DNA of 32,472 bases from a virus. The position numbers were made by a program, and so were the translations under genes. The stretch lies in IMG/VR virus record IMGVR_UViG_3300043499_000030, positions 1-32,472 of that record. One strand, 5' to 3'. The notes below the pieces were generated by a model. It did not search any database. It was not told where the DNA came from and worked only from the letters and a program-made list of their open reading frames with translations. Below are positions 1-32,472 of this stretch, piece by piece (position 1 is the first letter of the stretch; every line of letters begins with the position of its first letter).

Positions 1-1
1 G

Positions 2-148
2 GTCCGCAAGGCCCCGCTCACCGCCACCGCCTCGCCGGCGGTCGCCGGCAACGCGGCGCCGGCGCCGACCGCCCGCGTGGCGGCCGGCGGCGCCACGGCG
101 GCGCCGGCTGCGACCACCGGCCAGCGCCGGCGGCCTGCCGCCAGCTGA
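2..148 (+). CDS. C-terminal end of an unknown upstream protein (partial)
   Basis: An open frame enters from the left edge and runs 48 codons to a TGA at 146-148. The visible part is almost wholly Ala, Pro, Gly, Thr and Arg and ends in a basic stretch (GQRRRPAAS). This is a disordered tail, so no family can be named. It is taken as real because it is followed within 12 bases by a strong terminator hairpin and it is co-directional with the replication genes. In DNA this GC-rich an open frame of this length can occur by chance, so the call is tentative. Confidence 0.5.
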   Translation, partial: VRKAPLTATASPAVAGNAAPAPTARVAAGGATAAPAATTGQRRRPAAS

Positions 149-159
149 TACGACCACCG

Positions 160-191
160 CCACCGGCGCCTTCGGGCGCCGGTGGTCTTTT
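160..191 (+). terminator. Intrinsic terminator with UUCG loop
   Basis: CCACCGGCGCC (160-170) and GGCGCCGGTGG (175-185) form a perfect 11-bp stem around the extra-stable tetraloop TTCG (171-174), followed by TCTTTT (186-191). It ends the upstream transcript 29 bases before the polymerase start, so the polymerase needs read-through or a promoter that is not obvious in the short gap. Confidence 0.88.
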
Positions 192-219
192 GCTCTGCTG
201 CCATCCTCGGGAGATCCCC

Positions 220-2418
220 ATGGACCGCGACCGTGATCCGGGTGCCTTCGACCTGTCCTGCATCGGCTTCGTCGACTTCGAGACGCGCGGCCAGACGCCG
301 ATCGAGGCCGGCGCCACGCGCTACGCGCTCGACGCCGACGCCATCATCTGCAGCTACGCGATCGGCGACGGCCCGATCCAGATCGCCGCCAGGAGCGATT
401 TCAGCCGGCCGCTGCTGTGGTCGGACATGCCGGCCGGTTTTCGCGCCCACAGCGAGGCTGTGGCCCGCGGCGCAGGCATCTGGGCCGCCTGGAACGCCGG
501 TTTCGACAAGGCCATCTGGAACTTCTCGACGATCGGCTGGCCCACCCTGGAGGCGCCCCAGATCATCGACGTCATGGCCCAGGCGGTTGCCTCGGGTTTT
601 CCACCGGATCTGCACATGGCTGCGGTGATGTCGGGGTCGCACCACAAGGACAAGGAAGGCAGCCGGCTGATCAAGCTGTTCTGTGCGCCCGGCGCCCAGG
701 CGACGCCCCAATCCCACCCCGAGGACTGGGCGCGGTTCTGCAGCTACGCCGGCGACGACATCGCGGCGATGCGCTCGATCTTCAAGGGCACCCGGCAGCT
801 GTCGCTCGCCGATTGGCGCGAGTATTGGGCGATGGAGCAGATCAACGAGCGCGGCGCGGTGATCGACCTGACCATGGTCGAGCACGCCGCCCGGCTGGCG
901 GTCGAGGATAAGGCCCGGTCCAAGTATGAGATCGGCAGCCTGACCGGCGGCAAGGTCGGCTCGGTCGACAAGATCGACGCGATGAAGAAGTGGCTGTGGG
1001 ACAGCTTCGACGGCGTCGGCCAGGATCTGCTGATCAAACGCGCCGAGGAGCTGAACGACGACGGCTCGATCGAGACGCCGGCCAAGCTGACGCTGACCCG
1101 CGGCCGGCTGTTACGGCTGATCGCCTACTGCGAGGACACGATCGGCCGCACCGCCGACGCCGCGGTGCTTGATCGTTACCAGCGTGCGCTGCGCGTGCTG
1201 CAGATCCGGCTGTACGGCGGCTCCAAGACGCCGGCCAAGTTCGGCCGGATGCTGCAGCAGCACGTCGATCGCCGGCTCTATGGGCAGTATGTGTTCAACG
1301 GCGCGGCGCAAACCGGGAGGGCGTCGAGCCGCGGCGTGCAGGTGCATAACCTCGCCCGCGACACCATGAAGAACGAGCGCGAGCTGCTCGACGCGATCGG
1401 CGCCGGCGCCGACTATGACACGATCGCCCGGCTCGGCCCCGACCCGGTGTCGCGCAAGCTGTCGCTGCTGATACGCCCAGCGTTCGTGCCGTGCGACGAG
1501 GACCATGTGTTCGTCTGGAGCGACTGGTCGCAGATCGAGGCCAGGATCCTGCCCTGGTCGGCCGGCGATGATCCCGGCGCCCTGGACCGGCTTGACATCT
1601 TTCGGGCCGTTGATCTCGACCCGTCAGTTCCTGATTTGTACACCCGCACCACCGCTGACATCTCGCACATCGCCATCAAGGACGTCACCAAGCCGCTGCG
1701 GCAGCGCGGCAAGGTCGCCGAGCTGGCGCTAGGATTTGGAGGGGGCGTCGGTGCGCTGCAGGCGATGGGCGCCGCCTACGGCCTGCACGTCGACGACGCC
1801 GAGGCCCGCACCATCGTCGACCGCTGGCGCAGCGCCAACCCGTGGTGCGTGAACTTCTGGGGCCGCCACGATGGCCACGGCTCGACCGGCCTGTGGGGCG
1901 CCGCCAACCGCGCCCTGGAGCAGCGCGACCCGAAGAAGCAGTACTGGGCCGGCCGCATCCACTTCCGCTTCCACCCGACCTACTTCGGCGGCTCGCTGTT
2001 GTGCGTGCTGCCGTCCGGCCGCTGCCTCGTCTACCGCGCGATCCGCTACGAGCCGGTTGAGGATCTCGACGAGGACGGCGAGCCGACCGGGCACGTCTCG
2101 CGCAAGCTGCGCTTCGCCCGCGGCTACGGTCGCAGCAAGCTGTGGCACGGCACGTTCTGCGAGAACGTCGTCCAGGCGATCGCCGCCGACTGCCTGCGCG
2201 GCACGCTGGTGCGGCTGCAGAACGAGAACTTCAAGGTGCGGCTGCACACCCATGACGAGGTGCTGCTGGAGGTGCGCCGCGAGCACGCCGAGATCACCCG
2301 GTCGCTGCTGCGCGAGGTGATGCAGCGCGGCTTTAGCTGGAGCGCCGGCCTGCCGATCATGAGCGACGAGACGGTCGCCTACTACTACACCAAGAGCGAG
2401 AAGGACCACGGGCTATGA
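220..2418 (+). CDS. Family A DNA polymerase with 3'-5' exonuclease domain
   Basis: This is the replicative phage DNA polymerase (732 aa). The N-terminal third is a DnaQ-like proofreading nuclease: motif DFE at residues 19-21, NAGFD further on (Exo II) and YAGDD (Exo III-like). The C-terminal half is a PolA-type palm and fingers domain: motif A DWSQIEAR (D435, E440), motif B RQRGKVAELALGFGGG (R494, K498) and motif C HDE (678-680). The frame is open from a TTG at 190, but the ATG at 220 is preferred because GGGAG (209-213) sits 6 bases upstream. No 5' nuclease domain is present, as usual for phage enzymes of this type. The stop overlaps the next start (ATGA), so it is translationally coupled to the 96-aa gene and the helicase. 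Confidence 0.97.
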   Translation: MDRDRDPGAFDLSCIGFVDFETRGQTPIEAGATRYALDADAIICSYAIGDGPIQIAARSDFSRPLLWSDMPAGFRAHSEAVARGAGIWAAWNAGFDKAIWNFSTIGWPTLEAPQIIDVMAQAVASGFPPDLHMAAVMSGSHHKDKEGSRLIKLFCAPGAQATPQSHPEDWARFCSYAGDDIAAMRSIFKGTRQLSLADWREYWAMEQINERGAVIDLTMVEHAARLAVEDKARSKYEIGSLTGGKVGSVDKIDAMKKWLWDSFDGVGQDLLIKRAEELNDDGSIETPAKLTLTRGRLLRLIAYCEDTIGRTADAAVLDRYQRALRVLQIRLYGGSKTPAKFGRMLQQHVDRRLYGQYVFNGAAQTGRASSRGVQVHNLARDTMKNERELLDAIGAGADYDTIARLGPDPVSRKLSLLIRPAFVPCDEDHVFVWSDWSQIEARILPWSAGDDPGALDRLDIFRAVDLDPSVPDLYTRTTADISHIAIKDVTKPLRQRGKVAELALGFGGGVGALQAMGAAYGLHVDDAEARTIVDRWRSANPWCVNFWGRHDGHGSTGLWGAANRALEQRDPKKQYWAGRIHFRFHPTYFGGSLLCVLPSGRCLVYRAIRYEPVEDLDEDGEPTGHVSRKLRFARGYGRSKLWHGTFCENVVQAIAADCLRGTLVRLQNENFKVRLHTHDEVLLEVRREHAEITRSLLREVMQRGFSWSAGLPIMSDETVAYYYTKSEKDHGL

Positions 2419-2705
2419 GATACCCGGCACGCATCCCCAAGGACGTCTGCGACAGGTTCGAGGAGCTGGCCTTCGAGGCCCGCAAGGCCGGCGTCGAGCG
2501 CTACTCCGCACGCACCATCTTGGAGCGGATCCGCTGGCACTACGACATCGACAAAGGCGTGCGTGAGTTCAAATGCAATGATCACTGGTCGCCGTTCCTG
2601 GCGCGTTGGTTTCTGAAGAAGCACCCGCGCTGGACCGGCTTCTTCGAGCTGCGTGAGCGCAACGAGCAGGGCGTGGGGAGGAATTGGAATGAGATCGACA
2701 TCTGA
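2415..2705 (+). CDS. Small conserved phage protein of unknown function
   Basis: A 96-aa, mostly helical, Arg/Trp-rich protein. It starts in an ATGA overlap with the polymerase stop and ends inside the helicase start region (helicase ATG at 2689), so it sits in the middle of a coupled three-gene run. Visible features are an amphipathic first half (ICD-like pattern EELAFEARKAG), then RYSARTILERIRWHYDID and a second half with WSPFLARWFLKKHP. I recall similar short proteins in phages and plasmids without an assigned role. The spacing of aromatic and basic residues would fit nucleic-acid binding, but that is a guess; context only suggests a part in replication. Confidence 0.85.
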   Translation: MRYPARIPKDVCDRFEELAFEARKAGVERYSARTILERIRWHYDIDKGVREFKCNDHWSPFLARWFLKKHPRWTGFFELRERNEQGVGRNWNEIDI

Positions 2706-4062
2706 GCTGCGGCCATACCAGCAGCGCCTGATCAGCCACCTGTACGAGCACGATGAGGCGCTCTGTATTGTCAGACCCGGCGGCGGCAAGACCGTGGTCG
2801 CGCTGACCGCGATCGGCGAGCTGCGCCGCGACGAGGTGATCCGCCACGCCCTGGTGCTGGCGCCCAAGCGCGTCGCCCGCAAGGTCTGGCCCGACGAGGT
2901 GCGCGAGTGGGCGCACGTCCGCGGCTTGCATTATCAGGTGCTGACCGGCGGCCCGGCCAAGCGCAAGGCGATGCTCGACGTCGCCTACCAGTACGACCTG
3001 ACCATCTGCGGCCTCGACGTGGTGCCCTGGCTGATCGAGAACCTGCCGGACGAGGCCGACCACCCGATCTACGACCTGCTGGTGATCGACGAGGTGTCAC
3101 GCTTACGCAACCCGACCGGCGTCCGCGCCAAGGCGCTGGCCAAGGTGGCGAACCGCTGGGGCATGGTCTGGGGCCTGTCCGGCACACTGCGGCCGTCCGG
3201 CGTCGAGGATCTGTTCATGCCGGCCCGTGTCGTCACCCGCGGCAAGCTGTGGGGGCGCTCGTTCTACCAGTGGCGCAAGGAGCACTTCTATCCGCTCGAC
3301 TTCCACGGCTACACCTGGGCGCCGTTCCCCGGCGCCGAGGACAAGCTCAACGCCGCGATCGCGCCGCTCACCGCGACCGTCGCCGAGGGCGAGCTGATCC
3401 AGCCTGAGCCGCAGATCATCTTCGACCGGGTCGAGCTGCCGGCCGCCGCCCGCCGGCAGTACGACGACATGCACAAGCGCCTGTTCGCCGGCGTCAGCGA
3501 TCGTGCCGTGCTGGCGTCGAGCGCCGCGGTCGCCACCGGCAAGATGGCGCAGATCGCCAACGGCTTCATCTACGACAACGGCATCACGCTGGCGGTGCAT
3601 GACGAGAAGCGCGAATGGCTGCAGGACATCATCGAGGACGCCGCCGGGCCGACGCTGCTGATCTACGAGTACCTGCAGGATCTGGCGCTGATGCAGGAGC
3701 TGCTGCCGGACCTGCCCTACCTCGGCGCCGGCGTCGGCGATCGCGAAGCGAACTGCCACATCGACAACTGGAACGCCGGCCGCCTGCCGTTCATGGGCCT
3801 GCACCCGGCCTCGGGCGGCCACGGCCTGAACCTGCAGCACGGCGGCGCCGACATGGCCTGGATGTCGCCGACGTGGTCGCCGGAATACTGGGACCAGACC
3901 ATCGCCCGGCTCAATCGCTCAGGGCAGAAGCGTCAGGTGATGGTGCGGGTCTGCGTCGCCACCGGCACGGTCGACGAGATGAAGCTCGATCGGGTCTACA
4001 ACAAGATGTCGGCGCAGGAGGCGTTCGAGGCCTACCTGCGCCAATGGCATGCGTCGACCTAG
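2689..4062 (+). CDS. SNF2/DEAD-like superfamily 2 helicase
   Basis: A 457-aa ATPase/helicase, expected to unwind or remodel DNA beside the phage polymerase. The N-terminal RecA lobe has a Walker A motif PGGGKT (K34), a DEVS box in LLVIDEVSRLRN (D134, E135) and a motif III-like GLSGTLRPSG. The C-terminal lobe has HPASGGHGLNLQ and the motif VI signature QTIARLNRSGQ, whose ARLxRxGQ form is typical of SNF2-type proteins. The frame is open upstream, but ATG 2689 has an excellent GGGGAGGAA site (2675-2683) at 5-base spacing and overlaps the end of the 96-aa gene. Its TAG overlaps the TAG of the opposite-strand regulator in a CTAG. No extra nuclease domain is visible. Confidence 0.94.
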   Translation: MRSTSELRPYQQRLISHLYEHDEALCIVRPGGGKTVVALTAIGELRRDEVIRHALVLAPKRVARKVWPDEVREWAHVRGLHYQVLTGGPAKRKAMLDVAYQYDLTICGLDVVPWLIENLPDEADHPIYDLLVIDEVSRLRNPTGVRAKALAKVANRWGMVWGLSGTLRPSGVEDLFMPARVVTRGKLWGRSFYQWRKEHFYPLDFHGYTWAPFPGAEDKLNAAIAPLTATVAEGELIQPEPQIIFDRVELPAAARRQYDDMHKRLFAGVSDRAVLASSAAVATGKMAQIANGFIYDNGITLAVHDEKREWLQDIIEDAAGPTLLIYEYLQDLALMQELLPDLPYLGAGVGDREANCHIDNWNAGRLPFMGLHPASGGHGLNLQHGGADMAWMSPTWSPEYWDQTIARLNRSGQKRQVMVRVCVATGTVDEMKLDRVYNKMSAQEAFEAYLRQWHAST

Positions 4063-4295
4063 CGTTGCGCCCGCCGACGTTTCGGCTTGGCGCCCTTCAT
4101 CGGCCACAGGCTGTCGGGCGCCGACAGGCCCATCTTCTTCAGCCGGCCCTGCAGCGTGACGTAGGTCGCCGCCGGGAAGCGATCGGTGGTGCGCCAGCCG
4201 GACACCACCTTGGCAGTTGTCCCCAGCATGGTGGCCACCTTCTGGCCGCCGCCGAGCACGTCGATCACGATACGGGTTGATGGTAGCATGGTCAT
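4059..4295 (-). CDS. Small Cro-like HTH regulator (carph-isopro type)
   Basis: A 78-aa basic protein. The pattern VIDVLGGGQKVATMLGTT, then KVVSGWR and a following FPAATYVTLQ is that of the short HTH domain often called carph-isopro: LGG, a small-residue helix, then W as the end of the recognition helix. The C-terminal tail (KPKRRRAQR) is strongly basic. It is the only - strand gene within the early module and stands divergently from the 4388 gene, which is the usual place of a Cro/CI-like switch protein. Two in-frame ATGs (4295 and 4289) are possible; no strong RBS is seen for either. It probably binds the DNA between itself and 4388 (see the TTATTCGGA pair); that target is inferred. Confidence 0.8.
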   Translation of the reverse strand: MTMLPSTRIVIDVLGGGQKVATMLGTTAKVVSGWRTTDRFPAATYVTLQGRLKKMGLSAPDSLWPMKGAKPKRRRAQR

Positions 4296-4310
4296 GAGTT
4301 GTTCACCGTG

Positions 4311-4363
4311 TCTGAGTTATTCGGAACGCGAGCGTTGCCCGTCCAGATTATTCGGACTAGCCT
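4311..4363. promoter_or_regulatory. Candidate operator/promoter region with two TTATTCGGA repeats
   Basis: TTATTCGGA occurs at 4317-4325 and again at 4348-4356, start to start 31 bp (about three helical turns), in the only AT-richer stretch of this divergent intergenic region. For + transcription a weak -35/-10 pair can be placed at TTGCCC (4335-4340) and TAGCCT (4358-4363) with 17-bp spacing, putting the second repeat in the spacer. The first copy is flanked GTT...AAC. A small HTH gene starts 16 bases to the left and a + gene 25 bases to the right, so a shared operator is the natural reading. The repeats are seen; the binding and the promoter are inferred. Confidence 0.55.
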
Positions 4364-4387
4364 GCTGCCGTCAACGAGGAGGACACA

Positions 4388-4468
4388 ATGATGCTGATGG
4401 GTGAGATCACCGTGGCGCTGCTGACGCTCGCCATCCTGTGCCTGCTGCTGCCGGCAGGTGTGCGATGA
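4388..4468 (+). CDS. 26-residue single-pass membrane peptide
   Basis: A very short gene with a strong ribosome site, GAGGAGG (4376-4382), 5 bases before ATG 4388. The peptide starts MMLMGEITVALL and is almost wholly hydrophobic (TVALLTLAILCLLLPAG), ending in VR, so it should form one transmembrane helix with the basic residue at the C-terminus. Its TGA overlaps the next start (ATGATGA), a coupling typical of real phage genes. It is the first gene after the candidate regulator/operator region. Function unknown: small early membrane peptides in phages can affect host membrane proteins or superinfection, but nothing here decides that. Confidence 0.7.
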   Translation: MMLMGEITVALLTLAILCLLLPAGVR

Positions 4469-4767
4469 TGACCAGGGAGGAACGCGACGCCTGCGTCGCC
4501 GAGATGCGCGAGCGCAAGCGCCTGATCGAGATCGCCTGGATCCTGCTGATCCGGGCCAAGGCGCCGGACGGCGCCAGCGCCGGCGAGGTGCGGATGGTGC
4601 GCTATGCGTTCTTCCAGGGCGCCCAGGCGGTGCTCGACGTCATGCGCAAGGCGGCCGAGGCGCCCAAGGGCGTCGGCATCAGGGTGATCGCCGAGCTGGA
4701 GCGCGAGCTGAAGGCCGAGGCCGACACCAACCGGGCCGAGCGGGCCGAGGCCAACCGGCCCACTTGA
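4465..4767 (+). CDS. Hypothetical helical protein
   Basis: A 100-aa charged protein that begins at ATG 4465 inside the stop of the preceding peptide (a second ATG follows at 4468). The frame is open further upstream, but this start gives the coupled junction. The sequence is Glu/Arg/Ala-rich: an N-terminal helix EERDACVAEMRERKRLIE, a hydrophobic patch IAWILLIRAK, a middle with VRYAFFQGAQAVLDVM, and a charged tail of AE and RAE repeats. It looks like a helical bundle of unknown role; I recognise no family. The next promoter (TTGACA) overlaps its stop codon. Confidence 0.75.
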   Translation: MMTREERDACVAEMRERKRLIEIAWILLIRAKAPDGASAGEVRMVRYAFFQGAQAVLDVMRKAAEAPKGVGIRVIAELERELKAEADTNRAERAEANRPT

Positions 4768-4792
4768 CAGGGGGGACGAGCTGGCCTAGAAA
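4764..4792 (+). promoter_or_regulatory. Sigma70-type promoter TTGACA-N17-TAGAAA
   Basis: A perfect -35 hexamer TTGACA (4764-4769) is followed after exactly 17 bp by TAGAAA (4787-4792, 4 of 6 to consensus). Transcription would start near 4799, giving a leader of about 19 bases with GGAG at 4807-4810 and the ATG of the zinc-finger gene at 4818. The -35 overlaps the TGA of the preceding gene. The fit of hexamers, spacer and distance to the gene makes this the best promoter candidate in the window. Confidence 0.75.
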
Positions 4793-4817
4793 CCGTGCAT
4801 CACAACGGAGACGACAG

Positions 4818-5708
4818 ATGAACTTCCCAGACAGCGACGACCTCGACGCCCTCTTCACCGCCACCGGCCCGGCCGCTTCGCCGGCCGGCCGCACGCCGCC
4901 GGCTTCGTACAAGCCGGCGTTCACCGAGAAGTGCGCCAAGTGCAACGGCACCGGCAAGTTCATCACGCCGCGCGGCCATGTGTTCGGCAAGTGCTTCGCC
5001 TGCGACGGCGCCGGCTCCAAGACGTTCGCCACCTCGCGCGGCACCCGCGTCAAGGCCAAGGCGCAGCGCGAGGCCCGCCAGGACGCCGAGCGCGTCGAGA
5101 ACGCCACCGCGTTCAAGGACGAGAACCCGAACGAGTGGGCCTGGATGCTGGCGACGGCGCCACGCTGGCAGCTGATCCAATCGTTCCTCGAAGCGATCAC
5201 CAAGTGGGGCAGCCTCACCGATCGACAGCTGGAGGTGGTGCGCAACGGTATGCTGCGCGACGCCGATCGCGCCGCCGCCAAGGTCACCGCGGCGCCGGCG
5301 GTCGAGGCGGCCGGCGTCGATCGGCTCAAGGCGGCGTTCGACACCGCGGCCGCCTACACCGCAGCCAAGGCCAAGGGCCTCAAGGTCAAGTCGCCGCGCA
5401 TCACGCTCAACGGCGTCACCATCAAGCCGGCCAAGGCACACAGCCGCAACCCCGGCGGGCTGTACGCCTACGATCCCGAGGGCGACTACCTCGGCAAGAT
5501 CGTCGACGGCCGCTTCTTCGCGGTCGCCACCTGCACCGACAAGCAGAAGGCCGACGTCGTCGCCTTCGTCTCGAACCCGGACCCGGCGCAGGCCGCCAAG
5601 GTGTATGGCCAGGAGACGGGCATCTGCTGCGTCTGCAACGCCACGCTGCGCTCGGAGTGGCGGCTGCGCGGCATCGGCCCGATCTGCGCCGAGAAGTTCG
5701 GGTGGTAG
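4818..5708 (+). CDS. DnaJ-type zinc-finger and DUF6011-like protein
   Basis: A 296-aa protein with two zinc-binding regions. Near the N-terminus, CAKCNGTGKF and, after about 14 residues, CFACDGAGSK are two CxxCxGxG units as in the DnaJ zinc finger. The C-terminus, CCVCNATLR followed by RGIGPICAEKFGW, matches the short Cys-rich DUF6011 pattern (CxxC...GIGPxCA). The middle has a lysine-rich linker and a stretch around NPNEWAWMLATAPRW resembling helical regions of other phage early proteins. Start ATG 4818 follows GGAG by 7 bases and is served by its own promoter. The frame continues open upstream through the previous gene, which is an artefact of GC-rich DNA. Role unknown, probably nucleic-acid or protein binding during replication. 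Confidence 0.88.
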   Translation: MNFPDSDDLDALFTATGPAASPAGRTPPASYKPAFTEKCAKCNGTGKFITPRGHVFGKCFACDGAGSKTFATSRGTRVKAKAQREARQDAERVENATAFKDENPNEWAWMLATAPRWQLIQSFLEAITKWGSLTDRQLEVVRNGMLRDADRAAAKVTAAPAVEAAGVDRLKAAFDTAAAYTAAKAKGLKVKSPRITLNGVTIKPAKAHSRNPGGLYAYDPEGDYLGKIVDGRFFAVATCTDKQKADVVAFVSNPDPAQAAKVYGQETGICCVCNATLRSEWRLRGIGPICAEKFGW

Positions 5709-5710
5709 TG

Positions 5711-6157
5711 ATGCAGGTCATCATCACAGACGGCGGCCGCGGCGCCAGTGCCCGCGGCCGCGGCCGGGCCACCGGCGACTGCGTCGCCCGCTCGGTGGCG
5801 ATCGCCTCAGGCCGCCCCTACTGGGAGGTCTACGACCGCCTCGCGCAGGGCACCGGCACGCAGCGGCGCAGCAAGCGCACCGGCAAGCGCGGCTTCACCG
5901 CCGACCACGGCATCAACACCCGGCGCCGGTGGTTCAAGGATTACATGGCCGAGCTGGGCTTCACCTGGGTGCCGACCATGGGCATCGGCACCGGCTGCCG
6001 GGTCCACCTGCGCAGCGGCGAGCTGCCGATGGGCCGGCTGGTGGTGTCAGTCAGTAAGCACGCCACCGCGGTGATCGACGGGGTGATCTTCGACACGCAT
6101 GATCCGAGCCGCGGCGGCACCCGCTGCGTCTATGGCTACTACAAGCTGAAGGATTGA
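5711..6157 (+). CDS. Small phage protein with papain-like Cys/His arrangement
   Basis: A 148-aa protein starting two bases after the previous stop. After a Gly/Arg-rich start comes GDCVARSVAIASG (Cys24 at the head of a helix), then YWEVYDRL; near the end come VSVSKHATAVIDG (His117) and VIFDTHDPS (Asp128). A conserved Cys on a helix followed by a His and an Asp on strands is the layout of papain-like (C39/NlpC-like) cysteine peptidases or amidases, and I recall short phage proteins of this pattern with no proven role. The active site is inferred, not demonstrated. It is the last gene of the early run and is followed by a strong terminator. Confidence 0.82.
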   Translation: MQVIITDGGRGASARGRGRATGDCVARSVAIASGRPYWEVYDRLAQGTGTQRRSKRTGKRGFTADHGINTRRRWFKDYMAELGFTWVPTMGIGTGCRVHLRSGELPMGRLVVSVSKHATAVIDGVIFDTHDPSRGGTRCVYGYYKLKD

Positions 6158-6163
6158 CGCGGA

Positions 6164-6199
6164 AACGCCCGGCAGGAGGGCCGCTCACTGCCGGGCGTT
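6164..6199. terminator. Terminator hairpin between convergent modules
   Basis: ACGCCCGGCAG (6165-6175) and CTGCCGGGCGT (6188-6198) pair perfectly, with one more A-T pair outside, around a 12-base loop. It lies 6 bases after the stop of the last + gene. On the + strand the tail is only TTCTAC; on the - strand the hairpin is followed by TTTCC. It therefore could stop both the early + transcript and the late - transcript, although neither U-tract is strong. Confidence 0.72.
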
Positions 6200-6386
6200 C
6201 TACGCTTGGACGCAACGCTGACGCAACGTAACGTCGGTGCTCGTTCATCACAACGGAGCGGGGCGACCATAAGGCCGGCGCCGGCGCCGGTCAAATGTTC
6301 CCCGACGCGGGTTGCCAGCACAACCGAGTGCGCTGGTCTAACGAGCAGGCTTAACCGGAGTAGCGCCCGGCCCGCACTAACCGCCG
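6200..6386. other. Non-coding gap between convergent modules
   Basis: No supported gene is seen here. The stretch holds two GACGCAACG copies 11 bp apart (6209-6217, 6220-6228), a 13-bp copy (6246-6258) of the leader found at 4798-4810, and a 16-bp perfect palindrome CCGGCGCCGGCGCCGG (6275-6290). I could not fold any part into a tRNA. The open frames crossing it have no RBS and a composition unlike the true genes. Confidence 0.6.
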
Positions 6387-6548
6387 CTAATCGTTGTCGC
6401 CGGTGCCCATCAGCAGATCGATACCATTGACGGTGATGGTCAGCTCGACCCCGTCCGGGATCTCCAGCGAGATCTTCACCACCGGCACATACTCCACACC
6501 GCGATCGGACGGCTCAGTCGGTGCCGGTTCGTCGTCGGGGCCGCTCAT
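6387..6548 (-). CDS. Small acidic hypothetical protein
   Basis: A 53-aa acidic protein, last gene of the - strand operon. The frame is open upstream, but the ATG at 6548 overlaps the stop of the preceding gene (ATGA) and is clearly the coupled start. The first 20 residues are Pro/Asp/Glu-rich (MSGPDDEPAPTEPSDRG) and the rest alternates hydrophobic and polar residues (VVKISLEIPDGVELTITVNG), suggesting a small beta structure. No family is recognised. Its place behind the small membrane genes does not reveal a role. Confidence 0.7.
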   Translation of the reverse strand: MSGPDDEPAPTEPSDRGVEYVPVVKISLEIPDGVELTITVNGIDLLMGTGDND

Positions 6549-6718
6549 GCGCGAATGGCGAACCCGAAGGCGTGCCAGCCGAGCAGGAACAGCAGGATGA
6601 AGATCAACACGCTGTTGGCGTGGACCCAGGGGTATTGCCCTGGCCCGTACACCGAGCCGATCCAGCTGATGAACCACAGCAGCATCAGGATCCAGAAGAT
6701 CAGGCCGATCGTCATCAT
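6545..6718 (-). CDS. Two-helix membrane protein, candidate holin
   Basis: A 57-aa protein with two hydrophobic segments: residues about 3-24 (IGLIFWILMLLWFISWI) and about 37-55 (VLIFILLFLLGWHAFGFA), separated by a short polar turn VYGPGQYPWVHAN. GAGGAGG lies just upstream of ATG 6718 (a second ATG follows directly). Size, two helices and location next to a lipoprotein and another one-helix gene at the end of the late operon fit a small holin. I see no family signature that proves it, and no endolysin gene is adjacent, so this is an inference from context. Confidence 0.72.
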   Translation of the reverse strand: MMTIGLIFWILMLLWFISWIGSVYGPGQYPWVHANSVLIFILLFLLGWHAFGFAIRA

Positions 6719-6725
6719 CGCCTCC

Positions 6726-6794
6726 TCAAAGGTCGCGCACGTCGATGCAGCTATACCAGAAACGGTGCCACGCCCTGCCGTAGTACGGAAGCAT
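6726..6794 (-). CDS. Possible 22-residue peptide
   Basis: A short frame begins at an ATG at 6794, six bases after a GAGGAG sequence, and ends with a TGA that overlaps the RBS of the next gene. The peptide is aromatic and basic (MLPYYGRAWHRFWYS). An ATG six bases earlier (6800) overlaps the stop of the lipoprotein gene. It fills an otherwise empty 78-base gap in a densely packed operon, which favours it being real, but so short a frame can be chance. Confidence 0.38.
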   Translation of the reverse strand: MLPYYGRAWHRFWYSCIDVRDL

Positions 6795-6796
6795 CG

Positions 6797-6976
6797 TCAT
6801 CTCCTCACGGCGCAGCGTTCGATCTGCAGCAGGCTCCGCGCCATGTTGCGGCAGGCGATCTCGGCGTTGATCGCGTCGACCTCGGCGCGAGTGTAGATCT
6901 CGCGGATGCCGACGCGCCGCTCTTCGTAGCAGCCCGACAGCGCGATCGCCGCCAGCATGGTGGCGAGCCACCTCAC
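6797..6976 (-). CDS. Small lipoprotein, candidate outer-membrane spanin
   Basis: A 59-aa frame starting at a GTG that overlaps the stop of the preceding gene (GTGA), with an in-frame ATG six codons later. The N-terminus RWLATMLAAIALSGC is a lipoprotein signal with lipobox LSGC; processing would leave a mature peptide of about 44 residues starting at Cys16. The mature part is charged and helical (EVDAINAEIACRNMARSLL) with two further cysteines. Small lipoproteins in phage lysis cassettes are usually o-spanins that help break the outer membrane. The neighbours here are two small membrane proteins, which supports that reading, but it lacks the Pro-rich composition of classical Rz1. Confidence 0.72.
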   Translation of the reverse strand: MRWLATMLAAIALSGCYEERRVGIREIYTRAEVDAINAEIACRNMARSLLQIERCAVRR

Positions 6977-7170
6977 GTCTTACACGCCCGCAGGATCTGC
7001 GCGATCATCTCGATGTTCGCCTTGTCCCTGGTGCTTGCGTTCTCGGCAACGTCCTTGAGCAGCAGTGTGACGAACACCAGAAACGCCACGTTGACAGTAA
7101 GTAATGCAATCGCAATCGGGCTGCCGCTCATCCCCGCGATCGCGGCCTTGAAGGCTTCGGTGAACGGCAT
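6973..7170 (-). CDS. Single-pass membrane protein, possible holin or inner spanin
   Basis: A 65-aa protein: short N-terminal amphipathic segment (MPFTEAFKAAIAGMSG), one clear transmembrane helix at about residues 18-39 (IAIALLTVNVAFLVFVTLLL), then a polar helical tail KDVAENASTRDKANIEM ending near a Cys. With the N-terminus inside, the tail would lie in the periplasm, as for an inner spanin, though it is short for that. I recall similar TM-plus-tail peptides ending in Cys in alphaproteobacterial podophages without proven function. It overlaps the lipoprotein gene by GTGA, which suggests the two act together. Confidence 0.78.
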   Translation of the reverse strand: MPFTEAFKAAIAGMSGSPIAIALLTVNVAFLVFVTLLLKDVAENASTRDKANIEMIAQILRACKT

Positions 7171-7176
7171 GTGTGC

Positions 7177-7692
7177 TCACGGGTGGTGCGGGTGCTCCAG
7201 GCGGTCGAGCCGGCGGTTGATCCGTTCGAGCGTGCGCAGGATGTCGCGCTCGATCGCGGTCGGCCCCGGCTCCGGCGGCGGCGGCGGATCGGTGAACGTG
7301 CCGGCGGCTTGGTTGTAGACCTTGCCGCCGAAGTCCTTGAACGGGTCGCTGCCGGTGTAGCCGGTGATCTCGATCACCTCGGCGCCGTCCGGGAACAGCA
7401 TGGTGCTGTCGTACAGCGCCGTGCTGACGATGTGCAGCGTGTCGCGCAGGTGGACGGTCGCCTTGACGCTGCCCGGCTGGAAGCGCGACGGCGGCGCCGG
7501 CGCCTTCGGCAGCGGGTTGCCGTCGACGTCCACCACCGGCATCGGGATCGAGATCTTCTGGTCCGGCTTGACGTAGCCGTACCAGTCGAGGTTGTCGCTC
7601 GCTCGCTTGGCGAACATGACGCCCGGCGGGAAGGTGGCCGGCACCGTCGTCGGCGTGTAGCGAACCCAGTTGCCGTGGCTGATGATGTTCAT
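7177..7692 (-). CDS. Tail-fibre-linked hypothetical protein
   Basis: A 171-aa protein coupled to the tail fibre gene by an ATGA overlap. The first half looks like a small beta domain (WVRYTPTTVPATFPPGVMF, then DNLDWYGYVKPDQ), the second has a Pro run (TDPPPPPEPGPT) and a C-terminal helix with heptad character (IERDILRTLERINRRLDRLE) ending in HPHHP. The position straight after the fibre would suit a fibre-assembly chaperone or fibre tip component. No family is recognised; the role is inferred only from position. Confidence 0.78.
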   Translation of the reverse strand: MNIISHGNWVRYTPTTVPATFPPGVMFAKRASDNLDWYGYVKPDQKISIPMPVVDVDGNPLPKAPAPPSRFQPGSVKATVHLRDTLHIVSTALYDSTMLFPDGAEVIEITGYTGSDPFKDFGGKVYNQAAGTFTDPPPPPEPGPTAIERDILRTLERINRRLDRLEHPHHP

Positions 7693-9266
7693 GTGTAGCT
7701 CACTGTGACGAAGCCGGTGCCGACGATGTCGACCTGCAGATAGCGGTAGCGCGGGAACAGGGTCGAGGATCCATTGATGCCGGCGAAGCCGGTCACCACC
7801 GCGCCGGCATACGGCTCGGCCATCGGCGTGCTGTTGAGGTGCGAGTTGTCGCCGGCCAGCGCCAGCCGGGTGCCCTTGAGCGGCGCGGTCAGCTCGCGCG
7901 TCGTCCAGAACTTGAACTGGTTCGGCGTGAACGAGACGCCGCCGGCGTAGAAGTTTGCGTCGGCGGCCATGCCGAAGTTCTGGGCGAACGCACCCTGCTT
8001 GTAGAAGCTGACGAACGGCTCGCCGGTCGTGCCGCTGTTGAAGATGGTCTTGGCGAAGCCGGCCTGCGTGATCACCGTGCCGTTCGGCTCGATGGTCGAC
8101 AACCCGCCGGTTGCCTGGATGGTGACCGGCGCGACGAACGATGCCGTGCCGGTGACGCTGAGCGCCCCGCCGATGCCGACGTTGCCGCCGGTCGTCAGGC
8201 CGCCCAGCAGTGCCAGGGTGCCGACGCTGCTGATCGTCGCCAGCGTATCGATGAAGTTGCCGTTGTTGTCGCCGTGCGCAAACGTCAGCGTGCCGCTGAT
8301 GTTGTACATGCCCAGGCCGACCGAGCCGTTCCAGGCAACGAAACCAGGGTTTGACACATTGCTGGCGATGAACTTGCCGCCGAAGCTGTACACCGCGCTG
8401 GCGACGTTCAGCACGCTGTTGATCGCCATCTGGCCGGTGAACGTGCTGGTGCCGCCGACATTGAGCGTGGTGCCGACCCCGAGCGCGCCGTTGACGTTGG
8501 CCGAGCCGAACGCCGTGAGCGTGTTGCTGGCGCGATCGATGGTCAGCGAGTTGCTGATGAAGATGCCGGCGTCGCTGTAGCGCGAGATCGCGAACACGCT
8601 GCCGGCGTTGGCGCCGCTCTCGGGGTCGCCCGAGCCGAGCACCAGCTCCCAGCGTGCCGAGGCGCCGACGCCGCCGACGATCGACGCTCGCGCCGCGCTG
8701 GTGCGGCTCAGCGACAGCGTCGGGTTGACCATCTGGATCATCAGCGGGCCGGTCATCGTGTCGCCGGCCCGGTCCACCTTGGCGAGGTTCGCAGCAGCGA
8801 TGGCATTGATGGCGCGGGTGTCGGCCTGCAGCCAGCTGCCCCAGGTGCCGGCCCAGCGCTCGCGGACATACTTGACCGGCGGGATGGTCAGGGCGGGCTG
8901 GCCGGCGCCGCTGCCGAGCGCGGTCGCTTCGAGCACCATGTAGTTGGCGTCGATCTGATAGGCGATGCCGGTGAACGCGGCTGCGGTCGGCGCGCCGGTA
9001 GCGCCGGCCGCGGAGTAGAACGAGCCGGGCAGGAACGGGAAGCTGTCGTAGTTGGTCACCTGCTGCGAGGCAGCCTCGCCGCCGAGCGCGATCAGCGCGT
9101 CGCGCGGATTGGTGGCGCCGGTGCCGCCGGCGATGATCGGCCGTGGCCAGTTCAGGTCGTGCTCAACGTCGGAGACGAAGTTGTTATACTTGGCGCTCTC
9201 GATCGTCGTGTCGGTCACGCCGAGCGTGCCGACTGGTATGGTGTAGACCCCAGAACCGTCGCGCAT
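7689..9266 (-). CDS. Tail fibre protein
   Basis: A 525-aa receptor-binding fibre. The N-terminus (MRDGSGVYTIPVGTLGV, then IESAKYNNFVSDVEHDLN and RPIIAGGTGATNPRDAL) is the virion-anchoring pattern I know from fibres of podophages. The middle consists of repeated short strands rich in Gly, Thr, Val and Ser (for example GNVGIGGALSVTGTASF), as in triple-stranded beta fibre shafts. The C-terminus ends in aromatic beta residues (YRYLQVDIVGTGFVTVSYT) and has no S74 chaperone. AGGAGA precedes ATG 9266, and the upstream stop overlaps this site. It likely recognises the host surface. Confidence 0.88.
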   Translation of the reverse strand: MRDGSGVYTIPVGTLGVTDTTIESAKYNNFVSDVEHDLNWPRPIIAGGTGATNPRDALIALGGEAASQQVTNYDSFPFLPGSFYSAAGATGAPTAAAFTGIAYQIDANYMVLEATALGSGAGQPALTIPPVKYVRERWAGTWGSWLQADTRAINAIAAANLAKVDRAGDTMTGPLMIQMVNPTLSLSRTSAARASIVGGVGASARWELVLGSGDPESGANAGSVFAISRYSDAGIFISNSLTIDRASNTLTAFGSANVNGALGVGTTLNVGGTSTFTGQMAINSVLNVASAVYSFGGKFIASNVSNPGFVAWNGSVGLGMYNISGTLTFAHGDNNGNFIDTLATISSVGTLALLGGLTTGGNVGIGGALSVTGTASFVAPVTIQATGGLSTIEPNGTVITQAGFAKTIFNSGTTGEPFVSFYKQGAFAQNFGMAADANFYAGGVSFTPNQFKFWTTRELTAPLKGTRLALAGDNSHLNSTPMAEPYAGAVVTGFAGINGSSTLFPRYRYLQVDIVGTGFVTVSYT

Positions 9267-9275
9267 TGCAATCTC

Positions 9276-11333
9276 CTACGGCCGGATACGCTGCTGGCCC
9301 GTCCAGGGATTGACGCCCCTGCGCCGTTGATCGAACGCTTCAAGTCTATCAGCTATCGCCTGCACCGCATCCGGGTTGCGCTCCATCAGCGTCCTGGCGA
9401 TCGCCGCTCGCTGCGCGGCGCTCTCGCCCTTCGCTGCGGTCTTGATGAAGTCCATGATGCTGGTCGCGGCGTGCATCGGGTTGCCGCTGGCGACCGACGA
9501 GGCCAGCCCGAACACCTGGGCGCCACCGGGGCCGGCCGCGGCGTCGGCGATGTTCTCGGCGGTCGATGAGCCGCCCAGCGCCGCGTGCGACCCCTTGATC
9601 ATGCTCTCTTCGCGGTTGAGGAATTGCCGCAGCTGGTCAGGCTGCCCCGGCTGCCGCGGTCCCTGGTACAGCGACAGCTCGTTCAGCTCGTTGGATCCCT
9701 TCAGCGCCTTCTCGCGCAGCTGCGCCGGGAAGTTGCCGCTGCGTTCGAGCGGCTGCACCGCCTTGTCGGCGTAGCCGATGCGGGCGCCCTGCTTCTCGGC
9801 ATCGGTCATGGCGCGGAAGGTGTCGAGGTTGTCGGCATAGCGGCCGCGGGTCGCCATATCCTGGCCGGTGCGGACGGCGTCCTTCACCTCCATCGGTCCC
9901 CGGTACAGCGCCCGCGCCATCGCATAGTCCGGGTTCAGCGCGTCCATGTTCTCCAGCAGTCGGTTCTTCATGATGGTCAGCGCCCGGCCCTCGGCGTTGA
10001 CCCGGCCGGTGACCGCGTCGGTGTTCTGCTCGATCATGTTGTCGAGGCCGACCTTCAGCGTGTGCAGCGTCTTGGTGTTCGGCACGCCGCTGATCACCGG
10101 GTCGCCGGCCTCGTTGAAGCCGGTGATCGCCGCGTCGGTCGGGTTGAATGGCCGGCCGCTGCCGGCCGTCTCCAGCTGCTGGATCCTGACGCCGCGGGCG
10201 ATGCCCTGGCGGCCGGCCGGGGTTTGCAGGATCTCGTCGATCGCGTTGTTCCAGACCGGCCCGGAGTGCTCGGCCTGCCGGTAGAGCGGCCCGGCTGTCC
10301 GGTTGGCGTGGTCGATCAGCTGGTCGGTCGCCTGCCGGGCCGTGCCCTGGACGCCGAGCGCACGATTGACCTCGCCGACCACCCGCGTCGGCATGTTGAG
10401 ATCGCGGTTGGTCATGAACTCGGTGATGCGGTCGCGGGCCTCGCCGGGGATCTTGGCCAGGATGCCGAGCTTGCGCTGGCCCTCCTTGCCGATCGCGTCG
10501 GCCAGGGTGTACTCGGTCTGGCCGGCGGCGTGCGCGTCGCTGACCCGCTTGGTGATCTCCTCGACGCTCAGCCCGCTGTCGCGCACCGCCTTGTTGATCT
10601 GGCTGGTGGCGATCTTCTCCGGGTCGATCAGCCGCGGCATCTGCAGCGCCCTGGCCACCGGCTTGACGCCGTACTCGATCGCCTTCGGCAGTGCGGCGCC
10701 GACCACGCCCAGCGCCGGCGCGTAGGTCACCGCCTTCTCGGCGCTGTCCTGCAGGCCCTCGCCCTCGCCGAAGCCCAGCACACCGCCGAGCGCGGATCCC
10801 TTGAGGAAGTGCTCGCTGGCCTTGGCAACGCCGGCCGGGATCTGCTTGGCGCCGAGGCCGAGCTGCGGGATCGCCTTGAACGCGGTGATCGCCTGCGGGC
10901 CGGCGTTCGACAGTGCGCTGCCGGCGCTGCTCAAGCCGCCGAGCAGCTCGGCCGCGGCGCCGCCAAAGCCTGCGGTGTTCTCGTCGATCTTCTGATTGCG
11001 CAGCGTCTGCGCCGCCTTGCCGTAGCGGTAGGCTTCCGCCGGGTTGAGCGTGCCGTGCCGGTACATCTCCAGCGGCACCGACATCCCGGCGAGGGCCTCG
11101 TCCTCCAGGCCAAGCGTAAAGCCTCGCGCCGCCCGGTCGGCGTAGCCCTCGGCCAGCGGCACGCCCTTGCGCAGCAGCGCGTCGCGGCGGGCGATCGCGT
11201 CCTGCATGTACTTGTCCGGCGGCTCGGGCGGCGCCGGCGGCGGCGTGGTGATCGGCACCTCGGCCGGGTTGGTCATGTCCGGCGGCAGCGGCGGCTTCGG
11301 CACCGTGGTGTCGTATTGGTCCCAGTAGCTCAC
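9276..11333 (-). CDS. Large internal/ejection-type virion protein
   Basis: A 685-aa protein starting at a GTG that overlaps the preceding stop (GTGA). The first 40 residues are Pro-rich and disordered. Then come Ala/Gly-rich segments such as GFGGAAAELLGGLSSAGSAL and a Gly-rich FGEGEGLQDSAEKAV that could insert into membranes, followed by a long helical, charged C-terminal two-thirds (for example EEITKRVSDAHAAGQ, TLADAIGKEGQRKLG). Large helical proteins at this place, next to a transglycosylase-bearing protein, are the internal core or ejection proteins of podophages. I recognise the general type, not a named family, and no catalytic motif is evident. Confidence 0.78.
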   Translation of the reverse strand: MSYWDQYDTTVPKPPLPPDMTNPAEVPITTPPPAPPEPPDKYMQDAIARRDALLRKGVPLAEGYADRAARGFTLGLEDEALAGMSVPLEMYRHGTLNPAEAYRYGKAAQTLRNQKIDENTAGFGGAAAELLGGLSSAGSALSNAGPQAITAFKAIPQLGLGAKQIPAGVAKASEHFLKGSALGGVLGFGEGEGLQDSAEKAVTYAPALGVVGAALPKAIEYGVKPVARALQMPRLIDPEKIATSQINKAVRDSGLSVEEITKRVSDAHAAGQTEYTLADAIGKEGQRKLGILAKIPGEARDRITEFMTNRDLNMPTRVVGEVNRALGVQGTARQATDQLIDHANRTAGPLYRQAEHSGPVWNNAIDEILQTPAGRQGIARGVRIQQLETAGSGRPFNPTDAAITGFNEAGDPVISGVPNTKTLHTLKVGLDNMIEQNTDAVTGRVNAEGRALTIMKNRLLENMDALNPDYAMARALYRGPMEVKDAVRTGQDMATRGRYADNLDTFRAMTDAEKQGARIGYADKAVQPLERSGNFPAQLREKALKGSNELNELSLYQGPRQPGQPDQLRQFLNREESMIKGSHAALGGSSTAENIADAAAGPGGAQVFGLASSVASGNPMHAATSIMDFIKTAAKGESAAQRAAIARTLMERNPDAVQAIADRLEAFDQRRRGVNPWTGQQRIRP

Positions 11334-14323
11334 AGGCCACCACCGATCCGGCGCCGTGGCACCGTCAGCTCGCGGCCGTCCGGCGAGATGAAGCGCTGCC
11401 CTGGCGGCAGGATCAGCTCGTCGCCCGGCTTCGACACCCTGACCGGCGGCTTCTCCAGCTGCCGGGCGTAGAGGTGGTCGGAACTCTCCTGCAGCGCCGC
11501 CCGGATCGCCGCCTGCCCCTGCTGGCCGGACGAGGCCTCGACCGCGTCGACGAAGCGGTGCCGGCGGGCCGACTTGTCGGCCAGATCCCGCGCCGTGTCG
11601 CCGACCGCCGGCAGGTAGGCCGGCAGGTTACGGGCCGCCTCGCTCGGGTTGACCGCGGCGCCGCTGGTGCGCTGCATGAAGCCGCCTTCGAAGTTGTTCA
11701 TCGCGGCTTTCGAGCGCCGGTAGGCGTCCGACGCCGTCAGGTTGCCGATCAGCGGCACGTCACGCAACCGCTCGGCCGGGACGGTCAGCGCCTTGCCCAT
11801 CTGCAGCTCGTTGTCGAGCAGATGCAGGTCCGGCCGCACCCGCTGCACGAACTCCTGCGCATGGGCTTGGTCGGCGGTCATCTCCTCCTTCTTCGGCTGC
11901 GGTGCGCCGGGTGGCACCGCATAGGGCTGCTGCGGCGTGCCGGGCGGCGCATAGGGTCGCTCGAACTGCGTGCCGCCAGCCGCCAGCGTGTCCGGCTTGG
12001 TGGCTTGCCGCTGCTTCTCTGCGAGGTCGGCGATAGCCTTCTCGCGCTCGCGCTGCACATAGTCTGGGCTATTCTCACGCTGCATCTTGGCCAGCTCTTC
12101 GCGCAGCTTGCCGGCGATCGCCGGCTGGTTGGCCTCGTCGGCGAACTTGATCTTGCGTTCGAGGTTTTTCATCGGCGCCTCGCGCGACGTCTCCTGGTGC
12201 TTCAGCTCGGCTGCCTGCCAGCGCTCGCGCTGGTCGACATAGCGTGCCCAGTTCTTCTCGTCGGTCCAGGCCCGCTCCTTCTCCAGCAGCGCCGCCTGAT
12301 CCGCGGCGTATTGCCGGGTGGTTTCACTGGCTTGCGGACTGCGCATGGCATTGCGCCAGTACGCCTCGCGCGGGCTGAGCGGCGTGCGCTGCGGTTCGAT
12401 CGGCGGATCGCCGGGGTGCGGCGCGATCAGGTCCGAGCCGTCGTCCTGTGGCGTGCCCGGCGGCTTGGTGATCCGATCGTTCGGTGTGCGCGGCCCTGGC
12501 GCCGGCGCGATCGTGCTGCCGCTGAGCGGGGCCGGGTTGAACATGCTGGGGTCGAGCTGGCCGGCCTGGGCCAGCTGCACCGGCCGCTCAGACCCAGTCG
12601 TCGGGGAAGCCGGGACCGTAGTCGGTCCCGCCACGGTAGGGTCCGGGTCCGGCACCGCCGGGGCCGGGGGCTGTTGCTGTTGCTGATTGAGCAGCGTGTC
12701 GGTGATCGCGTTGCGCCGGGCGGCGACGTCGGCGTCGAGGCTCGGGCTGGCCGAGCCGATCGTGCCGAGCCGGCCGAGCGGCGCCGCGTCGTTCTGGACG
12801 TCGCCGCGGGAGGCAGTAGCGCCACGCCCGAGCAGACTGGGCCGACCGGCACCAAGCGCCACCTCCCGCAGCAGGCGGTCCTGGGCGGTGTCCTCGGGCG
12901 TGGCTGGAGCAGCTGCCTGCTGCGGCACGGCAGGCTGCTCGTCCATGAGCGGGCTGGGTCGGACGGCCAGGGTTGTGACCGGCGGCCCCTGCGGCGCAGC
13001 CGGTGCCCGCGCCTGGGCCGGCGCCGGGCCATCCTGGGGGCTACCCAGGGCGGCCTGCAGCTTGCGCATGAAGTCCTCGCCGTAGCTGCGCACGGTCAGC
13101 CGGCCGTGCGCGTCGGTGGCGCCGAGGTTGTACATGCCGCGGTCGCCGCCATACCAGTTGCGGGCGGCACCCTCCTCGCCGTACTTGGCGACGGCGTCGC
13201 CGAACTGCTGCCGGAACTGGGTGTGCTGGGCGTTCGGGTTGTTGAGGAACTCCTGCGGCGTCATGCGGTAGCCGAGCGATGCCTCGGTGCGGTCGCCGAT
13301 CTCGTCGGACATGACTTGGAACTTACCCAGCGCCCGGCCGCCCTTGGTCGGGACGCCGACCTCGCCGTAGGGATTGCGGGAGCCGCCGCTCTCGATCCCT
13401 GAGATCGCCTTCTCCCAGGCCACCTTGCGCGGGTCGTCCATCGGCCCCTCGAACGGGATGTCGGCCGCGGTCTGCGCCACCGGCGCCGGCGCCGGCGCCT
13501 GGGCCGGCGGCTCGGGCGGCGTGTAGGCCGCCTGCTGGATCGGCGGCAGCGCCGCCTGATCGGTCATCGCCCCGGCCCGGTTGGCCTCATGCTGCGGGCT
13601 GACCAGCGCCTGGGCGATCCGATCGCGCACCACGGTGTTGTTCTTGGCGAGCAGCTCGGCACGGAGCGCGTCCTTGGCCGCACCGGGGATCTCGGGCAGC
13701 GCCGCCTGCTGGTACGGCGGCGCGATGCTGCTCTGGTCCTCGGCGATCGTCGCCTGCTCGATCGGGTACTGGGTCGGGCTGGGCGCCATGGTCACCGGCG
13801 CCGGCGCCGCACTGTCGGCGTTGTAGACCGGCGCCACGTTCTTGACCGTGGACGGCCCCTCGCCGCTGTAGGACATGATGCTGCCCTCGACCGGGTTGAA
13901 CTGGCCGGAGGCCAGGGCCGGGTCGCTGTCGGGCATGATCAGCGCCGGGTCGGTCAGCACCGCCTTGTCGGTCGGCACCGGCCGCGGCGCCGGCACGGCG
14001 CCGGGGCCGCGTGTGCTGCTGCCGGGGCCGCGTGTGCTGCTGCCGGGTGCTGCCGGCGTCGTCGCCGGTGGCGCCCCGGTCTGGATCGCCCGGTCGCCCT
14101 GCTTGAACCTCTCCTCGGCCTGCCGGTCGCGCCAGTCGCGCACCGCCTCTCCCAGGCTCTCGCCGAAGTAGGTCAGGCCTTCGCCCAGGGTCTTGGGGAA
14201 GCCCTTCTTGCTGGCCGCGATCGCCGCGGCGATCGCCCGCCGGCGCTTCAACTCCTCCAGCGTCGGTGCCTCGGCGTTGCCACCGAAGATGAACGGGATC
14301 GTGTCGCTGTCGATCAGTGCCAT
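11330..14323 (-). CDS. Virion-associated lytic transglycosylase, ejection protein
   Basis: A 997-aa protein. Residues about 300-420 form an SLT-like lysozyme-fold domain: EKAISGIESGGSRNPYG with the likely catalytic Glu311, then ALGKFQVMSDEIG, and later EGAARNWYGGDRGMYNLG. Flanking parts are very Pro/Ala/Gln-rich linkers, followed by a Lys/Glu/Arg-rich helical region (about residues 640-780) and a helical C-terminal domain. Such proteins travel inside the capsid and locally open peptidoglycan during DNA entry, as gp16 does in T7. The start ATG follows the S74-protein stop by one base. The N-terminal linker carries a duplicated heptapeptide. Confidence 0.87.
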   Translation of the reverse strand: MALIDSDTIPFIFGGNAEAPTLEELKRRRAIAAAIAASKKGFPKTLGEGLTYFGESLGEAVRDWRDRQAEERFKQGDRAIQTGAPPATTPAAPGSSTRGPGSSTRGPGAVPAPRPVPTDKAVLTDPALIMPDSDPALASGQFNPVEGSIMSYSGEGPSTVKNVAPVYNADSAAPAPVTMAPSPTQYPIEQATIAEDQSSIAPPYQQAALPEIPGAAKDALRAELLAKNNTVVRDRIAQALVSPQHEANRAGAMTDQAALPPIQQAAYTPPEPPAQAPAPAPVAQTAADIPFEGPMDDPRKVAWEKAISGIESGGSRNPYGEVGVPTKGGRALGKFQVMSDEIGDRTEASLGYRMTPQEFLNNPNAQHTQFRQQFGDAVAKYGEEGAARNWYGGDRGMYNLGATDAHGRLTVRSYGEDFMRKLQAALGSPQDGPAPAQARAPAAPQGPPVTTLAVRPSPLMDEQPAVPQQAAAPATPEDTAQDRLLREVALGAGRPSLLGRGATASRGDVQNDAAPLGRLGTIGSASPSLDADVAARRNAITDTLLNQQQQQPPAPAVPDPDPTVAGPTTVPASPTTGSERPVQLAQAGQLDPSMFNPAPLSGSTIAPAPGPRTPNDRITKPPGTPQDDGSDLIAPHPGDPPIEPQRTPLSPREAYWRNAMRSPQASETTRQYAADQAALLEKERAWTDEKNWARYVDQRERWQAAELKHQETSREAPMKNLERKIKFADEANQPAIAGKLREELAKMQRENSPDYVQREREKAIADLAEKQRQATKPDTLAAGGTQFERPYAPPGTPQQPYAVPPGAPQPKKEEMTADQAHAQEFVQRVRPDLHLLDNELQMGKALTVPAERLRDVPLIGNLTASDAYRRSKAAMNNFEGGFMQRTSGAAVNPSEAARNLPAYLPAVGDTARDLADKSARRHRFVDAVEASSGQQGQAAIRAALQESSDHLYARQLEKPPVRVSKPGDELILPPGQRFISPDGRELTVPRRRIGGGL
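14000..14041. repeat. Perfect 21-bp tandem duplication inside the transglycosylase gene
   Basis: The 21 bases at 14000-14020 are repeated exactly at 14021-14041. On the - strand they encode two copies of SSTRGPG in the disordered N-terminal linker. The repeat keeps the frame. Identical third bases point to recent slippage or duplication. Confidence 0.93.
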
Positions 14324-14324
14324 G

Positions 14325-15818
14325 TCACGCCGCCTTCAGGATGCTGCCCATCACCATGCCGGTGTTGATGTGGCGGATGCCGCGGCGGTCCTTCGCGACC
14401 GCCCGTGGGTTGATCTTCTCGACGTCCTGCGCCATCGGCCCGACGTGTCGCGCGCTGCTCGGGTCGGCCTTGTAGCTGTACTCGTAGATCGGCAGCTCCT
14501 TGCGATCGCCGTCATCGCCGGCCGCGAACACCGTCGCCATCGGCGTGATGTTCTCCTTGGTGCGCTCGTCCGACATCTTCATCATGCCGCCGAGCATGCC
14601 GAAGATGCCGCCCATCAGCGCGTTGCTGTTCTGGCTCTCCTGCTTGTAGACATCCATGTCCTGGCTGAAGCGAGTGTTTATAAGCCCGGCGACGTCGGTG
14701 GTCGGGATCTGATTGTTCGGCGTGTTGACGAAGTTCGGATTGTTGATCTGCGAGCCGCTGAGCAACGAGCTGATCTCGTTGATCGGCTGGTTGCGCATCG
14801 CATACTGCTCGTTCATGTACTGATTGCGCGCCATGTTCTGCGCGTTGAACCCGGCCTGCCCCTGCGCCATCTGCTGCGCGAGGCCGGCGTTGGCGAACTC
14901 GCCACGGGCGGCCTCCTGCGTGAAGCGATCGCGCTGCGCCGCGTTCCAGAACTGACCCTCGGCGTTCGATTGCTCGAAGTCGCGCTGCTGCGCCTCGTTG
15001 GCGAACGTGCCGCGGCCCTGCGCCTGATTGTAGGCCTGCTGCTGCGCCGCGTTCTGGAAGCCGGCACGCTGCGCCGCCATGTCCATCATGCGCTGCTGCT
15101 CGGAGCCGGCCTGACTGACCGCGCCGAACCGGGCGTCGTTGGCCTGCCGGTTGTAGTCGTCCATCGCCGAGGTGTAGGCGGCGGATCCGTAGCGGATGCC
15201 CTGGTCGGCGAGCCGCTGCTCGATGTTGCCGCGCTCGCGGGCGAGCTGCGGGTTCATCCGCGACATCAGGCTGTCCTCGACGCGCTGACGGTCAGATGAG
15301 AAGTCGTCCTGCGGGCCGTAGCTGCGGGTGATGTCGCCGGCGTCGCCGAAGGTGCGCTGCTGCTGGCCGGTGCCGCGCAGCGTCATCTGCTGCTGGTAGC
15401 CGTCGTCGCCGAACGTCGTCTGTGCCTGCGGCACGCCGGTGATCATGTTCGGATCGCCGGCGCCCGGCGCATTGCCGAGATTGATGTCGCTGGCGAGATG
15501 CGATGACAGCCGCGCGCTCTGCGCGTTGGCCATGCCGGCGAGATTGTACTTCGCCGCTTGGTTCTGGTCCTCGATCGCCTGCGACTGCGGCGAGCGCAGC
15601 TGCGTCGCCGTGAACGTCGGGATGTTGACGTTCAGATTGGTGTACGGGTCGAGCCAGTTGTAGTTGCCGGTGACGTCGTAGCGCAGCGAGCCTTCCGGCG
15701 TCACCTGATTGGTGTTGTTCAGGAACGCATTGGCCAGCGACGTCGCGACGTTGGTCGACGTCGAGGCGCGTGCGGTGTCGACCGGGTTCGGTGCAGCTGG
15801 AGGATCCGGCTTGCCCAT
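14325..15818 (-). CDS. Ejection-type protein with 18-residue repeats and S74 chaperone C-terminus
   Basis: A 497-aa Gln/Asn/Ala-rich virion protein. The middle has three tandem 18-residue helical repeats (from F254, F272 and F290) and a degenerate fourth. The last about 85 residues start with MKMSDERTKENI (Ser416, Lys421) and continue with YEYSYK, HVGPMAQDVE and NTGMVMGSILKAA, the pattern of Peptidase_S74 intramolecular chaperones, which may self-cleave just before that Ser. These domains normally sit on tail fibres, but this protein has no fibre-like beta repeats. Position between small structural genes and the transglycosylase suggests an internal or tail-associated protein. The start is one base after the previous stop. 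Confidence 0.84.
   Translation of the reverse strand: MGKPDPPAAPNPVDTARASTSTNVATSLANAFLNNTNQVTPEGSLRYDVTGNYNWLDPYTNLNVNIPTFTATQLRSPQSQAIEDQNQAAKYNLAGMANAQSARLSSHLASDINLGNAPGAGDPNMITGVPQAQTTFGDDGYQQQMTLRGTGQQQRTFGDAGDITRSYGPQDDFSSDRQRVEDSLMSRMNPQLARERGNIEQRLADQGIRYGSAAYTSAMDDYNRQANDARFGAVSQAGSEQQRMMDMAAQRAGFQNAAQQQAYNQAQGRGTFANEAQQRDFEQSNAEGQFWNAAQRDRFTQEAARGEFANAGLAQQMAQGQAGFNAQNMARNQYMNEQYAMRNQPINEISSLLSGSQINNPNFVNTPNNQIPTTDVAGLINTRFSQDMDVYKQESQNSNALMGGIFGMLGGMMKMSDERTKENITPMATVFAAGDDGDRKELPIYEYSYKADPSSARHVGPMAQDVEKINPRAVAKDRRGIRHINTGMVMGSILKAA
14898..15059 (-). repeat. Three tandem 54-bp (18-residue) coding repeats
   Basis: Residues 254-271, 272-289 and 290-307 align without gaps as F-x-N-x-A-Q-x-x-x-(F/Y)-x-Q-x-x-x-x-G-x. 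The second is FANEAQQRDFEQSNAEGQ and the third FWNAAQRDRFTQEAARGE. Eighteen residues equal five turns of alpha helix. A shorter fourth unit starts at F308 (FANAGLAQQ). The DNA copies differ, so this is an old protein-level repeat. Confidence 0.88.
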
Positions 15819-15819
15819 G

Positions 15820-16275
15820 TCAGTAGCGTCCCAGTTGTCCTGGCCCTGTCGGCATCTGCGTGCCGACCGTTGGATCGACCGGCGGCTGGCCGACGAAGTT
15901 CGGCACCCGCGGCGGCGGCGGCACTGGTGCGCCGCCGGACATCGGCGGCTGCATCTGCGGCGGCCCGCCGAAGCCGCCGCCTGGAGGCGGTGCGCCCGGC
16001 ATCGGTGGCGCCTGTGTCGCCATGCCCGGCTGCTGCGGCGGCCCGCCCATGCCCGGCATCTGTCCTGGCTGCATCGGCCCGCCGGCGCCCGGTATCCCGC
16101 CGGGCGGCGGCGGTGCGCCCATGCCCGGCATACCGGGCGGCATCTGCGTCCGGGGCTGCGGGTTCTGCACGTTCATCAGGGCCTGGGTGATCGCATCGCG
16201 CACGTTGTTGACGCTGGCACCGCCACCGCCACCACCGCCGCTCATCGCCGGTCCACCGGCACTATAGATCGGCAT
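15820..16275 (-). CDS. Gly/Pro/Met-rich low-complexity virion protein
   Basis: A 151-aa protein, nearly all Gly, Pro, Met and Gln, with recurring PGMPGMG, PGQMPGMGG and PMPGAPPPGG units. Only one short region, VNNVRDAITQALMNVQNPQP (about residues 22-41), looks structured, as an amphipathic helix. I recall similar proteins with an RDAITQALM-like helix and a disordered tail in podophages. The start overlaps the GNAT stop (TGATG form, one shared base), and the stop is one base before the S74 protein start. Probably a minor structural or assembly protein; the function is unknown. Confidence 0.78.
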   Translation of the reverse strand: MPIYSAGGPAMSGGGGGGGASVNNVRDAITQALMNVQNPQPRTQMPPGMPGMGAPPPPGGIPGAGGPMQPGQMPGMGGPPQQPGMATQAPPMPGAPPPGGGFGGPPQMQPPMSGGAPVPPPPRVPNFVGQPPVDPTVGTQMPTGPGQLGRY

Positions 16276-16763
16276 CAGGCAGCCTCCTGTTGCGGCGCGT
16301 CCATCTCGATCTGATGGTGCTTGAGCCGCTTGTTGAAGCGATTGTTGGCCCAGTCCTCGACCGTCAGCGTGCAGAGCACGCCGTCGCGCTCGCGACCGAA
16401 CATGCGCGGCACATTGACGAAGCTGTAGTCGTAGGCGGCGAGCTGGCCGAGCAGCCGCTCGTCGTCGGCCGGCGTGCGCTGGAACACCATCTGGCAGCCG
16501 CAGGTGATGAACGGGTACTGGTACATGCGGGCGATCGTGCCGCGGGTCAGCCAGCGCGGATGCGTGGCGGCGCCGGAGATCTCGATGATCTCGGCGTAGG
16601 GGTCGTAGTTGTGATAGACAAGGCCACCGATCAGCCGGCCCTCTTCATCGATGATGCCGATCGCCTTGGCGTTGACGCCGAAGCCCAGAGAGCCGACGTG
16701 CGGGATCAGCTGCGCCACTGCGTGCGCGACGAGCTGGTCCTGGCCGTAGACATAGCGCAGCAT
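16275..16763 (-). CDS. GNAT-type N-acetyltransferase
   Basis: A 162-aa protein with the GNAT layout: an N-terminal helix (LVAHAVAQLIPHVG), strands AIGIIDEEGRLIGGLVYHNYD, EIIEISGAATHPRWLTRGTIARM (the usual strand and pyrophosphate-loop region), a following helix, then the hydrophobic CQMVFQRTPADDERLLGQLAAYDY and FVNVPRMFGRERDG typical of the C-terminal strand-turn. GAGGTGA precedes ATG 16763. GNAT genes of this form recur inside structural operons of podophages; the substrate is unknown and could be a virion or host protein. Confidence 0.85.
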   Translation of the reverse strand: MLRYVYGQDQLVAHAVAQLIPHVGSLGFGVNAKAIGIIDEEGRLIGGLVYHNYDPYAEIIEISGAATHPRWLTRGTIARMYQYPFITCGCQMVFQRTPADDERLLGQLAAYDYSFVNVPRMFGRERDGVLCTLTVEDWANNRFNKRLKHHQIEMDAPQQEAA

Positions 16764-16771
16764 CAGTCACC

Positions 16772-17311
16772 TCAGGTGTAGCCGCCACCGGACCAGTCGC
16801 CGATGTAGCGGCGGTATTCGTCCGGCGACATCGGGTTGCCCCAGCCGCCGGTCGCGGCGCCGGCGCCGGCGTCGCCCATGATACTCTTCGGCGCCTGCAG
16901 CCGGGCGTTCTCGGCGAGCCGCGCCGCGATCGCGTTGCGGCGGCCTTCCAGATCGTACTTGCCGCCCTGCGCGGCGACCCGCAGCGCCTCGGGGTCGACC
17001 ATGCCGCGCGGGTCGCCGAAGGTCAGGTTCTGCTTGATGCCGTTGCCGTAGACGTCGCCGCCGCCGAGCGTCGGATTGCTGGCCGGGTCGACGTACAGGT
17101 TCGGCATCCGCGACTGCTCGATGATGTCCTGGCCCGGCCGGCGATCCTGCTGCCACGCCGCCACCGCCTGCTCGCTCGGGGTGTGGCCGCGGATGTAGGC
17201 CGGCGCGAACATGCCGCCGAGCGCGCCCTGCGCGTTGTAGGTGTCGAACAGCCCGCCGGGCGCCGCCGGGTCGGCGAACTGGGGTGGGACTGGAACGGGT
17301 GCGTCGGGCAT
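16772..17311 (-). CDS. Hypothetical structural protein
   Basis: A 179-aa protein in which the ATG at 17311 is chosen because it lies 8 bases after the stop of the preceding gene; the frame is open much further upstream but only as a shadow of that gene. It starts Pro-rich (MPDAPVPVPPQFADP), continues GGLFDTYNAQGALGGMFAPAY and ends with WGNPMSPDEYRRYIGDW and Gly-rich residues. A repeated GGxDVYGNG-type loop is visible mid-protein. No family is recognised. Place in the operon suggests a small tail or ejection-linked protein. Confidence 0.72.
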   Translation of the reverse strand: MPDAPVPVPPQFADPAAPGGLFDTYNAQGALGGMFAPAYIRGHTPSEQAVAAWQQDRRPGQDIIEQSRMPNLYVDPASNPTLGGGDVYGNGIKQNLTFGDPRGMVDPEALRVAAQGGKYDLEGRRNAIAARLAENARLQAPKSIMGDAGAGAATGGWGNPMSPDEYRRYIGDWSGGGYT

Positions 17312-17319
17312 GGGTGCTC

Positions 17320-18972
17320 CTACACGTCGGTGCCGACCGGCCAGAACAAGGCGTCGATCGCGATCAGCTCGACGTCCGGCTTGGCCTGCTGGGCGACCGT
17401 CACCTGCACGGTCAGCGCGTGGCTGTAGCCGGTCGAGCCGATCGACACCCAGCCGGTGTTGCGGACCACCGGCTTGCCGGCGGCCGGTTGATCCCATTGC
17501 GCGTAGGCCGCCCGCTGCGGCGGCGTCGGCACCGGCGGCGGCGGGCCGCCCAGGTCCGGCCCCCACTTGCCCTGGTCCCAGACGTCGAGGATGCCAGGGT
17601 CGACGCCGGGTGAGGGCGGCTGCGGCATGGCGATGACGAAGTCGACGCAGCTGCCGAGCTGCGGCTGGAACGGCTCGCCGGCGCGGGCGGCGAACGAGGC
17701 GCGCGCCTGCGACCACGTCTTGGTCTGCGCCTGCTGGCCGAACATGCCCCAGCCGCCGAGCAGGCTGGCAACGTAGGGCAGGCCGTCGTCGTAGCCGGTG
17801 CGGTCGGCCTGCATGATGACGCCGCCCTGGGTGCCGAAGAACATGTCGCCGCGTAGCCGGATGAAGCAGGTCGCATCCCAGCCGGTGAACCGCGCCCAGG
17901 CGCCGGTGCCGGTGTTGACGATGGCGCAGTACTGGCTGCCGGGCGTGCCGCCGGGCCATGTGACGAACATGCCGCCGTACTCGTCCCAGCGCTTCATCGT
18001 CCACTGCCACGTCCGCTTGGCGATCGCCTCGGTGCGCCACAGCGAGCGGATGTTGTGGCTGATCATCGCAAGGTCGAGCTGCTCGGCGTCCTTGGTGATG
18101 GCGGCGCTGACCGGCACGATGCCGTCGACCGTGGCGATCAGCAGATCGCCGCCGAGCGCGATGTGGGCGTTGATCCCCATCGGCGGCGGGATCTGGTAGC
18201 GACCCTCCTGGCGCCAGTTGTTCGGGTCGCTTGGGTTGCTGCCAGTGAAGATCAGCAGCTCGCCCTGGTCGGTGGCGAACACGCACTTGTCGTCGATGCC
18301 GTCGCCGGCGTCGATCGACCAGCTGGCGCCGAACAGCAGCTTGCCGCCTTTGGTCGCGGCGCCCGAGAGCGGTATCTTCTGCAGCGCACCGCCGATGCTG
18401 TCGATGCCGAGATACCAAGCGTCCATCGAGTTGAGGCCGATGAAGAACAGCCGGTTGCGGTACTTCCAGACGTAGACGAGATGCTGGCCGGGCGGGCCGC
18501 CGGTGATGTCGGTGATGGTGATCCAGGTCGCACCGTTGAACCGCAGCGGCGGGTCGCCGGCGTCGTTGACCGCGGTGAGGAAGTCGCCGGCCGCGGTCGC
18601 GAGCTGGGCGGCGCTGTAGTTGCCGGACAGCTGGCCACCCTTGACCAGCACCGGCGTCGCGGCGGTGACGTCGTACAGCTTGGTCTGCTGCGCGGCGAAC
18701 ATGTACTGCACGTTGCCGCTGGCATACTCGAACGATGACAGCACCGGCAGCGGATCCGGCAGCACGCACCAGCGGATGTGGCCGCCGCGCAGCTTGACGC
18801 CGCGCATGGTCGGCGCCCAGTTGTCGCAGATGATCGCAGCGCCCGGCTGCATGAACGAGAAGTTCTCGCTCTCGATGATGCCGCGGGTCGGCGCCGGCAC
18901 CGTCATCGCCTGATGCCGTTGCGCCACCTGCTGCGGCACCGGCTGGCGCCGGAACGCCATGTGCTGGCTCAT
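17320..18972 (-). CDS. Tail nozzle/tubular-type protein
   Basis: A 550-aa beta-rich protein. ATG 18972 overlaps the adaptor stop (ATGA), so this start is preferred over the open frame upstream. The N-terminal part PTRGIIESENFSFMQPGAA and DNWAPTMRGVKLRGG, then repeated strand blocks (for example KYRNRLFFIGLNSMDAWYLG, DQGELLIFTGSNPSD, GGDLLIATVDGIVPVSAA) give a beta-propeller-like look, as in T7 gp12-type tail nozzle proteins. It follows the head-tail adaptor, the same order as tail tubular proteins A and B. The assignment rests on order and fold impression, not on a catalytic or family motif. Confidence 0.75.
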   Translation of the reverse strand: MSQHMAFRRQPVPQQVAQRHQAMTVPAPTRGIIESENFSFMQPGAAIICDNWAPTMRGVKLRGGHIRWCVLPDPLPVLSSFEYASGNVQYMFAAQQTKLYDVTAATPVLVKGGQLSGNYSAAQLATAAGDFLTAVNDAGDPPLRFNGATWITITDITGGPPGQHLVYVWKYRNRLFFIGLNSMDAWYLGIDSIGGALQKIPLSGAATKGGKLLFGASWSIDAGDGIDDKCVFATDQGELLIFTGSNPSDPNNWRQEGRYQIPPPMGINAHIALGGDLLIATVDGIVPVSAAITKDAEQLDLAMISHNIRSLWRTEAIAKRTWQWTMKRWDEYGGMFVTWPGGTPGSQYCAIVNTGTGAWARFTGWDATCFIRLRGDMFFGTQGGVIMQADRTGYDDGLPYVASLLGGWGMFGQQAQTKTWSQARASFAARAGEPFQPQLGSCVDFVIAMPQPPSPGVDPGILDVWDQGKWGPDLGGPPPPVPTPPQRAAYAQWDQPAAGKPVVRNTGWVSIGSTGYSHALTVQVTVAQQAKPDVELIAIDALFWPVGTDV

Positions 18973-19691
18973 GGTTGCGGCCCCCAGCTGGCAGGCCACG
19001 GGATGGCAACCTTGGCGGCGGCCGAGATCGGCGCATGGCCGACGAAGGTCGGCGCCGGCCGATCAGATCCCATGTTGTTGGTCAGCGCATCGCTGTAGCT
19101 GCCCATGTCCTCGGCGTAAGGTGCGCCCTTGTTGGCCTTCCACTGCCAGATCATCCCCAGCTTGAGCATACGCTCGTCGAGGATGCCGGTGTCGTTGTCG
19201 GCCATGAACACGTCGCCGACGCCGCCACCGCCGCTGGAGAGCTGCACAAGGTTGCGCGACAGGTACATGAAGTTGGCGGTGACGCCGGCGGCCATTGCCG
19301 GGTAGATCAGCATGGTCTTCTTCTGGATCGTCCACTCGCCCCTGGTGTCGGCGTGGACGCGCATACGGCGCTGCAGCCACTCGTCGGGGTCGGCGATGAA
19401 ACGCATCGGTGCGCTCATCGAGTCCGACCGCCACACCTCCGAGGTCTTGAGCATACGCTTGAAGTTGGCCGGCATAGGGAAGGCGGTCACCGTGCCGTTG
19501 CCGGTAAACGTCTGGATCTCGGTCAGGCCGGTCCAGTCGCGGGTGTCGTAGCCGATCCGCTGCACCATCTCGTTGGCGAGCGCGAGCATCTCCTGCATCG
19601 TGCGGTTGGCGTTGATGCCCGAGAACACCGACGTCGGCAGACTGACGCCGACAGCCGCGCAGACCTCTCGCGTGACCGTCAGCAGCGTCAT
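18969..19691 (-). CDS. Head-tail adaptor (SU10/T7 gp11-like)
   Basis: A 240-aa protein starting at ATG 19691, one base before the preceding stop region; upstream ATGs belong to shadow frames. The N-terminus MTLLTVTREVCAAVGV, then SVFSGINANRTMQEMLALANEMVQRIGYDT and WTGLTEIQTFTGNGTVTAFPMP follow the pattern of short-tailed phage adaptor (tail tubular A-like) proteins: a helical start with LANE, a WxxL turn, and a beta segment with phrase GNGT...FPMPxxFKRM. It would sit between portal and nozzle. Overlaps the nozzle gene by ATGA. Confidence 0.8.
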   Translation of the reverse strand: MTLLTVTREVCAAVGVSLPTSVFSGINANRTMQEMLALANEMVQRIGYDTRDWTGLTEIQTFTGNGTVTAFPMPANFKRMLKTSEVWRSDSMSAPMRFIADPDEWLQRRMRVHADTRGEWTIQKKTMLIYPAMAAGVTANFMYLSRNLVQLSSGGGGVGDVFMADNDTGILDERMLKLGMIWQWKANKGAPYAEDMGSYSDALTNNMGSDRPAPTFVGHAPISAAAKVAIPWPASWGPQP

Positions 19692-19692
19692 G

Positions 19693-20409
19693 TCAGGCCG
19701 CCCGCTTCTGAGCCTCGGATGCCATCCGCACCAGCACCTTGCGGCCGAGCGAGCCGTGCGGTGCGTGGCCGGTCGCCGTGGTGATGAACTCGCGCAGCTG
19801 GTCGAGATCCATGTTGGCAAACGGATCGTCCGGCTCGTCGCCGGCCGGCAGCCGCGACTTCAGCAGCTTGGTGTCCTCTTCGAGGATCGCGTTGCGGGCC
19901 TTCAGCGCGTCCAGCTCGGCCTGCAGCTGCGTGTTGGGTGCGTGCGTCAGGCTTTGCTGGATGTACTCCTGCGCCTTGTTCTTCAGATCGCGGCCGTTGA
20001 TGCCGAGGTTCTTCAGCTCCTGGCCGTCAACTGCGGCCAGCGCCTCGACCGTGTAGATGTTCAGCGCCCGCAGCTCGGCCCGGCGGGCCTCGGTCAGGAA
20101 CGGAACGTACTGCAGCGGCGTGCCGGACTTGGTCTGGCTCGTCTGCTCCTTGAATTGACGGTACTGCCGCTGGAAGCGCTCGGCGTAGGTGATCGCGGAC
20201 TGCTCGCCACCTTCGGGGCTGTCCACCCAGTGCGAGACGGCCGCGGCCGGGAACGTGCTCATCGCCCTGGATCCGGCGAAGCGGATGTCGACCACCTCCA
20301 TGTCGTCGAACATCGGCCGGCCCGCCTTGGCGGTCGCGGCGGCATTGGGCAGCGCGTGGTGGCGGAAGGTGGCAACGATCGCAGCGTCGGTGTCGCGAGG
20401 CGCAGGCAT
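19693..20409 (-). CDS. Coiled-coil head-associated protein of unknown function
   Basis: A 238-aa protein between capsid and adaptor. Residues about 30-90 give a beta-type region (DMEVVDIRFAGSRAMSTFPA) that I recall as common in proteins encoded here. Residues about 110-150 (RAELRALNIYTVEALAAVDG, then LKNLGINGRDLKNKAQEYI) resemble a helix-hairpin-helix. A coiled coil follows (LQAELDALKARNAILEEDTK), then a short C-terminal domain DLDQLREFITTATG that resembles small SAP/HeH-like helices. The upstream leader holds a large hairpin. Role unknown, likely a minor head or connector protein. Confidence 0.76.
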   Translation of the reverse strand: MPAPRDTDAAIVATFRHHALPNAAATAKAGRPMFDDMEVVDIRFAGSRAMSTFPAAAVSHWVDSPEGGEQSAITYAERFQRQYRQFKEQTSQTKSGTPLQYVPFLTEARRAELRALNIYTVEALAAVDGQELKNLGINGRDLKNKAQEYIQQSLTHAPNTQLQAELDALKARNAILEEDTKLLKSRLPAGDEPDDPFANMDLDQLREFITTATGHAPHGSLGRKVLVRMASEAQKRAA

Positions 20410-20441
20410 TGTCTACTCCATGTTGTTACTTCAATTCAGAA

Positions 20442-20500
20442 CAGCCGCCCGCGGTATGAAACGGGGGATCCCTGCTTGCAGACAGGGCTGCGGGCGGCTG
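20442..20500 (-). terminator. Branched hairpin after the capsid gene, likely attenuator
   Basis: CAGCCGCCCGC (20442-20452) and GCGGGCGGCTG (20490-20500) pair perfectly (11 bp), enclosing a second stem CCCTG/CAGGG (20470-20474, 20483-20487). It lies 22 bases after the capsid stop on the - strand. On that strand the outer stem is followed by TTCTGAATTG, not a U-run, so partial termination or mRNA 3' end protection is more likely than full stop. Confidence 0.65.
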
Positions 20501-20521
20501 CTCCTCTACTCGGCTGTCGCG

Positions 20522-21544
20522 TCACGCAGCCGGGTTGCTGTCGTAGAACCTCCAGTTGAACATCGGGTTGGTCATCGTCAGCTCACCCATCCAGCCGATG
20601 AACTGCGCGATCGCGTCCTTGTCGATCGGCATCTGGCCGTCACCGTCGAACACCTTGTCGAAGTTGCGGTCGGGGTGGTAGCGCAGCTTCAGCGAGCTGG
20701 TGTCGATGCCGAAGGTGGTGTTGGCCGGCATGTTGCTGCCGATCCCGCCGTCGAGCACGATCTCGGCCCGCTTGCCGCCGCCGATGTACTCCAGGCTGGT
20801 GAAGCCCAGCTTGCCCATCGACGTCTCGTTGGTCTGCCGCTGGATCGCGACGGTCGCCGCGTCATACGCCGCGTAGTGCTCGGGCGACATGATCAGCAGG
20901 TCGGCGTGGTCGCGACCACGCGACTGCTTGTTCATGATGAACGACAGGAACGGCCGCACCGTGGTGCTGTTGACCTGCGTGCCGATCGCCGTCGCCATGC
21001 TCTGTGCGTCGTAGGTCTTGGTCTGCCAGATCACGGCGCTGTTACGGTCGATGCCGCCGTAGGTGCCGCTGTTGGTGACGATCGGGATCGCGGTCGCGAG
21101 GCCGGTCAGCTGCTTGCCACCGTTGGCGGTGCCGTCGCCATACAGCGCGGCATCCATGGTGTCCTCCAGCGACTTCTCGGCGGCGCCGATGTAGCTGTCG
21201 TAGACATCCATGAGCTGGCTGTCGCCCTGGTTATTGAGGATCTCCTGCATCGACAGGATGACGGGAACGACGACCATCTTGGGGTCGTAGTACGCATCAT
21301 TAAACAGATCGATCGCCGGGTTCAGCAGCTGGTCATAGCCGCTGTACCATTGCGCGACCTGCTTGCCGATCTGCAGCGTCTGCCGGATGCGCGGCCCGCT
21401 GTAGGTTTGCCACGCGCCCTTGCGGCGAAGCACGGCGAGCAGCGCGTTGTTGTTCGAGACGAGATCTTGATAGCTCGACGAGCGCTCTTCGAGCGTCATC
21501 GACAGCACCTGCTGATATGCAGCTGCGGTGGCGATATTGGGCAT
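20522..21544 (-). CDS. Major capsid protein
   Basis: A 340-aa protein, the main shell subunit. It directly follows the scaffold gene and has the features of HK97-fold capsid proteins of podophages: a polar helical N-arm (QQVLSMTLEERSSSYQDLV), the phrase ILNNQGDSQLMDVYDSYIGAAEKSLEDTMDAALYGDG as spine-helix and loop, AVIWQTKTYDAQSMATAIG, LLIMSPEHYAAYDA, GKLGFTSLEYIGGGKRAEIVLDGG and a C-terminal P-domain strand. GGAGG lies just before ATG 21544. It is followed by a strong hairpin, as often for the most abundant virion protein. No maturation protease is seen next to it. Confidence 0.92.
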   Translation of the reverse strand: MPNIATAAAYQQVLSMTLEERSSSYQDLVSNNNALLAVLRRKGAWQTYSGPRIRQTLQIGKQVAQWYSGYDQLLNPAIDLFNDAYYDPKMVVVPVILSMQEILNNQGDSQLMDVYDSYIGAAEKSLEDTMDAALYGDGTANGGKQLTGLATAIPIVTNSGTYGGIDRNSAVIWQTKTYDAQSMATAIGTQVNSTTVRPFLSFIMNKQSRGRDHADLLIMSPEHYAAYDAATVAIQRQTNETSMGKLGFTSLEYIGGGKRAEIVLDGGIGSNMPANTTFGIDTSSLKLRYHPDRNFDKVFDGDGQMPIDKDAIAQFIGWMGELTMTNPMFNWRFYDSNPAA

Positions 21545-21572
21545 GTGCCCCTCCGGGGTTCAGATGTGCAAC

Positions 21573-22838
21573 TCAGCCATTGACGCGCTTGATGGCACGC
21601 TCAATGGCATCTCGGCGTCCGCTAGGTTTGTCCTTCTCGTTCTTCTTGCGCACCGTCCCGTTTGAGGGGCCGCTCTCTGGTGCGCCTGAGATGGACTTGT
21701 CTTGCCGGGTCTGAGCCGATGGGTTGCGGGTCTGAGCCGCTCGGGTCGGGTCTTGCGGTTGCAGTCGGTCGGCACGGGCATACGCTTCTTCAAGCGTGTA
21801 GCCGTGCGTCAGCTCCTGCTCGATCAATTCCCCCAGCTCGTCGAACCTTGGATGCGTGTCGGCGAAGATGTCGACCGCACTGCGGGTCTGGACGAACTGT
21901 CGCTCGTACTGCTGCGCATGTTGCATCTGCTGGAAGTTCTGCGCAAGGGTCTGCACCACCTGATGCAGCTGCCCGATCTGGTGCGACTGGGCAGTCTGGG
22001 CGTTGCTGTTCTGCACCAGCTTGTGCTGCTCGGGCGACTGATTGAGGATGTGGTAGGCGATGTCGCGCAGGCCGATCTTCTGGCCCTCCGCGGTGCGCAG
22101 GTTCAGGTTGTTGACGATCACGTCGAGGCCGCCGACCACGTCGGTGCGCAGCTTCTGCTCCATCGAGGTGTAGTTGGTCAGCGCCCGCTGCAGCGTGGTG
22201 CCATGCTGCTCTGCCATCTGCTGGAACGGCCGGATGCTTTCCATCGCCTCGTAGTCGCCGCGGTAGGCGCGGTGGATGTTGTCCGTCTCCTGCGCCAGCC
22301 GGTGAAACTCACCGCGCACCGTCTCGGGCGCCGCGGCCCAGTCAGCCTTGGCGTGCTCGGCGACCCGCGGCGGCGGATCCCGGTACGGCGTGCCCTCGGG
22401 CAGGCGGGCGACCGGCGCCCGCTGACGTTGGCCAGGGGCCTGCTGCTGGCCGGGCTGGCCGGGCTTCTGATTGGCCGGCGCCTGGGCGTCCGGCGCCCTG
22501 GCGAACCGGCCCTGCTCGCGCGGCTGCTCGGTCTTGGGCGGCTTCTTCAGGTCGAGCGGCAGCTCTGGCTCGTCGTCCGGCGGGTTGTTGTGGCCGCGCT
22601 TGGCCTCGGCCGGCTTGGCCGGCTCCTTGCCCTTCTGCGCCCGATCGAACGCCGCCTGGATCGCCTCCCGCCGGCTGCCGGGCGTCTTGCTCGTCTCCGG
22701 TGCCTTGTCGGGCGGCGTGTTGGTGGACGGCGTCGGCGTCTGGGTCGGGTTCGGATTGACCACCACCTCGGCAGCCGGCGCAGGGGTGTTCGCTGCCGGC
22801 GCCGGTGAGGCAGCAGGCGCTACTGTCACGTCAGACAT
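21573..22838 (-). CDS. Scaffold protein
   Basis: A 421-aa protein immediately upstream of the capsid gene in the operon. The first 150 residues are Pro/Ala-rich and disordered; about residues 80-95 include KRGHNNPPDDEPE, which I recall in scaffolds of related phages. Then comes a long helical Gln/His-rich middle (RPFQQMAEQHGTTLQRALTN, QIGQLHQVVQTLAQNFQQM) and a highly charged basic C-terminus (RRDAIERAIKRVNG), the usual coat-binding end of scaffolds. GGAG precedes ATG 22838. No protease domain is seen, so it is not a fused maturation protease. Confidence 0.82.
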   Translation of the reverse strand: MSDVTVAPAASPAPAANTPAPAAEVVVNPNPTQTPTPSTNTPPDKAPETSKTPGSRREAIQAAFDRAQKGKEPAKPAEAKRGHNNPPDDEPELPLDLKKPPKTEQPREQGRFARAPDAQAPANQKPGQPGQQQAPGQRQRAPVARLPEGTPYRDPPPRVAEHAKADWAAAPETVRGEFHRLAQETDNIHRAYRGDYEAMESIRPFQQMAEQHGTTLQRALTNYTSMEQKLRTDVVGGLDVIVNNLNLRTAEGQKIGLRDIAYHILNQSPEQHKLVQNSNAQTAQSHQIGQLHQVVQTLAQNFQQMQHAQQYERQFVQTRSAVDIFADTHPRFDELGELIEQELTHGYTLEEAYARADRLQPQDPTRAAQTRNPSAQTRQDKSISGAPESGPSNGTVRKKNEKDKPSGRRDAIERAIKRVNG

Positions 22839-22847
22839 GGTCGTCTC

Positions 22848-23159
22848 CTATCGGGCGGTTCCCGCCCTGACACGTTCGACGGCCCTCTGCAGCGCGTGAC
22901 GGCGCTGGGCTTTGACTTGCTTGGTATCGGTCGATCGCTGCTTCGGCGCCGGCCGCTCGTTGCCGACCTCGGTCAGGCCATGCGCCCGGCCCACGGCGCG
23001 GAACGCCGCCTTGGAAGTGTACATGCGGCCGTCGACCTGCTCGATCGCCGGCATCTCGTCTGTGATCAGATTTGGGCACGGCAATGGCGATCGTGCCGGC
23101 GGCGTCCGCTCACGCGCCACGCGCCACCGTCCCGGCTCGATCTCAATCAGCGTCGTCAT
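22848..23159 (-). CDS. Small conserved phage protein
   Basis: A 103-aa protein. The ATG at 23159, just behind the stop of the LamG gene, is chosen; the frame reaches further upstream only as a shadow. The core EQVDGRMYTSKAAFRAVGRA then HGLTEVGNERP follows a pattern (YxSKxAFRxxxxxxGxxEVGN) that I know from short uncharacterised phage virion-operon proteins. The tail is basic and helical (RRHALQRAVERVRAG), similar in style to the end of the neighbouring scaffold. The TAG overlaps the scaffold RBS. The function is unknown. Confidence 0.82.
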   Translation of the reverse strand: MTTLIEIEPGRWRVARERTPPARSPLPCPNLITDEMPAIEQVDGRMYTSKAAFRAVGRAHGLTEVGNERPAPKQRSTDTKQVKAQRRHALQRAVERVRAGTAR

Positions 23160-23160
23160 C

Positions 23161-24039
23161 TCAGATGCCATACTTGCCGGTGAAATAGCCGTCGAGCGAG
23201 TTGCGCTCGGCCAGCGACAACGCGGTGTTGGTGACAATGATCTCGCTTATCGGGCCGTCCCATGCAGAACCGCCAAACGATGCGGCAAACCCGTTTCCAA
23301 TCCCGAACTTGGCAGTGGTGTTACCCCAAGGAGCGGCGCACGCCACTGGCGTGCTGGGTAGATTGTTGACGTAGACGATATTGTTAGCGCCGTCGAAGAT
23401 CGAACCCATGCGGTAGTTGGTCGAGACAACGGCAAGATACGTCCCCAAAAACCCAGCGCGATATGTCGCTACGTTGCTGGTCCCTGCCGGGATAAATATC
23501 CAAGCAGCGTTCGCAATGGTTGCAGTGTCACCACCTCCGGTACCATCAAAGCTGACCGCCCTGCCGTAAGCGCCATTAGCCAATGGACTGAACTGTCCAA
23601 CGATGAACACCGAACCTGTCACGCCTGTGCCAAGCCCGGTGAAGCTAAGGTTTTGCAGACCGGCATTATTGGCCGCAACAAAGTTGAACGTGGGCTTGCC
23701 GTTGAACCCGGTCGCGCTGAACGGCACGACGCCTGAGTTGGTCAGCGTCTTGCCATTGCCGCTCTGATCAGCCACCGCCGTGACGTTCGCGCCACTCAAC
23801 GTCACGCCGACATCGGCCTTCCACCAGCCCTTCAACGCCGCGCCCAGATCGGCCGGCGTCCACGCTGGTGCGCCGCCGCCACCGCCGCTGCCGCCGTAGT
23901 TCACCGGCCAGCCGCCGGCGGCGACCTTGGTCACCGGCGTGCCGTACTTGTTGGTGGCCTCGGTGACCGGCGCACCGCCGCTGGTCACCTCGGTGACAGG
24001 TATGCCGCCCGCAACCACGGTCACAACCGGCATACCCAT
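23161..24039 (-). CDS. LamG/concanavalin-like surface protein with PVT-repeat stalk
   Basis: A 292-aa protein. ATG 24039 (MGMPVVT) is the start; the frame upstream is a shadow. Residues 2-49 are decapeptide repeats of the form GxPVTxVxxG, a likely stalk, followed by a Gly-rich hinge. From about residue 65 a lectin-like jelly roll begins: ALKGWWKADVGVTLSGANVT, AVADQSGNGKTLTNSG, then strands to WDGPISEIIVTNTALSLAER and a C-terminal GYFTGKYGI. This LamG pattern occurs on phage capsid decorations and fibres and may bind glycans. The gene is lower in GC than its neighbours (see findings). Confidence 0.82.
   Translation of the reverse strand: MGMPVVTVVAGGIPVTEVTSGGAPVTEATNKYGTPVTKVAAGGWPVNYGGSGGGGGAPAWTPADLGAALKGWWKADVGVTLSGANVTAVADQSGNGKTLTNSGVVPFSATGFNGKPTFNFVAANNAGLQNLSFTGLGTGVTGSVFIVGQFSPLANGAYGRAVSFDGTGGGDTATIANAAWIFIPAGTSNVATYRAGFLGTYLAVVSTNYRMGSIFDGANNIVYVNNLPSTPVACAAPWGNTTAKFGIGNGFAASFGGSAWDGPISEIIVTNTALSLAERNSLDGYFTGKYGI
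23890..24036 (-). repeat. Decapeptide repeats GxPVTxVxxG in the LamG protein
   Basis: Residues 2-11 (GMPVVTVVAG), 12-21 (GIPVTEVTSG), 22-32 (GAPVTEATNKY), 33-42 (GTPVTKVAAG) and 43-49 (GWPVNYG) form five near-tandem units of 10, 10, 11, 10 and a partial. Alternation of Val and small residues with Gly-x-Pro turns suggests a stacked beta structure or a trimer stalk. Confidence 0.85.
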
Positions 24040-24064
24040 CGCCTGCCCCCCGCCTTTGCGCCGC

Positions 24065-24907
24065 TCAGCGCTTGGACTTGCCCTTGCGCTTGTCGGCCGG
24101 CCGCTTGCCCTTGCTCGGCTTGCGCACCGGCGGCTTCTTCTCGCGCTTCTGCTGCGTGCTGCTCGTCTCGTCATCACCGGCGACGGCGGTGAACTCAAAG
24201 GCGAGCGCGTCCGACAGGTCATCGCCGCGGGCGACCTCGACGTCGACCGTCGCGGCCGCGATCGCGGTCGGGATGTTGGCCGTCAGCACCGTCTCGGAGA
24301 CGAGCACCGTCTCCATATCCTCGTCGTTGAACACGATCACGCTGTCGGCGTCGAAGCCGCCGCCGGTCGCGGTCAACTCAAAGGTGCCAAGCCCATCAGC
24401 CTGCGCCGGCACGCTGTCGGGGCTGATGTCGGTCAGCGCGAGCGCCGGCAGCTCTTCGCCGCCACCGCCACCACCGATCGGCGTGCCGTCCGGGTTCATG
24501 TTGCTGCCGAGCGTCGAGCCAGGCGGCTCGTTGATGCTGGCGAGGCTGCCCATGCCCTCGATCGGCGCTGCGTGCTGGTCGGGCGCACCCGGCGTCGGGA
24601 TCTTCGGCACCGCGGCGCCGGCGACGCCGTGCTCCATGCCGAGCGTAGCCGGGTCGACGATCGGCCCGTGCCCAGGCTCGGCGCTCGGGATGTTCGGGTT
24701 GACGTTGTCGCGGGTGATCTGGCCGCGACTGATGTCGGCCGGCAGCCGGTCCTCGGGCTTGGTGTGCTCGATGAAGTCGAACGGCCGATCGACCAGCAGG
24801 CGGTTGTCGCCCCCTGCTCGATCGGCAGCGACGCGCTTGGCGCCGTCCTCGTCGTAGTTGCGGCGCGGCTCGGGCCGGCCGGTCTGCTCTTGTCGCTGCG
24901 TGGTCAT
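24065..24907 (-). CDS. Ig-like (IPT/TIG) virion protein with basic tail
   Basis: A 280-aa protein starting at ATG 24907, which overlaps the stop of the preceding Ig-like gene (ATGA). The N-terminal half is disordered and polar (TTQRQEQTGRPEPRRNYDED; later PEDRLPADISRGQ), then a GGGGGG hinge leads into an IPT/TIG-type Ig fold at about residues 165-250: LTDISPDSVPAQ, TFELTATGGGFDADSVIVFND, TVLTANIPTAIAAATVDVEV. The last 25 residues are Lys/Arg-rich (KRPADKRKGKSKR). Ig-like proteins are common capsid or tail decorations that bind cell-surface sugars weakly. The basic tail may contact DNA or capsid. Confidence 0.76.
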   Translation of the reverse strand: MTTQRQEQTGRPEPRRNYDEDGAKRVAADRAGGDNRLLVDRPFDFIEHTKPEDRLPADISRGQITRDNVNPNIPSAEPGHGPIVDPATLGMEHGVAGAAVPKIPTPGAPDQHAAPIEGMGSLASINEPPGSTLGSNMNPDGTPIGGGGGGEELPALALTDISPDSVPAQADGLGTFELTATGGGFDADSVIVFNDEDMETVLVSETVLTANIPTAIAAATVDVEVARGDDLSDALAFEFTAVAGDDETSSTQQKREKKPPVRKPSKGKRPADKRKGKSKR

Positions 24908-25638
24908 GTAAACGTCCATGTCTGCGGCGCCGTGGTGACGACGCCGCCGGTGATGACGACCACAGGCCACGGCCCCGCGGAGGTTTTCTTCGTCACCGCG
25001 GGCGCGGTCAGCGAGGTTGCAGAGTTGAACGTGGTCGTCTGCGCTACGCCGTTCACATAGATAACGCTCTGCTTGGTGAAGTTGGTTCCGGTCGCGCCGA
25101 GAGTAGTTGCGCCGACGCCGGACACGGTCGAGCCGGGCGTGATCGAGGTCAGCGCCGGGTTGGTCGCCGGCGACAGCGAGCTGGCGTGCTGCTGGTTCGG
25201 GTTGTTGGTGTAGCTGCCCAGGTCGGACACCATCACCGTGGGGCACTCGACCCTGGATCCTGGCGCGGTGACCACCACCTCGGTGCCGGCGCCCTCATGC
25301 GGGACGCTGGTCGAGGCCGGCACAGCGCCGTTGAAGTTGACGTTGGGCGGCGTCACGCCGCCGGCGCCAGGGTAGGTGCCTTCGGTGCCGCCGGCGGTTG
25401 CTCCTGATCCCGAGGCCAAGGCGGCCGTGTTGGCGGCGAACGCGGTCAACGCACCGGCAGCGCCATCGTCGAAGAACGGTGGCGGGAAATCCTTGGGGTT
25501 CACAGACGACCAGTTCTTCGGGTCGTTGTAGGTGTTCTTCGTGTAGTTGGGGACGTTCGGCGGCGTCGCGCCGGTGAACGACATGTTGGTCGGCGGCGTC
25601 GGGCTTGGCGGCGTCACGGTCAATGCGCTCTGGGCCAT
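24904..25638 (-). CDS. Ig-like (IPT/TIG) virion protein
   Basis: A 244-aa protein. GAGGAG precedes ATG 25638. The first 140 residues are low complexity, rich in Pro, Thr, Asn, Gly and Ala (TPPNVPNYTKNTYNDPKNW, DDGAAGALTAFAAN). The last about 90 residues read ALTSITPGSTVSGVGATTLG, GTNFTKQSVIYVNGVAQTT, PWPVVVITGGVVTTAPQTWTF, an IPT/TIG Ig-like fold in the same family as the next gene product. It is likely exposed on the head. The pair probably arose by duplication or repeated capture of the same fold, although the two sequences are not close. Confidence 0.76.
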   Translation of the reverse strand: MAQSALTVTPPSPTPPTNMSFTGATPPNVPNYTKNTYNDPKNWSSVNPKDFPPPFFDDGAAGALTAFAANTAALASGSGATAGGTEGTYPGAGGVTPPNVNFNGAVPASTSVPHEGAGTEVVVTAPGSRVECPTVMVSDLGSYTNNPNQQHASSLSPATNPALTSITPGSTVSGVGATTLGATGTNFTKQSVIYVNGVAQTTTFNSATSLTAPAVTKKTSAGPWPVVVITGGVVTTAPQTWTFT

Positions 25639-25648
25639 CTGGCTCTCC

Positions 25649-27289
25649 TCACTGGGTTAGTTCATTCGAGTAGCTGCTTGGATCCGCGACGCCGCCCATT
25701 ATTGCACCAGTACCGGCGGCAGCGCCACCGACACTGAGCAGCGGCGCCTTCTTGCGGATGAAGTCGGACAGCGTCTTGGCTGGATCCTCGCCGCGGATGC
25801 GTGCGGTGTACAGTATTCGTTCGTTGAGCAGCTGCGGGAAGGTGTGCGTCGGCACCGTCCCCAGCCCGGTCAGCCCGCCAGCACCGGCCCAGGCCGCGCC
25901 CTGCACGTCGGCGGTCGGCAGTTTGAAGTCGCGGCCGATCTCGCTGTAGAGCTTCTCGGCGGCGCCATACTCGTTGGCACGCGGCTTGGCGACCCAGAAG
26001 TATGGGATCTGCAGTGCATCCTTGATCTTGAGCCTGCCGGCTTCGTGCAGCTGCTGCGGCCGGAAGCTGACCGTGTCGCCGTCGCGCTCGCCGTAGCGAT
26101 TGACAATCGTGTCCTTGGTCGGGTCGGTGCCCTGCTTGTACTTGGCCGACACCGACGTCTCCAAGAACCGCGGATCGCGCGTGCGCATGCCGATGTTGCG
26201 GAAGGCGTGCGTGTCCATCGTGCCCGGCACGAGGTTGCCCTGCAGGTTCTGCGAGAACGACGCCGGCTTGGTGTTCTTGAAGATGTCCCAGCCCTCTGGC
26301 GACATCACGGTGGCGTGGTTCTGCCGGTGCAGGTTCTGCGCGACATGGCCGTAGGGATACGGCAGATCCTCGGGCAGGCCCTTCTTGCTCATCATGTAGT
26401 GGTACGAGGCATTGCGGATGTTGGTCGGCACGTCCGATCGTGGCGACGTCGCCGCCACCATGTCGATGAACCGCTCGTACTCGACCGGCCCATTGCGCGG
26501 CCCCAGCTCCTTGATGAAGGCCTGCCGCACTGGCTCGTTGTGGTACCACTTGTCGGCGCCGAAGCCGATGCCCGTCTCGACGCTCTCGCGCACGCCCTGC
26601 TGCACCCGCTTCATGCGCAGTGCATCCTCCAGGCGATCGGTCACGCCGTGCTTGGGGACATAGCGCTCCATCGCCACCTGCGGCACGTCCGAACGCAGTG
26701 GACCAGACAGATCCATCGGCCCGGCGCCCTTCGGGCCGGCGGCGATCTCGTCGAGGATCGCCCGGCTCTGCTTGGTAAAGGCGGCGCCCTTGATCGGCTG
26801 GCCGTAGGCGTCGAACAGCGGCTTGGCGAGCTTCGGTATGTCCGGCATGCGCAGCGGCTCAGCCAACGCGCCGGGGGCGAAGCCGGCGACCCGCTCGGCC
26901 GCCTTGCCGGCGACCTTGGCCGCCCTGGCGCCCGGTACGAGGCCAGCCGCGGCGACACCAAAGTGCAGGGGGCTGGGTGCGTCCCACATGTCGGCGATCG
27001 AGCCGATCGGCGTCAGGTTCAGTGCCGCCTTGGCGACATCCTGCTGCTGTTGCTGCTCCGGCGTGTAGACCTTCGGCAGGCTGCGCTCGACAATGCCGGG
27101 CCGCTCGGCCTCCGGCGGCAGGGCAAACTCCGGCGGCAGCTGCCGCGGCACGGCGCCATTGCCCCAGGCCGGTGGCGCATTGTCCTCGACCGGCTGCGGC
27201 CGCGGCCCGACCGTAATGCGCAGCGGCGCCTGACCGTACTGGTTCGGGTCCAGCAGGTCGCCCATCACCCAGTCATCCTCGTAGGCCAT
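25649..27289 (-). CDS. Probable internal virion protein, DUF7178-like region
   Basis: A 546-aa protein. GGAGG lies upstream of ATG 27289, which overlaps the preceding stop in TGATG. The start MAYEDDWVMGDLLDPNQYGQ resembles the start of the next-upstream gene product. After a Pro-rich, disordered part (about residues 20-90) and Ala/Gly-rich helices, residues about 230-420 read WYHNEPVRQAFIKELGPRNG, ERFIDMVAATSPRSDVPTNI, later TMDTHAFRNIG. The ATSPRSxVxxN and TxDxHxxRN pair resembles a domain I recall as DUF7178 in phage polyvalent proteins, tentatively. The Asp/His/Arg residues could be catalytic. Family name should be treated as uncertain. Confidence 0.76.
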   Translation of the reverse strand: MAYEDDWVMGDLLDPNQYGQAPLRITVGPRPQPVEDNAPPAWGNGAVPRQLPPEFALPPEAERPGIVERSLPKVYTPEQQQQQDVAKAALNLTPIGSIADMWDAPSPLHFGVAAAGLVPGARAAKVAGKAAERVAGFAPGALAEPLRMPDIPKLAKPLFDAYGQPIKGAAFTKQSRAILDEIAAGPKGAGPMDLSGPLRSDVPQVAMERYVPKHGVTDRLEDALRMKRVQQGVRESVETGIGFGADKWYHNEPVRQAFIKELGPRNGPVEYERFIDMVAATSPRSDVPTNIRNASYHYMMSKKGLPEDLPYPYGHVAQNLHRQNHATVMSPEGWDIFKNTKPASFSQNLQGNLVPGTMDTHAFRNIGMRTRDPRFLETSVSAKYKQGTDPTKDTIVNRYGERDGDTVSFRPQQLHEAGRLKIKDALQIPYFWVAKPRANEYGAAEKLYSEIGRDFKLPTADVQGAAWAGAGGLTGLGTVPTHTFPQLLNERILYTARIRGEDPAKTLSDFIRKKAPLLSVGGAAAGTGAIMGGVADPSSYSNELTQ

Positions 27290-27954
27290 CAGTTCCTCCA
27301 GTCCGGCGGTAACCACGGCAGCGGCGGCATGATCGGGCCGGGCTTGCCGCGCGGCGTTGGCCACGGCTGCCCTGGCGGCGGGTATGGCGACGGCGCCGGC
27401 GGCCCCTGGATCGGCGGCCGGCCGGCCATCACGCTCTGCTCATCGTTGGTTGGCCGTCCGGCGCGAGGATCGACCGGCGGCGCGTTGCGCAGCAGCTCCT
27501 CGTAAGCTGCATCCAGCTCGGCCTGGGTCCGCTGCGGCAGGTCACGCTGCGCCCACTGCGGCGGCGGGTTCTGCCGGAACGCACGGTCGACGATACGGTC
27601 CAACTCGTCGAGGCTCTCCTTCCTGGCGAGGCGGCCCTCGAATTGATCGGCCGTCGACGCCTGCAGCGGATGCGGGAAAGCCTGCGGCGGCGGGTTGTCG
27701 ATCGCCGCCTTGAAGCCGTGCGGGTCATGGCCAAACGTGCGATCGCGGCCGGCGTCCATCTGCAGTGCGCTCTGGTCGATCAGGTCGCCCCAGCCGCGGG
27801 CCGGCCGCATGTAGCCCGGCACGATCACCGGCTCATTGCCGCTAAACTCATGCAGGCTGGTCGGTCGCCGGTCGTCGATGTTGGTCGACGCCGGCATCGC
27901 CTCGTAGTTATCCTGCCGCGCCAGCTCGCCCATGATCCAGTCGTCGTCGGCCAT
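27289..27954 (-). CDS. Hypothetical virion protein with DDWIMG N-terminus
   Basis: A 221-aa, Pro/Arg/Asp-rich protein directly after portal. ATG 27954 shares a base with the portal stop (TGATG); a GTG one codon earlier also begins the frame. The N-terminal MADDDWIMGELARQDNY matches the next protein's start. Elsewhere a helical Glu/Arg segment is seen (QFEGRLARKESLDELDRIVD, ELDAAYEELLRN), followed by a Pro-rich C-terminus (PPIQGPPAPSPYPPPGQPW). No enzyme motif. Probably a disordered internal or packaging-linked protein; unrecognised. Confidence 0.74.
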   Translation of the reverse strand: MADDDWIMGELARQDNYEAMPASTNIDDRRPTSLHEFSGNEPVIVPGYMRPARGWGDLIDQSALQMDAGRDRTFGHDPHGFKAAIDNPPPQAFPHPLQASTADQFEGRLARKESLDELDRIVDRAFRQNPPPQWAQRDLPQRTQAELDAAYEELLRNAPPVDPRAGRPTNDEQSVMAGRPPIQGPPAPSPYPPPGQPWPTPRGKPGPIMPPLPWLPPDWRN

Positions 27955-30272
27955 CACTGCCTCCGGGGTGCCGGCGGTTGCGTCATCTTGAGCTGCTGCT
28001 GCGCGCGCTGGTCGGCTGAGCGCTGCGCCTGCTCGCTCGATCGCTGGTTGGCGAGCTGCGCCGCCTGCTGCGCCTTCTGCGCGTTCAGCGCCATGTCCTG
28101 GTTCTTCTCCAGCACATGCATCTGATGCGCCTCGCGGCTCTCGACCACCTTCTGCGCCTGCACCTGCTGCTTGCCTTCGGTGTCGGACAGCTTGATCTGG
28201 GCATTGGCCCAGGCAATGCGGCGCTCGTTGGCGAGCGTCTCCTGATGCTGGCGGTCCTTCTGCACCAGCTCGTCCTGCTTGACCTTGAGATCGCCGGCGT
28301 CGCTCTGCTTCTTCTGCTCGATCTTCGCCATCTCGATCTCTTTCATCAGCTTGAGCTTCTCCTCCTCCGGGTTCGGCTGCGGCTGCGTGCTCTTCATCTT
28401 CATCTGCTCGACCAGCTCGTCGATCGTGCCGTCGAGCGATCGGCCGGCGCGGAACGGCGCGGTCGCGAACTTCAGCAGCTCGCCGCAGAACTCGGCGGTC
28501 TTAGGCTCGGCGCTGATCATCTGCGACAGCTGCGGCAGCAGCGTGCTGAGCACGCCGATGAACTCGGTGCGCCGCTGCTTCTCGGCGTTCTCGTCGGCCA
28601 TGATCGTGCTGTCGGTTTCGATGTCGAGCACGAAGCTCTTGGCGCGGTTGTCCTTCAGGAACTTGAGCACCTGCTCGATCGTCGGCTTCTCGCGCAGCTG
28701 GTTGATGGTCTGGACGCCGGCCTCCTGCGCCTTCTGCATCTGCTGGGCGATCTGCTGCGCCTGCTCGGGGTTCTGCTGCGCCATCTGCTGCACCTGCGGG
28801 TTCTGCATCAGCGTCTGCACCTGCTGCTGCTGCGCCTGCATCTGCTTCATCACCTCGGCGATCTTCTGCTGCACCATCTGCTGGGTCGGCAGCTGGGTCT
28901 GCGACATCTCGATGATGGTCACCGGGCTGAACTTGTCGGTGATGATGTCGAGCGTGATCTCGACCAGATCGCGCGCCAGCCGCACCAGCTCCTGCTGCTT
29001 GTCCTTGATGCGCTTGGAGCCGTACTCGGTCTTGAGCTGCTGGGCGCCGAGCGTCTCGGCCGGGTCGGTGGCGCCGCGCATGATGTCGGACAGGCCCATG
29101 ATCTGGTAGATGTCCTCGATCACCTGCTTGCGCAGTGCGACGAGGCCGGTCACCGTCTGCGCGATCATGTCGATCGGCATCCAGATGATCACTTCCTTCG
29201 AGCCGCCGAACGCCGCCCAGTTGCTGATCGGCACCAGCAGGCGGCCCGGCGTCTTGGCCTTGATCGCGGCCTGGATCGCGTCGCCCAGCTCGGCGCCGCC
29301 GGCCGGATAGAAGCCCTTGACCTCCAGCGCGTCGCTCAGCGCGTGGATCCGGCCGGTCAGCAGGTTCAGCTCATCGAGCTGGTCGCGATACTGCAGCACA
29401 TCAGGGACAGGTATCAGCGAGCCGCGCTGCACCGTGCCGTAGGCCGGCCGCGGGCACGGGAAGAAGTTGCACAGCTCCAGATGCGGGTTGTCCTCGTCGA
29501 GGATCTTCTCGCAGCCCTGCGCGACCCAGAGCACGCGCTGGTCCTTCTTCGACCAGATCTCCCAGAACTTGGCCCGCTCGCGGTTGTCGGCGCCGCCGAC
29601 CTCCTTGCTCTCCTTGTTCACGCGGTACTCGGCGTTCTGGTACTCGTCGCCGCTGGTCTTGCGGAAGCGCTTGCGCGCCTGCGCCCGCGTCAGGTAGCTG
29701 GCGCCGGCGACCCAGCCGACCTCTTCCCAGTTGCGCGAGATCGAGTGCAGGAAGTCGCGCCGGTGCTTGAAGTCGAGGCAAACCTTCTCGCGATTGTAGT
29801 AGCCCTTGCCGGCGCTCTCGTAGCGCGCCCACAGCACGCCGCGGCTGATCAGCGCCACGTCGTCGCGTACCAGCTTCATCAGGTCATCGATGCGCGTGAT
29901 GTCGAACGCCACCACGGCGCAGCGCTCGGCGATCTCGCTGGCGGCCTGATAGACCGGCCGGCGGTCCTTGAACTTCGGCACCACCACGGGCTGCGGCGGC
30001 TTGGCGTAGATGCTCGGCTTGATCACCTCGCAGTTCGCCCAGAACATCGCGAACTCTTTGTCGCGCGTCATGCTCGACAGCCGCTCCAGCGACGCGAACA
30101 GCTTGTCGATCTTGTCGCAGTGGTCGTTCCACTGCTCGAAGGCGTCCTCGCTCTCGGTCAGCAGGTTGAGCCACGCCTTGGCGCTCTTCGGCTCGACGCT
30201 CGGGTTGTAGTCCTGATCGTCGACGCTCTCGTCGGCCGGCGCCGGCTTCGGGTTGTCGTTGTCGTCGATCAT
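27954..30272 (-). CDS. Portal protein
   Basis: A 772-aa protein forming the DNA-entry ring; it follows the terminase by an ATGA overlap. The first 450 residues hold the portal core: FASLERLSSMTRDKEFAMFW, AVVAFDITRIDDLMKLVRDD, YRDQLDELNLLTGRIHALSD, RKQVIEDIYQIMGLSDIMRG and TDPAETLGAQQLKTEYGSKR, all typical of large podophage portals. From about residue 470 a very Gln-rich helical stretch (QMQAQQQQVQTLMQNPQVQQ) and further coiled coils to the C-terminus (KAQQAAQLANQRSSEQAQRS) give the long barrel. Its length is at the upper end for portals, as expected with a barrel extension. Confidence 0.95.
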   Translation of the reverse strand: MIDDNDNPKPAPADESVDDQDYNPSVEPKSAKAWLNLLTESEDAFEQWNDHCDKIDKLFASLERLSSMTRDKEFAMFWANCEVIKPSIYAKPPQPVVVPKFKDRRPVYQAASEIAERCAVVAFDITRIDDLMKLVRDDVALISRGVLWARYESAGKGYYNREKVCLDFKHRRDFLHSISRNWEEVGWVAGASYLTRAQARKRFRKTSGDEYQNAEYRVNKESKEVGGADNRERAKFWEIWSKKDQRVLWVAQGCEKILDEDNPHLELCNFFPCPRPAYGTVQRGSLIPVPDVLQYRDQLDELNLLTGRIHALSDALEVKGFYPAGGAELGDAIQAAIKAKTPGRLLVPISNWAAFGGSKEVIIWMPIDMIAQTVTGLVALRKQVIEDIYQIMGLSDIMRGATDPAETLGAQQLKTEYGSKRIKDKQQELVRLARDLVEITLDIITDKFSPVTIIEMSQTQLPTQQMVQQKIAEVMKQMQAQQQQVQTLMQNPQVQQMAQQNPEQAQQIAQQMQKAQEAGVQTINQLREKPTIEQVLKFLKDNRAKSFVLDIETDSTIMADENAEKQRRTEFIGVLSTLLPQLSQMISAEPKTAEFCGELLKFATAPFRAGRSLDGTIDELVEQMKMKSTQPQPNPEEEKLKLMKEIEMAKIEQKKQSDAGDLKVKQDELVQKDRQHQETLANERRIAWANAQIKLSDTEGKQQVQAQKVVESREAHQMHVLEKNQDMALNAQKAQQAAQLANQRSSEQAQRSADQRAQQQLKMTQPPAPRRQ

Positions 30273-31630
30273 AGGCGCAGCCCTCCACGCGGTTCAGCCG
30301 GCGGCGGGATCATGAAGCCGCGCGGCTGCTCGACCTTGACCTCGCGCAGCGGCGCGTGCCGCCACGCCAGCGACAGATAGCGGAAGGCGTCAGCCGGATG
30401 CGACGTCCAATCGTGGACGTGGCTGGCGCGGAACGCCTTCGTCTCGTCGTCCCACTCGCGATGATACAGCTCCAGCGCGGCGATCAGCTTGTCCTCGCAG
30501 CGCGGATGAAACACGCACAGCGGCAGCGTGCGGCGCACCGCGTTGCGGCCGTCCTCCAGCGTCGCCCACGGCACCATCAGCGGATGCAGGCCGAGCTGCT
30601 GCATCGTCTCGACCCTGGTGCGGCCGCTGCCCCACTCCTTCACCTTGGCGTCATGCGGGACGTAATCGTGGCCGCGCATCCAGCCGTAGTCGCGCTCGCG
30701 CTGCTCGATCGCGACGAGGTGGCTGTCGAGGCCGACGCCGCTCGCCACATAGACGTCGAGGATGATCAGCTGCGCACCCTGCAGCTGAAACCAGATCACC
30801 ACGTTGTCGTCCGTCACCCCGAGATCCCAGGCGCGGTGAACGTACTGGTCGGGCAGCGCGTCGACCTCAAGCACGCGACCTTCCTCGCGCACCTGCGCCA
30901 TCTCCAGCGCATAGAAGGCGCCGAGCACGCTCGCGGTCCAGTCGCAGTACAGCTCCTGGCGATAGCTCGCCCGGCCGGCGTCGGCGCCGTACAGGTCGAC
31001 CATCTCCTTCATCGTCTCGTCGAGCTGCGCCGGCGTCAGCATCCCGGTCTGCTCGACCGTCAGCAGCTCGCTGAACCAGCTCGGCGTCTGCTGCGCGTGC
31101 TTGAACATCGCGTGCGCGTGGTTGCGGCCGCGCGGTGTCGTAATGAAGATCGCCCAGCCGTTGTTCTCTTCGAGGATCGGTCTGTAATACGCCCAGGCGC
31201 TCGGGTTCGCGAGCGCGTACTCGCTGAACACGATGCCCGCGGTCGAGGCGCCGACCGTCGAGCTGTACTGATCGGAGCCGATGCATTGCACGGTCGAGCC
31301 GTTGACCAAACGCAGGAACATCTCGCTCTCGTTGGTGCTCGATCGGATCTCATGCGGGAACGCCTCGTCGATGCGCCGCTTGCCGCTGTGCGGATTGACC
31401 GCGGTCCAGATCGCCTTGCGGGCCTGCGCATACTCTGGTGCGCAGTACCAGTACGATGCCGGCCGCTCGATCGCCTTGACGGCGCAGTGATGCAGGCAGA
31501 CGTCGTCCTTGCCAGCGCGTCGGTGCCAGACCGCCATGGCACGCTTGCCGCCGGCCTGCAGGTACTGCCACAGCTTCATCTGGTGATGCCGCGGCGTCCA
31601 TCCGTTGTTGGGTAGCGTGATCTCAGGCAT
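30269..31630 (-). CDS. terL: Terminase large subunit
   Basis: A 453-aa packaging ATPase-nuclease. The N-terminal ATPase has a variant Walker A WHRRAGKDD (K41), a Walker B-type region GIVFSEYALANP (E137) and the coupling motif ITTPRGRNH. The C-terminal RNase H-like nuclease shows AWDLGVTDDN (D269), a middle PHDAKVKEWG and HDWTSHPADAFRYL, each with an acidic residue for metal binding. It lies two genes after the Acb2-like gene and directly before portal, the usual terminase-portal order. Length is typical. The start ATG 31630 overlaps the preceding small gene by 8 bases. Confidence 0.96.
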   Translation of the reverse strand: MPEITLPNNGWTPRHHQMKLWQYLQAGGKRAMAVWHRRAGKDDVCLHHCAVKAIERPASYWYCAPEYAQARKAIWTAVNPHSGKRRIDEAFPHEIRSSTNESEMFLRLVNGSTVQCIGSDQYSSTVGASTAGIVFSEYALANPSAWAYYRPILEENNGWAIFITTPRGRNHAHAMFKHAQQTPSWFSELLTVEQTGMLTPAQLDETMKEMVDLYGADAGRASYRQELYCDWTASVLGAFYALEMAQVREEGRVLEVDALPDQYVHRAWDLGVTDDNVVIWFQLQGAQLIILDVYVASGVGLDSHLVAIEQRERDYGWMRGHDYVPHDAKVKEWGSGRTRVETMQQLGLHPLMVPWATLEDGRNAVRRTLPLCVFHPRCEDKLIAALELYHREWDDETKAFRASHVHDWTSHPADAFRYLSLAWRHAPLREVKVEQPRGFMIPPPAEPRGGLRL

Positions 31631-31715
31631 AGCTCACCAGCCAGATCACCAGCACCACAACGCCGATCGAGATCAACGCGCCGATGATGATTGCCAGCAG
31701 CGCGTTGTCGCTCAT
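31623..31715 (-). CDS. 30-residue membrane peptide
   Basis: A short frame with ATG 31715 overlapping the stop of the gene before it (ATGA) and ending 8 bases inside the terminase gene. After MSDNALL it is almost continuous hydrophobic residues (AIIIGALISIGVVVLVIWLV) and ends SYA, so it should form one membrane helix. The tight overlaps on both sides support a real gene. No function can be assigned; tiny membrane peptides here might be holin-like. Confidence 0.68.
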   Translation of the reverse strand: MSDNALLAIIIGALISIGVVVLVIWLVSYA

Positions 31716-31822
31716 GTCACCACCACCAGCACCGCGACGATCAGCATCGCGCCGATCGTGCCGGCGACGTAGACCCAGAGCGGCGTCAGCGTCCCATCAG
31801 GTTGTGTGACGGGGCCGAGCAT
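31712..31822 (-). CDS. 36-residue membrane peptide
   Basis: A 36-aa frame starting in a TGATG overlap with the preceding stop and ending in ATGA with the next. The first 15 residues are polar (MLGPVTQPDGTLTPL), the rest is one hydrophobic helix (WVYVAGTIGAMLIVAVLVVV). It is therefore an N-out or N-in single-pass peptide. With the following gene it makes a pair of small membrane proteins between the Acb2-like gene and terminase, an unusual place. The function is unknown. Confidence 0.7.
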   Translation of the reverse strand: MLGPVTQPDGTLTPLWVYVAGTIGAMLIVAVLVVVT

Positions 31823-32061
31823 CACGTCACCGGCTCGAAGTTGTCTTTGAAGTACTGCGCCGCGACCAGCCACTGGTCAGCGTGGTTGTGCCTATTGCGT
31901 GCGATCATGTCACCCAGCTTCGGCGAGCCTGCTTGCTGATCGGCCGTCGAGATGTCGACGTGGTTCATGCTCTCGCCGGGAACGTAGTAGCGCAGCTCGG
32001 CGATCTGCGTGCGCCGGTACATGCGGAACGGGTTGTCGATCTCGTAGCTCGCCTCGCTCAT
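31822..32061 (-). CDS. Small conserved phage protein
   Basis: A 79-aa protein. ATG 32061 overlaps the Acb2-like stop (ATGA); upstream frame is shadow. Sequence: MSEASYEIDNPFRMYRR, then YYVPGESMNHVDISTADQQA, GSPKLGDMIARNRHNHADQW and LVAAQYFKDNFEPVT. The final part, MIARNRHNHADQWLVAAQYF, reads as a helix with His residues. I recall short proteins of this type before terminase genes in podophages but know no function. It is probably a packaging or regulatory accessory. Confidence 0.8.
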   Translation of the reverse strand: MSEASYEIDNPFRMYRRTQIAELRYYVPGESMNHVDISTADQQAGSPKLGDMIARNRHNHADQWLVAAQYFKDNFEPVT

Positions 32062-32264
32062 CGCTGGCTCTGCACGTTCTGATCGGACGGCGTGGTCGCG
32101 GCCTTCACCGCCCACATCGCCGCTTCCTCGTAAGCTGTCTGTGCCAGCGCCGCGAGCCGCGGGTCGAGCCGCTTGAGATCTTCGCACAGATCGATCAAGT
32201 CGGCGGTGTAGCGCTTGATCTTGTCGACCATGCTGGTGCCGCCCGGATTGAAGTTCTCGCGCAC
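32058..32264 (-). CDS. Acb2/Tad1-hairpin-like small protein, candidate anti-CBASS sponge
   Basis: A 68-aa helical protein. A GTG at 32264 is chosen because AGGAG lies 8 bases upstream; an in-frame ATG (32231) is the alternative. After a short N-terminal stretch (RENFNPGGTSMVDK) come two helices: IKRYTADLIDLCEDLKRL, then a DPR turn, then LAALAQTAYEEAAMWAVKAA. The second helix with EEAxMWAxKA after a short turn is the pattern I know from the Acb2/Tad1 hairpin family, whose members form oligomers that trap cyclic-nucleotide or ADPR-type signals and so block CBASS or Thoeris defence. The function is inferred from this pattern; ligand residues cannot be verified by eye. Confidence 0.72.
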   Translation of the reverse strand: MRENFNPGGTSMVDKIKRYTADLIDLCEDLKRLDPRLAALAQTAYEEAAMWAVKAATTPSDQNVQSQR

Positions 32265-32284
32265 ACGCGCTGCTCCTAAGCTGC

Positions 32285-32472
32285 TCACTTGCCGCCTCCC
32301 TCGATGATGTGTCTGATCGTCACCTTGATGTCCTCGCCATCGGCGCCGGTCACCGGCTGCACCGCCTTGCCCCAGCCGCGCTCCCACAGCATGTGGATCG
32401 CCCGCAGGCGTGCGTCCTCCTGGCCCTTCGTGTTCTGTGCGATGGCCGCCACAATGCGAACAGTGCTGGGCG
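32285..32472 (-). CDS. 3' end of a pre-terminase gene (partial)
   Basis: An open - strand frame entering from the right edge and ending at TGA 32285-32287; about 61 residues are visible. It reads VRIVAAIAQNTKGQEDARLR, AIHMLWERGWGKAVQPVTGA, DGEDIKVTIRHIIEGGGK. This style (helical RxxAxxxLxxRGWGK followed by a short GEDG...IKVxIRxI strand) is that of the C-terminal region of small HTH proteins encoded before terminase genes, often small terminase subunit-like. The N-terminus lies outside the window, so the identification is provisional. The next gene starts 20 bases later. Confidence 0.72.
   Translation of the reverse strand, partial: PSTVRIVAAIAQNTKGQEDARLRAIHMLWERGWGKAVQPVTGADGEDIKVTIRHIIEGGGK

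Follow-up and report, generated by a model that had tools for sequence, protein, structure and literature searches.

The window is the entire IMG/VR virus record analyzed here, 32,472 bp in length with a GC content of 68%. The features at the end of the window that bear on the acb2-like gene are listed below, beginning with the portal gene.

27954..30272, minus strand: portal protein, 772 aa (phrog_12082, E 2.5e-174)
30269..31630, minus strand: terminase large subunit (TerL), 453 aa (phrog_2, E 9e-25)
31623..31715, minus strand: 30-aa peptide, apparently with a single transmembrane segment; it overlaps the start of TerL
31712..31822, minus strand: 36-aa peptide, apparently with a single transmembrane segment; the sister phage L131 lacks it
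31822..32061, minus strand: 79-aa ORF directly downstream of the hairpin gene, joined to it by an ATGA overlap and with relatives in 24 IMG/VR loci
32058..32288, minus strand: acb2-like hairpin gene, 76 aa, with a probable GTG start at 32288 and a TGA stop at 32058-32060, supported by Pfam, the N-terminal block, and the AF2 model
32295..32300, minus strand: ribosome-binding site GGGAGG, 6 nt ahead of the GTG start, read directly from the sequence
32285..32472, minus strand: C-terminal part of the upstream gene, weakly TerS-like (phrog_10899, terminase small subunit, E 6e-4; phrog_15261, E 9e-5)

A second record, L002 (IMGVR_UViG_3300043496_000022), is 100% identical to the window over 5,412 bp and reaches 1,918 bp past the window end. 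The upstream TerS-like gene is complete on L002 at positions 1873-2106 and encodes 77 aa. The gene order on the minus strand begins with an HTH protein (Pfam HTH_3) and a 74-aa ORF, both on L002, followed by the 77-aa TerS-like gene and the hairpin gene. The 79-aa ORF, the 36-aa and 30-aa membrane peptides, TerL, and the portal gene come next. The original prediction had placed the hairpin gene between a pre-terminase gene and two membrane peptides; these neighbors are present, but the 79-aa ORF (31822-32061) intervenes. A PAPS-reductase-like gene (PF01507) is located on the minus strand of L002 at 441-1217 and is transcribed divergently with respect to the HTH gene at the head of the packaging operon. 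This gene is present in the sister phage L131 and at no other TerL-relative locus examined.

The ORF first proposed at 32058-32264 is real, but it is encoded on the minus strand and probably begins 24 bases before the proposed start. The plus-strand translation of 32058-32264 gave no family match and was rejected as the wrong strand. The acb2-like gene is most likely complement(32058..32288), encoding 76 aa from a GTG start at 32288 rather than from 32264. An N-terminal block, S[IL]Gx.RVRxxFNPS, is common to nearly all relatives and begins at GTG 32288 in the window. The same codon overlaps the stop of the upstream 77-aa gene (GTGA), and the start was assigned on the basis of the conserved block, the GGGAGG sequence, and this overlap. 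At the other end, the stop codon of the acb2-like gene overlaps the ATG of the downstream 79-aa ORF (ATGA).

Proteins that are 60-99% identical to the acb2-like protein are encoded at 80 IMG/VR loci (the best 80 of 175). Over 61 aligned codons, the relatives have a median protein identity of 82% to the window, with a pS of 0.69 and a pN of 0.125. The ORF is therefore far beyond chance, and purifying selection acts strongly along the entire hairpin. Since synonymous change is near saturation, the likeness of the proteins is old and maintained. Recent transfer was considered as the cause of the high protein identity and was ruled out by the near-saturated synonymous sites.

The acb2-like protein matches Pfam PF24729 (Acb2_Tad1_hairpin) at 45.1 bits with an E value of 1.1e-11, well above the curated cut-off of 27 bits. 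The same model matches 39/39 sampled relatives, together with the proven sponges T4 Vs.4 (7e-20) and PaMx41 gp24 (3.6e-16). PHROG 717, the Vs.4 homologue family as used by Jenson et al. (PMC10097602), matches the acb2-like protein at 1.9e-5, T4 Vs.4 at 5e-32, and PaMx41-type Acb2 at 3e-32. The phrog_717 profile contains 289 positions, of which only the C-terminal stretch (199-289) corresponds to the hairpin, and thus longer proteins with an N-terminal extension seem to exist. A profile-profile alignment (hhalign) against 14 T4- and PaMx41-type members gave a probability of 94% and an E value of 1.6e-7. The T4-type sequence was taken from Shigella phage sb4, and its first 38 residues are exactly those of the Vs.4 PDB chain. 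In a PDB sequence search the top match was Vs.4 (7uq2) at a nonsignificant E value of 0.16-0.18. PADLOC and NCBIfam searches with the acb2-like protein returned no match. On two profile libraries, the acb2-like gene is a divergent member of the known Acb2 family. The Acb2/Tad1-like identity was to be given up if neither a profile match nor a helical hairpin was found; the well-scoring Pfam match, the PHROG 717 match, and a confident helical-hairpin model are the opposite outcome. Acb2 proteins are already known as a family, in fold and in function; the divergent conserved subfamily in uncultured phages is new within the limited literature covered.

Other members of the family were encountered in these searches. 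Acb2-type genes at L127 2501-2827 (MK511065.1) and L128 601-831 (MT354570.1) carry the deposited annotation 'NAD/FAD-utilizing enzyme apparently involved in cell division'. This label looks wrong because, when aligned, the proteins match the invariant Acb2 residues Y, N, K, and R. Two Acb2_Tad1_hairpin genes are found in the contig of L010 (G007:C1:692-844 and 5192-5359) and two in the contig of L027 (G019:C1:16001-16153 and 12566-12679); the paired genes are possibly sponges with different ligands. One Rhodobacteraceae MAG (L092-L098) contains at least seven relatives of the hairpin gene on different contigs, as if they belonged to a multi-copy prophage or mobile element.

The structure of the acb2-like protein was predicted as a monomer with AF2 using the 39-sequence alignment. 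The model has a pLDDT of 92.7 and a pTM of 0.78, with helices at residues 4-8, 19-38, and 43-65 and no strands. The features noticed at the outset, namely two amphipathic helices, a DPR turn, and an EEAAMWAVKA segment, are real, with the long helices at 19-38 and 43-65 in the model and the turn at D42-P43-R44. Acb2 was previously described as one short N-terminal helix and two long antiparallel helices (PMC10419184), and the predicted topology matches this description. Acb2/Tad1 proteins are absent from the lists returned by Foldseek and VIA-align against the PDB, searches in which short hairpins score weakly.

Previously, the contacts of Vs.4 with cGAMP were reported as stacking by Y8 and F82 and polar interactions by Y8, H11, K23, and R79, and the hexamer residues as L29, A66, A73, and A77 (Jenson et al., PMC10097602). 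The residue register was set using Pfam coordinates and hhalign, where profile position 2 is the F of FNPS and corresponds to Vs.4 Y8. An ungapped alignment by eye had placed T28 opposite the nucleotide-contacting lysine; this was rejected because the Pfam coordinates and hhalign both put K25 there. The hexamer positions L29, A66, A73, and A77 correspond to L31, A49, A56, and A60, which are identical in 38-39 of the 39 relatives. The contact positions Y8, K23, and R79 appear as F13, K25, and K62, either retained or conservatively changed. The contacts H11 and F82 are lost, with G16 (S in most relatives) and T65 at the respective positions. F13, K62, T65, and C35 are invariant in the 39 relatives, and K25 is found in 38/39. 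The residue N20, invariant among the sampled known members, is replaced by D22, as in most relatives. The subfamily shows little or no variation at C35 (the F33 interface position), at R44 in the turn of the hairpin, and across the S-x-G-x-x-R-V-R block of the N-terminus.

Two of the Vs.4 positions have been associated with the Panoptes system. A T68M substitution was found in a Panoptes-resistant T4-like phage (PMC12657230), and a T4 mutant that escapes Panoptes is altered at F82 (PMC12657218). The T68 position corresponds to T51, which is kept in 39/39 relatives. The mapping of residues across the 39 relatives shows a conserved oligomer surface and a pocket that is partly changed relative to Vs.4. 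The absence of H11 and of the stacking F82 (here T65) suggests that the range of ligands differs from that of T4 Vs.4.

The changed positions could be taken to mean that the protein is a true family member with a shifted pocket that mainly binds something other than the cyclic dinucleotides of Vs.4; such ligands could be gcADPR, a different defense nucleotide, or cyclic trinucleotides alone. The fixation of T65 for F82 and K62 for R79 in 39/39 relatives, the change of N20 to D22 in most of them, and the near-invariance of C35, R44, and the S-x-G-x-x-R-V-R block are consistent with this explanation. However, the F82 position is occupied by Ala or Thr in the PaMx41-type members, some of which are proven CBASS inhibitors, and thus an aromatic residue is not required there. 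The positions Y8/F13, K23/K25, and T68/T51 are also retained. A pocket shifted to this extent is regarded as unlikely.

As a putative sponge for CBASS-type signals, the window protein may be compared with three known proteins. It shares with T4 Acb2/Vs.4 (PDB 7UQ2; PMC10097602) the PF24729 and PHROG 717 matches, the helical hairpin, the hexamer positions, K23, and T68, with Y8 and R79 conservatively changed. It differs from Vs.4 in its length (76 versus 88 aa), in a shorter N-terminal loop bearing FNPS, and in the residues T65 for F82, G16/S for H11, and D22 for N20. The T4-type gene adjoins regB and vs and is located outside the packaging module, unlike the window gene. Acb2 of Pseudomonas phage PaMx41 and its relatives (gp24; PMC10419184) has the same Pfam domain and likewise no stacking residue at the F82 position (Ala). 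It is about 93 aa in length without the S-x-G-x-x-R-V-R N-terminus that is present in the 76-aa window protein, and the gene of PaMx41 is found at the end of the replication block, unlike the window gene. The name of the Pfam hairpin model refers to both Acb2 and Tad1, the latter being the Thoeris sponge with a C-terminal hairpin. In contrast to Tad1, the window protein has no N-terminal beta-sheet domain and is all-helical over its 76 aa in the AF2 model.

The sister phage L131 (IMGVR_UViG_3300044492_000096) was compared with the window and with L002 using blastn. L131 is 100% identical to the window over 3,003 bp that run from the second membrane peptide through TerL into the portal gene. 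On the upstream side the two are 99.6% identical over 2,106 bp, ending exactly at the stop codon of the 77-aa gene. The segment between these two regions is exchanged:

31718..32284 of the window versus 2884-3234 of L131, no strand assigned: exchanged segment, from blastn of L131 against the window and L002

The window side of this segment carries acb2, the 79-aa ORF, and the first membrane peptide. The L131 side carries an unrelated 39-aa membrane peptide and a 79-aa ORF that is 82% identical to that of the window. PF24729 is absent from the whole 14.4-kb L131 contig, which is a partial contig. A further locus, L154 (in the contig of L135, G058:C1:12693-12860), was found through the 79-aa ORF and not through the terminase, and has a hairpin gene near that ORF, a hint that the two genes may travel together at times.

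The region ahead of TerL was surveyed in more distant relatives. A hairpin gene is found near TerL in 4 of the 68 TerL relatives (57-100% identity, at least about 1 kb upstream). Two of the four are PaMx41/T4-type copies located downstream of TerL; the others are those of L224 and of the window's own phage. The PF24729 domain is present in 2/33 contigs of TerL relatives, 32 of which are about 38 kb or longer. The 77-aa gene is recognizable at 46 loci, and in 19 of these it abuts TerL with a gap of at most 60 bp. The gap is larger in the remaining 27, up to 654 bp, and is filled mostly with unrelated small ORFs that include membrane peptides and zinc-ribbon-like and coiled-coil-like proteins. 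Ten slot ORFs from the sister phage and other relatives gave no Pfam match. The gap between the 77-aa gene and TerL across L155-L234 is a candidate cargo slot. Given the clean pair of phages with and without the gene, and a slot that is empty or variable in relatives, the acb2-like gene is accessory, moron-like cargo and not a core gene. The cargo position before TerL and the with/without pair are new within the limited literature covered; packaging-module members may have been mentioned earlier elsewhere.

The hairpin gene is nevertheless a frequent neighbor of TerL when the search is started from the hairpin gene itself. It is located on the same strand and within 1.5 kb of a phrog_2-detected TerL in 19/26 contigs, where 2.1 are expected at random; these contigs were fetched via the hairpin gene, are partly interrelated, and include many fragments, so that nominal P values cannot be accepted at face value. 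Among contigs of at least 20 kb, the same arrangement is found in 12/15. These counts favor a packaging or head-assembly helper whose hairpin works with TerL or the TerS-like neighbor and whose likeness to Acb2 reflects shared ancestry only. However, the TerL and portal DNA shared with L131 is identical and is found there without the gene (in a partial contig), the TerS-like gene abuts TerL with nothing between them in 19/46 relatives, and the domain is largely missing from the contigs of TerL relatives. The hairpin protein is approximately 80-90% conserved beside terminases that are often approximately 30% identical or not alignable or detectable, the opposite of partner co-divergence. Family members are also found far from TerL. 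A packaging role read from the frequent TerL neighborhood was rejected on the basis of the sister phage and the slot survey, and a helper of this kind is considered very unlikely.

A conserved relic, or a nucleotide-handling role outside of defense, is less probable still and can hardly be credited. Strong purifying selection along the entire hairpin, with synonymous change near saturation, argues against a relic, and the patchy carriage and clean exchange fit a conditionally useful anti-defense gene.

The gene would be expressed together with its late neighbors, as indicated by the gene order, the two 4-base overlaps, and a promoter scan. In 4.2 kb, the scan for sigma-70 promoters detected no promoter-like site; phage promoters are outside its coverage. 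The 4-base overlaps on both sides make translation together with the neighboring genes likely, and late timing is probable from the same arrangement. The original prediction implied that a late location was odd for an anti-defense factor. This point is weakened by several Acb2-type genes that are also found in head or packaging modules of other phages. Homologues in Vibrio phage D184, Serratia phage BF, Thiohalocapsa phage MD04, Salmonella phage Arash, and Beetrevirus BR141c adjoin genes for the portal, the head protease, the scaffold, or other proteins that are likely structural; they are of PaMx41-type sequence, and their neighbors differ from those of the window gene. A late-module position is thus recurrent for the Acb2 family.

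Bacteria use alarm nucleotides to trigger suicide during infection. The acb2-like protein is probably a divergent, hexameric nucleotide sponge of the Acb2 family that sequesters CBASS-type signals and is carried as cargo before TerL. The sponge function is suggested by family membership and by the conserved interface and pocket positions. Six 76-aa hairpins would assemble into a hexamer, as in T4 Vs.4 and Pseudomonas Acb2. Pockets between the protomers would bind cyclic oligonucleotide alarm signals via F13, K25, and K62 (for Y8, K23, and R79), and the trimer ends may bind cyclic oligonucleotides as well. The signals would be held without being cut, and the suicide effectors of CBASS, and perhaps of related systems, would not be triggered. 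Because the gene lies between the TerS-like gene and TerL with its frame overlapping both neighbors, the sponge would probably be made with the packaging and head genes. A Bradyrhizobium genome (L085) with a related gene also carries SMODS nucleotidyltransferases and two other genomes do not; the host inference drawn from this is weak and is given no weight as evidence.

A broader proposal is that phages of this clade, approximately 42 kb in size, have a dedicated cargo slot between TerL and the TerS-like gene for small counter-defense genes that are made together with the packaging operon, and that the Acb2 pocket has been retuned to another alarm nucleotide or to avoid triggering Panoptes. 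This proposal is speculative and rather doubtful at present. If the slot is dedicated in this way, the other unrelated small genes found in it would be counter-defense candidates.

The near-identical phages with and without the gene are strong evidence of optional cargo and provide a ready-made comparison. The subfamily pocket differs from that of T4 Vs.4 at defined positions, and its ligand specificity is therefore directly testable. The variable gap before TerL provides a short list of unrelated small genes for counter-defense screening.
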